From Burkholderiales bacterium 39-55-53 (GTDB lineage Bacteria; Pseudomonadota; Gammaproteobacteria; Burkholderiales; Burkholderiaceae_C), in the NCBI GenBank assembly GCA_002282445.1, contig NCJK01000003.1:1-64000 (forward strand): 64,000 nt of DNA, in the 5' to 3' direction. Made by a program: the position numbers and the translations under genes. Within the stretch, counting starts at the first letter, position 1. Every line of letters starts with the position of its first letter. Shown piece after piece: positions 1 to 64,000 of the stretch. The notes beneath the pieces were generated by a model, which worked only from the letters and a program-made list of their open reading frames with translations, had not been told where the DNA came from and searched no databases.

Positions 1-375
1 TGGTGGAGCTGGCGGGATTTGAACCCGCGTCCACAAGCCTTTTTCGTACAGTTCTACATGTGTAGTCGTCTGATTTGAGTCTCGCCGTGTGCGTCGCGCA
101 GCGACACGCTACGCACCCAGCCAGTACCCTTTTTTCTCACACCACCTCAAGGTACCCGAGGTGATGCCAGCCCATATGTTTTCCCTTGCAGCTAGGAAGT
201 CTTGCGACCCCCTAACCCAGCCTATCGGCCAACTGTTGCAAGGCTCACCGGATTAAGCGGCGAGTGCGAAACGTTCGTCGTTTGCAGTTAGTTTTTTTTC
301 CGAAGATTTACGAGGATCAGAACCTCGACATGCCCTGCCACGCGTCCGAACCCATGTCGAAACCAGTGCAGCCCC
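1..375 (-). ncRNA. ssrA: tmRNA (one-piece)
   Basis: Transfer-messenger RNA that rescues stalled ribosomes and tags their products for proteolysis. On the minus strand the 5' end reads GGGGCTGCACTGGTTTCGAC, a typical tmRNA acceptor start, and the 3' end is a T-loop followed by the acceptor strand with an encoded CCA. The tag reading frame lies at 253-285 and translates to ANDERFALAA then TAA; with the alanine carried by tmRNA the tag is A-ANDERFALAA. The ten encoded residues end in the LAA protease signal. No permuted two-piece architecture is seen. The 5' end is 12 bases downstream of the gph stop codon. Identification is very secure; the exact 5' base could be off by one. Confidence 0.97.
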
Positions 376-384
376 AAGTCTCTT

Positions 385-411
385 ATTTTAGGCCTCTGCC
401 AGCAATTGCAA
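385..411 (-). promoter_or_regulatory. Possible tmRNA promoter inside the end of gph
   Basis: On the minus strand TAAAAT (385-390) lies 9 bases before the tmRNA 5' end and overlaps the gph stop codon. A TTGCAA hexamer (406-411) lies 15 bases further upstream, shorter than the ideal 17. This is inferred from hexamer similarity only. Confidence 0.4.
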
Positions 412-1053
412 GAGCTTATTTGGTGAATCAATGGATAAATCTGCACCCCAAGTGCTGACATCGGTCTTTTCGCCCAAATAACCGTAGGTGGCAGCGACCG
501 TGGGCATGCCTGCGGCACGACCTGCGGCAATGTCACGCTCGTCGTCACCCACATACAAACACACTTCGGGCGGCAAACCCAAACGACGTGCTGCTTCAAA
601 CAAAGGCTCAGGATGGGGTTTGGGATGCGGCGTGGTGTCACCACTCACAATGGCGCGTGCACTGGCAAACAAAGGCATGGCCGCCGTGAGTGGATCGGTG
701 AAACGCGCCATTTTGTTGGTCACCACGCCCCAAGGCATTTGGCGCAATTGGATGTGTTCAATCAAATCATCCACACCGTCAAACACATAAGTGCCCGCCG
801 TCATGACCGACTCGTAGTTGGCAAAGAACTCTTCACGCATGGTCATGAAGTCTTGGTGTTCGGGGGTCATGTCAAACGCCACTTTCAACATGCCGCGAGC
901 ACCAGCACCCGCTAATGGTCGATACAGCTCGTAGGGCAGCGAGGGCATGCCTCGGTCGGTACGCATTTTGTCTGCGGCTGCGCCGAGGTCCGGTGCACTG
1001 TCAATCAATGTGCCATCCAAATCAAACAGCACCGCTCGAATATTTTTCAGCAT
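388..1053 (-). CDS. gph: Phosphoglycolate phosphatase (HAD superfamily)
   Basis: Dephosphorylates 2-phosphoglycolate in the cytoplasm, clearing a product of DNA repair and oxygenation side reactions. The 221-residue protein has the HAD motifs: an N-terminal LFDLDGTLIDS with the nucleophile and acid-base aspartates, a threonine/serine region near VVTNK, and a C-terminal GDDERDIAAGRAAG acidic loop. The ATG at 1053 shares one base with the TGA of ubiG upstream (TGATG), so translation is coupled and this start is preferred over the GTG one codon earlier. ubiG-gph is a common proteobacterial pair. Some HAD phosphatases of this type act on other small phosphates, so the exact substrate rests on family and context. 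Confidence 0.9.
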   Translation of the reverse strand: MLKNIRAVLFDLDGTLIDSAPDLGAAADKMRTDRGMPSLPYELYRPLAGAGARGMLKVAFDMTPEHQDFMTMREEFFANYESVMTAGTYVFDGVDDLIEHIQLRQMPWGVVTNKMARFTDPLTAAMPLFASARAIVSGDTTPHPKPHPEPLFEAARRLGLPPEVCLYVGDDERDIAAGRAAGMPTVAATYGYLGEKTDVSTWGADLSIDSPNKLLQLLAEA

Positions 1054-1781
1054 CACAGTGGCCTTTGTGTCGCAACCATGTAGTTGACACTGGTGTCAGC
1101 ACTCAACCAATAGCGGCGGGTGAGAGGGTTGTATTCCATGCCACGTGTGTTCTGCCACTCAAGGCCGACATCACGGCAATCACGCGCCAGCTCACTGGGG
1201 CGAATGAACTTGGCGTACTCATGTGTGCCACGGGGTAGCAAGTTAAGCACGTACTCTGCGCCCACGATGGCAAACAGAAACGACTTGGCGTTGCGGTTGA
1301 GTGTTGAGAAAAACACGTGGCCACCGGGTTTGACCAACTGTGCACAGGCTCGGACGATAGACGATGGGTCGGGCACATGCTCCAGCATTTCCATGCAAGT
1401 CACCACATCAAAGCTGGCGGGTTGCTCTGCAGCCAACGCCTCCACCGCGACTTCGCGGTATTGAACGTTAGGCGTCTGCGTTTCTAGTGCATGCAACTGC
1501 GCTACTTTGAGCGACTTGGTCGCCAAATCAATACCCAAGGCATGCGCGCCTGAGCGGGCCATGGCATCGGTCAAGATGCCACCGCCACAGCCCACATCCA
1601 GCACTTTTTTACCCTGCAGCGGCGCGATGCCGTTGATCCACTCTAAACGCAGCGGATTGATTTGATGCAAGGGGCGGAATTCGCTCTCTGGGTCCCACCA
1701 GCGATGGGCGAGGTCTGAAAACTTGGCCAATTCGGCCTGATCGACATTGGTATGTGTGGCTTGAGATTGCATAAGAAACAT
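1053..1781 (-). CDS. ubiG: Bifunctional 3-demethylubiquinol/2-polyprenyl-6-hydroxyphenol O-methyltransferase
   Basis: Carries out the two SAM-dependent O-methylations of ubiquinone biosynthesis. The 242-residue protein contains the class I methyltransferase fold, with motif [17 protein letters not shown] and the SAM-binding acidic residue in GIDLATKSL. The N-terminal segment with [29 protein letters not shown] is diagnostic of UbiG. A second in-frame ATG three codons in gives an alternative start. It sits between the OmpA-family gene, separated by a strong terminator, and gph, which it overlaps by one base. It therefore probably has its own promoter in the short gap after the terminator. Confidence 0.95.
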
Positions 1782-1793
1782 TGTCGTTCAAGC

Positions 1794-1828
1794 AAAAAGA
1801 AACCCCGCCGAGGCGGGGTTTCTTTTTT
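1794..1828 (-). terminator. Intrinsic terminator of the OmpA-family gene
   Basis: A near-perfect stem with arms AAAGAAACCCCGCC and GGCGGGGTTTCTTT around a GA loop, A/T-rich on both sides. It lies 14 bases after the ompA-like stop codon and just before the ubiG start, so it insulates the two genes. Confidence 0.93.
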
Positions 1829-1841
1829 AGATCAAGTCAGA

Positions 1842-2426
1842 TCAGTTCTTGCGGGTACCCACAACTTCGATCTCAACGCGGCGGTTCTTAGCGCGACCTT
1901 CTTTGGTCTTGTTGCTAGCCACAGGTTGCTTCTCGCCTTTACCTTCTGTGTAAACGCGGTTTTTCTCGATGCCTTTAGACACCAAGTAAGCCTTCACAGC
2001 TTCAGCGCGACGCACAGACAGTTTTTGGTTGTAAGCGTCAGAGCCGATAGAGTCAGTGTGGCCCACAGCGATGATGACTTCGAGGTTGATGCCTTTGATC
2101 TTGCCGACCAAGTCATCCAACTTAGCTTTGCCAGCTGGTTTGACCACAGCTTTGTCAAAATCAAAGAATGCATCAGCAGCGTATGTCACTTTGGAAGCAG
2201 CAGCGACAGGAGCAGCAGCTTTAGGAGCTGGAGCAGCGGCAGCAGGAGCGCCACAGCCAGGAGCTGCGGTTGCTGGTGTCCAGTTGGCATCACGCCAGCA
2301 ATCGCCAGAAGCGTTTTTCCAAACATCGCCAGAAGCGCTGCGCCAGTTATCAATGTTTTGCGCCATAGCAGCAGTTGCCAAAGCAGCGGTAGCAACAAAA
2401 GCTGCCAAGTTCTTCAAGTTTTTCAT
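1842..2426 (-). CDS. OmpA family outer-membrane protein
   Basis: An outer-membrane-associated protein that anchors to peptidoglycan. The 194-residue product has a Sec signal peptide ending AAMAQ (about residue 22) and a short repeat-like segment (WRSASGDVWKNASGDCWRDANWTPAT) typical of Burkholderiales OmpA proteins. An alanine/proline-rich linker follows, then a C-terminal OmpA peptidoglycan-binding domain with NQKLSVRRAEAVKAYLVSKGI and the closing NRRVEIEV motif. It is too short for an eight-strand barrel, so the N-terminal half is not a classic OmpA porin domain. It is monocistronic, with a strong terminator. A 227-bp gap separates it from divergent gyrA; within that gap GGGCTTAA and TTAAGCAGCCC (2553-2575) form a small hairpin. 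Confidence 0.93.
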   Translation of the reverse strand: MKNLKNLAAFVATAALATAAMAQNIDNWRSASGDVWKNASGDCWRDANWTPATAAPGCGAPAAAAPAPKAAAPVAAASKVTYAADAFFDFDKAVVKPAGKAKLDDLVGKIKGINLEVIIAVGHTDSIGSDAYNQKLSVRRAEAVKAYLVSKGIEKNRVYTEGKGEKQPVASNKTKEGRAKNRRVEIEVVGTRKN

Positions 2427-2653
2427 GATTCACCTCTGAGGGATTTATAAGCCGCAGACCACTCTGCGAATTCAGGGCAATCAAGGTGGGCACACCTTTG
2501 ACGCTTCCGATAATTGTGCCATAACCAAAACGAGTAACTTCTACTGATAAGAGGGCTTAACAAATTAAGCAGCCCGTTGTTGCAAGGTCGCCACAAGAAG
2601 CTGCGCAAGATATCAGCCTAAAATGTCCGGTTTCCTGCTTTACGGCCTCTTTC

Positions 2654-5341
2654 ATGACCCAGTTCGCCAAAGAAACCCTGCCCATCAGCCTAGAAGAGGA
2701 GATGCGTCGCAGCTACCTAGATTACGCCATGAGCGTGATTGTGGGCCGCGCCCTCCCCGATGCGCGTGACGGCTTAAAGCCAGTGCACCGCCGCGTCTTG
2801 TTCGCGATGCACGAGCTCAACAACGACTGGAATCGTCCTTACAAGAAGTCAGCCCGTATCGTGGGTGACGTGATTGGTAAATACCATCCGCACGGCGACA
2901 GCGCGGTGTACGACACGATCGTGCGTATGGCCCAAGACTTCTCTTTGCGCCACATGTTGGTGGACGGCCAAGGTAACTTCGGCTCGGTCGACGGCGACAA
3001 CGCTGCGGCGATGCGTTACACGGAAATCCGCTTGTCCAAAATCGCTCATGAAATGTTGAGCGACATCGACAAAGAAACCGTCGATTTCGGCCCCAACTAT
3101 GACGGCTCTGAAAAAGAGCCCTTGGTGCTGCCAAGCCGCATTCCTAACTTGCTGGTCAACGGCTCCTCAGGCATTGCCGTGGGTATGGCCACCAACATCC
3201 CACCTCACAACTTGAACGAAGTGGTGGACGCGTGTTTGCACATGTTGCGCCACCCAGAAGCGACCATCGACGAGTTGATGGAAATCATCCCAGCGCCGGA
3301 TTTCCCGACCGCCGGCATTATTTATGGCATCAGCGGCGTCAAAGATGGCTACCGCACAGGCCGTGGCCGTGTGGTCATGCGCGCCAAGTGCCACTTTGAA
3401 GACATCGACAAAGGCCAGCGCCAGTCGATCATCGTGGACGAGTTGCCATATCAAGTGAACAAAAAGACCTTGCAAGAACGCATGGCAGAGTTGGTTCACG
3501 AGAAGAAGATTGAAGACATCAGCCACATCCAAGACGAGTCCGACAAGTCGGGCATGCGTTTGGTGATTGAACTCAAGCGCGGTGCAGTGCCTGAAGTGGT
3601 GCTGAACAACCTGTACAAACAAACCCAGCTGCAAGACACCTTCGGTATCAACATGGTGGCCTTGATTGACGGCCAACCCAAGTTGTGCAATTTGCGCGAT
3701 TTGATTGCCGTGTTCTTGGGGCACCGCCGCGAAGTGGTGACACGCCGTACCATCTTCACCCTGCGCAAAGCCCGCGAACGCGGCCATGTGCTGGAAGGTT
3801 TGGCTGTGGCTCTGGCCAACATCGACGAGTTCATCCGCATCATCCGCAACGCGCCAACGCCCCCTGTGGCCAAGGCCGAGTTGATGACCAAGTCATGGGA
3901 CAGCCAACTGGTGCGCGAGATGCTCACCCGCAGCCGCGCTGACGGCGGCGTGATCAACGCCGACGACTACCGCCCCGATGGCTTGGAAAAAGAGTTCGGC
4001 ATGGGCAACGATGGCCTGTACCGCTTGAGCGACACCCAAGCCCAAGAAATTCTGCAAATGCGTCTGCAACGTTTGACCGGCCTTGAGCAAGACAAGATCG
4101 TCAACGAATACAAAGACGTCATGGCTGAGATCGACGACTTGCTCGATATTTTGGCCAAGCCTGAGCGCGTGTCCACCATCATTGGTGACGAGTTGACCTT
4201 GGTGAAAAACGAATTCGGCCAAAGCAAGCTCGGCGCTCGCCGCAGCGTGATTGAGCACAACGCCCAAGACTTGGGCACCGAAGACCTGATCACACCCACC
4301 GACATGGTGGTCACGCTCAGCCACAGCGGCTACATCAAGAGCCAACCCCTGTCTGAATACCGCGCACAAAAACGCGGCGGTCGCGGCAAGCAAGCCACAG
4401 CGACCAAAGAAGACGATTGGGTGGACCAACTCTTCATCGCCAACACGCACGACTATTTGCTGTGCTTCTCCAACCGTGGCCGTTTGTACTGGCTCAAAGT
4501 ATGGGAAGTGCCTGCGGGTTCACGCGGTTCACGCGGCCGCCCGATCGTCAACATGTTCCCGCTGCAAGAAGGCGAAAAAATCAACGTGGTCTTGGCCCTC
4601 ACCGGCGAAGCACGAACCTTCCCTGAAGACCAATTTGTGTTCATGGCCACGTCCATGGGTACCGTCAAGAAGACCTCGCTCGACGAATTCAACAACCCCC
4701 GCAAGGGCGGCATCATCGCTGTCAACTTAGACGAGGGTGACTTCCTGATCGGCGCCGCCTTGACTGATGGCAAGCACGACGTGATGTTGTTCAGCGATGG
4801 CGGCAAAGCCGTGCGCTTTGACGAAAACGATGTGCGCCCCTTGGGCCGCAGCGCCCGCGGCGTGCGCGGCATGATGATCGAAGAGGGTCAAAGCGTCATT
4901 GCCATGTTGGTGTCTGAACAAGAAGATCCAGCAGCGGCGACTGACGAAACCGTTGCTCGCGCCAGCGTGTTGACTGCCACCGAAAACGGCTACGGCAAAC
5001 GCACCAACATCAGCGAATACACCCGCCATGGACGTGGCACCAAAGGCATGATTGCCATCCAGCAGTCTGAGCGCAACGGCAAAGTCGTGGCAGCTACCTT
5101 GGTGCAAGCGGACGATGAGATCATGCTCATCACCGACACCGGCGTTTTGGTGCGTACACGCGTGGCTGAAATTCGCGAAATGGGCCGCGCCACACAAGGC
5201 GTGACCTTGATTGGCTTGGACGAAGGCGCCAAGCTCAGCGGCTTGCAACGTATTGTCGAAAACGATGCCAATGCGCACTTCAGCGAAGGCGCAGAAGACG
5301 ACAATGCACAAGGCGGCACTGACGCCCCAAGCGAAGGCTAA
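2654..5341 (+). CDS. gyrA: DNA gyrase subunit A
   Basis: Breakage-reunion subunit of DNA gyrase, which introduces negative supercoils in an A2B2 complex with GyrB. The 895-residue protein is full length. The N-terminal winged-helix/tower domain carries the active tyrosine at 122 in AAAMRYTE, and a C-terminal beta-pinwheel carries the GyrA-box-like QKRGGRGKQ near residue 575. Quinolone-determining positions are serine 83 and aspartate 87 ([11 protein letters not shown]), the unmutated susceptible state. The tail is acidic ([18 protein letters not shown]). It heads a long co-oriented block, with serC starting 7 bases downstream. Confidence 0.98.
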
Positions 5342-5348
5342 TCTAGGC

Positions 5349-6440
5349 ATGAACCGCCCCTTTAACTTTTCTGCAGGTCCTGCGGCTATGCCGCTGGAGG
5401 TACTGCAGCAAGCCGCCGCCGAGATGACCAACTGGAACGGTAGCGGCATGGGCGTGATGGAAATGAGCCACCGCGGCAAAGAGTTCATCAGCATTTACGA
5501 ACAGGCCGAGGCCGATGTGCGCGAGTTGTTGGCCGTGCCCGCCCACTTCAAAATTTTGTTCATGCAAGGTGGCGGCTTGGCAGAAAATGCCATCGTTCCC
5601 TTGAACCTCTCACGCGGCGAAACAGTTGATGTGGTGGTCACGGGCAGCTGGAGCGAGAAGTCATACAAAGAGGCCAGCAAATACTGCACACCGCATTTGG
5701 CAGCTACGGGCGCTGAAAGCCACTTCACGACATTACCCGTCCCTGCGCAATGGCAACTGAGCAGCAACGCGCAATACGTGCACATCTGCACCAACGAAAC
5801 CATCCACGGCGTGGAGTTCCAAGCCCTGCCCGACCTCAAAGCTTTGGGCTCTGACGCACCGCTGGTGATTGACTTCTCTTCACACGTGCTCTCGCGCAGT
5901 GTGGACTGGGCACGAGTCGGCGTGGCTTTTGGTGGTGCACAAAAAAACATTGGCCCTGCGGGCGTCACGCTCGTCATCGTGCGTGAAGACTTGATGGGTC
6001 ATGCACTCAAGGCTTGCCCCAGCGCGTTCAACTACAAAACTGTGGCCGACAACGGTTCGATGTACAACACGCCGCCGACCTACAGCATCTACATGGCGGG
6101 ACTGACCTTCCAATGGCTCAAACGTCAAGGTGGCGTAGCTGCGATGGAACAACAAAACATCGCCAAAGCCAAGTTGTTGTATGACTTTTTGGACAGCTCC
6201 AGTTTCTACAGAAATAAGGTTGCGCACGACTGCCGCTCGCGCATGAACGTGCCCTTCTTCTTGGCGGATGAGTCACGCAATGACGCATTCCTAGCCGGGG
6301 CCAAAGCTGCAGGTCTCTTGCAGCTCAAAGGCCACAAGTCAGTCGGCGGTATGCGCGCCAGCATCTACAACGCAATGCCCATCGAAGGTGTGCAAGCGTT
6401 GGTGAATTACATGCAAGCGTTTGAAAAAACACAGGCTTAA
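5349..6440 (+). CDS. serC: Phosphoserine aminotransferase
   Basis: PLP enzyme of serine synthesis, converting 3-phosphohydroxypyruvate and glutamate to phosphoserine; it also serves pyridoxal phosphate synthesis in many proteobacteria. The 363-residue protein starts [15 protein letters not shown], the family N-terminus. A longer in-frame extension into gyrA (from 5211) is rejected because it reads through gyrA coding sequence. The PLP lysine lies in [11 protein letters not shown], and [16 protein letters not shown] near the C-terminus binds substrate phosphate. It sits 7 bases after gyrA and 12 before pheA. Confidence 0.97.
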
Positions 6441-6452
6441 AACTACAACACC

Positions 6453-7553
6453 ATGAGCCAACAACCCGTTCAATCCGAAGCTCTCGCCGCTTTGCGCGTA
6501 CAAATCGACGCGCTCGACAAACAACTGCTGCAGTTGGTCAACGACCGTGCCAAAGTGGCTGAGCTGGTCGGTGAAATCAAACGCGCTGAAGGCTCCCCCT
6601 TCTTCCGACCCGACCGCGTGGCACAGGTGATCGACAAAATCACGCAAGCCAACCCAGGCCCACTCAAAAACGAACACATTGCCTCCATCTGGCGCGAAAT
6701 CATGTCGGCTTGTTTGGCACTCGAAGCGCCACAACGCGTGGCTGTGCTCGGGCCACAAGGTACGTTTTGCGAGCAAGCTGCGATTGAGTTTTTTGGCAGC
6801 GCTGCCAACCTGATTTATTGCGCCAACTTCGACGAAGTCTTCCACGCTACCGCCGCAGGCACTGCCCAATACGGCGTGGTGGGCATGGAAAACTCCACCG
6901 AGGGTGTGGTGGCACGTTCGCTCGATTTGTTCTTGCGCTCGCCCGTGCATGTGGTGGGTGAAGTCAGCTTACTGGTGCGCCACAACTTGATGCGCCAGAT
7001 CAACTCTGATAACGACATCGAAGTGGTCATGGCCCACCCTCAAGCCTTGGCTCAATGCCAAGGCTGGCTCAGCCAGCACCTGCCACACGTTGAGCGCCGC
7101 GCTGTGTCTAGCAATGCCGAAGGCGCACGCCTTGCCGCCACCAATCCCAAATGGGCCGCCTTGGCCAGCGAACGCGCAGCCAGCCAATTTGGCCTGCACA
7201 TCGTGCACCACGCCATTCAAGACGAAGCCTACAACCGCACGCGCTTTGCTGTCATCGCGCTGCCCCAAACCTTGGCTACGCCACCGGCCTCGGGCAACGA
7301 CTGCACTAGCTTGGTGGTGTCGGTGCCCAACCGTCCAGGTGCTGTGCACGACTTGCTCGTACCGCTCAAAAACAACGGCGTGTCGATGACGCGCTTTGAG
7401 TCGCGCCCTGCCAAATCAGGCCAGTGGGAGTACTACTTCTACATCGACATCGCAGGCCACGTGAGCCAGCCCCATGTGGCTGCAGCGCTGCAAGAGCTAC
7501 AAGGCTTGTGCGCGTTCTACAAGGTCTTGGGTTCTTACCCAGTTTCAGAATGA
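6453..7553 (+). CDS. pheA: Bifunctional chorismate mutase / prephenate dehydratase (P-protein)
   Basis: Converts chorismate to prephenate and then to phenylpyruvate for phenylalanine synthesis. Three domains are visible in 366 residues. An AroQ chorismate mutase covers about 10-90 (RVQIDALDKQLLQLVNDRAKVAE). The prephenate dehydratase domain covers about 95-270, with GPQGTFCEQAA and the catalytic TRF motif in YNRTRFAVI. A C-terminal ACT domain carries the ESRP phenylalanine-binding motif for feedback inhibition. The stop codon overlaps the tyrA start (ATGA), so the two are translationally coupled. No hisC-type aminotransferase gene lies between pheA and tyrA, unlike the equivalent cluster of pseudomonads. 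Confidence 0.97.
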   Translation: MSQQPVQSEALAALRVQIDALDKQLLQLVNDRAKVAELVGEIKRAEGSPFFRPDRVAQVIDKITQANPGPLKNEHIASIWREIMSACLALEAPQRVAVLGPQGTFCEQAAIEFFGSAANLIYCANFDEVFHATAAGTAQYGVVGMENSTEGVVARSLDLFLRSPVHVVGEVSLLVRHNLMRQINSDNDIEVVMAHPQALAQCQGWLSQHLPHVERRAVSSNAEGARLAATNPKWAALASERAASQFGLHIVHHAIQDEAYNRTRFAVIALPQTLATPPASGNDCTSLVVSVPNRPGAVHDLLVPLKNNGVSMTRFESRPAKSGQWEYYFYIDIAGHVSQPHVAAALQELQGLCAFYKVLGSYPVSE

Positions 7554-8449
7554 AATTCCAGCGGCTTGCCCTCATCGGCTGTGGCCTGATGGGCGGCTCA
7601 TTTGCGCTCGCTTTGCGAGAAGCAGGGCTTGTGCAAACCATCGTCGGTTTCAGCGCTTCAGACAAAACACGCCAACGCGCGGTTGAACTCAAGGTCATCG
7701 ACCAAGCTTGCAACAGCGTGGCAGAAGCCGTGCAAGGCGCGGACTTGGTATTGCTAGCCGTTCCTGTGGGTGCCATGCACAGCAGCTTTGCTGCCATGCG
7801 CGATGTGTTGCAACCCAACACCTTGCTGATGGATGTCGGCTCGACCAAATGTGATGTGATTGCTGCTGCACAAGCCGCTTTGGGCGAACGACTCAACTGC
7901 TTTGTGCCTGCCCACCCCATTGCAGGCAAAGAAGTGGCAGGCATCGAGCACGCTGAAAGTACGCTTTACCAAGAGCGCCGCACCATCCTCACACCGCTTC
8001 CCAAAACTGGCATTCATCGCCTTCAAGCTGCACACGAAGTTTGGACAGCCGTGGGCAGCCATGTGAGCACCATGACGCCCGAAGCACACGACGCCACGTT
8101 TGCCGCTGTCAGCCACTTGCCGCACATGCTGGCCTTTGCAGCCGTCAACGCGCTGATGGCACAGCCGCAGGGCGCAGCTTTCTTGGACATGGCCGGCCCC
8201 GGGTTCAGAGACTTCTCACGCATCGCTGCAAGTGATTCATCGGTATGGCGCGATATCTTGAGTGCTAACCATGCAGAAGTGCTCACACAAGTCACGCACT
8301 TTCGCACGGCACTCGACCAGTTTGAAAGCGCCTTGAAGCAAGGCGACCCCGCTGCCTTGCAACACCTGATTCAACAAGCCAGTGATGTGCGCTCGGCTTG
8401 GACGCTGCAAGCTGGCTACGCATGCAACACAGCCTCTGAAGATAAATAA
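7550..8449 (+). CDS. tyrA: Prephenate dehydrogenase
   Basis: NAD(P)-dependent oxidative decarboxylation of prephenate toward tyrosine. The 299-residue protein begins MKFQRLALIGCGLMGGSFALAL, a Rossmann GxGxxG nucleotide site. It carries the family signature HPIAGKEVAGIEHA and a helical C-terminal dimerisation half. There is no chorismate mutase or ACT domain, so it is a stand-alone cyclohexadienyl dehydrogenase type; whether arogenate is also used cannot be told. The start at 7550 forms ATGA with pheA, and the next gene begins immediately after the stop. Confidence 0.95.
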   Translation: MKFQRLALIGCGLMGGSFALALREAGLVQTIVGFSASDKTRQRAVELKVIDQACNSVAEAVQGADLVLLAVPVGAMHSSFAAMRDVLQPNTLLMDVGSTKCDVIAAAQAALGERLNCFVPAHPIAGKEVAGIEHAESTLYQERRTILTPLPKTGIHRLQAAHEVWTAVGSHVSTMTPEAHDATFAAVSHLPHMLAFAAVNALMAQPQGAAFLDMAGPGFRDFSRIAASDSSVWRDILSANHAEVLTQVTHFRTALDQFESALKQGDPAALQHLIQQASDVRSAWTLQAGYACNTASEDK

Positions 8450-10438
8450 ATGTTCTCCACCGCCTTCCTAGACGTACCAGCACTGCAAGGCGCATCTGGC
8501 ACCGTCACCCTGCCCGGCTCTAAAAGTATTTCCAACCGTGTGTTGTTGCTCTCGGCCTTGTGCCAAGGCACCACCGTCGTTCACGATTTACTGGACTCCG
8601 ACGACACCCGTGTGATGTTGGCCGCACTGCGCCAACTCGGTTGTGGCGTAGACGTGCAAGGCACCACGGTCACCATCACTGGCTTAGGCGGTCAACTCAA
8701 GCATCACGACGCGATTGAGTTTTTCATGGGCAATGCGGGTACTGCGATGCGTCCGCTCACCGCAGCACTTGCGGTGTTGGGTGGCGACTTCACGCTCAAG
8801 GGCGTGCCACGCATGCACGAGCGACCCATTGGCGATTTGGTCGATGCACTGCGTTTGCTTGGCTGCTCGATTGACTACTTGGGCAACGACGGCTTCCCTC
8901 CGCTGCACATTGGCAAGCCATCGCTCAAAGTGGTCGCCCCCATTCAAGTGCGTGGTGATGTGTCCAGCCAATTCCTCACGGCGTTGTTGATGGCTTTGCC
9001 TTTGGCAGCTAAAACGCAAGACATCGTGATTGAAGTGGTGGGCGAGCTCATCAGCAAACCCTACATCGACATCACGCTCAATCTGTTGGCGCGTTACGGC
9101 ATTGCTGTGCAGCGTGATGGCTGGCAACGTTTCACCATTTCGCAAGGTTGCAGCTATCAGTCGCCCGGCACGATTCACGTGGAGGCCGATGCGTCCTCTG
9201 CCAGCTACTTCATCGCACTCGGTGCCATCGCTGAAGGGGACGGCATCCGCATTCAAGGTGTGGGGGCAGATTCGATTCAAGGCGATATCCGTTTCATGGA
9301 CGCCGCTGCGCAAATGGGTGCAAAGATCACCAGCGGCCCCAACTGGCTCGAAATCCACCGAGGCGCTTGGCCACTCAAGGGGATCACCCTCGACTGCAAC
9401 CACATCCCCGATGCCGCCATGACTTTGGCCGTGATGGCGCTCTACGCAGACAGCCCCACCACGCTGCGCAACATCGCCAGCTGGCGTGTGAAAGAAACCG
9501 ACCGCATCGTAGCCATGGCTACCGAATGCCGCAAGCTCGGTGCAACTGTTGAAGAAGGCCCAGACTGGATCACGGTTCACCCACTCCAATCCAAACAATG
9601 GAAAGCCGCAAGCATCCACACCTACGACGACCATCGCGTGGCCATGTGTTTCTCGCTCGCAGCCTTCAATGCTGATCAAGCGCCCGTTCGCATCGAAGAC
9701 CCCAAGTGCGTGGCCAAAACGTTTCCTGATTACTTCGAGGCGTTGTTCTCCGTGGCACACAGCCATACCAAAGACATTCCTGTCATTTGCATCGATGGCC
9801 CCACCGCCTCGGGCAAAGGCACCTTGGCCAGCCGCGTGGCGCAGGCTTTGGGCTATCACTACCTTGACTCAGGTGCGCTTTACCGCGTAACCGCCTACGC
9901 CGCACTGAAAGCTGGTCTGTCGCTAGAAGCCAACGACGAAGCACGCATTTCCGCCCTCGCCCGCACCTTGCCCGTGCGCTTTGAAGGCGACACCGTGTGG
10001 TTGGGGCAAGAAGACGTCAGCGATGCCATTCGCACCGAACAAGCCGGTATGAGTGCCTCTAAAGTATCTGTTTTACCTGCCGTTCGCACTTCTTTGGTAG
10101 CACTACAGCACAGTTTCCAGCGCCTGCCCGGCCTCTTGGCCGATGGTCGCGATATGGGCACCGTCATCTTCCCTGATGCACCTTTGAAGGTGTTTTTGAC
10201 GGCGAGCGCCGCACAACGCGCCGAGCGTCGTCATAAGCAATTGATTTCAAAGGGAATTTCGACTACACTCGATAGTCTTCGCGCCGATTTAGAGGCACGC
10301 GACGCACGCGATTCATCGCGCAGCGTAGCGCCCTTGAAAGCGGCACAAGATGCTTACCAACTCGACAACTCATCGTTGTCTATCGAAGCCTCGGTAGATC
10401 AAGTGTTGACGTGGTGGCAAGCAAAGCAGCCTTTTTAA
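8450..10438 (+). CDS. aroA-cmk: Fused EPSP synthase / cytidylate kinase
   Basis: One continuous 662-residue frame carries two enzymes. Residues 1 to about 437 are 5-enolpyruvylshikimate-3-phosphate synthase, with [26 protein letters not shown] and VKETDRI. From about residue 442 a cytidylate kinase follows, with [10 protein letters not shown] (P-loop), LDSGALYR and [11 protein letters not shown]. The joint is a short stretch, [12 protein letters not shown], with no start codon or ribosome-binding site of its own. The kinase is therefore made only as part of the fusion, or by cleavage. The shikimate step and CMP/dCMP phosphorylation are thus synthesised at 1:1. Fusions of this kind are annotated in Comamonadaceae. 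The start follows the tyrA stop with no gap. Confidence 0.95.
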
Positions 10439-10466
10439 TGTTTTGAAATAGGCTGCAAAACCTGGC

Positions 10467-10512
10467 CCGTTTGGCTCCCATCGCGCTGCACATTGGCGCA
10501 CTGGCTAAACGG
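10467..10512 (+). promoter_or_regulatory. Hairpin in the rpsA leader
   Basis: CCGTTT (10467-10472) pairs with AAACGG (10507-10512), enclosing GCGC/GCGC (10483-10486, 10496-10499). The 182-bp gap before rpsA is otherwise non-coding. S1 is autoregulated through a structured leader in E. coli, so a role in translational control is a reasonable guess but not demonstrated here. Confidence 0.35.
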
Positions 10513-10620
10513 ATCTAAAACTTAACCCGTGGCTCACCCCACAAAACCACCGCTTATCGCAGGCCCATGTGGCGCAGCAATGGTGCTGCCCGCTTTCCCG
10601 TGATGAGACAAAGGAAATAA

Positions 10621-12299
<1,679 letters not shown>

Positions 12300-12300
<1 letters not shown>

Positions 12301-12617
12301 TGACCCGTTCAGACCTGGTCGAAGAACTGGCTGCCCGCTTTGGGCAGCTCACACACCGCGACGCCGAGTTCGCTGTCAAGACGCTTCTTGACGCGATGAG
12401 CGACGCGCTGGTGCGCGGGCACCGCATTGAGTTGCGAGGCTTTGGCAGTTTTTCGATCAACCGTCGCCCGCCTCGCATGGGACGCAATCCGCGCTCCGGT
12501 GAAAGCGTGGCGATTCCTGAAAAGCGTGTGCCTCATTTCAAACCGGGCAAAGCCCTGCGCGAAGCCGTAGATGCACGCACCAAGGAATTGTTGGTAGGGT
12601 CTGAGCCCAAAGGTTGA
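12300..12617 (+). CDS. ihfB: Integration host factor subunit beta
   Basis: DNA-bending nucleoid protein, partner of IhfA, used in promoter architecture, replication and recombination. The 105-residue HU/IHF-fold protein begins [27 protein letters not shown] and contains the beta-arm with the [11 protein letters not shown] signature that inserts its proline into the minor groove. It is about ten residues longer than the E. coli protein because of a C-terminal tail ([11 protein letters not shown]). The rpsA-ihfB order is conserved in proteobacteria. Confidence 0.97.
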
Positions 12618-12677
12618 GAAACGGTTTATTTCAAGATGCCGCAAGGCTAAAATGATCCTTGTCACAGAGGAGCTAAC

Positions 12678-12980
12678 TTGAAAAACCTCATGTGGCTGCT
12701 TCAGTTGTTACTGAAAGCAGCCATTTTTTTTACCCTGTTCGCTTTCGCGCTGAACAACCAACACGACGCCGTGGTCCATTTCTTTTTTGGAACCACATGG
12801 AGCGCGCCGTTGGTATTGGTGCTACTGACCGTCTTTGTCTTTGGTGTGGCCGTGGGCGTCATTGGCATGATCCCACGCTGGTGGAAACACCGCCGTTTGG
12901 CAAAACTCGCCAATACGCCAGCGACGCCTGAGGCAGCAGCTTTGGTCTCTTCTTCTGCGGACACCACACATGGAATTTGA
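12678..12980 (+). CDS. lapA: LapA-family inner-membrane protein
   Basis: Small membrane protein of the LapA/LapB pair, linked to control of LPS synthesis. The 100 residues have two predicted membrane spans (about 3-23 and 38-62) separated by HDAVVHFFFGTTWSAP, then a cytoplasmic tail. The start is a TTG codon, preceded by GAGGAGC at suitable spacing; no ATG fits. Its end overlaps the lapB start by 11 bases, supporting a joint unit with lapB. Confidence 0.85.
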   Translation: MKNLMWLLQLLLKAAIFFTLFAFALNNQHDAVVHFFFGTTWSAPLVLVLLTVFVFGVAVGVIGMIPRWWKHRRLAKLANTPATPEAAALVSSSADTTHGI

Positions 12981-14121
12981 CCTCAGCTGGATTTTGCTGG
13001 GCTTGCCCGCCGCCTTCATCTTGGGCTGGGTTGCTTCACGTTTTGACTTGCGCCAATTGCGCCTAGAAAACCGCCAAACACCTAAAGCCTATTTCAAAGG
13101 CTTGAACCACTTGCTGAATGAACAACAAGACCAAGCCATCGACGCCTTCATAGAGGCCGTGCAACACGACCCCGACACCTCTGAACTTCATTTTGCTTTG
13201 GGCAACCTGTTTCGCCGCCGTGGCGAATACGAACGTGCGGTGCGTGTTCACCAGCACTTGCTATCGCGTGGCGACTTGAGCCAGGCTGACCGCGACCGTG
13301 CGCAACATGCCCTCGCCTTGGACTACCTCAAAGCAGGCTTGCTCGACCGCGCTGAAGATGCACTGAACAAACTCGAAGGCACCGCCCATCAAGCCCAAGC
13401 GCATTTGGCATTGCTGAGCATTTACGAACGCTCACGCGATTGGGCCAAGGCATCAGTCATCGCCAAAAAATTAGGCGATAGCGGTCAAGGCAGCTTTCAA
13501 GGCCGCTTGGCTCACTACCTGTGTGAAGAAGCCGAAAGCTTGGATGTAGCGCAACATGCAGAACAAGTCATTTCCTTGTTGAAGCAAGCCACCGAAGCGG
13601 CCCCCAACAATGCACGCGCACGCATGGCACTGGCTAAGACGTATGAGCAAGCAGGTCGCGCCAACGAGGCCTACGACACACTAGAAAACTTGGCCACACA
13701 AGTACCCTCTTCTTTGCCGCTGCTCGCTCCCAAACTCGCTCTCTTGGCGCAAAGCTTGAACTGCACTACCAAAGCCTTGACATTACTCGAAGCCAGCTAC
13801 GCCAAAACTGCCTCCCTCGATGTGCTCAACGCCATCGTCACACTGCGTAAAGCGCAGGGTGAAGCCAACACAGGTGGCTTGTTTGCCAAACACTTAGAAC
13901 GTGAGCCTTCGTTGGTAGCAGCTACACAATGGATTGCCAACGAGAAGTTTGAGCACGAAGAATTTCACCCGCAAGTGCAACGCGCCTTAGAGCGTGCTGC
14001 CAAACCTTTGCAACGCTACCGCTGCGCTGCGTGTGGCTTTGAAGCCAGCCAACACTTTTGGCAATGCCCAGGCTGCCAAGCGTGGGACAGCTACCCCGCC
14101 CGACGCGTAGAGGAACTATGA
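12970..14121 (+). CDS. lapB: LPS assembly protein LapB (TPR and rubredoxin-like)
   Basis: In E. coli LapB (YciM) scaffolds LPS assembly and steers FtsH degradation of LpxC. The 383-residue protein has an N-terminal membrane anchor (about 5-20), a long series of tetratricopeptide repeats, and a C-terminal rubredoxin-type metal knuckle (CAACGF...CPGCQAWDSYP). That four-cysteine motif is the diagnostic feature. The stop forms ATGA with rfaE1, so LPS regulation and heptose synthesis genes are translated together. Confidence 0.94.
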   Translation: MEFDLSWILLGLPAAFILGWVASRFDLRQLRLENRQTPKAYFKGLNHLLNEQQDQAIDAFIEAVQHDPDTSELHFALGNLFRRRGEYERAVRVHQHLLSRGDLSQADRDRAQHALALDYLKAGLLDRAEDALNKLEGTAHQAQAHLALLSIYERSRDWAKASVIAKKLGDSGQGSFQGRLAHYLCEEAESLDVAQHAEQVISLLKQATEAAPNNARARMALAKTYEQAGRANEAYDTLENLATQVPSSLPLLAPKLALLAQSLNCTTKALTLLEASYAKTASLDVLNAIVTLRKAQGEANTGGLFAKHLEREPSLVAATQWIANEKFEHEEFHPQVQRALERAAKPLQRYRCAACGFEASQHFWQCPGCQAWDSYPARRVEEL

Positions 14122-15047
14122 CCATCAACAAACAACAACTTAGCCTTGCCCACGTGTTGGTCGTTGGCGATGTGATGCTCGACCGCTATTGGTATGGCGC
14201 AGTAGACCGCATCAGCCCCGAAGCGCCTGTACCGGTGGTGCGCATCACGCGAGAAGAAAATCGCTTGGGCGGCTGCGCCAACGTGGCCTACAACGTGGTG
14301 AGCTTGGGCGCGCATTCATCGCTGCTATCGGTGGTGGGTGACGACGAAGCCAGCCACTTGCTCGAAGACTTGGTGGCCAAGACTGGCATCACGCCACACT
14401 TGGGCCGCGACAACCAACTCAAAACGACCGTCAAGCTACGCGTCATTGGCCGTCAGCAACAACTGTTGCGCGTGGACTTTGAGAACACGCCGCAAAACGA
14501 AGTGCTGGCCTCGCAAACTGATCAGTTTATGCAGTTGCTTGCAGCTCACAACGTGGTGCTGTTCTCCGACTACGGCAAAGGTGGCTTGGCCCATGTATCG
14601 CAAATGATTACCGCTGCCCGCGCTGCTGGCAAAGCCGTGCTGATCGACCCCAAGGGCAGCGACTACTCACGCTATGCAGGCGCAACTTGCATCACGCCTA
14701 ACCGTGCAGAACTCGAACAAGTCATCGGTAAGTGGATTACCGAAGCAGAGCTGGTACAAAAAGCTCACGCATTGCGCCAAGAACTCAAACTCGACGCCCT
14801 GCTACTCACCCGCAGCGAAGAAGGCATGATCTTGTTTGATGCGCAAGGCGAATTGACCGTGTCCGCTCAAGCACGTGAAGTGTTTGATGTCACAGGCGCT
14901 GGCGACACCGTGATTGCCACTTTGGCCACGCTCGTTGCGGCTGGTTTGACCTTGCGCGAAGCCATGCCATTGGCCAACAAGGCTGGTGGTGTCGTGGTGG
15001 GTAAGTTTGGTACTGCGACGGTCAGCTACGAAGAATTGATGGCCTAA
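14118..15047 (+). CDS. rfaE1: D-glycero-beta-D-manno-heptose-7-phosphate kinase
   Basis: Phosphorylates heptose-7-phosphate at C1 in ADP-heptose synthesis for the LPS inner core. The 309-residue protein is a PfkB-family (ribokinase) enzyme, with VVGDVMLDRYWYG at the N-terminus and the anion hole/catalytic base motif DVTGAGDTVIATLA near residue 255. Only the kinase half of E. coli HldE is present. The adenylyltransferase half must be encoded elsewhere, as usual in Burkholderiales. The start at 14118 overlaps the lapB stop (ATGA); the longer upstream extension overlaps the lapB knuckle and is rejected. Confidence 0.94.
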   Translation: MTINKQQLSLAHVLVVGDVMLDRYWYGAVDRISPEAPVPVVRITREENRLGGCANVAYNVVSLGAHSSLLSVVGDDEASHLLEDLVAKTGITPHLGRDNQLKTTVKLRVIGRQQQLLRVDFENTPQNEVLASQTDQFMQLLAAHNVVLFSDYGKGGLAHVSQMITAARAAGKAVLIDPKGSDYSRYAGATCITPNRAELEQVIGKWITEAELVQKAHALRQELKLDALLLTRSEEGMILFDAQGELTVSAQAREVFDVTGAGDTVIATLATLVAAGLTLREAMPLANKAGGVVVGKFGTATVSYEELMA

Positions 15048-15089
15048 CTACAGGGCGCGTTCAAAGGCACTTGTGCCATAGGAGAAATT

Positions 15090-16088
15090 ATGAAAATCGT
15101 CGTCACAGGCGCCGCTGGATTTATCGGTAGCAACATCATCAAGGGCTTGAACGCTCGTGGCATCACCAACATCATCGCGGTCGATGACCTGACTGAAGGC
15201 GACAAGTTTCGCAACATCGCCGATTTGAAGATTGCCGACTACCTCGACAAAGATGTGTTCTACGAACTCTTTGCCGAAAACGCTTTTGGCAAAGTCGAAG
15301 CCGTGTTCCACGAAGGCGCTTGCAGCGACACCATGGAGAGTGACGGCAAGTACATGATGGACAACAACTACACGCTCTCGTGTGGTTTGTTCAATGCCTG
15401 CCAACAAAGCGGCACACGCTTGCTCTACGCCTCATCCGCTGCCACCTATGGCGGCAGCGAGACCTTTGTGGAGTCGCCCGAGTACGAGCTGCCACTCAAT
15501 GTGTACGGCTACTCCAAATTGTTGTTTGACCAACGTATGCGTTTGGAGTGCAACAACAACTTCAAGAAGTTCAAGCGCCAAGTGGTGGGCTTTCGCTACT
15601 TCAATGTGTATGGCCCACGCGAGCAGCACAAAGGCCGCATGGCCAGTGTGGCGTTTCATCAGTTCAACCAATTCAACACCGAAGGCAAAGTGAAATTATT
15701 TGGCGAATACGGCGGTTACGCCCAAGGTGCACAAATGCGCGACTTTGTCTTCATCGACGACGTGGTGGCCGTGAACCTGTGGTTCTTGGACAACCCCGAC
15801 AAGTCTGGCATCTTTAACCTCGGCTCTGGCCGCGCACAACCCTTCAACGATGTGGCCTTATCTGTGGTCAACGCCATGCGTGCCAAGAAAGGCGAAGCCG
15901 CTCTTGATTTGGCAGGGGCAGCCAAGGCAGGCTTGATCGAATACGTACCCTTCCCCGATGCACTGCGTGGCAAATACCAGTGCTACACACAAGCCGACCT
16001 GACCAAACTGCGTGCCAGCGGCTGCGACCACCAATTTGCCGATGTGCAAAGCGGTGTCACGCAATACATGGCGACCTTGAGTAAGTAA
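15090..16088 (+). CDS. hldD: ADP-L-glycero-D-manno-heptose 6-epimerase
   Basis: Last step of ADP-heptose synthesis: NADP-dependent epimerisation at C6. The 332-residue extended short-chain dehydrogenase has [10 protein letters not shown] near the N-terminus for the nucleotide, the YxxxK pair in [10 protein letters not shown] (about residues 138-142), and an HldD-type substrate region with [11 protein letters not shown]-like [22 protein letters not shown] ribosome-binding site precedes the ATG. It follows rfaE1 by 42 bases in the same pathway. Confidence 0.97.
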
Positions 16089-16098
16089 GCACCTCACC

Positions 16099-16446
16099 AT
16101 GAACACCCTGCAAAACAACTTAAGTTTTTGCGCGGTGTTCAGCGCACTGAACCGATGCGCACGCCTCGTTCTCGTTCGAGGTTTCTTAGGTGCGGCGATG
16201 GCGCTGATGTTCTGTCACGCCGCCTTGGCGCTAGACATCAACCAAGCCAACGAGGCTGAGTTGGACAGCATCAAAGGCATGGGCCCATCGCTCAGCGCCA
16301 AAGTGATCACAGCCCGTTCGCAAGGCCCCTTCAAAGACTGGTCAGATCTGATGCAGCGCGTCACTGGCATTCGCCAAAACAAAGCTCGGCAGTTTTCAGA
16401 GCAAGGATTAACCGTCAATGGTCAGCCGTTTGGCGCAAAGCCATAA
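16099..16446 (+). CDS. ComEA-type helix-hairpin-helix protein
   Basis: Small secreted DNA-binding protein of the ComEA family, which binds incoming DNA in the periplasm during natural transformation. The 115 residues show a hydrophobic signal segment (FLGAAMALMFCHAALA, about residues 31-46). The helix-hairpin-helix pair follows: INQANEAELDSIKGMGPSLSAKVI and DLMQRVTGIRQNKARQFSE. The stretch before the signal is unusually long, so the true start could be an internal ATG (MALMFC) giving a shorter precursor. Lone short ComEA proteins are common in Burkholderiales, and competence is not proven by this gene alone. Its 3' end overlaps the convergent small gene by 32 bases. Confidence 0.82.
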   Translation: MNTLQNNLSFCAVFSALNRCARLVLVRGFLGAAMALMFCHAALALDINQANEAELDSIKGMGPSLSAKVITARSQGPFKDWSDLMQRVTGIRQNKARQFSEQGLTVNGQPFGAKP

Positions 16447-16654
16447 CGGCGTCCTCACGCCAAAACATCGCCGCGGCAAAGAAACCCTCCCACACACAGC
16501 CATTGCAGCCGCGACCACAGCAAGTGGTGGGCTCGGGCGGTGGAAGTCTTAAGGTGCAGCCCTGTTGTGCAGCCAAGTCTTGCGCGTAGGCAAACAAGGC
16601 TTGTGCGCTTGGCGCATCTTGCAAGGGCATTTTGAGCAACACATCGACCGACAT
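16415..16654 (-). CDS. Oxidoreductase-like (OXR_N) small cysteine-rich protein
   Basis: A 79-residue protein with the motif PPPEPTTCCGRGCNGCVWEGFF, matching the short oxidoreductase-like domain (CCGxGCxxCVW), whose function is not established. The four clustered cysteines suggest metal or redox binding; that is inference. It begins 9 bases after the stop of the preceding small gene and closes the aldehyde oxidoreductase transcription unit, so co-expression is likely. The ATG at 16654 is chosen because it keeps the whole family domain in frame. Its 3' end overlaps the convergent comEA-like gene. Confidence 0.75.
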   Translation of the reverse strand: MSVDVLLKMPLQDAPSAQALFAYAQDLAAQQGCTLRLPPPEPTTCCGRGCNGCVWEGFFAAAMFWREDAVMALRQTADH

Positions 16655-16663
16655 GCACGCATC

Positions 16664-16978
16664 TTATCCGCCACCGCGCTGCATGTAGAGGTCAAAGCGG
16701 CGCATGAAGGTGTAGCGCTGTGCATCCGTCAAACCTTCGAACTGAAAGCTCACCAGCAAGCGAGGAATGCGTATCAATGCAATCTGACGAGGAGCGCCGT
16801 CTTGCCACTGCACTTGCATGCGACCCATAGAGCCGTCCGTGTTTTTGATGTCAACGCTAGCGGATTGACCATTGCGCTGCCATGCATGGTGGCCCATCGC
16901 CGCAGGAAGCCAACCTAGCCACTCGGCCTCGGTGCACCCCATCTCCCTAGAGAAAGTGGCGTCGTAAAAAGCTTGCAC
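16664..16978 (-). CDS. Uncharacterised small protein of the aldehyde oxidoreductase operon
   Basis: A 104-residue protein I cannot assign to a named domain. It is soluble with no signal peptide. It has an aromatic-rich N-terminus (FYDATFSREMGCTEAEWLGWLPAAMGHHAW), a beta-rich middle, and a C-terminal helix with FEGLTDAQRYTFMRRFDLYM, ending in three glycines. A GTG start is imposed by an in-frame TAA eight codons upstream, and AAGG precedes it. It lies 21 bases after the MoaD-like gene. The Aromatoleum tungsten AOR operon (aorABCDE) also has a small fifth gene, and this may be its counterpart. A role in cofactor insertion or maturation is a guess from position only. Confidence 0.7.
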   Translation of the reverse strand: MQAFYDATFSREMGCTEAEWLGWLPAAMGHHAWQRNGQSASVDIKNTDGSMGRMQVQWQDGAPRQIALIRIPRLLVSFQFEGLTDAQRYTFMRRFDLYMQRGGG

Positions 16979-16999
16979 CGCGCGTTGACCTTAGCCAGC

Positions 17000-17254
17000 T
17001 TAGCCGCCAGCAATGGGCGGCCAAATGGCCAGCACATCACCATCGACCAACACTTTGCTGGCTCGATCTTCGGGGGCAATGTAAGTGCCATTGACCAAAA
17101 CCAAGTGCACCAGTTTCTCAGGCAACCCAAAAGGCTCAATGACTTGTGTAATCGTCACGCCGTCGTCTACCTCCATGTTCATCACATTGCTGCGACGAGC
17201 GCTCGGTGGTAGGTAGTCGGTGAGCGTGGCGAAAAGTTTGAAGGTGATGTCCAT
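17000..17254 (-). CDS. MoaD/ThiS-type sulfur carrier of the AOR operon
   Basis: An 84-residue ubiquitin-like protein ending PPIAGG, the di-glycine tail that is adenylated and thiocarboxylated in sulfur carriers. The beta-grasp pattern is clear: ITFKLFATLTDYLPP at the N-terminus and VLVNGTYIAPEDRASKVLVDGDVLAIWPPIAGG at the C-terminus. It lies between the FAD subunit gene and a small unknown gene. A dedicated carrier for the tungsten-bis-pterin cofactor of the neighbouring oxidoreductase is the natural reading, as for AorD of Aromatoleum. No MoeB/ThiF-type activating enzyme is in the window, so the general cellular one would be needed. Confidence 0.9.
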   Translation of the reverse strand: MDITFKLFATLTDYLPPSARRSNVMNMEVDDGVTITQVIEPFGLPEKLVHLVLVNGTYIAPEDRASKVLVDGDVLAIWPPIAGG

Positions 17255-17283
17255 GAACGAAGGTTAACGCATCAGCAATGTCA

Positions 17284-18624
17284 TCAACGACGACGCGTGT
17301 CTGCAGCACCCGTCCAAGCGCCCTGCCCTTGTGCGCAGGCTAGGTAAGCATCCATGAGCTTGGTGGGGTCTTGCTTGAGTTTGTCTTTCCACTCACCCAA
17401 ATGCACCTGACCTTCGACCAAGCCGCGCATCACACCCACATGGTCTGTCCAGCCCACGCTGTTGCATCCCACCAGCACATCATCTTTGAACTGCAAACTT
17501 AGGTGATGCCCTTGGGCTGTGAGTGACACCTGATCTCCCCCAGGAACGCCCTGCCAATTGCCAAAGCTGGTCGAGATCAAGCCCAAAGTGTCGAGAACGT
17601 TGATTTGTGTCACGCCTTTGAGTGTGGCCGTTTGACCCACCATGTTCAATGCTGCCACACGTGCTTGCTCGGCAGCGTTGGGCTGAATGGCACTCACGAT
17701 GGTGGTGCCGCTCACCTTGTCAAAGGCTTCAGCGCAATCGCCAGCAGCATAGATACCAGGCACATTGGTTTGCAAATGTTCGTCAGTCAACACACCTTGC
17801 AAACAGGTAACGCCAGAGTCCTTCAAGAAGTCGATGTTCGGTTTGACACCTGTGGCGCTGATCACCAAGTCGGCAGGAATTTTTTGCCCCGTCGACAGTC
17901 GCACCGTGACCGGAGCATCGGTGGGTTCGTCACCCATACCCACAGCACTGGCTAACTTGGACAGCAATCCTGGGTTGTCGCTGCCATTAGGCACGATGGC
18001 TTCCACCTTGGCGCTCGTGAACACCTGCACGCCTTTGGCCTCGCACCAATCACGAATCATGTTGCCAGCCACTGGGCCCATCATGCGCGGCACCATGCGA
18101 TCGCCCATTTCCACCACAGACAGCGTGACACCACGCGCAGCCAAGGCTTCCATGATGATGCAGCCAATAAAGCCTGCACCCATTTGCACCACGCGCGCGC
18201 CAGGCTTGGCCAGCGCCATGATGGCGCGTGCATCTTCCAGGGTCCAACATGGATGCACTTGCGGGCTGTCCATGCCGGGAATTGGCGGACGCACAGGGCG
18301 TGAGCCCGTAGCGATCAACAGCTTGTCAAACTTCAAGGCTTGACCGTTGTCGAGCTGGATCGTTTTAGCTTTGCTGTCGATGGACACAGCACGTGCATGC
18401 ACCTGCTCGACACACATTTGCTCAAAGTGCTGATCGTTTTTGCGCAAGTAAGTACCGCGCTCGTCGATGTTGCCAATGAGCAAGTAGGGAATGGCCATTC
18501 GCGAGTAAGGCGGTTCGGCCTCATCACCCACGAGGGTGATGCGGTCGTTGGGCGCATGCTTGCGAATGGTTTCGGCGGCAATCACGCCAGCAGGGCCAGC
18601 GCCAAGGATGACGTGATGGGTCAT
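17284..18624 (-). CDS. FAD-dependent NAD(P)H oxidoreductase subunit of AOR
   Basis: A 446-residue pyridine-nucleotide-disulfide-oxidoreductase-type flavoprotein. An FAD Rossmann motif lies at the N-terminus (VILGAGPAGVIAAETI) and a second nucleotide motif at about residue 150 (VVQMGAGFIGCIIMEALAARG). The FAD closing motif is IYAAGDCAEAF near residue 305. No redox-active CxxxxC pair is seen, so it looks like an NADH:acceptor subunit rather than a disulfide reductase. It starts 5 bases after the catalytic subunit stops. By analogy with AorC of Aromatoleum it would pass electrons between the iron-sulfur subunit and NAD+. The C-terminal tail ends RRR. Confidence 0.9.
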   Translation of the reverse strand: MTHHVILGAGPAGVIAAETIRKHAPNDRITLVGDEAEPPYSRMAIPYLLIGNIDERGTYLRKNDQHFEQMCVEQVHARAVSIDSKAKTIQLDNGQALKFDKLLIATGSRPVRPPIPGMDSPQVHPCWTLEDARAIMALAKPGARVVQMGAGFIGCIIMEALAARGVTLSVVEMGDRMVPRMMGPVAGNMIRDWCEAKGVQVFTSAKVEAIVPNGSDNPGLLSKLASAVGMGDEPTDAPVTVRLSTGQKIPADLVISATGVKPNIDFLKDSGVTCLQGVLTDEHLQTNVPGIYAAGDCAEAFDKVSGTTIVSAIQPNAAEQARVAALNMVGQTATLKGVTQINVLDTLGLISTSFGNWQGVPGGDQVSLTAQGHHLSLQFKDDVLVGCNSVGWTDHVGVMRGLVEGQVHLGEWKDKLKQDPTKLMDAYLACAQGQGAWTGAADTRRR

Positions 18625-18629
18625 AGCGT

Positions 18630-20477
18630 TTACAAGCCCAGACGTTTCTTGGTGTCAGCGGTTGGACGGCCTTCGCTGTCCCAGCCACGCGCTTGGTAGT
18701 ACTTGGGCAACATGGTGGGCAGCATGCTCACTTTGCCTTTGGCTGGACCAGTTTTGGCTGCCTCAGTCAACAAACGCTTGGGCAAGTTGTCGTCTTTGGC
18801 AGTAAAGCCTGCGGCGTTGTTGAACTCGCGCTCCATGTTCCAAATACGCTCGCCAATTTTTTCGAGTTCTTCGGTCGTGTATTCCTCGTTACAAGCGGCT
18901 TGCATTTGCGGTGCCAAATCGGCCAAACCCCAAGCAAACGTGGTGAAGATACACAAGCCGGAAGAGTCAAACGCAGCGGTAGCGTCTTGGAAGGCCTTGA
19001 CCAATTCTGGTTTGCCTTCGTGCTCGAGCGGATCGGTCTTCACAGGAATGCCCAACACTTCGGACGCGATGGTGTAACCACGCAAGTGGCAAGCACCACG
19101 GTTAGAGGTGGCATAAGCCAAGCCGATACCTTGAATGGCGCGACCGTCATACGCAGGGAACTCTTGACCCTTGACGCTCATGCTGAGGTCCGGGTGACCA
19201 TACTTTTCAGTCAAGCGCTTCGAACCTTGGCCAATCTCAACACCAAAGCCGCGACCATTCACAGTTTGTTCTGCGAAAAAGGCCAAAGCCTCTGCCGAGC
19301 CAAACTTGGCATCAATGCCTAGTTGTTCTTGGGTGAGCACACCCATCTCATACAACTCCATCACTGCGCCCACAGTAGCGCCGAAGCTGATGGGGTCAAT
19401 GCCCTCTTCGTTGCACAGCAAGTTGGCGTATTGCAAAGCCTCTAAGTCTTTGACGCCGTTGGCAGCACCCAAAGCCCAAGCTGCTTCGTATTCCAAACCG
19501 CCTGATGCACCCCAGTATTGAGGTTTGTTTTGCACGGTGAAGTGGGTTTCGTCCATCTTGCTGATGCGACCGCACGCGATGGTGCAACCAAAACAAGCTT
19601 GATTCGTGACCAAATGCTTTTTGCCATCGGTCTCACGCGGCGTGGCCATCGCTTCAGCCGAAATATCCTTGGCGCCTTCAAACTGCACATCACGGTGGTT
19701 ACGTGTGGGCAAAGCGCCCACTTCGTTGATGACGTTCATCAGCACTTGCGTGCCGTAGGTAGGCAAGCCTTGACCGGTCACGCCGTTTTCAGCCAAGATT
19801 TTTTTCTTTTCAGCTGTCACTTGCATAAACGCTTTGGGGTCGCGCACATTGCCCACACCCAAAGTACCACGCACAGCGACAGCCTTGAGGTTCTTGCTGC
19901 CCATCACAGCACCGACGCCTGAGCGACCAGCGGCACGGTGCAAGTCGTTCACGATGGCGGCATACAGCACATGGTTCTCACCGGCTTTACCAATGGACGA
20001 CACGCGAGTCAGCGGGTCTTGCAAAGTTTTCTTGAGCTCGTGTTCGGTTTCCCACACGCTCTTACCCCACAGGCCTGTGGCGTCACGCAGCTCAACTTTG
20101 TCATCGTTGATATACAAATAAACAGGCTTTGGTGACTTGCCTTCACAAATCACCATATCCCAACCAGCCATCTTCAACTCTGCGCCAAAGTAGCCGCCTG
20201 AGTTGGAACAAGCAATCGCGCCAGTCAGCGGACCTTTGGTAATCACTGTGTAGCGTCCACCGGTCGAAGCCATGGTGCCCGTCAATGGACCCGTGGCCCA
20301 AATCAGCTTGTTCTCTATCGCCAATGGATCCACTTTGGGATCAACTTCATCGATGAAGTACTTTGTTCCCAAGCCACGCGAACCAACGTAATCGCGGGCC
20401 CATTGCATGTTGAGGGGTTCGGTTTTGATGTCACCTGTGGTCAGGTTGATGCGGAGAATTTTTCCAGCCCAAGTCAT
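18630..20477 (-). CDS. Tungsten-containing aldehyde:ferredoxin oxidoreductase, catalytic subunit
   Basis: Oxidises aldehydes to carboxylic acids, and can run in reverse, with a tungsten-bis-pyranopterin and one 4Fe-4S cluster. The 615-residue protein has the AOR N-terminal domain (GKILRINLTTGDIKTE...GSRGLGTKYF...GPLTGTMASTGGRY). The cluster cysteines are C295, C298 and C302 (CFGCTIAC) with C509 in DSSGLCIF, the family pattern. The pterin-binding stretches include AYDGRAIQGIGLAYATSNRGACHLRGY. Length is normal for the family. The adjacent tungstate importer supports W over Mo. The ferredoxin and FAD genes around it make this the bacterial multi-subunit type studied in Aromatoleum. The physiological aldehyde cannot be told. 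Confidence 0.95.
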   Translation of the reverse strand: MTWAGKILRINLTTGDIKTEPLNMQWARDYVGSRGLGTKYFIDEVDPKVDPLAIENKLIWATGPLTGTMASTGGRYTVITKGPLTGAIACSNSGGYFGAELKMAGWDMVICEGKSPKPVYLYINDDKVELRDATGLWGKSVWETEHELKKTLQDPLTRVSSIGKAGENHVLYAAIVNDLHRAAGRSGVGAVMGSKNLKAVAVRGTLGVGNVRDPKAFMQVTAEKKKILAENGVTGQGLPTYGTQVLMNVINEVGALPTRNHRDVQFEGAKDISAEAMATPRETDGKKHLVTNQACFGCTIACGRISKMDETHFTVQNKPQYWGASGGLEYEAAWALGAANGVKDLEALQYANLLCNEEGIDPISFGATVGAVMELYEMGVLTQEQLGIDAKFGSAEALAFFAEQTVNGRGFGVEIGQGSKRLTEKYGHPDLSMSVKGQEFPAYDGRAIQGIGLAYATSNRGACHLRGYTIASEVLGIPVKTDPLEHEGKPELVKAFQDATAAFDSSGLCIFTTFAWGLADLAPQMQAACNEEYTTEELEKIGERIWNMEREFNNAAGFTAKDDNLPKRLLTEAAKTGPAKGKVSMLPTMLPKYYQARGWDSEGRPTADTKKRLGL

Positions 20478-20498
20478 GATGTGTGCTCCTAATTGGAT

Positions 20499-20975
20499 TT
20501 AAGCGGCTGAGGGTTGGTTACCGAGTTTGTCGGCCCACTGCTTCATTTTGTCGAGGCCCGTCCAGTTGGCGTCCACGAAGGTGATCGCGCCTGTAGGGCA
20601 AGCTGATGCGCAAGCGGGATCGCCACCGCACAAATCGCATTTTTGAACTTTGCCTGTCTCTTGCACATAGTTGATCGTGCCGAATGGGCAAGCGATCGTG
20701 CAAACTTTGCAACCCACGCAGGTGGTTTCGTTCACCACCATGGCGCCAGTCACCTTATCGTGTGTGATCGCCTCAACCGGGCAGGCATGCAAACACCATG
20801 CTTCGTCACATTGCGTGCAGGTGTACGGCACTTTTTTACCGGTCTCATGGAAATCAAATACTTTGATGCGTGATTTGGCTGTGGCAAAGGTGCCATAGTT
20901 CTCAAATGAGCAGGCCATCTCGCACTGCAAGCAGCCTGTGCATTTGTCTGGGTTGATGTGCAAGATTTTTTGCAT
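20499..20975 (-). CDS. Four-cluster ferredoxin subunit of AOR
   Basis: A 158-residue electron-transfer protein. Four cysteine groups are visible: CTGCLQCEMAC (from residue 12), CTQCDEAWCLHACP, CVGCKVCTIACP and CDLCGGDPACASACP, which is the arrangement of DMSO-reductase B-type proteins with four 4Fe-4S clusters. It is the first gene of the operon, transcribed ahead of the catalytic subunit with a 21-base gap, and corresponds in position and type to AorA. A good ribosome-binding site (AGGAGACC) precedes the ATG. It would carry electrons between the tungsten subunit and the flavoprotein. There is no signal peptide, so the enzyme is cytoplasmic. Confidence 0.93.
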   Translation of the reverse strand: MQKILHINPDKCTGCLQCEMACSFENYGTFATAKSRIKVFDFHETGKKVPYTCTQCDEAWCLHACPVEAITHDKVTGAMVVNETTCVGCKVCTIACPFGTINYVQETGKVQKCDLCGGDPACASACPTGAITFVDANWTGLDKMKQWADKLGNQPSAA

Positions 20976-21080
20976 CTAGGTCTCCTGGCTATGAAATATG
21001 TTGCATAGGATTTTGTGAACGGAGCCCAACACTGGCCCCTAGGAATAACCCTTGAATCTCTGTGTGTTCACATCAGAATT

Positions 21081-21093
21081 TCTCAACTTGAGA
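21081..21093. promoter_or_regulatory. Palindrome in the aor/regulator divergent region
   Basis: TCTCAA-C-TTGAGA is a perfect 13-base inverted repeat about 105 bases upstream of the ferredoxin start and 45 bases before the regulator ATG. It is a candidate operator for the Fis-type regulator encoded next to it; this is inferred from position and symmetry only. Confidence 0.35.
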
Positions 21094-21137
21094 CAGTTAC
21101 GTAGCGACAACACGCGAATTTGGACAAAATCGCAACC

Positions 21138-22229
21138 ATGAACTCTTTGATTAGCCCCGCCGCTCGCTTAAGTCGCATCGCACTGGCGCGACAGCAAGTG
21201 ATTGAACAAGGCACCACCTTGCAAGCGTCATTGGTCGAGAGCTGGATTGAACGCTCATGGAAACGATGCTTGGCGTGGGGCCACACACCGTCGCAGCAGC
21301 TGGCGTTTGATGCGGTGAGTCGCAGCCAAATTCAGCACCTGAAAGATGCCAATCAACCCATGCTGCAAGCAGCAAAGGAAGAGCTGGATCGGCTCAACCG
21401 TGCCATTGCCGGCACACGCTACTTTGCTTTGCTCACCGATGCACACGGCGTGGTGATTGACACACGCGGAGAGATTGACAACGCCGACCCACGCGCGAGC
21501 CGAATTGCACGCGTCGGTGTCAACCTGTCTGAGCAGCACGTGGGCACAACGGCCATTGGTGCTGTGCTGGCCGAACAGCTGCCCATTTGGCTTCACCGGG
21601 GCGAACACTTTTTCAACGACAACACGGCCTATAGCTGCGCAGGCGCACCTTTATTTGGTCCCACCGGCAAATGTGTAGGCATGCTCGATTTAACGGGGGT
21701 CGATGTTCCTGAACGCCCAGAACTTCAGCACCTTGCTGCGCAATCAGCACGAAGCATTGAGAACAGCTGGGTCAGGCAATTGGCCCCAGCGCTTTTGCTG
21801 CGATTTAACTGGGCAGGTTTGTCGTTAGGCAGTGACAGCGATGGACTGATTGGCTTAGATGCTGATGGTCAAATCATGTGTGCCAACCGAGCGGCCCGTG
21901 CCATCACGGGCGTGCATTTGCAAATCGGAGAACACGCGGGTGACGTGTTTGCCACCCCCTGGCAATCACTGTTTGATTTAACTGCGCAGCAACGCGTTGA
22001 AGTTCCGTTATGGAGCGGTTTGCAAGTGCAAGTTCAGTTGGACAACGACGCCAGAGCCACGAGCATGGCTGCACGGCCAGCACCCATGCTCAAAGCCATT
22101 GAATCCGATCTGATTCGTCGCGCCATGCAACAAGCCAAAGGCAATGTGGCAGAGGCAGCGCGGCGCTTAGGCATCAGCCGCGCCACGCTGTATCGAAAAA
22201 TATCGCCTCAGAAATCAGGCGATCAATAA
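21138..22229 (+). CDS. AcoR-like GAF/PAS/Fis transcriptional regulator lacking AAA+ domain
   Basis: A 363-residue regulator transcribed divergently from the aldehyde oxidoreductase operon. The N-terminal region (ESWIERSWKRCLAWGHTP) and GAF domain (about 80-215, with GVNLSEQHVGTTAIGAVLAEQ and GPTGKCVGMLDLTG) match AcoR-type activators. A PAS-like segment follows (about 230-290, GLIGLDADGQIMCANRAARAITG), then a C-terminal Fis helix-turn-helix (AMQQAKGNVAEAARRLGISRATLYRKI). The sigma-54 AAA+ ATPase domain with GAFTGA is absent, so it should act as a conventional regulator. The ATG at 21138 is preferred over a TTG six codons earlier. The likely signal is an aldehyde or related small molecule, by analogy and position. 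It converges on tupA with a one-base gap. Confidence 0.88.
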   Translation: MNSLISPAARLSRIALARQQVIEQGTTLQASLVESWIERSWKRCLAWGHTPSQQLAFDAVSRSQIQHLKDANQPMLQAAKEELDRLNRAIAGTRYFALLTDAHGVVIDTRGEIDNADPRASRIARVGVNLSEQHVGTTAIGAVLAEQLPIWLHRGEHFFNDNTAYSCAGAPLFGPTGKCVGMLDLTGVDVPERPELQHLAAQSARSIENSWVRQLAPALLLRFNWAGLSLGSDSDGLIGLDADGQIMCANRAARAITGVHLQIGEHAGDVFATPWQSLFDLTAQQRVEVPLWSGLQVQVQLDNDARATSMAARPAPMLKAIESDLIRRAMQQAKGNVAEAARRLGISRATLYRKISPQKSGDQ

Positions 22230-22230
22230 A

Positions 22231-23052
22231 TCACTTGTTGGCGTTGGCAAAGAACAGCTGCTCACCGCCGATTTTGTAACCATTGATTGAGGCTTGGCCC
22301 GCAGGTGAAATCACCCAATCCACAAACTTTTGCGCCAAGTCAGCTTTGATATGCGCATGTTTAGCGGGGTTGACCACCATCACACCGTATTGGTTGAACA
22401 GGCTCTTGTCACCCTCCACCAACACTTGCAAGTCTTGGCGGTTTTTGAAGTTCAGCCATGTGCCGCGGTCAGTCAATGCATATGCGCCCGTGGAAGACGC
22501 AATGTTCAATGCTGGGCCCATGCCGCAACCGCACTCTTTGTAGCCAGCGCCTTTGTTATCCAGACCCGCTTGTTTCCAAAAGCGCAGTTCCGCAGCGTGT
22601 GTACCGCTTTTGTCACCACGTGACACAAACCCGGCTTGCGTATTGGCCACTTTTTGCAAGGCTGACACGATGTCTTTGCCGCGTGTTTTGGCTGGATCAT
22701 TGGCAGGGCCAACCAACACAAAGTCGTTGTACATCACGGGGTAGCGCTTGACACCAAAGCCCTCGGCCACAAACTTTTCTTCGGCCACTTGGTCATGCAC
22801 AAACAGCACATCCGCGTCGCCACGTCGGCCTGTGTCCAAGGCTTGGCCTGTGCCCAACGCCACCACTTTGATGTCAATGCCAGAGGCTTGTTTGAAAGCC
22901 GGCAACAAATGAGAAAACAAACCCGATTGCTCAGTGGATGTGGTGGAAGCCATCACGATGCTAGGCGTTTGCGCTTGCACAGCGCTGCTACCCAAAGTCA
23001 AAGCCACGGCCAACAAACTGGCCAACGAGAACAAATGTGTACGACGTGTCAT
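22231..23052 (-). CDS. tupA: Tungstate ABC transporter, periplasmic binding protein
   Basis: Binds tungstate in the periplasm for import. The 273-residue precursor has a signal peptide (RRTHLFSLASLLAVALTLGSSAVQA) and the TupA-type start ASTTSTEQSGLFSHLLPAFKQASG. VVALGTGQALDTGRRGDADVLFVHD follows; these features separate TupA from ModA. It is the last gene of tupB-tupC-tupA and starts within the end of tupC (4-base overlap). The tungsten enzyme next door supports tungstate as ligand, though some relatives also take molybdate. Its stop codon lies one base from the stop of the convergent regulator, with no obvious terminator between. Confidence 0.93.
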   Translation of the reverse strand: MTRRTHLFSLASLLAVALTLGSSAVQAQTPSIVMASTTSTEQSGLFSHLLPAFKQASGIDIKVVALGTGQALDTGRRGDADVLFVHDQVAEEKFVAEGFGVKRYPVMYNDFVLVGPANDPAKTRGKDIVSALQKVANTQAGFVSRGDKSGTHAAELRFWKQAGLDNKGAGYKECGCGMGPALNIASSTGAYALTDRGTWLNFKNRQDLQVLVEGDKSLFNQYGVMVVNPAKHAHIKADLAQKFVDWVISPAGQASINGYKIGGEQLFFANANK

Positions 23053-23762
23053 CCCAACTCTCCTTTTAAAAACAAATGGGCCTCGGGGTGGCTTTCACCC
23101 AAAGGTTGATTGAAAAACTCATCTACGGACAGGTCTGCCAACACGCGACCTGCCTCCAAATAAATCACCCGTGTGGCCAAGCGTTTGACTTGGCCGAGGT
23201 TGTGGCTGCTGAACAGCAAGGTCACCTGAGAAGCTGACACCCACTCAGACAACAATCGCTCCACTTCGCGTTTGGCATTTGGGTCTAAGCTAGAGGTGGG
23301 CTCGTCTAACAACACGAAGTTGGGCTGCAAACCACAAGCGCGAGCCAAGGCTAGGCGCTGTTGCTGCCCACCCGACAAAGTGCGCGCCGAACGCTCAGCC
23401 ATATCTAGCAAGCCCACACCTTCTAAGGCGTGCGAGGCTTGCTTGTGAGCCTCACGCCATGGGGTGCCTTGCAACCACAAAGCCAGCGCTACAAAGCGCA
23501 ATGCATTAGTACGCAACATGTGAGGGCGTTGAAACACCATGGCTTGTCGCACATCATGTGACACGATGACCTGTCCAGCCGAGACCTTGAGCAACCCATG
23601 CGCCACGCGCAACAAGGTACTTTTGCCGCTGCCATTGGCTCCCACCAAAGCCACACGCTCACCCGCTTTGATGTGCAAGTTCACACCACTCAAAGCAAGA
23701 TGAGTGTTGAACTGCACCGACACATCGCGCAATTCCAAGGCATCACGTAATCCAGTCGTCAT
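23049..23762 (-). CDS. tupC: Tungstate ABC transporter, ATP-binding protein
   Basis: ATPase of the tungstate importer. The 237-residue protein shows Walker A GANGSGKST, signature LSGGQQQRLALARA, Walker B NFVLLDEPTSSLD and the H-loop histidine in FSSHNLGQ. The start is set at the ATG at 23762, which overlaps the tupB stop (ATGA). A longer frame reaching 24212 runs through tupB in the wrong frame and is discarded. There is no C-terminal TOBE domain of the ModC kind, in keeping with Tup systems. Confidence 0.93.
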   Translation of the reverse strand: MTTGLRDALELRDVSVQFNTHLALSGVNLHIKAGERVALVGANGSGKSTLLRVAHGLLKVSAGQVIVSHDVRQAMVFQRPHMLRTNALRFVALALWLQGTPWREAHKQASHALEGVGLLDMAERSARTLSGGQQQRLALARACGLQPNFVLLDEPTSSLDPNAKREVERLLSEWVSASQVTLLFSSHNLGQVKRLATRVIYLEAGRVLADLSVDEFFNQPLGESHPEAHLFLKGELG

Positions 23763-24499
23763 GCCAACACCCCTTGCACGGGTTCTGTCGCCGCGCCATC
23801 CATACGTTGACGCCAGCGTCGAAGCGCAGAAATACAAGCATTGAGCAACAGCACCACACTCATGAGCACAAAGCCCAAGGCCAGAGCCAAAGGCAAATCG
23901 CCCTTGCTGGTTTCTAGTGCAATCGCCGTGGTCATGACACGTGTGAAGCCTTCGATGTTGCCGCCCACGACCATGACCGCCCCCACCTCTGAAATGGCAC
24001 GACCAAAAGCGGCAATGAGCACAGTCAACAAGGCATAGCGCTCGTCCCAAGCCAGTAACACGCTGCGCAGCCAAGGCTTTGCGCCCAAGGACTGCAACTG
24101 TTCGCCATGGTTGCGTTCGGCATCTTCTACGCACTGACGGGTTAAGGCAGTAACTACTGGCAACACCAGCACGGCTTGTGCCAGAACCATGGCCTTGAGG
24201 CTGAACAGCCAACCCAAGTGGCCCAAAGGCCCTGTGCGTGAGAGCAGCAGATAAATAAGCAAACCCACCACCACAGAGGGCAAGGCCAACAAAGTATTGA
24301 GCACAGTCAGCAAAGCATCACGCCCTGCAAAGCGTGACACACCCAACCATGCCCCCAGCACCAGACCCAAGCTACAAGCCAACACGGTGGCAAGCACACT
24401 CACCCACAACGAGCGACCCACGATGGACCACAACAAGGGGTCGAACTGGGTCAAAAGCTGCAGGGAAGTCAGAGCGGTATCGGTAAACGTGGTCATCAA
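23759..24499 (-). CDS. tupB: Tungstate ABC transporter, permease
   Basis: Inner-membrane channel subunit. The 246-residue protein has about five to six hydrophobic segments, starting LWSIVGRSLWVSVLATVLACSLGLVLGAWLGV. It carries the permease EAA loop near RSVLLAWDERYALLTVLIAAFGRAISEVGAVMVVGGN, where the EVGAVMVVGGNI stretch is characteristic of TupB/WtpB-type permeases. It is first in the operon. The gene order B-C-A differs from the A-B-C order seen in many Tup operons. Transcription starts in the 58-bp region shared with the divergent ModE-like gene. Confidence 0.93.
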   Translation of the reverse strand: MMTTFTDTALTSLQLLTQFDPLLWSIVGRSLWVSVLATVLACSLGLVLGAWLGVSRFAGRDALLTVLNTLLALPSVVVGLLIYLLLSRTGPLGHLGWLFSLKAMVLAQAVLVLPVVTALTRQCVEDAERNHGEQLQSLGAKPWLRSVLLAWDERYALLTVLIAAFGRAISEVGAVMVVGGNIEGFTRVMTTAIALETSKGDLPLALALGFVLMSVVLLLNACISALRRWRQRMDGAATEPVQGVLA

Positions 24500-24510
24500 A
24501 CTATCGAAAG

Positions 24511-24536
24511 TTAAGTTATCGTACCGAGGTACTTAA
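24511..24536. promoter_or_regulatory. Candidate operator between tupB and the ModE-like gene
   Basis: Within the 58-bp divergent gap, GTACC-GA-GGTAC (24521-24532) is a perfect palindrome, flanked by TTAAGT (24511-24516) and its reverse complement ACTTAA (24531-24536). Nested symmetry in a gap this small, between a metal transporter and a ModE-type regulator, makes it the likely binding site for that regulator. It does not match the E. coli ModE site closely. Confidence 0.5.
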
Positions 24537-24557
24537 TATCCCAACATATGTAAATCT

Positions 24558-25679
24558 GTGCATAGCGTCAGCCTCCACTACACACTCAGCCACCGCGACG
24601 ACAACGCGGCCCCTGCTCCAACCGAAGGTGCGCTGCTGCGCCATCCTTTGATGGACTTGCTACAAGCCGTCGCACAGCAGGGCTCGATCTCGGCAGCTGC
24701 GCGTCAGCTGAACCTGTCTTACCGACATGTCTGGGGCGAGCTCAAGCGTTGGGAAGATGTGATGGGCCACGAACTCATCATTTGGGAAAAAGGCCAATCC
24801 GCCAAGCTCACCGAATTTGGCGACAAGCTCATGTGGGCAGAGCGCCAAACGCAAGCGCGATTAGCACCACAACTCGAGGCCTTGCGTGCCGACCTAGAGC
24901 GAACCTTCGCAGTGGCCTTTGATCCTGCGGCTCACGTGTTGACGCTCTACGCCAGCCACGACGATGCACTGCCGCGCCTGCGCGAACATGCAGCCACCGA
25001 AGGCTTGCATTTAGATATTCGCTTTTGCGGCAGCGTGGATGCCATTCGCGCCCTCAACGAAGGACGTTGTACTTTGGCGGGTTTTCACACGCAAAGCCAA
25101 CCGACCGAGACTTCGCATACAGCACACGCCTACAAAGATTTATTGAAGCCAGGCTTGCACAAAATCATTGGCTTTGCCACTCGCAGCCAGGGTCTCATCA
25201 CCGCTGTGGGCAACCCTTTAAAGCTGCAAAGTTTGGCAGATGTGGCACGCACCCAAGCCCGCTTTGTGCAGCGCAGCCCCGGCACTGGCACACGCGTGCT
25301 GTTGGATGATTTGCTGGCTCAAGAAGCGTTGACCATTCAAGACCTGAACAACTGGCCCGACGAAGAGCCCTCACACACGGCCTTGGCTGAAGCCATTGCA
25401 TCAGGCCGCTGCGATGTGGGTCTTGGCATTGAAAGCACCGCCCATGCACGTGGCCTAGGTTTTGTACCTTTGGTGCAAGAACAGTTTCATTTGGTTTGCC
25501 TCAAATCAGCGCTGGATACACCGGCCACGCTGGCCTTACGCCATGTGCTGCAAGACCCTACGTGGTCTGAGGTCCTCAAAGGCTTGGCAGGCTACAACGC
25601 ACACGATGGTGGTCAGGTGCAATCGCTAAGCAGCCATCTGCCATGGTGGACGTTTGCACGCCCCAAAAAATCGGGATAA
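24558..25679 (+). CDS. ModE-type HTH fused to periplasmic-binding-protein-like sensor domain
   Basis: A 373-residue one-component regulator divergent from the tungstate importer. The N-terminal winged helix-turn-helix (about 30-105: LLQAVAQQGSISAAARQLNLSYRHVWGELKRWE) is of ModE type. The rest (about 125-365) resembles an extracytoplasmic binding protein fold but lacks a signal peptide (LTLYASHDDALPRL, SPGTGTRVLLDDLL, GRCDVGLGIESTA), as in COG1910-type molybdate or tungstate sensing repressors. There is no TOBE/Mop domain. The start is a GTG with a poor ribosome-binding site; the next in-frame ATG (MDLLQAV) would cut into the DNA-binding domain. It probably represses tupBCA when tungstate is plentiful; that is inference. 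Confidence 0.85.
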   Translation: MHSVSLHYTLSHRDDNAAPAPTEGALLRHPLMDLLQAVAQQGSISAAARQLNLSYRHVWGELKRWEDVMGHELIIWEKGQSAKLTEFGDKLMWAERQTQARLAPQLEALRADLERTFAVAFDPAAHVLTLYASHDDALPRLREHAATEGLHLDIRFCGSVDAIRALNEGRCTLAGFHTQSQPTETSHTAHAYKDLLKPGLHKIIGFATRSQGLITAVGNPLKLQSLADVARTQARFVQRSPGTGTRVLLDDLLAQEALTIQDLNNWPDEEPSHTALAEAIASGRCDVGLGIESTAHARGLGFVPLVQEQFHLVCLKSALDTPATLALRHVLQDPTWSEVLKGLAGYNAHDGGQVQSLSSHLPWWTFARPKKSG

Positions 25680-25690
25680 ATCACAGTTAG

Positions 25691-25712
25691 CAAGCAGGGT
25701 TTGCCCTGTTTT
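25691..25712 (+). terminator. Weak terminator-like hairpin after the ModE-like gene
   Basis: CAGGG-TTTG-CCCTG followed by TTTT, 15 bases after the stop codon. The stem is only five pairs, so it is weak but correctly placed. Confidence 0.45.
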
Positions 25713-25832
25713 GAGGCGCATTGAAAGCAATTCAAAACGGATTCAAAAAATTCACCGTGTGGGTCTTACTTACTAGGGCAAATATTGAGGGCCTACGGCC
25801 TAGAATCTTCAGCTGTTCTAACGGAGGTACGC

Positions 25833-26435
25833 ATGGGTCCATTACTCAATGCTTCAAAAACAATTGACGCAATCAATGCCAAGGTCGGTAAATTCACCAC
25901 TTGGCTCATTTTGGCCACCACCCTGATCAGTGCTGGCAACGCCATTGTTCGTAAATCCTTTGACATGAGTTCCAATGCCTTGCTTGAAGTTCAGTGGTAT
26001 TTGTTTGCTGCCGTGTTCATGTTGGGCGCTGGCTATGGCTTACTCAAAAACACCCATGTGCGCATTGACTTTATTTCGTCCAAACTCAGCCACCGCACTC
26101 GTAACTGGATTGACGCTTTGGGCTTTATCTTCGTGCTCACACCGTTTTGCCTGATTTCCATTTACCTGTCATGGCCCATGTTCACGCAGGCTTTGATGAG
26201 CGGCGAGATGTCGCAAAACGCTGGCGGTCTCATTCGCTGGCCTGTGTTTGCCATCATCCCTGTTGGTTTCATACTGCTGATGTTGCAAGGTTTTTCTGAA
26301 ACCATCAAACGGTTTGCCTTTTTGAATGGCCACGGACCTGATGTGCTCAACAGCGAAGACGCCAAATCTGACGATCAAAAGAAACTCGAAGAGCTCGAAG
26401 CTCAAACCGCTCGCATGTTGGCCGGAGAAAAATAA
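25833..26435 (+). CDS. TRAP transporter small permease (DctQ/FcbT2 type)
   Basis: Small membrane subunit of a sodium-coupled tripartite (TRAP) importer. The 200 residues contain four hydrophobic spans (TTWLILATTLISAGNAIV; WYLFAAVFMLGAGYGLL; WIDALGFIFVLTPFCLISIYL; WPVFAIIPVGFILLMLQ). The DctQ signature AAVFMLGAGYGLLKNTHVRIDF is present, with a charged C-terminal tail. The start at 25833 follows GGAGGT at good spacing; a longer frame from 25785 lacks a ribosome-binding site and is rejected. It abuts the large permease gene. The type matches the mannitol/chloroaromatic/keto-acid subgroup (COG4665). Confidence 0.92.
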   Translation: MGPLLNASKTIDAINAKVGKFTTWLILATTLISAGNAIVRKSFDMSSNALLEVQWYLFAAVFMLGAGYGLLKNTHVRIDFISSKLSHRTRNWIDALGFIFVLTPFCLISIYLSWPMFTQALMSGEMSQNAGGLIRWPVFAIIPVGFILLMLQGFSETIKRFAFLNGHGPDVLNSEDAKSDDQKKLEELEAQTARMLAGEK

Positions 26436-28223
26436 ATGCAAACCACTTTTTTGGCACAACAGTTTGTGCCGTTGATGTTTATCGGCCTGTTTGTGCTTTT
26501 GCTCACAGGCTTTCCCGTGGCCTTTGGCCTTGCAGCCACTGGTTTGGCATTTGGATTCATCGGCATTGCCGGTGATATTTTCCCAAGCGCCATGTTCCAA
26601 GCGCTGCCCCTGCGCATTTTCGGCATCATGCAAAACGACACTTTGCTGGCCATCCCCTTCTTCACCTTCATGGGCATCATCTTGGAGCGCTCCGGCATGG
26701 CCGAAGACCTCTTGGAAACCGTGGGTCAAGTGTTTGGCCCCGTGCGTGGTGGTGTGGCGATTGCCGTGATCTTGGTGGGAGCTTTGCTGGCAGCCACCAC
26801 CGGTGTGGTGGCTGCGGCTGTGATCTCGATGGGTTTGATTTCTCTGCCCGTCATGCTGCGCTACGGTTACAACCGCTCGATTGCCACAGGTGCGATCACC
26901 GCATCAGGCACCTTGGCACAAGCCATCCCGCCGTCACTGGTGCTGATTGTGTTGGCTGACCAATTGGGCCGTTCAGTGGGCGACATGTACTCTGGCGCGC
27001 TCATCCCCGGCTTGATGCTGGTGGGCTTGTACATCCTGTTCATCGTGGTGGTGGCCATCGTCAAACCCGATATGGCCCCTGCCCTGCCCCCTGAAGCCCT
27101 GCTTTACAAAGAAGACAACGGCAACTCTGGTCACAAGTCATTGGGCGTGTTGGTGTTGGTGTGTGCGGCTGTGGGTTACACATGGGCGCAATTCCACGAC
27201 CAACTCATGACCGCTTGGTTGCAACGCGCAACCGCATCGCCTGGCGATGAAATCGTGATCATGTCGCTCACTTTGGCTTCGTTGACTGGTTTGGCTTTGG
27301 CCATCATCAACAAAGTTTCTGGCTTGAAGCTCTTGTCAAAATTGGCCGAGCAAGTCACCTTTGTGTTGATGCCCCCACTGATCTTGATCTTCTTGGTCTT
27401 GGGCACCATCTTCTTGGGCGTGGCCACACCAACCGAAGGCGGTGCGATGGGTGCTTTGGGCGCTTTGATCTTGGCCAAAGGCAAAGGCCGCTTGCAGATG
27501 GACTTGTTGAAACAAGCCTTGGACAACACCGCCAAACTGGCCTCGTTTGTGTTGTTCATCTTGATCGGCTCCACCGTGTTCAGTTTTACCTTCAATGCGG
27601 CCGACGGTCACATTTGGGTGGAACATCTGTTCGATGCCATCCCCGGCGGCGCATGGGGCTTTTTGATCGTGGTGAACCTGTTGGTCTTCACCTTGGGCTG
27701 CTTCATTGACTTCTTTGAAATCGCGTTCATCGTGATTCCATTGCTGGCCCCAGTTGCCGAGAAGATCTTGCCCGGGTTGGTGCCCGGTATGACACCTGAC
27801 CAAGCCATGATTTGGTTCGGTGTGATCATCGCCATGAACTTGCAAACCTCGTTCTTGACGCCACCCTTCGGTTTTGCCTTGTTCTACTTGCGCAGCGTGG
27901 CTGCCAAGTTTGACTACAAAGACCGCGTCACCGGCCAAACGATTGCAGCCGTCAAGACCACCGAGATCTACAAAGGCTCCATTGCCTTCATCATCTTGCA
28001 AGTCATCATGGTTGCAGCTGTGATTGCGTTCCCAGTTTTGGTGACCGGCGGCATTGAAAAGGCAGATGCACTCAGCGCTGATCAAATCATGGACCAGCTC
28101 AACATCGCCAACCCCGATCAAGCACCAGCACCCGATATGCAACCCGATGCATCGTCAGATCCAAAACCTGCTGAAGACGACCCGCTGAAAGCTCTGATGG
28201 AAGACGCCAAGCGCGGCAAGTAA
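26436..28223 (+). CDS. TRAP transporter large permease (DctM/FcbT3 type)
   Basis: Main membrane subunit of the TRAP importer. At 595 residues it is much longer than the usual 430. An insertion after about residue 215 adds further helices (LGVLVLVCAAVGYTWAQF; IVIMSLTLASLTGLALAI). A hydrophilic C-terminal extension of about 50 residues (NPDQAPAPDMQPDASSDPKPAEDDP) is also present. Family motifs include PFFTFMGIILERSGMAEDLL and GALLAATTGVVAAAVISMGLI. This long form fits the COG4664 FcbT3-like group. The start follows the dctQ stop directly. Confidence 0.93.
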   Translation: MQTTFLAQQFVPLMFIGLFVLLLTGFPVAFGLAATGLAFGFIGIAGDIFPSAMFQALPLRIFGIMQNDTLLAIPFFTFMGIILERSGMAEDLLETVGQVFGPVRGGVAIAVILVGALLAATTGVVAAAVISMGLISLPVMLRYGYNRSIATGAITASGTLAQAIPPSLVLIVLADQLGRSVGDMYSGALIPGLMLVGLYILFIVVVAIVKPDMAPALPPEALLYKEDNGNSGHKSLGVLVLVCAAVGYTWAQFHDQLMTAWLQRATASPGDEIVIMSLTLASLTGLALAIINKVSGLKLLSKLAEQVTFVLMPPLILIFLVLGTIFLGVATPTEGGAMGALGALILAKGKGRLQMDLLKQALDNTAKLASFVLFILIGSTVFSFTFNAADGHIWVEHLFDAIPGGAWGFLIVVNLLVFTLGCFIDFFEIAFIVIPLLAPVAEKILPGLVPGMTPDQAMIWFGVIIAMNLQTSFLTPPFGFALFYLRSVAAKFDYKDRVTGQTIAAVKTTEIYKGSIAFIILQVIMVAAVIAFPVLVTGGIEKADALSADQIMDQLNIANPDQAPAPDMQPDASSDPKPAEDDPLKALMEDAKRGK

Positions 28224-28269
28224 GTCAAAGCACTCAGGCGTGCACCAGCTGCATACCTGAGTTGCACAG

Positions 28270-28303
28270 AAAAAAGCCAGCACAGTGATGTGCTGGCTTT
28301 TTT
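28270..28303 (+). terminator. Intrinsic terminator of the TRAP permease genes
   Basis: AAAAAAGCCAGCACA-GTGA-TGTGCTGGCTTTTTT: a 15-pair stem counting the A/T run, 47 bases after the dctM stop. It is symmetric and could act in both directions. Confidence 0.93.
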
Positions 28304-28343
28304 GTGTTTGCAGCTGTCTTACCAACGTTTGTAAACGCCCATG

Positions 28344-28367
28344 AAAAAGCCCCGCCAAGGCGGGGCT
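28344..28367 (-). terminator. Intrinsic terminator of the TRAP binding-protein gene
   Basis: AGCCCCGCC-AA-GGCGGGGCT with a run of T on the minus strand, 26 bases after the dctP stop. Together with the terminator at 28270 it insulates the convergent genes. Confidence 0.92.
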
Positions 28368-28392
28368 AGTTTGCGAGAACGCTAAAACTGTA

Positions 28393-29475
28393 TTACAGCT
28401 TTTGCGCTTGCATGAAGCTGTCGAAACGCGCTTCTGTGAAGCGGAACCACAGGTTTTGCTCGCGGCGGAAGTTGGCGTAGTCGTCGTACACTTTTTTCCA
28501 GTTGGGGTTCTTGGCAGAAATTTCTTCGTACAAGGCCATTGACTCTTTGAAAGCCAATTCCATCACGTCCTTGGGGAAAGGCAACACTTTGACCTTTTGG
28601 CCCACCAACTGCTTCAAAGCAGCTGGGTTACGTGCGTCGTACTTGGCTTGCATTTCAGTGTGCGCAAATGCGGCAGCGGCTTCGACGATTGCTTTGTTCT
28701 CTGCAGACAAGCTGTTGAATGCTTTGTCGTTGATGAACAAGTCGAGCTGAGGACCACCTTCCCACCAACCTGGGTAGTGGTAAATCGGAGCCACTTTGCC
28801 GAAGCCCAATTTTTGGTCATCGTATGGACCCACCCACTCAGCTGCGTCGATCGTGCCTTTTTCCAAAGCTGTGTAGATTTCGCCGCCAGGGATGTTTTGT
28901 GGCACGCCACCCATGCGAGAGATCACTTTGCCAGCAAAGCCACCCACGCGGAACTTCAAACCGTTCATGTCTTTGACCGATTTGATTTCTTTACGGTACC
29001 AGCCGCCCATTTGTGCGCCTGTGTTGCCCATTGGGAAGTTCACCATGTTGTACTTGGCGTAGAACTCGCGCATCAGCTTACCGCCGTTGCCTTCGTACAT
29101 CCATGCAGTCATTTGACGGCTGTTCAAGCCGAAAGGAATGGCACAACCCAAAGCAAATGTTTCGTCCTTACCAAAGAAGTAGTAAGGCGCTGTGTGAGCC
29201 ATTTCAACGGTGCCGTTTTGCACGCCATCGACCACGCCGAAAGCAGGCATCAATTCGCCACCTGCGTGCACGGTGATGGTGAACTTGCCACCAGACATTT
29301 CGCCAACTTTCTTAGCGAAAGTTTCAGCTGCACCATAAATGGTGTCCAAAGCTTTTGGAAAGCTTGAAGCCAAGCGCCAGCGCAAAGGTGCGCCTTGTGC
29401 TTGAACAGCAGGTGCTACACCAGCAGCGAGAACGCCAGCAATACCTGCGTTTTTAAGAGCGGAACGACGGTCCAT
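28393..29475 (-). CDS. TRAP transporter substrate-binding protein (TakP/FcbT1 type)
   Basis: Periplasmic solute receptor of the TRAP system. The 360-residue precursor begins MDRRSALKNAGIAGVLAAGVAPAVQAQG, a signal with twin arginines that suggests Tat export. The mature protein shows the DctP fold with LKFRVGGFAGKVISRMGGVPQNIPGGEIYTALEKGTIDAAEWVGPYDD, the region including the conserved ligand-carboxylate arginine. AEWVGPYDDQKLGFGKVAPIYHYPGWWEGGP is typical of COG4663 members such as the keto-acid binder TakP. The gene is convergent to its permeases rather than co-transcribed, so it has its own promoter. A 2-oxo acid is a plausible ligand, not established. Confidence 0.92.
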   Translation of the reverse strand: MDRRSALKNAGIAGVLAAGVAPAVQAQGAPLRWRLASSFPKALDTIYGAAETFAKKVGEMSGGKFTITVHAGGELMPAFGVVDGVQNGTVEMAHTAPYYFFGKDETFALGCAIPFGLNSRQMTAWMYEGNGGKLMREFYAKYNMVNFPMGNTGAQMGGWYRKEIKSVKDMNGLKFRVGGFAGKVISRMGGVPQNIPGGEIYTALEKGTIDAAEWVGPYDDQKLGFGKVAPIYHYPGWWEGGPQLDLFINDKAFNSLSAENKAIVEAAAAFAHTEMQAKYDARNPAALKQLVGQKVKVLPFPKDVMELAFKESMALYEEISAKNPNWKKVYDDYANFRREQNLWFRFTEARFDSFMQAQKL

Positions 29476-29651
29476 AGAAGACTCCCATTAGTTGTTGAAA
29501 TACATCCTGTTAAGCCGTACTTTTGAAAGTAACTAGCTTCAGCGATGGGGCATTGTATGCAGTTGGAAATGGCATTAGATGCACGGGTTTACCCCTGAAG
29601 AACTTGTATTTCAAAATTCTTCCAAGGGCTTGAAATTACTTCAACTCAAAG

Positions 29652-31508
29652 TTAATTCAAAAGCGTTGCAAAACGCTTTTCGATGGACGCTTGAATGCCT
29701 GTTGCATCCAAACCCATCTCAGCCAACAACTTGGCCGGGTCACCGTGTTCGGTGAAAACATCACCAATACCCAACACCAACACGGGCTTCGGCTGTTGAA
29801 GATTTTGCAAGGCCTCTAGCACGGCTGAGCCTGCACCGCCCATGATGGCCCCCTCTTCAATCGTCACTAGAGCATCGTGCGTCGCAGCAATCTTGGCAAG
29901 CAATTCGGTATCGAGCGGCTTAGCCCAACGCATATTGACCACCGTGGCATTGAGCGCCTCGCCGGCTTGCAAAGCTGGGTACAGCAGCGTGCCAAACGCG
30001 AGGATGGCAATGCGCTTGCCTTCACGGCGAACTTCACCTTTGCCAAATGGCAAAGCTTGAAGACCAGGCTGCACCGGCACACCCACACCTGCACCACGTG
30101 GGTAACGCACAGCCACGCAGTGATCTTGTTGATAAGCGGTGGTCAGCAGCTGACGGCATTCGTTTTCGTCGGCAGGACAAGCCATGCTGACATTGGGAAT
30201 GCAACGCATGAACGGGATGTCGTACAAGCCCGCATGCGTCGCGCCATCCGCACCCACAATGCCTGCGCGGTCAAGTGCCAACACCATCGGCAGCTTTTGC
30301 AGCGCCACATCATGAATCACTTGGTCATACGCACGTTGCAAGAAGGTGGAGTAAATGGCCACCACAGGCTTCACCCCCTCGCAGGCCAAACCGGCTGCAA
30401 ACGTCACCGCGTGCTGCTCAGCGATACCCACATCGTGGTAACGCTCAGGAAAGCGTTTGTGAAATGCCACCATGCCCGAGCCTTCACGCATGGCGGGGGT
30501 GATGCCCACCAACAGCGGGTCATGCTCGGCCATGTCACACAGCCAATCACCAAACACTTGGGTGAAGGTGGTTTTAGCAACACCCGTGCTAGGCACCAAA
30601 CCCACGGCGGGGTCAAACTTACCCGGGCCGTGATAGGCCACGGGGTCGGCTTCGGCCAGCTTGTAGCCTTGCCCTTTTTTGGTCACCACGTGCAGGAACT
30701 GCGGACCTTCTAGATGCTTGAGATTTTCCAGCGTGGGAATGAGCGATTCAAGGTCATGCCCATCAATCGGGCCGATGTAGTTGAAGCCAAATTTTTCAAA
30801 CAAAGTGGCGGGCACCACCATGCCTTTGGCATGCTCTTCAAAACGCTTGGCCAGCTCGAACAAAGGCGGAGCGCCTTTGAGCACTTGCTTGCCCACCTCT
30901 TTGGCGGCAGAGTAAAACTTGCCGCTCATCAACTGGGCCAAGTAGCGGTTCAGCGCACCAACTGGTGGGCTGATCGACATGTCGTTGTCGTTCAAGATCA
31001 CCAGCAATTTAGAGGTAGACACACCACCGTTGTTCAAGGCTTCAAAGGCCATGCCTGCCGTCATCGCACCGTCGCCAATCACGGCGATGGCGTGGCGTTG
31101 CTCGCCTTTTTGTTGCGCGGCAATGGCCATGCCCAACGCAGCCGAAATGCTGGTCGACGAGTGCGCTGTACCAAAGGCGTCATACTCGCTTTCGTCACGT
31201 CGCGGAAAGCCGCTCAGGCCGTGTCGTTGGCGCAGCGTGCCCATTTGGTCGCGGCGGCCCGTCAAGATTTTGTGTGGGTAAGTTTGGTGGCCCACATCCC
31301 ACACGATGCGATCGTGCGGTGTGTTGAACACATAGTGCAAAGCCACGGTCAGCTCTACCGTGCCGAGGTTTGAGCTGAGATGCCCGCCTGTCTTGGCCAC
31401 GCTGTTGAGCACGAACGAGCGCAACTCATCGGCCAACGCAGGCAATTGGTGGCGCGGCACAGCTCGCAAGTCTGCGGGCGAGTTGATGGTTTGCAACAAA
31501 TTAGGCAT
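29652..31508 (-). CDS. dxs: 1-deoxy-D-xylulose-5-phosphate synthase
   Basis: Thiamine-diphosphate enzyme that joins pyruvate and glyceraldehyde-3-phosphate in the first step of the MEP isoprenoid pathway. The 618 residues contain the ThDP motif [15 protein letters not shown]...ILNDN (about 150-180). The transketolase-type core carries [18 protein letters not shown], and a C-terminal transketolase domain follows. It starts 6 bases after ispA ends, giving a xseB-ispA-dxs operon that commits carbon to isoprenoids and elongates it to farnesyl diphosphate. The 176 bp between dxs and dctP shows no further gene. Confidence 0.97.
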
Positions 31509-31514
31509 GTTTCT

Positions 31515-32423
31515 TCACGTGTTCCTGTTCACCACACGCTCGGCCAAAGCGGCCAGCGTGTGGGTGTGCGTCAAGCCTGTGCTGTGCAAGGCATCCAGCG
31601 CCTCATGCAACAACGACTGCGCGTATGACTTGGCTTCTTCCAATCCCAACAACGACACGTAGGTGGGTTTGTCATTTGCCGCATCTTTGCCTGCAGTTTT
31701 ACCAAGCGTGGCTGAATCGGCGATGACATCCAAGACATCGTCCACCACCTGAAAAGCCAAGCCCAATGCCTGACCATAACGCTTCAAGCCATTCAGGGCT
31801 TGCGGTGTGGTTTCTCCACAGGCAGCGCCCATCATGACGCTTCCTTCCAGCAAAGCCCCTGTTTTAAGTCGGTGCATGTGGCGCAGTTGTTCTTCGGTCA
31901 ATGCCACCCCCACGCTGGCCAAGTCGATGGCTTGGCCACCGGCCATGCCTGCGTGACCTGCTGAGGTGGCAAGTAATCGGCACAAACGGGCTTGCACCGC
32001 ATCAGGAATGGCCGATGCCTCTGGCGTGAGGAATTCAAAGGCCAAAGCCTGCAAGGCATCGCCTGCCAACAGTGCTTGGGCTTCGCCAAACTGCACATGC
32101 ACAGTGGGCTTGCCACGGCGCAGCACATCGTTGTCCATGCACGGCATGTCGTCGTGCACCAGTGAATAAGCGTGAATCAACTCGACGGCACAGGCGCCTC
32201 GCAATGCGGCCTCGTCGAGTGCTGCATCTTTCTGGCCGTGGGCTACGGCCTCACGCGCGGCTAACACCAACAAGGGGCGCAAACGCTTGCCACCATCGAG
32301 CACGGCGTAGCGCATGGCTTCGCCCAAGCCTGCGGGGGCCTGTGGGCTCACCCATTGCGACAAGGCATCTTCAACCACCGCGAGCCAATGGGCACTCCAC
32401 TGGTCCAGTTCTGTAGACGTCAT
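31515..32423 (-). CDS. ispA: Farnesyl diphosphate synthase (polyprenyl synthetase)
   Basis: Condenses IPP with allylic diphosphates to geranyl and farnesyl diphosphate. The 302-residue protein has the first aspartate-rich motif in VHDDMPCMDND (about residues 88-98) and the second in VVDDVLDVIAD (near 225), plus GGKRLRPLLVLAA. The ATG at 32423 is preferred over an in-frame TTG 8 codons earlier that would overlap xseB, because it gives normal family length. It sits between xseB and dxs, a conserved order in proteobacteria. Confidence 0.95.
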   Translation of the reverse strand: MTSTELDQWSAHWLAVVEDALSQWVSPQAPAGLGEAMRYAVLDGGKRLRPLLVLAAREAVAHGQKDAALDEAALRGACAVELIHAYSLVHDDMPCMDNDVLRRGKPTVHVQFGEAQALLAGDALQALAFEFLTPEASAIPDAVQARLCRLLATSAGHAGMAGGQAIDLASVGVALTEEQLRHMHRLKTGALLEGSVMMGAACGETTPQALNGLKRYGQALGLAFQVVDDVLDVIADSATLGKTAGKDAANDKPTYVSLLGLEEAKSYAQSLLHEALDALHSTGLTHTHTLAALAERVVNRNT

Positions 32424-32431
32424 GCTTGTGC

Positions 32432-32677
32432 TCACGAGGGTGTCCAAGCTTTCAAGGCACCGTTGTCCAACACCTTGATTTGCTGCTCTACGGCATCTAA
32501 CTGCGCACGGCAGTAACCCAAAAGTTCAGCACCCCGCTGATAACCTGACAATAAATCGGACAAAGGCAACTGGCCCGACTCCATTTGTTGCACCAAGACT
32601 TCTAACTCTTTCAACGCAGCCTCATAGCTGACGGGCGCAGTGTCTGCGCCGCTTGGGGTGGTTTTGGCCTTGGGCAT
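32432..32677 (-). CDS. xseB: Exodeoxyribonuclease VII small subunit
   Basis: Small subunit of exonuclease VII, which degrades single-stranded DNA with XseA. The 81 residues include the conserved helical core [43 protein letters not shown]. The N-terminus is poorly conserved, so the ATG at 32677 is the first sensible start. It leads the xseB-ispA-dxs operon; the large subunit gene is outside the window. Confidence 0.95.
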
Positions 32678-32758
32678 GGTGTGCGGATATCCGTTTTGAG
32701 GTGGGTCAAATAGCCCGCCATTTTAGGCCGCGCGCGGGGCAAAGTTTGCCCCCTTGGG

Positions 32759-32835
32759 TACAATGGGCATCCTTCAATCGACCTACGGGCCGATTTATTT
32801 TTTCCACTTACCTCCCTGTGGGGAGTCTTTAGGTC
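32759..32835 (+). promoter_or_regulatory. Attenuator-like leader of the Rieske oxygenase gene
   Basis: A -10-like TACAAT (32759-32764) is followed 12 bases later by a hairpin, ATCG-A-CC (32777-32783) with GG-GC-CGAT (32788-32794). It is closed by a C-UACG-G tetraloop and followed by TTTATTTTTT, so it resembles an intrinsic terminator on the plus strand. A second hairpin CTCCC-TGTG-GGGAG lies at 32812-32825. GACCTA (32780-32785), part of the terminator, is also complementary to TAGGTC (32830-32835) near the ribosome-binding site, so two exclusive folds are possible. The -35 is weak. It is read as possible attenuation. Confidence 0.45.
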
Positions 32836-32844
32836 AGGTCACCC

Positions 32845-33975
32845 ATGTCTGATTTAAGTCTTCAACTGCAGCAGGCGCAAGCCCAACTACCAGTTACCAG
32901 TTATTTCGATGAGGCGCTTTTTCAGCGCGAACTGGAGACCATCTTTCAGCAAGGGCCCCGTTATGTGGGCCACCAGCTTGCCGTGCCCAATGTGGGCGAC
33001 TACTACGCTTTGCCGCATGAAGGCGAAGGGCGTGCGCTCGTGCGCTCGGCCAACGGCGTAGAACTGGTCTCCAACGTGTGCCGCCACCGCCAGGCGGTGA
33101 TGCTCAAGGGCCGTGGCTCACTCAACAACCAAGCCCCCGGCTCAGCAGGCGGCAACATCGTGTGCCCCCTGCACCGCTGGACCTATGCACCCTCAGGCGA
33201 ATTGCTGGGTGCGCCCCACTTCTCGCATGACCCTTGTCTGAACCTCAACAACTACAAGTTGCGCGAGTGGAATGGCATGTTGTTCGAAGACAACGGCCGC
33301 GACATCTTGGCCGACCTTGCAGGCATGGGCCCCGCCAAAGACCTGAACTTTGATGGCTACGCCCTCGACCACGTCGAGTTGCACGAGTGCAATTACAACT
33401 GGAAGACCTTCATCGAGGTCTACCTTGAGGATTACCACGTCGGCCCCTTCCACCCAGGCTTGGGCAACTTCGTGACCTGCGACGACTTGCAATGGGAATT
33501 CAAACCCGAGTACTCGGTACAAACCGTGGGCGTGGCCAACACCTTTGGCAAGCCCGGCTCTGACGTCTACAAAAAATGGCACGACGTGCTGCTGAACTAC
33601 CGCAGCGGTGCTCTGCCTGAGCGCGGCGCAATATGGCTCACCTACTACCCCCACATCATGGTGGAGTGGTACCCACATGTCTTGACCGTGTCTACGCTGC
33701 ACCCTGTCAGCCCCACCAAAACGCTCAACATGGTGGAGTTCTATTACCCAGAAGAAATCGTCGCCTTCGAGCGCGAGTTCGTTGAAGCCCAACGCGCGGC
33801 CTATATGGAAACTTGCATCGAGGACGACGAAATTGCTGAACGCATGGACGCAGGCCGCAAGGCTTTGATGGACCGTGGCGACAACGAAGTCGGCCCTTAC
33901 CAAAGCCCCATGGAAGACGGCATGCAACACTTCCACGAGTGGTACCGCGGCAAACTCAACTTCGCACAAAGCTAA
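32845..33975 (+). CDS. Rieske-type aromatic ring-hydroxylating dioxygenase, alpha subunit
   Basis: A 376-residue Rieske non-haem iron oxygenase. The 2Fe-2S ligands are C79/H81 (CRHR) and C107/H110 (CPLHRW). The spacing between the pairs is widened by a loop (LKGRGSLNNQAPGSAGGNIV). The mononuclear iron site is seen in NWKTFIEVYLEDYHVGPFH with H198 and H203. It resembles choline monooxygenase/aromatic dioxygenase alpha subunits. No reductase, ferredoxin or beta subunit gene lies nearby, so electrons must come from a partner encoded elsewhere. The substrate is unknown. A DMT-type exporter follows 9 bases later and may be co-transcribed. It is divergent from xseB. Confidence 0.88.
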   Translation: MSDLSLQLQQAQAQLPVTSYFDEALFQRELETIFQQGPRYVGHQLAVPNVGDYYALPHEGEGRALVRSANGVELVSNVCRHRQAVMLKGRGSLNNQAPGSAGGNIVCPLHRWTYAPSGELLGAPHFSHDPCLNLNNYKLREWNGMLFEDNGRDILADLAGMGPAKDLNFDGYALDHVELHECNYNWKTFIEVYLEDYHVGPFHPGLGNFVTCDDLQWEFKPEYSVQTVGVANTFGKPGSDVYKKWHDVLLNYRSGALPERGAIWLTYYPHIMVEWYPHVLTVSTLHPVSPTKTLNMVEFYYPEEIVAFEREFVEAQRAAYMETCIEDDEIAERMDAGRKALMDRGDNEVGPYQSPMEDGMQHFHEWYRGKLNFAQS

Positions 33976-33984
33976 GCCACACGC

Positions 33985-34881
33985 ATGCAAGCCCTGTGGA
34001 TGCTGCTGGGTGCAGCCTTTTTTGCCACGATGGGGGTTTGCGTCAAATATGGCTCCGCCCACTTCAACTCGGCAGAACTGGTGTTCTACCGAGGCGTTGT
34101 GGGTTTTATTTTTCTAACAGCCATAGCGCGCCAACAAAAAGTTTCGTTGCGCACCCAATACTTGGGTATGCATGCGTGGCGTGCGGTAGTAGGCGTGACG
34201 TCACTCAGCGCTTGGTTCTTTGCCATCTCTCAACTGCCGCTAGCCACGGCCATGACGCTGAACTACATGAGCAGCGTTTGGATTGCCGCCTTCATCGTGG
34301 GCGGCTCGCTCATCAACTGGAACCCAAAAACAGACGCTAGCCCTTGGTCACAAGGCCCGCTGGCTGCGGCCGTGTTGGCTGGCTTTGCGGGTGTGGTGAT
34401 GGTGCTGCGCCCCACCATGGCGCAAGACCAAATTTATGCGGGCCTGATTGGCCTGATGTCTGGTTTTTTTGCTGCCTTTGCCTACATGCAAGTCACTGCA
34501 TTAGGCCGTGTGGGCGAGCCTGAAACACGCACCGTGTTTTACTTCTCCATCGGCACGATCTTGGCTGGCGTCTTGGGCATGGCTTTCATGGGCGTGTCCA
34601 CTTGGGAATGGGGACACGCCATCTGGTTACTACCTGTGGGCGTGTTTGCGTCCTTGGGTCAGCTGTGCCTCACGCGGGCCTATAGCCAAGGCGCAACGTT
34701 GGTGGTTGCCAATTTGCAATACTCGGGCATTGTGTTTGCCGCGCTCTACAGTTTGTTGCTATTTGGCGATGACATACCGCTGATCGGCTGGGCGGGCATG
34801 GCACTCATCACCGTCAGCGGCATCGCTGCCACATTGCTGCGAGCCCGCGCCGCCCCACAAACTCCAGCAGAAGAACACTGA
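33985..34881 (+). CDS. DMT-family transporter (EamA)
   Basis: A 298-residue inner-membrane protein with about ten hydrophobic spans arranged as two EamA repeats (MQALWMLLGAAFFATMGVCVKYGSAHF; GLIGLMSGFFAAFAYMQVTALGRVGEPETRTVFYFS). Such proteins export or import small metabolites; the substrate cannot be predicted. It begins 9 bases after the Rieske oxygenase and 31 before the sulfurtransferase, so co-expression with the oxygenase is likely. Confidence 0.88.
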   Translation: MQALWMLLGAAFFATMGVCVKYGSAHFNSAELVFYRGVVGFIFLTAIARQQKVSLRTQYLGMHAWRAVVGVTSLSAWFFAISQLPLATAMTLNYMSSVWIAAFIVGGSLINWNPKTDASPWSQGPLAAAVLAGFAGVVMVLRPTMAQDQIYAGLIGLMSGFFAAFAYMQVTALGRVGEPETRTVFYFSIGTILAGVLGMAFMGVSTWEWGHAIWLLPVGVFASLGQLCLTRAYSQGATLVVANLQYSGIVFAALYSLLLFGDDIPLIGWAGMALITVSGIAATLLRARAAPQTPAEEH

Positions 34882-34912
34882 CACCTTTTGTGCATCCTTC
34901 AAGGAACCCACC

Positions 34913-35770
34913 ATGTACACCACCCTCATTTCTGTGGCTCAACTCAAAACCTTGCAAACCAGGGGCGCACCGTTGGCCGTGTTTGATTGCACCTTCGATT
35001 TGATGAACCCGCCTGCAGGCCATGCCCAATATACCGAGCAGCACATCGCAGGCGCACAACACGCCGACCTTGATAAACACCTCGCCACACACGAAGCTGG
35101 CAAAGGTGTGAATGGCGGCCGCCACCCACTGCCCCAGCGCGAAGTCTTTGCAGCTTGGTTGCAAAGCGTGGGAATCAATAACGACACCCAGGTGGTGGTG
35201 TACGACCGCAACGGCATGAACTATTGCGGCCGCTTGTGGTGGATGCTCAAGTGGTGCGGCCACGACGCTGTGGCTGTGCTGGATGGTGGTTTGCAAGCTT
35301 GGGTAGCAGCCAGTGGCGCAGTTGCATCGGGTGAAGAACACACCAGCGCTGCTGGCACCTTTGCGCTGCGCGAACCTTTGGTGAAATTGATCGACACAAC
35401 AAGCGTGGCCAACCACTTGAACGACGGCACACAAACCATCGTCGATGCACGCGGTGCACCTCGCTATCGCGGCGAGGTGGAGCCACTCGACCCAGTGGCT
35501 GGCCACATCCCAGGTGCGCTGAACCGCCCGTTCAACACCAACCTTAATGCTGAAGGCTTTTTCAAAAGTGCAGATGAACTGCGTACTGAGTTTGCAACCT
35601 TGTTGGGCAACGCCAACCCAGACACCGTGGTGCACCACTGCGGCAGTGGCGTGAGCGCTGTACCCAATGTGTTGGCGATGGAAGTGGCAGGCTTAGGCCG
35701 CACCGCACTTTATGCCGGCAGCTGGAGCGAGTGGTGCAACACCCCCGGCCTACCGTGCGAAAAATCTTGA
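34913..35770 (+). CDS. sseA: 3-mercaptopyruvate sulfurtransferase (two-domain rhodanese)
   Basis: Transfers sulfur from 3-mercaptopyruvate or thiosulfate to an acceptor. The 285 residues form two rhodanese domains. The N-terminal one is inactive (FDCTFDLMNPPAG...YDRNGMNYCGRLWWMLKWCGHDAVAVLDGG). The C-terminal one is catalytic, with the persulfide cysteine near residue 243 in CGSGVSA. The CGSGVxA loop favours mercaptopyruvate over thiosulfate (CRKGVT in rhodaneses). It is cytosolic, without a signal peptide, and convergent with the ZIP gene. Confidence 0.92.
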   Translation: MYTTLISVAQLKTLQTRGAPLAVFDCTFDLMNPPAGHAQYTEQHIAGAQHADLDKHLATHEAGKGVNGGRHPLPQREVFAAWLQSVGINNDTQVVVYDRNGMNYCGRLWWMLKWCGHDAVAVLDGGLQAWVAASGAVASGEEHTSAAGTFALREPLVKLIDTTSVANHLNDGTQTIVDARGAPRYRGEVEPLDPVAGHIPGALNRPFNTNLNAEGFFKSADELRTEFATLLGNANPDTVVHHCGSGVSAVPNVLAMEVAGLGRTALYAGSWSEWCNTPGLPCEKS

Positions 35771-35777
35771 ACTTGGT

Positions 35778-36623
35778 TTAGTGCTGCGCCCACTCGCCCA
35801 GAGCGGCGACGATGGCAATGCCTGCAAACAGCCATGCCACTTGCGCGGCCGTCTCTTTGGGTGAGAGACGCTTTTGCAGTTGTGGAATCAAGTCAGCCAG
35901 CGCCACATAAATAAAGCTGCTGGCAGCCACCACCAAGAAGAACGGCAAGTACTCGTGCAGAGCGCCCACGAGTAAGTAGCCCACCAAGCCGCCAATGGCT
36001 GTCACGCCACCAGCAAGCGTGAGCTTGAACAAAGCAGCGCGTGGGTTGCTGAGGGTTTGGCGCAACACCACCAAATCGCCAACATGGTGCGGCACTTCGT
36101 GGGCCATCACCGCCAATGCGGCGGCAATGCCCAAACGGGGATCGGCCACAAATGCAGCGGCAATCAAAATGCCATCGCCAAAGGCGTGCACGCTGTCGCC
36201 CAACAACACCGCCCAGCCACCACTGTGGTGGTTGTGGCCGTGATGGCGATGCTGATGTACTTCGTGCGCCTCGTGTGCGTGGTGCGCATGTGAGCCGTGG
36301 TCATGTGACTCATGAATCACCGCGTGATCGTGCCCATGCTCATGCCCGTGATGCCACAGCTCGGCTTTGTCGAGCAGAAAGAAAAATACCAAGCCCACCA
36401 GCAGCGCGAAAAACAAAGCGTGGGCAGAAACGCCCGCTTCTTGCGACAACTCAAACGCTTCAGGCAACAAGCGTGTGAAGGCTGTCGCCAGCAAAGCACC
36501 GGCTGCGAGGCTGAGTAAATGCTGGGTAAATCGCGACAGCAGCGCATATGCCAACAAGGCCGCCAGCCACACACTGCCCATGCCGGCGACTAAGGTGCCG
36601 ACAAGAATTGAAATCAAGGTCAT
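35778..36623 (-). CDS. ZIP-family metal transporter with histidine-rich loop
   Basis: A zinc/iron permease of 281 residues with about eight membrane spans. The metal-binding helix signature VHAFGDGILIAAAFVADPRLGIAAALAVMAHEVPHHVGD is clear. Between the third and fourth spans a loop of about 40 residues is extremely histidine-rich (HHGHEHGHDH, then HAHHAHEAHEVHQHRHHGHNHH), likely a metal-sensing or buffering segment. Zinc is the probable cargo, with other divalent ions possible. The ATG at 36623 follows polA by 10 bases on the same strand; the longer frame would overlap polA and is rejected. Confidence 0.92.
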   Translation of the reverse strand: MTLISILVGTLVAGMGSVWLAALLAYALLSRFTQHLLSLAAGALLATAFTRLLPEAFELSQEAGVSAHALFFALLVGLVFFFLLDKAELWHHGHEHGHDHAVIHESHDHGSHAHHAHEAHEVHQHRHHGHNHHSGGWAVLLGDSVHAFGDGILIAAAFVADPRLGIAAALAVMAHEVPHHVGDLVVLRQTLSNPRAALFKLTLAGGVTAIGGLVGYLLVGALHEYLPFFLVVAASSFIYVALADLIPQLQKRLSPKETAAQVAWLFAGIAIVAALGEWAQH

Positions 36624-36633
36624 AGCTGAATTA

Positions 36634-39414
36634 TCAATGTGCTTTGTCCCAGTTCGGACCCACCCCAACCTCAGCCAACAACGGCACTTTCAGCTGCGCC
36701 ACTTCAGCCATCAGGCGTGGCACTTCAGTGCGGACCCATTCCACTTCTGACTCGGGCACTTCAAACACCAGTTCATCGTGCACTTGCATGATGACTTTGG
36801 TTTGGCGGTGTTGATCGTCAATGGCTTTTTGCACGGCCACCATGCTCATCTTGATGAGGTCGGCGGCTGTGCCTTGCATGGGCGCGTTGATAGCGGCACG
36901 CTCAGCACCAGCGCGGCGTGGGCCGTTGGGACTGTTGATTTCGGACAAATACAAGCGGCGGCCAAACACAGTTTCGACATAGCCTTGTGCTTTGGCTTGT
37001 TCGCGTGTGTCGTCCATGTAGCGCTTCACACCCGCGAAGCGTTCAAAGTAACGGGTGATGTAGTTCTTGGCTGCGCCGTTGTCAATGCCCAGCGCTTTGG
37101 CCAAACCAAACGCGCTCATGCCGTAGATGAGGCCAAAGTTAATGACCTTGGCATAGCGGCGCTGCTCGGTACTGACTGCATCAACACCCACGCCAAACAC
37201 TTCGGCCGCCGTGGCACGGTGCACGTCTAAGCCATCGTGGAAAGCCTTGACTAAAGCCTCGTCACCACTGATGTGCGCCATGATGCGCAACTCGATCTGG
37301 CTGTAGTCGGCACTGGCTATCACGCAGCCCGCAGGGGCCACAAATGCTTCGCGCACTTTGCGCCCCTCTGCCGTGCGAATTGGAATGTTCTGCAAGTTGG
37401 GATCGTTGCTAGACAAGCGGCCCGTCACGGCCACGGCTTGCGCGTAGTGTGTGTGCACGCGACCTGTGCGTGGCACGGCCATTTGCGCGAGTTTGTCGGT
37501 GTAGGTGCCTTTGAGTTTGCTAAGACTTCGGTGCTCCAAAATTTTGGCAGGCAGTGGGTAGTCTTCGGCCAATTTCTCCAGCACTTCTTCGTCGGTGCTA
37601 CGTGCGCCGGTGGCGGTTTTTTTGATAACGGGCAAGCCCAGTTTGTCAAAGAAGATTTCGCCCAGTTGCTTAGGGCTGGCCAAGTTAAATGGCTGGCCTG
37701 CAATTTCATACGCTTCAGTTTCTAGCTGCACGATGCGTTGACCCAGCGCGTGGCTTTGTGCGGCGAGTGTTGGTGCGTCAATCAACACACCGTTTCGCTC
37801 GATGCGATAAAGCGCTTCGCTGCTTTGAATTTCTAGTTCGTAGATGAAGCGCAGTTTGTCGTCGGCTTGCAAACGCGGCCACAGCACTTGGTGTACGTCT
37901 AGCGTCATGTCGGAGTCTTCGCATGAGTATTCGGTGGCACGCGCCACGTCCACTTGCGAGAACGGAATTTGGTGCGCGCCTTTGCCGCACAGGTCTTCGT
38001 AGTTCAAACCTTTGCGGCCCACATGGCGCTCGGCCAAGCTTGCCAGGCCGTGAGGTTTGTGCACTTCCAGCACATAGCTTTCCAGCATGGTGTCGTGCGC
38101 GTAGCCCTTCACCTCAATGCCGTGGTTGGCCATGACATGTCGGTCGTATTTGATGTGTTGGCCAAGTTTCTTGATGTCAGAATTTTCAAACCAAGGCTTG
38201 AGTTTGGCCAGCACTTCATTGATAGGTAGCTGCGTGGGTGCATCACCATAGCTGTGCGCCAGCGGGATGTAGCAGGCCTCGCCGGGCTTGACCGAAAAAC
38301 TCAAACCCACAATCTCGGCGCGCATGGCATCAAGCGATGTGGTCTCGGTGTCAAACGCCACCAGCTCGGCTGCGTTGAGTTTGGCCAGCCATGCATCGAA
38401 CATAGTCCAGTCCAGCACGCAGTCGTAATGCTTGTCGGTCACGGTAGATACCGTGGGCTCGGGTTCGTCAAACAGGCCGGGGTTGGGTTCAAACTTTGGC
38501 TTAGCTTCTGATGCTCCGGCTGAATCACCACCTTCGCTGATGGCGCGGGCCAAACCTTTGAAGCCATAGGTTTCGTAAAAGGTTTTGAGTGCGGGCTTAT
38601 CAGGCTCGGCCAAGTGCAGCGCATCGAGTGCGGGCAAGTTGGGCACGTAGGCCGATAAATCGCAATCGGTTTTCATGGTCACCAGCTGGCGGCCTGTAGG
38701 CAGCCACTCAACGGCTTGACGCAAGTTCTCACCCGCTACGCCTTTGATGGCGCTGGCGTTTTGCAGCAAATTGTCGAGAGAGCCGTATTCCATCAGCCAC
38801 TTGGCAGCAGTCTTTGGGCCCACCTTGGCCACGCCGGGCACGTTGTCAACCGTGTCGCCCACCAAGGTTTGGTAGTCGATCATCAAATTCGGCGGCACGC
38901 CAAACTCGGCGGTCACGCCAGCCACATCGCGTTTTTTGCCGTTCATGGTGTCCATGATGGTGATGTGTTCGTTCACCAACTGGCTCAAATCTTTGTCACC
39001 ACTCGACACCACCACTGTCACGCCTTGCTTGGCAGCGGTCACAGCGAGTGTGGCAATCACGTCGTCAGCCTCTACGCCCGGCACATCCAGCACCGTCCAG
39101 CCCAACATGCGCACCATGGCGTGGATGGGCTCGATTTGCGAGCGCAAGTCATCCGGCATGGGCGAGCGGTTGGCTTTGTAAGCGGGGTACATCTCGTCGC
39201 GGAAGGTGGGGCCTTTGGCGTCAAACACGCAAGCGGCCAACTGGGTGGGCACTTCTTTACGTAGGGCCTGCATCATGTTGATCATGCCGCGGATGGCACC
39301 TGTGGCCGCACTCGTTGGATCGCCTGGCACAGCGCGCAGGTCGGGCATGGCATGGAAGGCGCGGTATAGGTAGCTGGAGCCGTCGACCAGCAGCAATGTT
39401 TTGGATTCACTCAT
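36634..39414 (-). CDS. polA: DNA polymerase I
   Basis: Repair and Okazaki-fragment processing polymerase. The 926-residue protein has all three parts. The 5' nuclease (1 to about 300) begins LLLVDGSSYLYRAFHAMPDL. The 3'-5' exonuclease lies at about 330-510 with the DxE motif in VAFDTETTSLDAMRAEIVGL, so proofreading looks intact. The polymerase domain has motif A ASADYSQIELRIMAHISGD, motif B region RRYAKVINFGLIYGMSAFGLA, and motif C MQVHDELVFEVPE. It is transcribed away from the palindromic element at 39437-39768, which leaves only about 22 bp between that element and its start codon. Confidence 0.98.
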   Translation of the reverse strand: MSESKTLLLVDGSSYLYRAFHAMPDLRAVPGDPTSAATGAIRGMINMMQALRKEVPTQLAACVFDAKGPTFRDEMYPAYKANRSPMPDDLRSQIEPIHAMVRMLGWTVLDVPGVEADDVIATLAVTAAKQGVTVVVSSGDKDLSQLVNEHITIMDTMNGKKRDVAGVTAEFGVPPNLMIDYQTLVGDTVDNVPGVAKVGPKTAAKWLMEYGSLDNLLQNASAIKGVAGENLRQAVEWLPTGRQLVTMKTDCDLSAYVPNLPALDALHLAEPDKPALKTFYETYGFKGLARAISEGGDSAGASEAKPKFEPNPGLFDEPEPTVSTVTDKHYDCVLDWTMFDAWLAKLNAAELVAFDTETTSLDAMRAEIVGLSFSVKPGEACYIPLAHSYGDAPTQLPINEVLAKLKPWFENSDIKKLGQHIKYDRHVMANHGIEVKGYAHDTMLESYVLEVHKPHGLASLAERHVGRKGLNYEDLCGKGAHQIPFSQVDVARATEYSCEDSDMTLDVHQVLWPRLQADDKLRFIYELEIQSSEALYRIERNGVLIDAPTLAAQSHALGQRIVQLETEAYEIAGQPFNLASPKQLGEIFFDKLGLPVIKKTATGARSTDEEVLEKLAEDYPLPAKILEHRSLSKLKGTYTDKLAQMAVPRTGRVHTHYAQAVAVTGRLSSNDPNLQNIPIRTAEGRKVREAFVAPAGCVIASADYSQIELRIMAHISGDEALVKAFHDGLDVHRATAAEVFGVGVDAVSTEQRRYAKVINFGLIYGMSAFGLAKALGIDNGAAKNYITRYFERFAGVKRYMDDTREQAKAQGYVETVFGRRLYLSEINSPNGPRRAGAERAAINAPMQGTAADLIKMSMVAVQKAIDDQHRQTKVIMQVHDELVFEVPESEVEWVRTEVPRLMAEVAQLKVPLLAEVGVGPNWDKAH

Positions 39415-39436
39415 AGGTTGTGATTGTGCCTTGTGT

Positions 39437-39768
39437 GCTTTTTTTGGCTGGGCTCGCTGGACGCGGCTGGTGGGCGTCGCTACTTCATGCTGGTGTACCA
39501 GAAATCATGGCGACGCCCACCAGCCACGACCAGTCTGCGGCCTGCTTTAGTTCATGCCTGCATGCATGGCTCGTGCCTTTGGCACGTTGCCATGCGCAAA
39601 CTAAAGCTGCAACCATGAAACGATGTGGCAATCGCGACAGCGGAGCCACAACCCAGCAGGCCGTAGTCTTGGGGGTTGAGGGATGAGCGGGTGACGATTT
39701 CTGGTACCCCAGCATGAGGAACCCGCTCATCCCTCAGCCCCCAAGCGAGCCCAGCAAAACAAGCCAAA
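39437..39768. repeat. Compound palindromic element between polA and thrB
   Basis: Almost the whole 406-bp gene-free gap is built of nested inverted repeats. Outer ends: GCTGGGCTCGCT (39447-39458) and AGCGAGCCCAGC (39744-39755), with imperfect A/T-rich extensions. Hairpin 1: GGCTGGTGGGCGTCGC (39465-39480) and its complement (39510-39525). Centre: CGGCCTGCT/AGCAGGCCG (39538-39546/39655-39663), GCTTTAGTT/AACTAAAGC (39544-39552/39599-39607) and GCATGGC/GCCATGC (39564-39570/39589-39595). Hairpin 3: a 26-bp stem (39668-39693/39720-39745) with one internal mismatch plus one at its loop end. The loops of hairpins 1 and 3 carry the same 22-base block in inverted orientation (39485-39506; 39696-39717) with one mismatch. 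No protein is credible here. It resembles a REPIN/MITE-like unit; no target-site duplication is obvious. Confidence 0.85.
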
Positions 39769-39820
39769 CTGTCACCAAAGCGCCAACTACAATGTCAAAC
39801 TTTTTAATCCCTTGGCAGTC

Positions 39821-40783
39821 ATGGCAGTTTTTACCGAAGTTTCAGAGTCCTCCGCGCAAGAACTGCTGACCCAACTCAAGCTTGGCGAGTTAGTAGAGCT
39901 CAAAGGCATCCAAGGCGGGATTGAAAACACCAATTACTTCCTCACCAGCAGCACCGGCCAATATGTGCTCACGCTGTTTGAGCGCCTCACGCACGCGCAA
40001 CTGCCGTTTTATCTGTACCTGATGAAACACTTGGCACACGGCGGTATTCCTGTACCAGACCCCATGTCAAACCAAGACGGCGACATCTTGCTCACCGTTG
40101 AAGGCAAGCCTGCTGCGGTGGTCAACCGCTTGCGTGGAAAAAGCGAACTTAGTCCCTCCGCTGCCCACTGCGCCGCTGTGGGCGACATGCTGGCCCGCAT
40201 GCATATTGCTGGGCGCGACTACAACCGCCAACAGCCCAACTTGCGCGGCCTGCCTTGGTGGAACGAGACCGTGCCTGTGGTGCTGCCGTATTTGAATGAA
40301 TCACAAGCCGCACTCATTCAAACAGAGCTGGCCTATCAAAACCACACTGCAGCCTCGTCGGCCTACACCGCCCTGCCCCGTGGCCCTGTGCATGCCGACT
40401 TGTTCCGCGACAACGTGATGTTTGATGGCTCGCCAGAAGCCCCGGAGTTGAGTGGCTTCTTCGACTTTTACTTTGCTGGCGTAGACACTTGGCTGTTTGA
40501 TGTGGCTGTGTGTTTGAACGATTGGTGCATCACGCACGCCGAAGGCACGCACGATGCGGCCAAGGCGCAAGCGTTCATCGACGCATACCAAGCGGTACGC
40601 CCCTTCACACCCGCTGAGCGCCAGCTACTCAACCCCATGCTGCGTGCGGGTGCTTTACGTTTTTGGACTTCGCGCCTGTGGGACTTCTACTTGCCACGCG
40701 AAGCCAGCATGTTGCAACCCCACGACCCCAAACACTTTGAGCGTGTGTTGCGCCAACGTGTGGCACATCCTGTCACACTCTGA
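39821..40783 (+). CDS. thrB: Homoserine kinase (ThrB type II, APH-like fold)
   Basis: Phosphorylates homoserine for threonine synthesis. The 320-residue protein belongs to the aminoglycoside-phosphotransferase-like ThrB of beta- and gammaproteobacteria rather than the GHMP type. It has the N-terminal nucleotide loop GIENTNYFL and the catalytic stretch PRGPVHADLFRDNVMFDG followed by SGFFDFYFAGVDTWLFDVAVCLNDW. The start MAVFTEVS matches the family; a TTG three codons earlier is less likely. A membrane-protein gene follows 3 bases later. Confidence 0.93.
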   Translation: MAVFTEVSESSAQELLTQLKLGELVELKGIQGGIENTNYFLTSSTGQYVLTLFERLTHAQLPFYLYLMKHLAHGGIPVPDPMSNQDGDILLTVEGKPAAVVNRLRGKSELSPSAAHCAAVGDMLARMHIAGRDYNRQQPNLRGLPWWNETVPVVLPYLNESQAALIQTELAYQNHTAASSAYTALPRGPVHADLFRDNVMFDGSPEAPELSGFFDFYFAGVDTWLFDVAVCLNDWCITHAEGTHDAAKAQAFIDAYQAVRPFTPAERQLLNPMLRAGALRFWTSRLWDFYLPREASMLQPHDPKHFERVLRQRVAHPVTL

Positions 40784-40786
40784 CCT

Positions 40787-41563
40787 ATGAAACTCAACGT
40801 CGTCCCCGCAAAAACTGGCACGCTCTGGGTGCGCCAAGGCATTCGTGCTTTTTGGAAGCAGCCCCTCGCCCTTACTGGTTTGTTCTTCATGTTCATGGCG
40901 AGCATGTCCATCCTCTCCATCGTGCCAGTGCTGGGAAGCTTTTTGGCTTTGATGCTGCTGCCTGCCGCCACGCTGGGCCTGATGGCTGCCACGCGTGAAG
41001 TAGAACTGGGCAAGTTCCCCATGCCGTTCATCTTGGCAGCCGGTTTTAGGACTGGCGCAGATGGCAAGAAAAACATGATCGTGCTGGGCCTGATCTACGC
41101 GCTGTGCTTTGTGGGCGTGATGGGCATATCCACCCTGGTAGACGGGGGTGGCTTTGCATCGCTGTACCTAGTGGGCGGTAATTTGGACGTTGAAACGGTG
41201 ACGGACTCAGACTTTCAAAACGCCATGTGGCTGTCGATGATGTTGTATTTGCCTTTGTCACTCGTGTTTTGGCATGCGCCAGCACTCACACATTGGCATG
41301 GTGTGCCTGTGAGCAAAAGCTTGTTTTTTAGCGCTATTGCTTGCCTGAGCAACTGGCGCGCATTTTTGATGTTTGGTGTGATGTGGACCGGTATCTTTAT
41401 GGGGACCACTTTGATCATCACGCTCATCGGTAGTCTGCTGGGCGACGGTGAATTTGCCGCCATGGCCTTGCTGCCCGCCATGCTGATGATGGCGTCGATG
41501 TTTTTCAGCTCGACGTACTACAGCTTTGTAGACTGCTTCACGTCGGACACGATTTACGCCTAA
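40787..41563 (+). CDS. BPSS1780-family membrane protein
   Basis: A 258-residue integral membrane protein with about six hydrophobic spans. It starts MKLNVVPAKTGTLWVRQGIRAFWKQPLALTGLFFMF, the conserved opening of a Burkholderiales family named after a Burkholderia pseudomallei locus. Its function is not known. There are no catalytic motifs; the second half contains WHAPALTHWHGVPVSKSLFFS, a conserved loop. It is directly downstream of thrB and convergent to uvrD, with 12 bases between stops. Confidence 0.85.
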   Translation: MKLNVVPAKTGTLWVRQGIRAFWKQPLALTGLFFMFMASMSILSIVPVLGSFLALMLLPAATLGLMAATREVELGKFPMPFILAAGFRTGADGKKNMIVLGLIYALCFVGVMGISTLVDGGGFASLYLVGGNLDVETVTDSDFQNAMWLSMMLYLPLSLVFWHAPALTHWHGVPVSKSLFFSAIACLSNWRAFLMFGVMWTGIFMGTTLIITLIGSLLGDGEFAAMALLPAMLMMASMFFSSTYYSFVDCFTSDTIYA

Positions 41564-41575
41564 AAGGCATCAAGC

Positions 41576-43960
41576 TCACACTTGTGTGAGCTTGGCCACG
41601 CTTAGCGCCAACCACTTGGTGCCGTGACGTGGGAAGTTCACTTGCGCACGGGCATCGTCGCCCACACCTTCAATACTGATCACCGCACCTTCGCCAAACT
41701 TGGCGTGGAACACCTGCACACCACTGCGCACCCATGCATTCGGCCCACTGGTCACAGGGGCTGCACGCTGAGGCACGGGCTTGGGCGCAACCGCCGTAGC
41801 TGCACCACCACCCCATGCGTTGTTTTGCCAGCCGTTGTTGTTCTGCCAAGCATCACGCCGCGTTGGCATCGCATCTGCAAACGCTGAACGCGCAGGCGTG
41901 ATCCACTTCATGGTGTGCTCTGGCAGCTCTTCAAAGAAACGGCTTTTCAAGTTGTAGCGCGTTTGGCCATGCAGCATGCGGGTTTGCGAATGGCTGAGGT
42001 ACAAACGCTTGCGCGCACGTGTGATGGCCACGTACATGAGGCGGCGTTCTTCTTCGAGGCCATCAAAGTCGTTCATCGAGTTCTCGTGTGGGAACAAGCC
42101 CTCTTCCATGCCCGTGATGAACACGCAGTCAAACTCCAAGCCTTTGGATGCATGAACCGTCATCAGCTGAATCGCGTCCTGCCCCGCTTTCGCTTGGTTG
42201 TCACCCGACTCCAACGCAGCGTGCGTGAGGAAGGCCGCCAAAGGCGACAAGGTTTCGCCCGTGTCGGCGTTGATCATGGTTTGCGGTGTGGCGGCGGTGT
42301 TGCCGTCAGTAGCAACAGGCTGGCCATGCTCGTCAATGGGCAAAGCCACGGCATCGCGGCCAAAGCCTTCTTGTGTGACAAAGCTCTCAGCGGCGTTGAC
42401 CAATTCCTGCAAGTTTTCAATGCGGTCTTGGCCTTCGCGTTCGCCTTGGTAATGCGTGATGAGGCCTGAGTGGTCGAGCAACAGCTCAATGATTTGGCGC
42501 AGGTTTTGGCCTTGGGTTTGCTCACGCAGCACATCAATTTTGGCCACAAAGGCGCTGAGATTGGCACCTGCTTTGCCAGCCACTGCAGTGACGGCGTCGC
42601 TCATGGCGCAGCCCATGGCTCGGGATGCGTCTTGCAGCTGCTCGATGCTGCGTGCACCAATGCCGCGCGGCGGGAAGTTGACCACGCGCATGAAGCTGGT
42701 GTCGTCGCGTGGGTTTTCTAGCAAGCGCAAATAGGCCAAGGCGTGTTTGATTTCAGCGCGTTCGAAGAAGCGCAAACCACCGTACACGCGGTACGGTATG
42801 GCGGCGTTGAACAGCGCGGTTTCAATCACACGGCTTTGTGCGTTGCTGCGGTAGAGCACGGCTATTTCGCTGCGGTGTTGCACACCATTAGCGCCGTCGC
42901 CATTTTGGCCATCGCGCAAAAGTTGCTTCATCTCTTCCACCATCCATTGCGCTTCCGCAAAGTCGGTGGGGGATTCATACACACGCACGGGCTCGCCTGC
43001 GCCCTGCGTGGTGTGCAGGTTTTTACCCAAACGGCCTTTGTTGTGGCTGATGAGGTGGTTGGCACTGTCCAAGATGTTGCTGAAGCTGCGGTAGTTTTGC
43101 TCGAGCTTGATTTGGTGCGTCACGTTGTACTCGCGCACAAAGTCGGCCATGTTGCCCACGCGTGCGCCACGGAAGGCGTAAATGCTTTGGTCATCGTCGC
43201 CCACGGCCAAGATAGACCCGCCACCTTGGTCCACAGGGCCAGCGAGTTGTTTAAGCCATGCGTATTGCAGCTTGTTGGTGTCTTGAAACTCGTCCACCAA
43301 GATGTGTTGAAAGCGGCGGCGGTAGTGCTCGCGCAGCGGGTCGTTGTCGCGCAGCAGCTCGTAGGAGCGCAGCATGAGTTCACCAAAGTCAACTACGCCC
43401 TCACGTTGGCATTGAGCTTCGTACAGCTCGTACAGCTCCACACGTTTGCGGTCATCGGGATCGCGAGCCACCACGTCTTTAGGGCGCAGGCCGTCTTCTT
43501 TGCAGCCGGCAATGAAGCGCATGGTTTCTTTAGGTGGAAAACGCTCGTCATCCACATTGAATTGCTTGCTCAGGCGCTTGATGGCGCTGAGCTGGTCTTG
43601 GGTGTCCAAGATTTGAAAAGACTGGGGCAAGTTGGCCAGCTTCCAGTGGGCGCGCAAAAAGCGGTTGCACAGTCCGTGGAAGGTGCCCACCCACATGCCG
43701 CGCACACTCACAGGCAGCATGGCCGACAAACGCGTGAGCATTTCTTTGGCGGCCTTGTTGGTGAACGTCACCGCCAAGATGCCGCCCGGCGACACCTGCC
43801 CGGTTTGCATGAGCCACGCAATGCGCGTGGTCAGCACCCGCGTCTTACCCGACCCTGCCCCCGCCAAGATGAGCGCATGCGCCTGAGGCAGGGTCACTGC
43901 GGCGGCTTGCTCGTTGTTGAGACCTTGGAGCAAGGGGGATGTGTGGGGGGTGGAATGCAT
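41576..43960 (-). CDS. uvrD: DNA helicase II (UvrD/Rep family)
   Basis: Superfamily 1 3'-5' helicase for nucleotide excision and mismatch repair. The 794 residues include the Walker A AGAGSGKTRVLTTRIAWL (residues 34-40), Walker B VDEFQDTNKLQYAW, motif III GDDDQSIYAFRGA, motif IV QNYRSFSNIL, and motifs V-VI VHASKGLEFDCVFITGMEEG / RRLMYVAITRARKRL. The C-terminus has a linker rich in N, G and A followed by the conserved tail VFHAKFGEGAVISIEGVGDDARAQVNF, the Tudor-like module of UvrD. That tail favours UvrD over Rep or PcrA-like paralogues. Confidence 0.94.
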   Translation of the reverse strand: MHSTPHTSPLLQGLNNEQAAAVTLPQAHALILAGAGSGKTRVLTTRIAWLMQTGQVSPGGILAVTFTNKAAKEMLTRLSAMLPVSVRGMWVGTFHGLCNRFLRAHWKLANLPQSFQILDTQDQLSAIKRLSKQFNVDDERFPPKETMRFIAGCKEDGLRPKDVVARDPDDRKRVELYELYEAQCQREGVVDFGELMLRSYELLRDNDPLREHYRRRFQHILVDEFQDTNKLQYAWLKQLAGPVDQGGGSILAVGDDDQSIYAFRGARVGNMADFVREYNVTHQIKLEQNYRSFSNILDSANHLISHNKGRLGKNLHTTQGAGEPVRVYESPTDFAEAQWMVEEMKQLLRDGQNGDGANGVQHRSEIAVLYRSNAQSRVIETALFNAAIPYRVYGGLRFFERAEIKHALAYLRLLENPRDDTSFMRVVNFPPRGIGARSIEQLQDASRAMGCAMSDAVTAVAGKAGANLSAFVAKIDVLREQTQGQNLRQIIELLLDHSGLITHYQGEREGQDRIENLQELVNAAESFVTQEGFGRDAVALPIDEHGQPVATDGNTAATPQTMINADTGETLSPLAAFLTHAALESGDNQAKAGQDAIQLMTVHASKGLEFDCVFITGMEEGLFPHENSMNDFDGLEEERRLMYVAITRARKRLYLSHSQTRMLHGQTRYNLKSRFFEELPEHTMKWITPARSAFADAMPTRRDAWQNNNGWQNNAWGGGAATAVAPKPVPQRAAPVTSGPNAWVRSGVQVFHAKFGEGAVISIEGVGDDARAQVNFPRHGTKWLALSVAKLTQV

Positions 43961-43976
43961 CGAAAGATTTTAGGTT

Positions 43977-44049
43977 TAGAATCAGCCACCGGGCCCAAGA
44001 TTCTTGCGCTCGGTTTTTTTATGTCTGCCATTTGCGTCTAAAAAAACCG
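43977..44049 (+). promoter_or_regulatory. Terminator-like leader of guaC
   Basis: TAGAAT (43977-43982) could be a -10 hexamer. From 43988, ACCGGGC pairs with GCTCGGT (one G-U pair) around an inner CAAG-ATT-CTTG stem. It is followed by seven T (44014-44020), a convincing intrinsic terminator on the plus strand 79 bases before guaC. CGGTTTTTTT (44011-44020) is also perfectly complementary to AAAAAAACCG (44040-44049), so the terminator arm has a competing partner. No upstream plus-strand gene exists for it to terminate, since uvrD points the other way. Attenuation of guaC is inferred. Confidence 0.5.
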
Positions 44050-44098
44050 GCCAAGCCAAGCGCTCAATCTTCGAACGTTATTTTCTGGAGCTTGGGAA

Positions 44099-45076
44099 AT
44101 GGAAATTTTTGATTACGACAACGTCTTGTTGCTGCCACGCAAATGCCGTGTGGAAAGCCGCTCTGAATGCGATGCAGGCGTTGAACTCGGTGGCCGCAAG
44201 TTTCGCTTGCCAGTTGTCCCCGCCAATATGAAAACCGTGGTGGATGAAAACATCTGCTTGTGGATGGCGCAAAACAACTACTTCTACGTGATGCACCGTT
44301 TCGATTTGGACAATGTCCAATTCGTGAAAGACATGCACGCCAAGGGTGTGTACGCTTCTATCTCTTTGGGCGTCAAAGCCCCAGACCGCGAGACCGTCGA
44401 CACACTTGCTGCTGCTGGCTTGACACCTGAATACATCACCATCGACATCGCCCACGGCCACGCCGACAGCGTGCGCGACATGATTGGTTATATCAAGGCT
44501 AAATTGCCCAAGAGCTTTGTGATCGCGGGCAACGTGGCCACGCCTGAAGCCGTGATCGACCTCGAAAACTGGGGCGCTGATGCGACCAAAGTGGGTGTGG
44601 GTCCAGGCAAGGTGTGTATCACCAAGCTCAAAACTGGTTTTGGCACAGGTGGCTGGCAGTTATCAGCGCTCAAGTGGTGCGCCCGCGTGGCGACCAAGCC
44701 CATCATTGCTGACGGCGGCATTCGCAGCCACGGCGACATTGCCAAGAGCATCCGCTTTGGCGCGAGCATGGTGATGATTGGTTCGCTGTTTGCAGGCCAC
44801 GAAGAGTCGCCAGGCAAGACCGTGGAAGTCAATGGCGAACTGTTCAAGGAATACTACGGCTCAGCCTCTGACTTCAACAAAGGCGAATACAAGCACGTGG
44901 AAGGCAAGCGCATCCTCGAGCCCGTCAAAGGCAAATTGGCCAACACGCTCATCGAAATGGAACAAGACGTGCAAAGCTCCATCAGCTATGCCGGCGGCAC
45001 CAAACTGATGGACGTGCGCAAGGTGAACTACGTCATCTTGGGCGGCGACAACGCTGGCGAACATCTCTTGATGTAA
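44099..45076 (+). CDS. guaC: GMP reductase
   Basis: Reductively deaminates GMP to IMP with NADPH, recycling guanine nucleotides. The 325-residue TIM-barrel enzyme has the catalytic cysteine C173 in [17 protein letters not shown]. The phosphate-binding [29 protein letters not shown] follows. There is no CBS pair, which separates it from IMP dehydrogenase. The sequence is of the compact bacterial GuaC type 2. A terminator-like hairpin precedes it and a strong bidirectional terminator follows. Confidence 0.95.
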
Positions 45077-45107
45077 GCCTCGTACCTTGGCCAATTGGTG
45101 GCCAAAC

Positions 45108-45145
45108 AAAAAAGCCTGTCTGCTTTGCGCATGACAGGCTTTTTT
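45108..45145. terminator. Bidirectional terminator between guaC and the hydrolase gene
   Basis: AAAAAAGCCTGTC (45108-45120) and GACAGGCTTTTTT (45133-45145) form a 13-pair stem with U-tracts in both directions. Just before it TTGGCCA/TGGCCAA forms another small hairpin. It serves convergent guaC and the alpha/beta hydrolase gene. Confidence 0.93.
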
Positions 45146-45159
45146 ATTGCTTTGGTTTT

Positions 45160-46017
45160 TTACATGTGTAGCAGCTCAAGTGCCAGCGTGTGCAAGCGGT
45201 GTCCAGGCTGCGTCATCGCCTCGACGATGCTGAAGTGTTGCAAGCCTTCCAAGGTTTCGGCTACAGGCACTCGGTCTTTGCCCCAGGACTGCTGAATCAA
45301 AAAGTTGTGGCGAATGAACTCTTCGCTCTCAATGCCACCGGCCACGCTGTAAAGCGTGCCCTGCTTAGGCGCTGGCATCCATGCGGGGCTGTTGCGCAGC
45401 ACCACTTCATCCGTCAAGCGCAGGCTGTCTTTGAGGTACGGGGTGGCTTGCACAGATTCAAGTTCATACAAGCCAGAAATTGACAACGCTTTAGCCACCA
45501 AATGCGCAGGCAAATCAGCGTCATACGCAGGCCAATCGCAAGCCAACAGCATGGCCGCCAAATGGCCGCCTGCCGAATGTCCCACCAAGGTGATGCGACT
45601 GGGGTCGCCGCCAAAGCGGTGAATATTGCGCCACACCCAAGCCACGCACTTGACCATTTGCAAGGTGATGTCAGACACCGTCACTGCAGGGCACAGCGCA
45701 TAGTTGGGCACGACCACATGCGCGCCTTGCGCGGTGAAGGTGGGCGCGATGAATGAGTGGTCGGCCTTGTCGAGTGAGCGCCAATAGCCGCCGTGAATGA
45801 ATATGACCACAGGGGCTTTGTCGCCTGCTGTGTCGCTGGGAAAAATGTCTAAGGTTTCGTTCGAGCCACGGCCATAAGCAACATCTAAAAAGCAACGCTG
45901 AGTGATACGCACTTGTGCAGATGTGTCGCGCCAATAGGCAAAGTGGGCAGCAAACTCGGGCACCAAAGCGCGGTTGTTGTACATGCTGTCATACCAAGCA
46001 CCGTCGCGTTGCGTCAT
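45160..46017 (-). CDS. Alpha/beta hydrolase, arylformamidase-like
   Basis: A 285-residue carboxylesterase-type hydrolase. It has the oxyanion HGGYW motif (IFIHGGYWRSLDKADHSF), the nucleophile elbow GHSAGGHLAA, and a C-terminal catalytic histidine near LEGLQHFSIVEA. HGGYW with this spacing is characteristic of kynurenine formamidase and related esterases. There is no signal peptide, so it acts in the cytoplasm. The ATG overlaps the stop of the TonB-dependent receptor (ATGA), which ties its synthesis to that receptor. The natural context is hydrolysis of an imported ester or amide. No kynurenine-pathway genes are nearby, so arylformamidase activity itself is unproven. Confidence 0.85.
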   Translation of the reverse strand: MTQRDGAWYDSMYNNRALVPEFAAHFAYWRDTSAQVRITQRCFLDVAYGRGSNETLDIFPSDTAGDKAPVVIFIHGGYWRSLDKADHSFIAPTFTAQGAHVVVPNYALCPAVTVSDITLQMVKCVAWVWRNIHRFGGDPSRITLVGHSAGGHLAAMLLACDWPAYDADLPAHLVAKALSISGLYELESVQATPYLKDSLRLTDEVVLRNSPAWMPAPKQGTLYSVAGGIESEEFIRHNFLIQQSWGKDRVPVAETLEGLQHFSIVEAMTQPGHRLHTLALELLHM

Positions 46018-48185
46018 AGTTTTTTCTCTAAAAGAATTTGTACATTGGTCCAGCTGCGGCTTTGTGTGCGGCTGTTTTCGGTCACGCCGTTACCACTGTA
46101 AAGGCTACCTGTGTTGTAGCTGAGCGGATTCAGATTACTCAAGGTCAAGCGCCATGCAGTGCTGCTGTCCACACGCCACAAGCCATACACATCCATCACG
46201 CGTTTTTGCGAGATGGTGGTGAGCTGCTCTGCACTCAAACGTGTTTTGTATCCAGGGTTGTAATTGATGTTGCCACCCACAGTGAGTGGGGCAGATTTGA
46301 GCTTGTAATCTGCTCCAAAGTTTGCAGTCATGCTGGGCTGTTGGTCTAGGCGGTTGTCAGGCCCCATGATGCTGAGCACACGCGAGCGGTAAAAGCTCAG
46401 GTTGTTACGAAGGTCAATGTGCGGCGCATCGGCGATCCATTGGTCCATGCGGAACTTGGCTTCTAGCTCGATGCCTTCTGTGATGGCTTCGCTGATGTTG
46501 TCTGGGCGTGACACCCACCGCTTAAGCCTAGGGTCTAAGGGGGAGGTTTCGTAAGTGGTGACGTTACGGATTAAGTCTTGTACACGACGGTGGAACACGC
46601 TCGCGCTCAGCACACCGCCTTGGGGCAGGTAGCGCTCAATGGCCACATCCAAGCCTGTTGCAATTTCGGGCTTAAGGTTGGGGTTACCCGACACGTCGGG
46701 GTTTGTTGAGCTGTTTTCTGTACGCGTGTACGCTCGTCGAGCTAACAAGCTGGGCATGGTGGGCGTTTTAAAACTGCGAGTCAGGCTCATGCGCACTTGG
46801 TCTCGACTGTCGGGATTAGGACGCCACATGGCATGCAACAACGGCGTAAAAACACTGTTGCGATTGGTCACCTCGCCTGCTGATGTGTTTCCTTCAGTGG
46901 ACAACCCCTCGAAGCGTGCGCCAATGTGTGTGGACCAATGGGGCGTGAGTTGCCACTCGTCTTGCGAATACATGGCATAGCGCAAGGTGCTTGCGCTGAA
47001 GTCAGACTTACCCACCGCACCCAAATAGCTGCCCACGGTGTCTTGTGTGCGGCGCACGGTTTCTACTTCAGCCCCACTCACCCACTGATGGCCACCGCCC
47101 ATGACATTGGTGTATTTACCGCTGACGTTGGCAGAGCGATCCTTCACGCGAGAGTCCTCTTGCAAGCTAGGCAACAAAGCGATATTGCTAGATGTTTGTT
47201 GGTATTGGTTGTGACTGTTCCATCCGCCAATATTGAATTTCCATTCCATGTTGCTGTCGCTGCTGAGCTTGCGTTTCCACTGGCCGTTGAGTCGCGCTAC
47301 AGAAAAATTGTTTTTGTTTTCGTGGGTTGCCGTAGCTGGACTTCCTGCCACGGCCACGCCATTGAGCGACTCTGATGCCAACATCGTGCCTGGTGTTGTG
47401 CCTTGCGACAAAGCGATGAAAGGCATGAGGGTGAAGGTTTCGCCCGGATCACCTTTGAGTTGCAAGCGCGATGAGGCGTGCAGACCTTCTCGGTCGTAAC
47501 GGCTATCACTGACGCGGCGACGAAACGTGCCATCGTCTCGCGTTAATTCGCTCTCACTGTGGTCGGGCGCTGCGTAGCGGTTAACGGACAAGGTGTAATT
47601 GGCCGTCCACTTCTCTGCATCGTGGTACTTGACCATCGAAGCCGTGGGCGATGCATAGCCCCCTTGAAACGACGAACCCACTTTCAACTCAGTGGGCATG
47701 CCTTTGCGGCCCTCACGCGTGATGATGTTGATCGTGCCTGCTATGGCTTGTGCACCTGTTTCAGCAGTTGGTGCACGGTAAATTTCCACACGCTCAATCA
47801 TCTCGGGCGTGAGAGACTCCACATTAAAGCCCGGCGGCACACGCTGACCGTCGAGCAAGATTTGTGTGTAGCCTTGGCTCAAGCCACGCATGCGAATGCC
47901 GCCGCCTCGACCTGGCGCACCGCCCAAGGTGATGCCAGGCATCCGCTTCAAAATTTCGCCAAGGTTGGAATCGCCTTGGCGCTCAATCTCTTCGCGGCCT
48001 ATGACAATTTTGCTGGCGGTGGATTCACGGCGTTGCTGGGTTTCGTTGTCACGGCCGCTGGTGATTTCGATGCGCCCCATGTCCGAAGTGGTTGCGGCAG
48101 GGGCCGTGGCTTGCTGCGCCAAAACAGCGGTAGCACTGAGTGCGAAAGGCACAAAAACTGAACGGGCGAGGTAATGAGTGTGCAT
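46014..48185 (-). CDS. TonB-dependent outer-membrane receptor
   Basis: A 723-residue gated outer-membrane importer. It has a signal peptide (RSVFVPFALSATAVLAQQ) and a plug domain (about 45-160) with EILKRMPGITLGGAPGRGGGIRMRGLSQGYTQILLDGQRVPPGF and RVEIYRAPTAETGAQAIAGTINIIT. A 22-strand type barrel ends in a C-terminal aromatic-poor LEKKL. No FecA-type signalling extension is seen before the plug, so it is a transporter rather than a transducer. Cargo cannot be predicted: siderophores, haem, B12 and plant-derived molecules are all possible. It precedes and overlaps the hydrolase gene. Confidence 0.92.
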   Translation of the reverse strand: MHTHYLARSVFVPFALSATAVLAQQATAPAATTSDMGRIEITSGRDNETQQRRESTASKIVIGREEIERQGDSNLGEILKRMPGITLGGAPGRGGGIRMRGLSQGYTQILLDGQRVPPGFNVESLTPEMIERVEIYRAPTAETGAQAIAGTINIITREGRKGMPTELKVGSSFQGGYASPTASMVKYHDAEKWTANYTLSVNRYAAPDHSESELTRDDGTFRRRVSDSRYDREGLHASSRLQLKGDPGETFTLMPFIALSQGTTPGTMLASESLNGVAVAGSPATATHENKNNFSVARLNGQWKRKLSSDSNMEWKFNIGGWNSHNQYQQTSSNIALLPSLQEDSRVKDRSANVSGKYTNVMGGGHQWVSGAEVETVRRTQDTVGSYLGAVGKSDFSASTLRYAMYSQDEWQLTPHWSTHIGARFEGLSTEGNTSAGEVTNRNSVFTPLLHAMWRPNPDSRDQVRMSLTRSFKTPTMPSLLARRAYTRTENSSTNPDVSGNPNLKPEIATGLDVAIERYLPQGGVLSASVFHRRVQDLIRNVTTYETSPLDPRLKRWVSRPDNISEAITEGIELEAKFRMDQWIADAPHIDLRNNLSFYRSRVLSIMGPDNRLDQQPSMTANFGADYKLKSAPLTVGGNINYNPGYKTRLSAEQLTTISQKRVMDVYGLWRVDSSTAWRLTLSNLNPLSYNTGSLYSGNGVTENSRTQSRSWTNVQILLEKKL

Positions 48186-48202
48186 TTGAAAAAGTTTACC
48201 TA

Positions 48203-48214
48203 GGTATCAATACC
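48203..48214. promoter_or_regulatory. Palindrome upstream of the TonB receptor gene
   Basis: GGTAT-CA-ATACC is a perfect 12-base inverted repeat in the 71-bp gap between the receptor gene and divergent minC, 18 bases before the receptor start; ACCTAGGT overlaps its edge. It is a candidate operator for the receptor. It does not look like a Fur box. Confidence 0.35.
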
Positions 48215-48256
48215 CTTGCCGTGTAAAGTGGAGGTTTTCTTTTTTACGCAAGTTCC

Positions 48257-49003
48257 ATGAGCCAAGCCTCCGCGCCACACGCCTACGAAATCAAAAGTGC
48301 CTCGCTGCCCTTGGTGTCTTTCCTCCTCAAAAACCCCGACACATCCGCGCTACAAGCCGATATGGCACGCCGTTTGGGCGCTACCCCTGGATTCTTTGAC
48401 AACGACCCCGTGGTGATCGATCTGAGCGTCCTAGAGGACCCTCACAACCTGCTCGACCTCCCCTCGGTATGCCTCATGCTGCGCACACACCAAATGCTGC
48501 CTGTGGCGGTGCGTGGCGCGAATGAACACCAATTAGCTAACGCCCAAAAAGCGGGCTTGTTTGAAGCGAGCGATCTAAGCATTCAAGCACCTGCCGCACC
48601 TCGTATTGAAACTGTGGTGCAAGAAGTGATTCGCGAAGTGGAAGTGGTGCGCGAGGTGCAAACCGGCAGTGGCGCAGCCATGGTCATTGACAAGCCATTG
48701 CGCTCTGGCCAACACGTGTATGCCAAGGGGCGCGACCTGATTGTGTTGGCCATGGTCAACCCCGGCGCTGAAATCATGGCCGATGGCCATATCCATGTGT
48801 ACGCCCCACTTCGTGGCAAAGCCATTGCAGGCGCACGTGGTGACGAGCAAGCCCGCATCTTCACCTCAAGCCTTGAGGCCGAGCTGCTGTCGATTGCAGG
48901 CACCTACCGCACCAGTGGCGATGCCCCCTTGCCTGCTGATGTGGCTGGCAAAGCCGCACAAATCAGCCTTCAAGGCGATAAGTTGGTGATGCAAGCACTG
49001 TAA
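48257..49003 (+). CDS. minC: Septum site-determining protein MinC
   Basis: Inhibits FtsZ assembly at cell poles. The 248 residues have the N-terminal FtsZ-inhibiting domain (1 to about 105), a linker (PRIETVVQEVIREVEVVREVQTGSGAAMV), and the C-terminal MinD-binding beta-helix. That domain shows LRSGQHVYAKGRDLIVLAMVNPGAEIMADGHIHVYAPLRGKAIAGARGDEQARIFTSSLEAELLSIAGTYR, the most conserved stretch. First gene of minCDE, 41 bases before minD. Confidence 0.96.
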   Translation: MSQASAPHAYEIKSASLPLVSFLLKNPDTSALQADMARRLGATPGFFDNDPVVIDLSVLEDPHNLLDLPSVCLMLRTHQMLPVAVRGANEHQLANAQKAGLFEASDLSIQAPAAPRIETVVQEVIREVEVVREVQTGSGAAMVIDKPLRSGQHVYAKGRDLIVLAMVNPGAEIMADGHIHVYAPLRGKAIAGARGDEQARIFTSSLEAELLSIAGTYRTSGDAPLPADVAGKAAQISLQGDKLVMQAL

Positions 49004-49044
49004 AATTCAGCAATTAAATAACAGAAACAACTAGGGCTTTATTC

Positions 49045-49860
49045 ATGACAAAAATCGTGGTGGTGACTTCTGGCAAGGGCGGCGTGGGCAAGACCACAAC
49101 CAGCGCCAGTTTTTCCTCTGGCCTCGCTTTGCGCGGCTTCAAAACGGTGGTCATCGACTTTGACGTCGGCCTGCGTAACCTCGACCTGATCATGGGTTGC
49201 GAGCGTCGTGTGGTGTATGACTTCATCAACGTCATCAACGGTGAAGCCACGCTGAACCAAGCCTTGATCAAAGACAAGCAGTGCGACAACTTGTTCGTGC
49301 TCGCTGCCTCTCAAACACGCGACAAAGATGCGCTGTCACAAGACGGCGTGGAGCGCGTATTGAACGAACTCAAAGAAATGAAGTTCGATTACATCGTGTG
49401 CGACTCCCCTGCCGGTATCGAAGTGGGCGCCATGATGGCAATGCACTTTGCCGATGAAGCCTTGGTCGTCACCAACCCTGAAGTGTCTTCGGTGCGTGAC
49501 TCTGACCGCATCTTGGGCATGCTCAGCAGCAAGACCAAACGTGCGATTGAAGGCGATACGCCCATCAAAGAACACCTGCTCATCACGCGCTACAACCCTA
49601 GCCGCGTGGAAGAAGGCCACATGTTGTCGCTCGAAGACATCCAAGACATCTTGCGCATCCCATTGATCGGCGTGATCCCTGAATCTGAAACCGTGTTGAC
49701 TGCCTCGAACCAAGGCTTGCCAGCGGTTCATTTGGAAAACACAGATGTATCTGAAGCCTACAAAGACGTGATCAGCCGCTTCTTGGGCGAAGACTTGCCC
49801 ATGCGCTTTACAGAACACGTCAAGCCAGGTTTGCTCAAACGTATTTTTGGCGGGAAGTAA
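49045..49860 (+). CDS. minD: Septum site-determining ATPase MinD
   Basis: Membrane-associated ATPase that recruits MinC and oscillates with MinE. The 271 residues begin MTKIVVVTSGKGGVGKTTTSAS, the deviant Walker A with the signature lysine. They end with an amphipathic membrane-targeting helix (VKPGLLKRIFGGK). Walker B-type VICDSPAG appears as IVCDSPAGIEVG. It lies 3 bases before minE. Confidence 0.98.
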   Translation: MTKIVVVTSGKGGVGKTTTSASFSSGLALRGFKTVVIDFDVGLRNLDLIMGCERRVVYDFINVINGEATLNQALIKDKQCDNLFVLAASQTRDKDALSQDGVERVLNELKEMKFDYIVCDSPAGIEVGAMMAMHFADEALVVTNPEVSSVRDSDRILGMLSSKTKRAIEGDTPIKEHLLITRYNPSRVEEGHMLSLEDIQDILRIPLIGVIPESETVLTASNQGLPAVHLENTDVSEAYKDVISRFLGEDLPMRFTEHVKPGLLKRIFGGK

Positions 49861-49863
49861 GGC

Positions 49864-50115
49864 ATGTCGTTGCTATCTCTCTTACTTGGTGAGAAGAAAA
49901 AAACAGCGAACGTTGCCAAAGAACGTTTGCAGTTCATCCTCACCCACGAGCGCACGGGTCGCAACCCGCAGCCCGACTACCTGCCCGCTTTGCAGCGCGA
50001 TTTGGTGGCCGTGCTCTCTAAGTACGTGAACATCAATCCAAATGACATCAAGGTCAATTTGGAGCGTCACGACAACCTCGAAGTGCTCGAAGTCAAAATC
50101 GAACTCCCAGAGTAA
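49864..50115 (+). CDS. minE: Cell division topological specificity factor MinE
   Basis: Stimulates MinD ATPase and drives pole-to-pole oscillation. The 83 residues show the N-terminal membrane/MinD-binding segment [30 protein letters not shown]. The C-terminal topological domain reads [45 protein letters not shown]. Standard length, and completes minCDE. Confidence 0.97.
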
Positions 50116-50135
50116 GCGGCTGCATAGCCCACAAA

Positions 50136-50165
50136 ACAAAAAGCGACCCGAGGGTCGCTTTTTGT
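50136..50165. terminator. Bidirectional terminator after minE
   Basis: ACAAAAAGCGACCC (50136-50149) and GGGTCGCTTTTTGT (50152-50165) form a perfect 14-pair stem around a GA loop, with T-runs both ways. It serves minCDE and the convergent small gene. Confidence 0.95.
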
Positions 50166-50190
50166 TTGGCTTTCACAAGCAAAAGGGGGA

Positions 50191-50361
50191 TTAACCGCCT
50201 TTGTTTGAACGCTTGCCAGGATTCTTTTTGCTACGTGTCGCAACACCGCGCTCAAGACTCACACGTTGACCACGACCACCGGTGCGCAGCATAGTGCCTG
50301 GCAGGGGGATTGGCTTTGGTGCGCGTTTGCGGTCGGCTTCAGTGACGATTTTGTTTCCCAT
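50191..50361 (-). CDS. Small basic protein of unknown function
   Basis: A 56-residue, strongly basic protein (MGNKIVTEADRKRAPKPIPL...GGRGQRVSLERGVATRSKKNPGKRSNKGG), rich in Arg, Lys, Gly and Pro and without hydrophobic spans. It may bind nucleic acid, but no known fold is visible. The ATG at 50361 is preferred over an in-frame TTG four codons upstream. It has its own terminator, shared with minE, and a gap of 98 bp to the divergent gene, so it is probably expressed. I do not recognise the family. Confidence 0.6.
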   Translation of the reverse strand: MGNKIVTEADRKRAPKPIPLPGTMLRTGGRGQRVSLERGVATRSKKNPGKRSNKGG

Positions 50362-50459
50362 GAAATTTTCCAAGTAAAAAGTTACAGCCCCTAATTAGGC
50401 CACAGGTTCGGCGTATTTTCGCACGGAACAACCCATAATCCACCCAACATAAGGCATTT

Positions 50460-51047
50460 ATGAACCCGAAAATCAGCGAATTGCTCGACCGCATCCAACA
50501 AATGGAGCTAGAAATCGAGCTAGAGATGAAGCGCAAGCGCGCTGAACTGCAGGCTGATTTTGAAGAAACACGGGTGCGCTTTGAGCGGGAAGTACTGGAG
50601 CAACAACGGCGCTTCAAGACGGGCGTTATTTCCTATCTGCTCACAGCCAACTGGCTGAGCGTGCTGACCGCCCCCGTCATCTACGCGCTGTTGCTACCTA
50701 TGCTGTTGCTGGATGTGTCCATCACGGTCTACCAACAGATTTGTTTTCGAGCCTACGGTATTCCTCGCGTCAAACGCAGCGACTACTTTGTGTATGACCG
50801 CGCGCATTTGGCCTATCTGAACCTGATTGAGAAAATCAACTGCGCCTACTGCTCGTATGGCAACGGCTTGATGGCCTACGGCCGCGAAGTGGTGGCCCGC
50901 ACCGAACAATATTGGTGCCCCATCAAGCATGCCCGAAAAATCATGGCAGCTCCCCCCTACTACACTGGCTTTGTGGATTTTGGCGATGCCCAAAGCTACA
51001 AAGACGAGCTAGAAAATCTGCGCGCAGAACTGACCAAACTCAAATAA
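50460..51047 (+). CDS. Conserved-looking membrane protein with coiled coil, function unknown
   Basis: A 195-residue protein I cannot name. Residues 1-55 are a charged coiled coil (DRIQQMELEIELEMKRKRAELQADFEETRVRFEREVLEQQRRF). One or two membrane spans follow (SYLLTANWLSVLTAPVIYALLLPMLLLDVSITVYQQI). A compact domain comes next, with cysteines in NCAYCSYGNGLMAYGREVVARTEQYWCPIKHARK. A second short coiled coil closes it (YKDELENLRAELTKLK). The CxxC plus later CPIKH looks like a metal or redox site; this is inference. It is followed 11 bases later by slyX, suggesting a shared transcript. Confidence 0.75.
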   Translation: MNPKISELLDRIQQMELEIELEMKRKRAELQADFEETRVRFEREVLEQQRRFKTGVISYLLTANWLSVLTAPVIYALLLPMLLLDVSITVYQQICFRAYGIPRVKRSDYFVYDRAHLAYLNLIEKINCAYCSYGNGLMAYGREVVARTEQYWCPIKHARKIMAAPPYYTGFVDFGDAQSYKDELENLRAELTKLK

Positions 51048-51058
51048 CAAAAGACCCA

Positions 51059-51274
51059 ATGCCTCACACCGACATTGACAAACGATTGATGGACCTTGAG
51101 ATCAAGGCCAGCTTCACCGAAGACTTGGTGGAGCAACTCAACCAAACCATTTTTCAGCAACAGCAGCAAATCGATGCGCTCATCCGCGAAGTGAGCCAAC
51201 TTCGCCAGCAAACGCCCGATGGTGGGTCGGGCGGGTTCACCAGCCTGCGCGATGAGTTGCCTCCCCATTACTGA
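51059..51274 (+). CDS. slyX: SlyX-family coiled-coil protein
   Basis: A 71-residue protein with the SlyX pattern: DIDKRLMDLEIKASFTEDLVEQLNQTIFQQQQQIDALIREVSQLRQQ followed by a short C-terminal segment ending ELPPHY. It is a coiled coil of unknown function, widespread in proteobacteria. The ATG at 51059 starts the family domain; the longer frame running back into the upstream gene is rejected. Confidence 0.9.
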   Translation: MPHTDIDKRLMDLEIKASFTEDLVEQLNQTIFQQQQQIDALIREVSQLRQQTPDGGSGGFTSLRDELPPHY

Positions 51275-51276
51275 GC

Positions 51277-51411
51277 ATGACTGAGGTTATTACCGAACCG
51301 CCCAACATAGAGCTGGGTGAATTGGTACTCTCAGTGCTGTATCGACTGAGTGCCTATGCCCTCGTCAACTTGATTGACGATGCAGCCATGTTGTCGATCT
51401 TGTTCATTTGA
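51277..51411 (+). CDS. Possible 44-residue peptide after slyX
   Basis: A short frame begins ATG two bases after the slyX stop and encodes MTEVITEPPNIELGEL followed by a hydrophobic helix (VLSVLYRLSAYALVNLIDDAAMLSILFI). Tight spacing to slyX argues for a real or decayed gene, but there is no clear ribosome-binding site and no recognised family. It could be chance. Confidence 0.3.
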   Translation: MTEVITEPPNIELGELVLSVLYRLSAYALVNLIDDAAMLSILFI

Positions 51412-51431
51412 ATTAATAAAAGGAGACACCC

Positions 51432-52031
51432 ATGACAAAAACCGTTGATTACTACCTCGCCCCCATGAGCCCTTGGACCTATTTGGGCCACCAACGCTTT
51501 GTGCAAATCGCCAAAGCAGCGGGTGCAAAGGTACGTGTCATGCCGATGGATTTGGGCAAGGTGTTTCCTATTTCGGGTGGTTTGCCTTTGGGCAAGCGTG
51601 CGCCACAGCGCCTCGCGTATCGATTGGTCGAGCTGACGCGTTTCAGCCAACACCTGAACTTGCCACTCAACCTGCACCCCAAGTTTTTCCCAGTGGCGGG
51701 CGACCCATCAGCCAAGCTCATCATTGCGGTGGACATGCACCACGGCACAGATGCAGCACTGGCCATCACAGGGGCTGTGCTGGCTGCGGTGTGGCAGGAG
51801 GAACGCGACATTGCAGACACAACCACCTTGGCTGCCCTACTGAGCGAACACCAGCTGGATGCGGCTTGTTTGGAGTTGTCGAACACGCCTGAAGTGCAAG
51901 CCCGCTTCGACAGCTATACCCAAAGCGCGATCGAAGCCCAAGTGTTTGGCGCACCCACATATCTAATTGACGGCGATATGTTCTGGGGCCAAGACCGGTT
52001 GGACTTTGTGGCGCAAAAGCTCAATAGCTAA
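51432..52031 (+). CDS. 2-hydroxychromene-2-carboxylate isomerase family protein (DsbA-like fold)
   Basis: A 199-residue kappa-class glutathione-transferase/DsbA-family protein. It begins VDYYLAPMSPWTYLGHQRF, where a serine replaces the thioredoxin CxxC. It ends with APTYLIDGDMFWGQDRLDFV, the family's cis-proline and C-terminal signature. The named family member isomerises an intermediate of naphthalene degradation with glutathione, but many homologues lie outside such pathways. No aromatic-degradation cluster surrounds this gene, so the real substrate is unknown. An AGGAG ribosome-binding site precedes the ATG. Confidence 0.88.
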   Translation: MTKTVDYYLAPMSPWTYLGHQRFVQIAKAAGAKVRVMPMDLGKVFPISGGLPLGKRAPQRLAYRLVELTRFSQHLNLPLNLHPKFFPVAGDPSAKLIIAVDMHHGTDAALAITGAVLAAVWQEERDIADTTTLAALLSEHQLDAACLELSNTPEVQARFDSYTQSAIEAQVFGAPTYLIDGDMFWGQDRLDFVAQKLNS

Positions 52032-52068
52032 TTCAAAGCACAACGCCTCAAACAAGGCCCAGAAACAA

Positions 52069-52112
52069 TTCAGCCACCGGAGTTGCACACAAGGTGCAAC
52101 GCGGTGGCTGAA
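52069..52112. other. Long hairpin between the isomerase and helicase genes
   Basis: TTCAGCCACC-GG-AGTTGCAC and GTGCAAC-GC-GGTGGCTGAA form an interrupted 17- to 18-pair stem around a short loop. It lies between convergent genes but has no T-run, so it is not a classic intrinsic terminator. It may be a mRNA 3' stabiliser, or a factor-assisted terminator. Confidence 0.6.
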
Positions 52113-52144
52113 TGCGTGTCAGACCGCCCTGAAGCGGGAACTAA

Positions 52145-54106
52145 TTAACGAGGTGTACGTGGCTTAGGTGCGCGTTTTTTAGCATCAAAACCGCCACCAA
52201 ACGACTTGCCACCGGCTGGACGGCCTGGCTTGTCAAACGGTGTGCGGCCTGCTTCAAACGGAGCGCGTGGGCCACGTGCTGGGGCACGGTCATCAAAGCT
52301 GCGTGGAGCGCGGTCTTCGAAGCTACGTGGGGCACCGAAGTTGCCACGTGGTGCGCCATGGCCTTCGCCAAAGTTGCCACGAGGTGCGCCACGGCCTTCG
52401 CCGCCGAAGCCACGGTTTTCACCGAAACCGCGATTGTCACCAAAGTTGCCGCGTGGTGCGCCTTGACGTGGCTCGAAGCTGTTGCCACGAGGTGCGTCAG
52501 AACGGTGATTGTCTTGACGGCCTTCGAAACGGCCCTCAGAACGACCTTCCGAACGTGGCTCGAAGCGGCCTTGGCCGTTGCCTTCGAAGCGTCCACCGCC
52601 GCCACCAAACTTGTTACCGCCACCGAAACCACCACGGCCACCGCCGCCAAACTTGCCGCCGCCTTTGCGGTCGTAGTCACGGCCACCGCCACGTTGTTCG
52701 AGGCGTTGTGTGGGTTCCATGCCTGGAATCACCTCAGCAGTGAACTGCTGGCGTGTGTAGGCTTCGATGTCGAAAATTTTGCGCTTGTCGCGGAATTCAG
52801 CCAAGGTCACAGCCAAGCCTTGACGGCCAGCACGACCGGTGCGGCCAATACGGTGGGTGTAATCCTCAGACTTCATAGGCAAGCCGAAGTTGAACACGTG
52901 CGTGATGGTAGGCACGTCAATGCCGCGAGCGGCCACGTCAGTGGCAACCAAGAACTGCACTTGACCTTGGCGCAAAGCCATCAAGCGGCGGTTACGCAAA
53001 CCTTGGCTCAATGCGCCGTGCAATGCCACAGCTGAGAAGCCTTCTTGTTGCAAGTCATTGGCCAAGCCATCACACTCGATTTGGGTGCTGGCGAAAACAA
53101 TGGCTTGGTTGATGGTGGTGTCGCGCAAGAGGTGATCCAACAAGCGGCGCTTGTGTTGCGCGTTATCCGCCCAATGCAAGATTTGACGAATGTTGACGTG
53201 CTTCTCTTGAGGCGAGTCAATTTGCACGCGTTGAGGCTGACGCATCACGCGTGTAGCCAACTGCTGAATGCGAGGCGCGAAGGTTGCGCTGAACATCATG
53301 GTTTGCTTGCGGTCGATGGTGAGTTGGTTGATCTCAGCCAAGTCATCGGCAAAGCCCAAGTCGAGCATACGGTCGGCTTCGTCCACCACCAAGAATTGGA
53401 CTTTGTCCAACTTGATTTGCATGGAGCGTTGCAGGTCGAGCAAACGGCCAGGTGTGGCCACCACCAAATCAGCGTTTTGCAGCTTGGCGATTTGCAACTG
53501 GTAAGGCATGCCGCCCACCACGTTAGCCACGCGCAAACCACGGCAATGCTTGACCAAATCGATGGCGTCGTGCGCCACCTGTTGAGCCAATTCGCGGGTT
53601 GGGCAAACGATCAAAGCGCCAGGTGTTGGGGCTTTGAAGTTACGTGGGCTGGTGGGGTCTTTGCGTTTGGCGCGCTTAGGTGGCTCTTCGCCTTTGGCCG
53701 CGGCGTCAGCCACAAGCTTGTCCCAAGCAGCTCTTTCAGCAGCTTCGGCTTCGGCTTGTTGTTGAATCAAGGTGTGCAAGACGGGCAACAAGAAAGCTGC
53801 AGTTTTGCCACTACCCGTTTGGCTAGACACCATCAAGTCGATGAAGCCTTGTTTGGCTTCGCCGTTGTTGGATGGCAATGCCAAAGGAATGGTTTTTTGT
53901 TGAACCGTGGTGGGTTGTGTGTAGCCGAGGTCGGCCACGGCTTGCACCAGTTCACGGGCCAAGCCCAATTCGACGAAGCCGTTAGGCACATCAGCTTGCT
54001 CAACTTCAGTGGCTTGAACGCCTTCAGTCGACACCGCGTCTTGAGCGGCAATAGCAATAGTTTCGGCAGGCGCAAATTCGCCTGTCACATTCAAAGTGTC
54101 AGTCAT
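52145..54106 (-). CDS. DEAD-box RNA helicase with long RGG-rich tail
   Basis: ATP-dependent RNA helicase of the RhlE/CsdA kind, for RNA remodelling in ribosome assembly or cold adaptation. The 653 residues contain Q-motif GYTQPTTVQQKTIPLAL, motif I SSQTGSGKTAAF, motif II VVDEADRMLDLGFADDL, motif III MMFSATFAP, and motifs V-VI VATDVAARGIDVPTITHVFN / HRIGRTGRAG. A charged insertion (about 125-150) separates motif I from the TPTRELA-type motif. The last 150 residues are low-complexity, with RGG, RSEGRFEGR and three GAPRGNFG units, a typical RNA-binding tail. The ATG at 54106 is chosen because it begins the conserved acidic N-terminus; the longer frame from 54172 has an unlikely N-terminus. It lies downstream of orn. 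Confidence 0.93.
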   Translation of the reverse strand: MTDTLNVTGEFAPAETIAIAAQDAVSTEGVQATEVEQADVPNGFVELGLARELVQAVADLGYTQPTTVQQKTIPLALPSNNGEAKQGFIDLMVSSQTGSGKTAAFLLPVLHTLIQQQAEAEAAERAAWDKLVADAAAKGEEPPKRAKRKDPTSPRNFKAPTPGALIVCPTRELAQQVAHDAIDLVKHCRGLRVANVVGGMPYQLQIAKLQNADLVVATPGRLLDLQRSMQIKLDKVQFLVVDEADRMLDLGFADDLAEINQLTIDRKQTMMFSATFAPRIQQLATRVMRQPQRVQIDSPQEKHVNIRQILHWADNAQHKRRLLDHLLRDTTINQAIVFASTQIECDGLANDLQQEGFSAVALHGALSQGLRNRRLMALRQGQVQFLVATDVAARGIDVPTITHVFNFGLPMKSEDYTHRIGRTGRAGRQGLAVTLAEFRDKRKIFDIEAYTRQQFTAEVIPGMEPTQRLEQRGGGRDYDRKGGGKFGGGGRGGFGGGNKFGGGGGRFEGNGQGRFEPRSEGRSEGRFEGRQDNHRSDAPRGNSFEPRQGAPRGNFGDNRGFGENRGFGGEGRGAPRGNFGEGHGAPRGNFGAPRSFEDRAPRSFDDRAPARGPRAPFEAGRTPFDKPGRPAGGKSFGGGFDAKKRAPKPRTPR

Positions 54107-54265
54107 GATTTTTTCTCGCACGTGAGCGCCGCAAGTTGTGCGGCTGCTCCGTTCTAGGTTAAAAAACATCAACCATCAAACGGAACCTGCTCTGACCCGC
54201 TGAGGGGTTTATTCAGTGCTTGGGACTCATTTCGCGAGCCCGGTGAATGAAGGGAGATGTACAAA

Positions 54266-54287
54266 TTCGCTACGTCTTGGTAGCGAA
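54266..54287. promoter_or_regulatory. Hairpin in the upstream region of the DEAD-box gene
   Basis: TTCGCTAC-GTCTTG-GTAGCGAA: an 8-pair stem 160 bases before the helicase start, in a 218-bp non-coding stretch between orn and the helicase. Long structured leaders are common in cold-inducible DEAD-box mRNAs; a role here is inferred. Confidence 0.35.
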
Positions 54288-54324
54288 GACCGCAATTATG
54301 GCACAGATTCGGGTTTTTACCTAA

Positions 54325-54915
54325 TCACAGTTTCAAGAAGTGCTCACGGTAGTGAATCATCTCGTCTATGGATTCGTGCACATCGGCCAGTGCCGTATGT
54401 TTCTGGGCCTTTTTAAACGCATTCAACACCTCAGGTTTCCAGCGGCGTGACAGCTCTTTCAAAGTGCTCACATCCACATTGCGGTAGTGGAACCAGGCTT
54501 CAAGCTTGGGCATGTATTTGTTCAAGAAGCGTCGGTCTTGGCCAATGGTGTTGCCACACATGGGTGACACGCCCTTGGACACGTATTGCTTCATGAACGC
54601 AATGAGCTGCTCTTGCGCCTGTTCTTCAGTCACGGTGGAGGCTTTGACTTTGTCAATCAACCCGCTCTTGCCGTGCGTGCCTTTGTTCCAAGCGTCCATC
54701 TTGCTGAGCAACTCGTCGCTTTGGTGAATCACAAACACTGGGCCCTCGATGCGGATCGATAAGTCGGGGTTGGTGACGATGACCGCGATTTCTAGCAAGC
54801 GCTCGCGCTCGGGGTCAAGGCCGGACATTTCGCAATCGAGCCAAACCAAGTTCAAGTCTGACTTGGCGAGTTTGGGAATGACGGGGGTAACAGGAGTGGT
54901 TGCGACTTCAGACAT
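54325..54915 (-). CDS. orn: Oligoribonuclease
   Basis: 3'-5' exoribonuclease that finishes degradation of RNA dinucleotides and of pGpG. The 196-residue DEDDh-family protein has motif Exo I in [25 protein letters not shown] and Exo II in [31 protein letters not shown]. Exo III is [22 protein letters not shown] with the histidine-aspartate pair. The N-terminal 15 residues ([15 protein letters not shown]) are extra. Divergent from the M48 gene with only 36 bp between starts. Confidence 0.96.
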
Positions 54916-54951
54916 AGGCTAGATTGTCGCCCATCATCTAAACTCCTCCCC

Positions 54952-56211
54952 ATGATGAATCCTTCTCTCGCGATGACCTTGACACTGGCAGTTCTGCTGG
55001 TGGCCAACCTGCTTACCAAACTCTGGCTCAACGGCCGTCAAGTGCGTCACGTAGCGCAACACCGCGACCAAGTGCCTGCGGCCTTCGCACACACCATCAG
55101 CTTAGACGCCCACCAAAAAGCTGCCGACTACACCATGGCCAAAGCGCGTGTGGGCGTGGCCGATATGGGGCTGGATGCCCTCACCTTGGTGGCGTGGACA
55201 CTGCTCGGCGGTTTGGACTTGCTCAACCAAGTCACGCTCGATTGGTTAGGCGTTGGCATGGCTCAGCAAATCATGCTGGTGGTGAGCTTTAGTTTGATCG
55301 GTGGTTTGATTGGTTTGCCCTTGTCACTGTTTCAAACCTTTGGCATTGAGCAGCGCTTTGGCTTTAACAACACCACGCCTAAGCTGTGGGTGAGCGACAT
55401 GCTCAAAGGTTTGTTGGTGGGTATGGTGCTGGGCTTGCCTATTCTTTGGCTGGTGCTGTGGCTCATGCAAGCGGGCGGCACGCTGTGGTGGCTCTACACC
55501 TGGGCGGCCTTGGTGGCTTATCAACTGTTTGTGATGTGGATTGCCCCCAACGTGATCATGCCCTTGTTCAACAAGTTCACACCACTGGAAGACGCCACAC
55601 TCAAAGAGCGCGTCACTGCACTAATGACCCGATCTGGCTTTACCGCCAAAGGCTTTTTTGTGATGGACGGCAGCCGCCGCTCAGCCCACTCGAATGCTTT
55701 TTTCACAGGCTTTGGTGCAGCCAAACGGGTGGTGTTTTTCGACACGCTGCTCGCTAAATTGAATGGCGATGAAATGGAAGCCGTGTTGGCCCACGAACTC
55801 GGTCACTTCAAGCATCGCCACATCCTGAAAATGATGGCAACGAGCTTTGCCACCAGTTTGGCTGGCCTCGCGTTGCTGGGCTGGGTGTCGCAACAAGTTT
55901 GGTTTTACACAGGCCTAGGTGTCATACCCAATCTGAACGGCAACAACAGCGCATTGGCCTTGTTGCTGTTCATGCTGGTTCTGCCGCTGTTCACCTTCTT
56001 TGTGTCACCCTTGTCGGCACGTCGCTCACGCAAGTTTGAGTTTGAAGCCGATGCTTATGCGGTGGCCAACAGCGACGGCAAAGCCCTCGCCAACGCACTG
56101 CTCAAGCTCTACCAAGACAACGCTTCTACCCTCACGCCCGACCCTTGGTATGTGGCGTTTTACTACTCGCACCCGCCCGCTTCTCAGCGCTTGGCGCGCA
56201 TGGCCGCATGA
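54952..56211 (+). CDS. M48-family membrane zinc protease (Ste24-like)
   Basis: A 419-residue integral membrane metalloprotease resembling CAAX protease 1/HtpX relatives. It has about six to seven hydrophobic segments. The zinc site HELGH sits in EAVLAHELGHFKHRHILKM (about residue 281), and the third ligand is in the later FEADAYAV segment. SAHSNAFFTGFGAAKRVVFFDTLLAKL is the Ste24 signature before the zinc site. It probably degrades or clips membrane proteins. Two adjacent ATGs (54952, 54955) both fit. The stop overlaps the rsgA start (ATGA). Confidence 0.93.
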   Translation: MMNPSLAMTLTLAVLLVANLLTKLWLNGRQVRHVAQHRDQVPAAFAHTISLDAHQKAADYTMAKARVGVADMGLDALTLVAWTLLGGLDLLNQVTLDWLGVGMAQQIMLVVSFSLIGGLIGLPLSLFQTFGIEQRFGFNNTTPKLWVSDMLKGLLVGMVLGLPILWLVLWLMQAGGTLWWLYTWAALVAYQLFVMWIAPNVIMPLFNKFTPLEDATLKERVTALMTRSGFTAKGFFVMDGSRRSAHSNAFFTGFGAAKRVVFFDTLLAKLNGDEMEAVLAHELGHFKHRHILKMMATSFATSLAGLALLGWVSQQVWFYTGLGVIPNLNGNNSALALLLFMLVLPLFTFFVSPLSARRSRKFEFEADAYAVANSDGKALANALLKLYQDNASTLTPDPWYVAFYYSHPPASQRLARMAA

Positions 56212-57095
56212 AGCAAACCGGCTTAGTGGTGGCCAGCCACGGACGACATTGCGTGGTGGAGACTCCTGATGGTGAGCGCCGCATTTGCCACCCACGTGGC
56301 AAGAAAAGCCAAGTGGTGGTGGGCGACCGCGTGCAATGGTTGGCCAGCACCGACGAAGGCACGATTGAAAAAGTAGAGCAGCGCCACAACTTGTTTTACC
56401 GACAAGACGAGATTCGCACCAAGTCGTTTGCAGCTAACTTAGACCAGGTGTTGATTCTGTTGGCGGCAGAGCCAGAGTTCTCTGAGATGCAACTCACGCG
56501 CGCGCTCATTGCAGCCGAGGCCGAGCACATCACGCCCCTCATCGTTCTCAACAAACGCGATTTGACCGAGCTGCATGCACGCGCCCTCGCCCGCTTAGAG
56601 CCTTACGTGAGGATGGGCTATACCGTGCTACAAGGTGCTTTTAAATCGGGTGATTTGGGCGACTTGCCAGAACGCTTGAAACACAAAACAACACTGGTAC
56701 TTGGCCCTTCAGGCACAGGCAAAAGCACACTCATCAACGCCCTCGTGCCCAACGCCAATGTGGCGACAGCAGAGATTTCGCAAGCGCTCAACTCAGGTAA
56801 GCACACCACCACGTCAACCACGTGGCATTGGGTCGATCCTGATCGCAAAACGGGTTTGATTGACTCGCCAGGCTTTCAAGAGTTTGGCGTGCATCACATC
56901 GATGCCATGCAGTTGGCGGCCTACATGCCCGACTTCAAACCGCATGTGGCGAACTGCAAGTTTTACAACTGCACGCATTTGCACGAACCTTCGTGCGGCG
57001 TGCAAGACGCGGTAGAAGCTGGGGCCATCAGCCCATCGCGTTACAAGCTGTACGGCATGTTGTTTGCCGAGCTCACACAGCCCGTGAATTACTGA
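56208..57095 (+). CDS. rsgA: Small ribosomal subunit biogenesis GTPase RsgA
   Basis: Circularly permuted GTPase for late 30S maturation. The 295 residues have an N-terminal OB-fold (GLVVASHGRHCVVET...HPRGKKSQVVVGDRVQWL). The permuted G motifs appear in order NKRD (G4), GPSGTGKST (G1) and DSPGF (G3). A zinc-binding C-terminal domain shows CKFYNCTHLHEPSCGVQDAVEAG. The start at 56208 overlaps the M48 stop; the earlier in-frame ATG lies inside the protease gene and is rejected. Confidence 0.96.
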   Translation: MKQTGLVVASHGRHCVVETPDGERRICHPRGKKSQVVVGDRVQWLASTDEGTIEKVEQRHNLFYRQDEIRTKSFAANLDQVLILLAAEPEFSEMQLTRALIAAEAEHITPLIVLNKRDLTELHARALARLEPYVRMGYTVLQGAFKSGDLGDLPERLKHKTTLVLGPSGTGKSTLINALVPNANVATAEISQALNSGKHTTTSTTWHWVDPDRKTGLIDSPGFQEFGVHHIDAMQLAAYMPDFKPHVANCKFYNCTHLHEPSCGVQDAVEAGAISPSRYKLYGMLFAELTQPVNY

Positions 57096-57121
57096 ATCCC
57101 GTCGAGGGGTGAGCCAGAGCT

Positions 57122-58078
57122 TTAGCCGAGCAAGCGGGCCAAGGTCAGCAAGGCCAGCAGCACCATCCACAGCACCACACTGCGCCACACCAGCCCCACC
57201 ACGCTGGGTAAATGGGCCATCTCAGGTGTGCGGCCTGGGGTGCTTTCGCTGTCTTGGGCCTCATCGCTGTCGCCTGCACGCAGAGCCTCACCACCCAAAC
57301 GCACATTCAACGCACCTGCGGTGGCTGCAAGCACCACGCCGTCGTTGTCATCAGGGAAACGTTGTGCAAAGTTGCGCCAGCAATCAATGGCCTCTTCGAA
57401 GTTACCCACCACCGCAAAAGCGGTAGCCGTTAAACGGGCCGGTAACCAATCCACGCGACGCCAAGCTTCGCGTGCGGCATTTTGCAAGGTATCACTGACC
57501 CAACCCTTGGTGGCTTTGGGTTGCGCTTGCCAAGCGTGTGACACCATGTCGCTCATGCGGTAAATCACCGCACCTGCTGGGCCAAAACCCAAAGCAGCCA
57601 ACACGGAAAACCAAGTGAGCACGCCAAACACGTGGTGGTGCGCGGAGAGCACCGAATGCTCAATCACATGGCGCAGCAATTCGCTGCGGGGCAAGCTGCC
57701 CACTTCGACGTGTTGCCACTCAGCCAAGAGCTCGCGCGCCAAGCGTTCGTCACCGACATCCAAAGCGTCGCGTATGTCGGTGAAATGGTGGCTGAACTGA
57801 CGAAAGCCCAAGGTGACGTAAAGCACCGACACGCTCCAAATCATGGCCACGGGCCAGCCGAAAATACCAATGAGCGCCCAGTGCACCACAGTGGCCAACA
57901 CAGCAGGCAAGCCCACCGCTAACGACCAAGTGGTCCAAGCCAATCGGGGATGGCCTGCATCCAAGGTCTGACTGATCCAATTCACCCATGTGCGCACGGA
58001 GCCGTGTACCCAATTACCGCGCACCAAGGGACGGGCTTGTTCAATCAACAACGCAAGGAGCAGGGAAAGAAAACTCAT
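57122..58078 (-). CDS. CobD/CbiB-family membrane protein
   Basis: A 318-residue membrane protein starting MSFLSLLLALLIEQARPL, with several spans and the CbiB-like core DALDVGDERLARELLAEWQHVEVGSLPRSELLRHVIEHSVLSAHHHVFGVLTWFSVLAALGFGPAGAVIYRMSDMVSHAW. In B12 producers CbiB attaches aminopropanol to cobyric acid, and related AmpE-like proteins have other roles. No other cobalamin gene is in the window, so participation in B12 synthesis is doubtful. It is downstream of the CoA pyrophosphatase gene on the same strand. Confidence 0.8.
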   Translation of the reverse strand: MSFLSLLLALLIEQARPLVRGNWVHGSVRTWVNWISQTLDAGHPRLAWTTWSLAVGLPAVLATVVHWALIGIFGWPVAMIWSVSVLYVTLGFRQFSHHFTDIRDALDVGDERLARELLAEWQHVEVGSLPRSELLRHVIEHSVLSAHHHVFGVLTWFSVLAALGFGPAGAVIYRMSDMVSHAWQAQPKATKGWVSDTLQNAAREAWRRVDWLPARLTATAFAVVGNFEEAIDCWRNFAQRFPDDNDGVVLAATAGALNVRLGGEALRAGDSDEAQDSESTPGRTPEMAHLPSVVGLVWRSVVLWMVLLALLTLARLLG

Positions 58079-58117
58079 GTCTGAATGATAGCTGTGAGTT
58101 CTGTCAATTTAGACAGA

Positions 58118-58792
58118 TTAGGCACTCAAGAATCTGTAAAAGTTGCGCAACATACCTGCGGTAGCGCCCCATACAAACCGCTGCTGCTCGCCCTCTTGAT
58201 AAGGCATAGACAGCCATTCGCGTGTCACGCCCTCAAACTCGTAGCGGTGCCAGCGGTGATGGGCGGGGTTCATCAAATGAGCCAAAGGCACTTCAAACGC
58301 GTCCGACACCTCATGGGTGTTGAGCTGCAACGTCATGGCGGGGGAAATCAAAGCCACCACAGGCGTTACATGAAAAGCAGAGCCCGTCACGTATTCAGGC
58401 AGGGTTCCCAACACATGCACATGATGGGCGTCTAGCCCCACCTCTTCGTAGGCTTCACGCAAAGCGGTAGCTGCAACATCGGCATCCGTTTCGTCGCACT
58501 TACCGCCAGCAAAAGCAATTTGCCCTGCGTGTGTCGACATGTGAGCTGGGCGCTGCGTCAGCAGCACCGTGGGCTCATCGCGCATCACGATTCCCAACAA
58601 GACCGCTGCTTGGGCAGGCTGACGATCCATGAACTTGCGCTCACGCACCAGCTCAGGCTGCCACTGAGGCGGGTTGGCAAAGCGCGCTTGCAAGGACTGC
58701 GGCGTGAGGTGGTGCGCAGGCACAGCTTCTAAGTGCGTGTCCACTTGGAACACGGGCACTAGTTGGGGATCAAAAATGGGAAGTTTGGACAT
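58118..58792 (-). CDS. CoA pyrophosphatase (NUDIX hydrolase)
   Basis: Hydrolyses CoA derivatives to phosphopantetheine and 3',5'-ADP. The 224-residue protein contains the NUDIX box GGKCDETDADVAATALREAYEEVGL with the catalytic glutamates. LLTQRPAHMSTHAGQIAFAGGK is the CoA-specific upstream signature (UPF0035), which points to CoA pyrophosphatase rather than other NUDIX types. The ATG at 58792 starts only two bases after the T-run of the rplS terminator. There is a weak GGTGG upstream, so translation depends on read-through transcripts or a start with almost no leader. A second ATG four codons earlier lies inside the terminator. Confidence 0.88.
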   Translation of the reverse strand: MSKLPIFDPQLVPVFQVDTHLEAVPAHHLTPQSLQARFANPPQWQPELVRERKFMDRQPAQAAVLLGIVMRDEPTVLLTQRPAHMSTHAGQIAFAGGKCDETDADVAATALREAYEEVGLDAHHVHVLGTLPEYVTGSAFHVTPVVALISPAMTLQLNTHEVSDAFEVPLAHLMNPAHHRWHRYEFEGVTREWLSMPYQEGEQQRFVWGATAGMLRNFYRFLSA

Positions 58793-58793
58793 A

Positions 58794-58830
58794 GAAAAAG
58801 CCACCGCAAGCTTTCACTTGGGGTGGCTTC
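58794..58830 (-). terminator. Intrinsic terminator of the rpsP-rimM-trmD-rplS operon
   Basis: On the minus strand GAAGCCACC (58822-58830) pairs with GGTGGCTTTTTC (58794-58805), 20 bases after the rplS stop, with a run of five T. Confidence 0.88.
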
Positions 58831-58849
58831 TAAGCAAGGATTAACCTGC

Positions 58850-59245
58850 TTATTGAGCGGCTGCTGCGGCTTTGGAAGCTGCGGCCGACTTGGTGACCAA
58901 TTTTTCTTTGATACGAGCCGATTTGCCGCTACGGTCGCGCAAGTAGTACAACTTGGCACGACGCACATCACCGCGACGCTTGACTTCGATGCTAGCGATC
59001 AATGGGCTGTAAGTTTGGAACGTACGCTCCACGCCTTCGCCGCTTGACATTTTGCGTACAGTGAAGCCGCTGTTGAGGCCACGGTTACGCTTAGCGATCA
59101 CCACACCTTCGTAGGCCTGCACACGCTTGCGTGTACCTTCAACCACGTTGACGCTCACAATGACTGTGTCGCCAGGTGCGAATTCGGGGATCACTTTGGC
59201 GAGGCGAGCAATTTCTTCTGCCTCAAGAGTTTGGATTAAGTTCAT
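58850..59245 (-). CDS. rplS: 50S ribosomal protein L19
   Basis: Ribosomal protein at the 30S-50S interface. The 131 residues contain the conserved core [91 protein letters not shown]. An alanine- and lysine-rich tail ([13 protein letters not shown]) extends the usual length. Last gene of the rpsP-rimM-trmD-rplS operon. Confidence 0.98.
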
Positions 59246-59337
59246 GATTTCCTCTAAAAGATCTTGATCGCGCTACACAAAAGGCTTCTTGCAACAAAGG
59301 CACGAAGCGGCCGACCAGAGGATCGAAAAGCCCACCA

Positions 59338-60099
59338 TTATAGCGAGTTTTGAGCCTTCAATACAGCCTCGTCTTGCGCAGTCAGCTTGGACGCGGCTCG
59401 TGCAGCGTCAATCAGCTCTGGCCTGAGACGGGCGGTCAGCAGCAAGCGCTGGTCACGGCGCCAGCGCTCGATGTTGATGTGGTGGCCAGACACCAGCGCG
59501 GCAGGTACGCCCTGCCCCTCCCATTGCTCAGGGCGGGTGTAGTGCGGACAGTCCAACAAACCATCCAAGGCGGGGTTAAAGCTGTCGAGCTGGTGGCTGC
59601 CTTCGTCGTTGAGCACGCCTGGCTGCAAGCGGGCCACGGCGTCAAGCAGGGTCATGGCGGCGATTTCGCCACCCGACAGCACAAAGTCGCCCACGCTGAT
59701 TTGCAGGTCCACATGGGTGTCGATGAAACGCTGGTCAATGCCTTCATAGCGGCCGCACAGCAGCACAGCGCCTTGACTGTCTGACCAACGCTGCACAGCT
59801 GCGTGACGCAGGGTCTCGCCAATGGGCGAAAACAACACGAGCGGGGCCACATCACGGCCTTGACCACGGTCGGAACGAATAGCGCTCAAGCAGGCAGCCA
59901 ACGGCTCGGCCATCATGACCATGCCGGGGCCGCCACCAAAGGGGCGGTCATCGACGCGGCGGTAGTTGCCTTCGGCGTAATCACGGGGGTTCCACAGACG
60001 CACATCCACCAAGCCCGCCTCGTAGGCCCGACGTGTGATGCCGATTTTTAAAAACGGCTCAAACAGCTCTGGGAACAGGGTGATGATGTCAAAGCGCAT
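59338..60099 (-). CDS. trmD: tRNA (guanine-37-N1)-methyltransferase
   Basis: Makes m1G37 in tRNAs that read CNN, using SAM, to prevent frameshifting. The 253-residue SPOUT enzyme has the knot sequences GGGPGMVMMAEPL, CGRYEGIDQRF and VGDFVLSGGEIAAMTLLDAVARL. PEQWEGQGVPAALVSGHHINIERWRRDQRL near the C-terminus is the signature. It lies between rimM (24-base gap) and rplS (92-base gap). Confidence 0.98.
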   Translation of the reverse strand: MRFDIITLFPELFEPFLKIGITRRAYEAGLVDVRLWNPRDYAEGNYRRVDDRPFGGGPGMVMMAEPLAACLSAIRSDRGQGRDVAPLVLFSPIGETLRHAAVQRWSDSQGAVLLCGRYEGIDQRFIDTHVDLQISVGDFVLSGGEIAAMTLLDAVARLQPGVLNDEGSHQLDSFNPALDGLLDCPHYTRPEQWEGQGVPAALVSGHHINIERWRRDQRLLLTARLRPELIDAARAASKLTAQDEAVLKAQNSL

Positions 60100-60123
60100 G
60101 GCGATGGCCTTGGACTGGCCGAT

Positions 60124-60687
60124 TTAGTAATCAGGTTGCCAATCGGCAGTGATGCGACGGCCTGCCAAGTCGACAGTGTCGATGTAGGCCGACACAAAGG
60201 GAATCATGCGCTCTTTGGCTTTGCCCTCTTCCTCGTAAGCAAGCACTAACACGGTCTGTGGGCCGGTGTGTAGCAACTCGCGCACAGCGCCTAGCGCCAC
60301 GCCTTCGCGGTTGACCACATCCAGGCCAATCAGGTCGACCCAGTAGTACTCGTCTGCTTCGGGGGTAGGAAAGCTGGCACGCGAGACAAAAATGCGTGCG
60401 CCTTTGAGCAGTTCTGCGGTGTTGCGGTCTGGCACTTCGGCCGAGGTGGCCACCACAGAATCAGAATGATCTTTGGCTTCTTTGATTTTCAGAAGCACGG
60501 TGCCAGTAAAAGTTTTGGCACCTCTTTCCGAGGGTTGTAAAAACCAACGCTTGGAAGAAAAAAGCGCTTCCGGAGAAGCGCTATGGGGCAAGACCTTAAA
60601 CCAGCCTTTGATGCCCCAAGCATCTGCAATGCGCCCGACTTCGATAGCGTCCGCAGGAAGATCTGCGGACTCAAGGCCCAGCGTCAT
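60124..60687 (-). CDS. rimM: 16S rRNA processing protein RimM
   Basis: Assists 30S maturation by binding S19. The 187 residues show the RimM N-terminal barrel (IEVGRIADAWGIKGWFKVLPHS). A PRC barrel follows at the C-terminus (YYWVDLIGLDVVNREGVALGAVRELLHTGPQTVLVLAYEEEGKAKERMIPFVSAYIDTVDLAGRRITADW). Second in the rpsP operon. Confidence 0.96.
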   Translation of the reverse strand: MTLGLESADLPADAIEVGRIADAWGIKGWFKVLPHSASPEALFSSKRWFLQPSERGAKTFTGTVLLKIKEAKDHSDSVVATSAEVPDRNTAELLKGARIFVSRASFPTPEADEYYWVDLIGLDVVNREGVALGAVRELLHTGPQTVLVLAYEEEGKAKERMIPFVSAYIDTVDLAGRRITADWQPDY

Positions 60688-60704
60688 TGCAATGCCTTTA
60701 TCAA

Positions 60705-60962
60705 TTAAGCAGCAGGTGTTGCTTTAGCAGCTTGCTTGACCAAACGGATCACAGTAGGAGAGCATTGAGCGCCCACGCTGGTCCAGTGAGTCAAACGATC
60801 TTGCGCAACGCGCAAAGTTTCAGCTTGGCCTTTGGCGATTGGGTTGTAAAAACCAATGCGCTCGATGAAGCGGCCGTCGCGACGATCGCGCTTGTCGGCA
60901 ACAACAATGTTAAAAAACGGACGGGCTTTAGAACCGCCGCGTGAGAGTCGGATGACGACCAT
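60705..60962 (-). CDS. rpsP: 30S ribosomal protein S16
   Basis: Small-subunit assembly protein. The 85 residues begin [43 protein letters not shown], the S16 signature, and end with an Ala/Lys tail. The ATG at 60962 is chosen; a longer in-frame reading to 61004 lies in the leader and is not conserved. First gene of the operon, 17 bases before rimM. Confidence 0.98.
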
Positions 60963-61063
60963 GATGAATCCTTCGGGTGGAAATTTTTTCAACGTTTGAG
61001 ACACGCGCTAAGCCACCCGGCCTGCGACACGCTGAAAAGCCTGCCATTATAGCGCGCCTTTGC

Positions 61064-62074
61064 TTAGAAAAGCTGCAGACTAATCCAGTAGGCCACACCA
61101 GCCACAAAGGCGCTGGCAGGAATGGTCAAAATCCAAGCCCACACAATGCCGCCGGCTACGCCCCAACGCACCGCGCTAGCGCGCTGTGTGGAGCCTACGC
61201 CGACGATCGCGCCGGTGATGGTGTGAGTTGTCGACACAGGAATACCCAAGCCCGTGGCCAAGAACAAAGTCATGGCACCGCCGGTTTCAGCACAAAAGCC
61301 GCCAACAGGCTTGAGTTTGGTGATTTTTTGTCCCATAGTCTTCACAATGCGCCAGCCCCCAAACATGGTGCCTAGGCCAATGGCCATGTAGCAGCTCACG
61401 ATGGTCCAGCTGGGAGGTGACTTGTCTTCCGTAGAGGCATAACCCGTTGCCAAGAGCAACATCCAAATAATGCCGATGGTTTTTTGTGCATCGTTACCAC
61501 CGTGACCCAAGCTATAAGCGCCGGCAGAAACCAGCTGCAAGCGACGGAACCACTTATCCACACGCGAGGGGCGAAAGCGTCGGAAGATCCAAGCTACAGC
61601 CACCATCATCAAAGAACCCAAGGTAAAGCCCAATAGAGGCGATACAAAAATAAATGCCACTGTCTTCAAGATGCCCGCAGAAATCAATGCACTGGTACCA
61701 GCCTTGGCAATCACCGCGCCGGAAATGCCGCCAATCAAAGCATGAGACGAACTACTGGGAATGCCGTAATACCAAGTAATAACGTTCCAAGTGATCGCAC
61801 CCACCAGAGCTCCAAACACCACATGGGTGTCCACAATGCCAGGCTCGACAATGCCCTTACCTACCGTGGCCGCAACACTTAGGTGAAAGATAAAAATCGC
61901 GACAAAATTAAAGAAGGCTGCAAAAAGCACCGCTTGCGCGGGTTTTAAAACACCGGTCGACACTACGGTGGCAATCGAGTTGGCAGCATCGTGAAAGCCA
62001 TTCATGAAGTCGAACAGCAAGGCCAACACCACCAACATAGCCACCACCCAAAAGGCGGTTTGTACGGTTTCCAT
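61064..62074 (-). CDS. pit: Low-affinity inorganic phosphate transporter (Pit family)
   Basis: Proton-coupled phosphate (and metal-phosphate) importer in the inner membrane. The 336 residues have about ten spans and the two PiT signatures, FDFMNGFHDAANSIATVVSTGVLKPAQAVLFAAFFNF and SHALIGGISGAVIAKAG plus GHGGNDAQKTIGII / GIPVSTTHTITGAIVGVG. Only 13 bases after the DUF47 gene, forming the usual pair. Confidence 0.96.
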   Translation of the reverse strand: METVQTAFWVVAMLVVLALLFDFMNGFHDAANSIATVVSTGVLKPAQAVLFAAFFNFVAIFIFHLSVAATVGKGIVEPGIVDTHVVFGALVGAITWNVITWYYGIPSSSSHALIGGISGAVIAKAGTSALISAGILKTVAFIFVSPLLGFTLGSLMMVAVAWIFRRFRPSRVDKWFRRLQLVSAGAYSLGHGGNDAQKTIGIIWMLLLATGYASTEDKSPPSWTIVSCYMAIGLGTMFGGWRIVKTMGQKITKLKPVGGFCAETGGAMTLFLATGLGIPVSTTHTITGAIVGVGSTQRASAVRWGVAGGIVWAWILTIPASAFVAGVAYWISLQLF

Positions 62075-62087
62075 GACTAATCCGTGA

Positions 62088-62735
62088 TCAAGAGTTCTCG
62101 AGGACGATGCCCTCGATCAAGTTGGCCACGTCTTCGCACTTGTCAGTGATGGTCTCCAACAACTGATAAATGGCTTTGAGCTTGAGCACTTCACGCACAT
62201 CAGGCTCTTCGCGGAACAACTTGCTCATGGCGCTGCGCATCACGCGGTCAGCATCTGATTCAAGCTTGTCGATTTCTTCACAGGTCTTCAACGCGGCTTC
62301 GGCTGTGGCATGGTCAGAAATCTTTTCCAACATATAGACAGCATCGCGCAAGCGCTCACAGCACTTCACGCTCAGGTCGGTCAAGCGCACGATTTCTTCG
62401 TTCATGATGCGCACGTCATACAAAGCCATGGTTTCAGCTGTGTCATGAATCAAGTCAGCCACATCGTCCATGGTGTTGATGAGCGAGTGAATTTGTTCAC
62501 GGTCAATCGGCGTGATGAAGGTTTTGTGGATGGCCACGTTGCACTCATGCGTGACGCGATCAGCGCCGCGCTCGGCGTTGTCTACTTCGCTGCTGTATTT
62601 GTCCCGCAAGATGGGGTCACCGTAATTGGCCACCAAATTGGAAAATGCGTGAGCAGCTTCGACGATGCGATCGGCGTGCTGGTTGAACATGACGAAAAAA
62701 TTGCCCTCTGTGGGCAACAACTTTCCAAACAACAT
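62088..62735 (-). CDS. DUF47 PhoU-like phosphate transport regulator
   Basis: A 215-residue all-helical PhoU-related protein that accompanies Pit transporters and probably controls their activity. Conserved positions include DNAERGADRVTHECNVAIHKTFITPIDREQIHSLINTMDDVADLIHDTAETMALYDV and a C-terminal KAIYQLLETITDKCEDVANLIEGIVLEN. Immediately upstream of pit on the same strand. Confidence 0.95.
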   Translation of the reverse strand: MLFGKLLPTEGNFFVMFNQHADRIVEAAHAFSNLVANYGDPILRDKYSSEVDNAERGADRVTHECNVAIHKTFITPIDREQIHSLINTMDDVADLIHDTAETMALYDVRIMNEEIVRLTDLSVKCCERLRDAVYMLEKISDHATAEAALKTCEEIDKLESDADRVMRSAMSKLFREEPDVREVLKLKAIYQLLETITDKCEDVANLIEGIVLENS

Positions 62736-62796
62736 TTGGAGCTCCTAACGATGACGTATTTGTGACAAATCGATGACGTAGAAGTGTAATCGCAGC

Positions 62797-63159
62797 TCAA
62801 GTACGGAAGATGAAATACACCGCACCCACCATGCACAAACCGGCCCACAGATAGTCGAGCTTGAGCGGTTCATTCAAGAAAAACACCGAAAACGGCACGA
62901 ACACCAACAAAGTGATGACTTCTTGCATAATTTTGAGCTGCCCAACTTGCAAGCCCGCTTCATGAAAACCAATACGGTTGGCTGGCACTTGCAGCAAATA
63001 CTCCATAAGCGCAATGCCCCAGCTAACTAACGCGGCGGTGTACCAAGGTGAATTCGCCAAACTCTTGAGATGGCCGTACCAAGCGAACGTCATAAACACA
63101 TTGGCGGCAACCAGCAGCAATACCGCTTGCAAAGCGAGAGGAATGGCAGAAAAGTTCAT
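62797..63159 (-). CDS. DMT-family small membrane protein (DUF486)
   Basis: A 120-residue four-helix membrane protein of the DUF486 type (ALQAVLLLVAANVFMTFAWYGHLKSLANSPWYTAALVSWGIALMEYLLQVPANRIGFHEAGLQVGQLKIMQEVITLLVFVPFSVFFLNEPLKLDYLWAGLCMVGAVYFIF). It resembles half a drug/metabolite transporter and presumably works as a dimer; the substrate is unknown. The ATG at 63159 gives normal family length. Confidence 0.88.
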   Translation of the reverse strand: MNFSAIPLALQAVLLLVAANVFMTFAWYGHLKSLANSPWYTAALVSWGIALMEYLLQVPANRIGFHEAGLQVGQLKIMQEVITLLVFVPFSVFFLNEPLKLDYLWAGLCMVGAVYFIFRT

Positions 63160-63193
63160 GGCAAATCCGTCGATCGTGAGATGAAACAGGGCC

Positions 63194-63664
63194 TCAGCCC
63201 ATGCGCTGAATAGCTTGGTGTTGCACAGCCACCAGCTGCACTGCACTCACCCGCTCAGGCCACACCTCGGCCAAAGGTTGCAATACAAAGGCGCGCTCGT
63301 GCCAGCGTGGGTGCGGCAAGGTCAGCTCAGGAGTGTCCAGCGATAAATCGCCGTAAAAGATGAGGTCAAGGTCCAGAGTGCGCGGCGCATTCTTAAAAGG
63401 TCGCTCACGGCCACTTTGCAACTCTAGCGCTTGCAAGGCATGCAACAACGCCAGCGGGCTGAGCTGTGTTTGGACCAAGACCACAGCGTTGATGAAATCT
63501 GGCCCTTGGGCCTCGTAAGGTGCACTGCGATACAGGGACGAGGCTTTGAACAGTTGCGTATCAGGCAAGCTCGTCACATCGCGCAAGGCTTGCTGCACCA
63601 TGGCTACCGCGTCGCCTAAGTTGGCTCCGAGGGCCACACAAGCCATGACGGGTGTTGCTGACAT
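63194..63664 (-). CDS. folK: 2-amino-4-hydroxy-6-hydroxymethyldihydropteridine pyrophosphokinase
   Basis: Transfers pyrophosphate to the pterin precursor in folate synthesis. The 156 residues have ALGANLGDAVAMVQQALRDV, LFKASSLYRSAPYEAQGPDFINAVVLVQT and the HPPK signature RPFKNAPRTLDLDLIFYGD followed by LTLPHPRWHERAFVLQPLAEV. Downstream of pcnB by 14 bases, the standard order in beta- and gammaproteobacteria. Confidence 0.97.
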   Translation of the reverse strand: MSATPVMACVALGANLGDAVAMVQQALRDVTSLPDTQLFKASSLYRSAPYEAQGPDFINAVVLVQTQLSPLALLHALQALELQSGRERPFKNAPRTLDLDLIFYGDLSLDTPELTLPHPRWHERAFVLQPLAEVWPERVSAVQLVAVQHQAIQRMG

Positions 63665-63678
63665 GGCGAAGAATCTGA

Positions 63679-64000
63679 TTATTCGGCTGCGGGTGAGCCA
63701 CCGGCTTCGCCCGTGGGCTTACGACGACGACGGCGGCGTTTTTTGGCTGGCGATGCAGCACCTTCTTCACCTTCGGGCTCTACCTCACGAAAACGTGGAT
63801 CTTCACCTTCAGGCTTGGGTGCACGACGCACCGCATGCACGCGTGGTGCACGCTGAGCTTTTTGCTGTTCTTGCCGCACCTGCTGAAGCAGGTCTTCACG
63901 CTCGCTGTCGCTGGCCACGCTGAACTCTTGCCACCAATCCGACAAGGCTTCATCCACCTCACCTACATCAGCACGCAAGCGCATGAAATCAAAGCCAGCA
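63679..64000 (-). CDS. pcnB: Poly(A) polymerase, C-terminal part (cut by window end)
   Basis: The last 107 residues or so of a protein that continues past base 64000. FDFMRLRADVGEVDEALSDWWQEFSVASDSEREDLLQQV resembles the C-terminal helical region of PcnB. It is followed by the basic, proline/glutamate-rich tail (KKRRRRRRKPTGEAGGS) seen in Burkholderiales homologues. The adjacent folK supports this. The catalytic nucleotidyltransferase domain is outside the window, so identity rests on the tail and context. Confidence 0.8.
   Translation of the reverse strand, partial: AGFDFMRLRADVGEVDEALSDWWQEFSVASDSEREDLLQQVRQEQQKAQRAPRVHAVRRAPKPEGEDPRFREVEPEGEEGAASPAKKRRRRRRKPTGEAGGSPAAE

Follow-up and report, generated by a model that had tools for sequence, protein, structure and literature searches.

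A dispersed family of constant-capped, variable-stemmed hairpins in Comamonadaceae-type bacteria, REPIN-like and probably working as folded single-stranded DNA

Among described repeat systems, those closest to the locus treated here are the REPINs, which are inverted doublets of REP sequences linked to RAYT, as presented in the part of Bertels and Rainey 2011 (PMC3116915) drawn on here. In the passages used from a second paper (Di Nocera and colleagues 2013, PMC3733652), a REP is bounded by a GTAG or CGTC foot tag and a stem of about 5-13 bp, and TIRYT genes and TIRtrons are set apart by their GGGGWSAS ends. The ends of IS200/IS605 elements are hairpins of single-stranded DNA that are read in loop and bulge (PMC8266576, in the portion used).

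The gap between the divergent genes polA and thrB, in a stretch of 64,000 nucleotides from Burkholderiales bacterium 39-55-53 (the whole of which is called the window below), holds an element (Table 1) that an original prediction, made from the letters alone, had described as nested inverted repeats covering nearly every base of the gap and folding into a cloverleaf-like shape. The nesting is real, with arms found throughout: the folding energy of the stretch as single-stranded DNA is -123.7 kcal/mol, whereas 100 shuffles average -60.7 +/- 3.7 and not one does as well (z -17.1), and the predicted minimum-energy structure is indeed a branched one. Hairpins 1 and 3 taken singly fold at z about -9, and the central part at z -5.6. 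The coverage was overstated, since 39447-39755 amounts to 309 of the 406 bases between the genes. The outer inverted repeat is exact over 12 bp, within arms of 26-31 nt at 71-81% identity, and its left flank recurs on other A units in the same genome and in relatives. Inside it lie hairpin 1 (arms 39457-39480 and 39510-39533, 24 nt, 92%, uninterrupted for 16 bp), the central arms (87%) and hairpin 3 (arms 39668-39692 and 39721-39745, 25 nt, 96%). The stems of hairpins 1 and 3 differ, and their tips are one and the same 22-mer in opposite orientation, a cap that matches the window twice and 100 shuffles not at all.

Table 1. Parts of the polA-thrB element and the genes beside it, in positions of the window.
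Feature	Positions	Strand	Basis and remarks
Outer terminal inverted repeat, left	39447..39458	+	Repeat search and reading; outer flank of 'A' hairpin unit
Hairpin 1	39457..39533	- (motif strand)	Arms; fold z -9.05 on minus strand
Constant cap motif GATTTCTGGTACACCAGCATGA, hairpin 1	39485..39506	-	1 mismatch to consensus
Central closing stem, left arm (unit A inner flank)	39532..39546		Inverted-repeat pair
Central multi-step hairpin / spacer	39540..39660		Fold z -5.6
Central closing stem, right arm (unit A inner flank)	39655..39669		Inverted-repeat pair
Hairpin 3	39668..39745	+ (motif strand)	Arms; fold z -9.49 on plus strand
Constant cap motif GATTTCTGGTACCCCAGCATGA, hairpin 3	39696..39717	+	Exact to consensus
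Outer terminal inverted repeat, right	39744..39755	+	Repeat search and reading
polA, divergent neighbour	36634..39414	-	NCBIfam
thrB (homoserine kinase), divergent neighbour	39821..40783	+	NCBIfam; mechanical ORF start 39812, ATG 39821

Plasmid and phage sequences held no match to 39437-39768, and the 25 matches listed by Rfam 15 for 39300-39900, up to E 10 and mostly to microRNA models, all fell short of the gathering score. The element is flanked by two stretches conserved among relatives that, read by eye, look like back-to-back promoters; a promoter scan around it scored nothing. An intrinsic terminator in the window was considered and is unsupported: by eye no T tract follows hairpin 1 or 3 on either strand, and a terminator scan, in which loops over 8 were not scorable, returned two partial sub-stems, where shuffles average 0.6.

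The cap is the constant part of a family whose stems are nearly free. Its consensus is GATTT-[CTGG]-TACY-[CCAG]-YATGA, 22 nt, and among 104 hairpins clustered at 85% the mean pairwise identity is 94% in the cap and 39% in the left arm, while 96% of the stem is paired. An ungapped stem accompanies 217 of 243 distinct motif places, 25-30 bp long in 177, shorter in 4 and longer in 36; the 26 places that fail the ungapped score include some coding-like chance matches and also real hairpins in which the arms are shifted against each other by one or two bases beside the cap, window hairpin 1 being one of them. In 190 of the 217 the cap has CTGG/CCAG as its inner stem. Among the 27 variants, 17 lack one or more of the four Watson-Crick pairs and the 10 that keep all four have changed on both sides, as in GTGG/CCAC, CGGG/CCCG and GCGG/CCGC. 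Beside the cap, tandem A.G/G.A is common in the stem, with 111 of 217 hairpins at position 2 and as many at position 3. The three-branch layout described in the original prediction is not what recurs: the unit is one constant-cap hairpin, which often occurs as an inverted pair. Nor is the central branch conserved: the caps stand 211 bp apart in the window and 130 bp apart at the orthologous polA-thrB site of Limnohabitans Jir61, where the spacer is shorter and largely of different sequence.

Neighbouring units are mostly inverted. Neighbouring caps within 450 bp of each other form 54 pairs, spaced 105-257 bp, of which 47 are minus-plus, 4 plus-plus, 3 minus-minus and none plus-minus, the seven exceptions coming mostly from groups of three; of the 135 hairpins that have enough sequence on either side, 48 stand without a partner in that range. 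In the Polaromonas MAG (G097), which carries 61 copies, 56 caps make up 28 pairs with 153-155 bp between them, and three of the five without a listed partner lie at contig ends. Similarity among these copies mostly stops at the hairpin feet or only a few bases from them, with GTAC marking one end and CG the other, and neither a target-site duplication nor a clean junction was resolved there. In a subset of the same copies (L262-L267, L302-L322) the similarity runs on for 40-90 bp outside the feet, which hints at larger repeated contexts or paralogous sites.

An enzyme of the RAYT type had been proposed as the thing to look for, and the genome of the window does have one Y1_Tnp gene (L024, G000:C1:922298-922636, 235 aa), which passes the Pfam Y1_Tnp cut-off and, at 79.4 bits, narrowly misses the NCBIfam cut-off of 80 for a REP-associated tyrosine transposase. 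It lies between inverted GGGGTCAG repeats that fit GGGGWSAS. On the 3' side of the gene there is a second GGGGACAG repeat, at 49 bp from the first, and an arrangement of this kind is also seen at several of the 28 other Y1 loci examined. The hairpins themselves were not found beside Y1 genes: the cap motif is absent from 29 such loci and from 7 more (in the fetched DNA, about 1.5 kb a side or as far as the contig reaches), and 113 hairpin loci yielded no relative of this genome's Y1 protein. Nor does the gene mark the genomes that have the cap. Y1 genes occur in 23 of 24 genomes with the cap and in 20 of 24 chosen genomes without it, and in the genus sample Y1_Tnp is present in 5 of 5 and 27 of 36, respectively, so that presence of Y1_Tnp was rejected as a marker, being nearly as common without the cap.

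One group of loci does tie the hairpin to such an enzyme. In L066, L092 and L111, A[AT]TGGGGTCAGA[TG]CAACATTAATTT-like repeats stand at a fixed distance on either side of seven hairpins, and the Y1 gene of those genomes is flanked by GGGGTCAGATCAACATTAATTT (in G724 only one side is visible). The seven are those of ten register matches that are bracketed on both sides; three are bracketed on one, and the left flag of L124 is a contig-end artefact. Across intergenic regions the repeat occurs in 11 of 92 with a hairpin and 2 of 152 without (Fisher p 5e-4, in loci chosen for hairpins). In this group the hairpin sits as the centre of a TIRYT REPIN, so a Y1 (TIRYT) enzyme probably moves it there, and for L066, L092 and L111 only, the Y1 (TIRYT) transposase is the first candidate. 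The asymmetric frame of repeat and hairpin (GGTCAATC against CCAATC) is found facing either way with respect to the cap, as though inversion of the hairpin inside it were possible. Repeats of the TIRYT type are absent from the window element, from 11 of 12 hairpin loci in its genome (the twelfth has one) and from the G097 flanks as printed.

We consider it rather probable that the family is a REPIN-like, non-autonomous dispersed element whose ends are capped hairpins acting as folded single-stranded DNA. Both the single-stranded working form and mobility itself are inferred from the features described here; no transposition event was seen in the genomes compared. The ends would be recognised by the shape and sequence of the cap and not by the sequence of the stem, and each strand of a paired element would present one correctly oriented cap near its 3' end. 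A single-strand HUH transposase of the Y1 type could then bind the capped hairpins on an exposed strand, for instance at a replication fork, and copy or move the unit. A more tentative and distinctly less probable proposal is that these hairpins represent a new class of single-stranded DNA end, in which the enzyme reads only the apical internal-loop cap (GATTT / YATGA around the 4-bp inner stem and the TACY tetraloop) while the 25-30 bp stem drifts, leaving copies with stems of their own. The cap would then be modular, working both in paired elements with their own ends and as the centre of a TIRYT REPIN, and what reads it would be a protein not yet described or a Y1 transposase working in a mode not yet described.

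The family is a dispersed repeat of Comamonadaceae-type bacteria (Limnohabitans, Rhodoferax, Polaromonas). The claim that the window holds no second copy stands, apart from the two oppositely oriented cap halves, and further copies occur elsewhere in the genome, where 15 motif places were found at no more than 3 mismatches, against none in a backward control. One of the 15 (L039) is coding-like and stemless, and is presumably hisE coding sequence. Another locus of this genome (L023 around 1500, G000:C7:189467) holds a degenerate copy with altered cap and long stem kept, lying in frame within an open frame of 808 aa that carries the domains DUF3418 and OB_NTP_bind and that we take to encode an HrpA-like helicase; the copy resembles an insertion tolerated in the protein. 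In the genus sample 11 of 41 genomes match, five with hairpins and six only with the stemless stretch of the L039 type. The isolate Limnohabitans sp. Jir61 is rich in copies, with 13 motif places. The family sample yields cap matches at no more than 2 mismatches in 25 of 299 genomes and 14 of 126 genera, counts in which not every stem was checked, and the order sample 4 of 399 genomes, all in the family, with 0 of 385 outside it. At least 113 stretches with the cap pattern came from a scan of named species. Among the 80 matches listed, 78 come from Limnohabitans, Rhodoferax, Polaromonas, Comamonadaceae, Burkholderiaceae, Burkholderiales or beta proteobacterium entries; the two outliers are a stemless stretch in Prevotellaceae (L114) and a real hairpin in a Chitinophaga MAG (L117), taken for contamination or transfer. 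In IMG/VR one contig has an exact 20-mer, without a stem.

Empty sites had been suggested as a check, and they exist. The polA-thrB comparison searched 41 genomes, fetched 30 loci and cut out 22 gaps, of which 20, at about 60-184 bp, lack the element; the two occupied gaps are those of the window's genome (about 406 bp) and of Jir61 (about 341 bp). That of G011 may, by eye, be a deletion scar rather than a clean empty site, and another MAG (L109) has a one-hairpin version. Of the 12 sites in the window's genome, 7 align with and are occupied in at least one other species (one of these comparisons took in hairpin-bearing loci only), and, judged from the alignments, the sites compared are often common by descent, so that activity in this lineage may have ceased. 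Stems at shared sites carry compensated changes, as read by eye. At site E2 (L026 against L141) the stem of hairpin 1 is wholly different between the two species and hairpin 2 is conserved, a pattern suggesting exchange of a whole hairpin between copies, and in L078 the second hairpin of the site is absent. Stem turnover may thus include copy exchange and not point compensation alone, and units can apparently be lost or exchanged singly.

Such persistence is what would be expected if the hairpins were host-selected and not primarily mobile, namely sites of single-stranded DNA or cruciform form for a host or phage protein in replication, priming or chromosome organisation: the motif and its strand polarity have been conserved, and copies are kept at orthologous sites across Limnohabitans species, at one of them with the spacer replaced. 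The patchy presence of the family within its own taxonomic family, and its absence from the genomes sampled in the rest of the order, count against a host function, as do copy numbers among the matching genomes, four of which have 13-61 places each and the other 21 only 1-7. So uneven a distribution looks like bursts, and we regard the host-site explanation as unlikely.

Evidence that the folded form itself is maintained comes from compensation and from the strand on which mismatches fall. The 28 fetched pairs of the Polaromonas MAG give 56 hairpins of two types (one was dropped as too different), and in comparisons of similar hairpins pairing survives 1379 double changes and is lost in 39, while 647 single changes keep it and 261 break it, a pair-breaking share of 261 in 2326 counted changes; the counts run over sequence pairs and are not independent. 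Mismatches in the stem, read on the motif strand at positions 4-22 in 205 hairpins (ten having been dropped by a pairing threshold), are G.T in 276 cases against A.C in 20, and G.A in 94 against C.T in 8. A constraint on double-stranded DNA would give equal numbers, and these are unequal.

Long compensated stems that tolerate G.T are equally typical of RNA helices, and the hairpins could accordingly work in the transcripts of neighbouring genes as terminators or as mRNA-stabilising or regulatory structures. Their setting might permit it: with genes called by a simple codon-score script, which placed polA and thrB of the window as expected, 150 groups fall into 79 codirectional gaps, 32 convergent gaps, 10 divergent gaps, 28 contig edges and one called gene. 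Function in a transcript, however, predicts the bias in sense hairpins only, and in codirectional gaps G.T:A.C stands at 82:4 for sense and 96:4 for antisense motif strands. Both orientations being biased, folded DNA is the better reading. Clustering at 75% leaves 25:3 and 24:1 for the two orientations. Orientation is also independent of transcription, single hairpins in codirectional gaps being sense in 12 cases and antisense in 19 (11 and 16 without three hairpins that have degenerate partners and one double-counted site), and the window element, upstream of both its genes, has neither a T tract by eye nor an Rfam match at gathering score. An RNA function is on these grounds quite unlikely, and selection appears, from the mismatch pattern, to act on folded single-stranded DNA. 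The bias could in part reflect mutation of the exposed strand and not selection; the G.A excess argues against this, weakly after clustering at 75%, where it falls to 7:1 and 9:1 (p 0.07 and 0.02).

A MITE of a conventional DDE insertion sequence, read as double-stranded DNA and with ends that are palindromic by accident, would account for the short outer inverted repeats in the window, for dispersed copies and for pairs of a few hundred bp, too short for a transposase gene. A double-strand reader needs a fixed sequence and gives no reason for polarity, so the nearly free stems and the excess of G.T over A.C on one strand make this very unlikely. That the element is a local palindrome without family or function, as the lack of another copy in the 64 kb window might have suggested, is negligible in probability, chance being ruled out by the fold against shuffles (z -17.1), by copies in its own and other genomes and by family hairpins whose stems are conserved through compensation, just where the original prediction had said that a mere palindrome would diverge at random and have no copies.

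If the preferred account of a dispersed, REPIN-like element with capped ends is right, the family is a natural experiment in which over 200 distinct hairpins have varied the stem and kept the cap, and so display what an enzyme that binds single-stranded DNA must see. The G.T to A.C bias, split by the direction of transcription, is moreover a simple test from sequence alone for telling folded-DNA from folded-RNA elements. A palindromic repeat family is also added to a group of freshwater bacteria, one that literature searches had not turned up: in open-licence papers no description was found of the cap sequence, of palindromic repeats in Limnohabitans or Polaromonas, or of such a family under REPIN/RAYT in Comamonadaceae. 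Matches to the cap in the literature passages returned were to its shortest fragment only and were judged unrelated, and a spaced motif of Polaromonas naphthalenivorans (PMC5217627, in the part drawn on) consists of other sequences than the cap.

Set beside known systems, REP/REPIN is the closest comparison, and the expectation that it would fit without fitting neatly is borne out. Like REPINs, as characterised in the portion of PMC3116915 used, the family consists of inverted pairs, non-coding, mostly intergenic and dispersed, with a foldable spacer, with singlets that are possibly remnants and usually with one Y1 transposase gene per genome. Unlike the REPs of the passages drawn on, which have short stems, its stems are hypervariable at 25-30 bp, its constant part is the cap at the tip and not the foot, the aligned G097 feet have no GTAG or CGTC tag, and the hairpins do not flank the transposase gene (0 of 29 and 0 of 7 Y1 loci). 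The family thus matches REPINs in arrangement and in its likely single-strand mode but departs from them in tag, stem length, position of the constant part and association with the gene, and we call it REPIN-like and not REPIN. The kinship with TIRYT elements is closer in some loci than in others: the GGGGTCAG repeats of the window genome's Y1 gene fit GGGGWSAS and the capped hairpin of some relatives is bracketed by the same repeats, whereas the window element and the G097 flanks as printed have no such bracket, and the TIRYT section of PMC3733652, as far as it was drawn on, leaves the capped hairpin unmentioned. Of MITE features, the outer repeats are present in the window, and no autonomous copy was seen among the Y1 genes sought. 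IS200/IS605 elements have a hairpin at each end, both on the same strand, with tnpA inside, whereas copies of the present family are inverted and its pairs, with caps 105-257 bp apart, are too short for a gene. Integron attC sites are folded single-stranded DNA with little sequence conservation and with conserved paired core boxes at the foot. In IS200/IS605 and TnpA-REP (PMC8266576, in the portion used) an irregular single-stranded hairpin is read strand-specifically, which is the likely mode here as well. With attC the family shares the folded single strand and the scant conservation of sequence, and it differs in where that conservation lies, which in attC is the foot and here is the cap.
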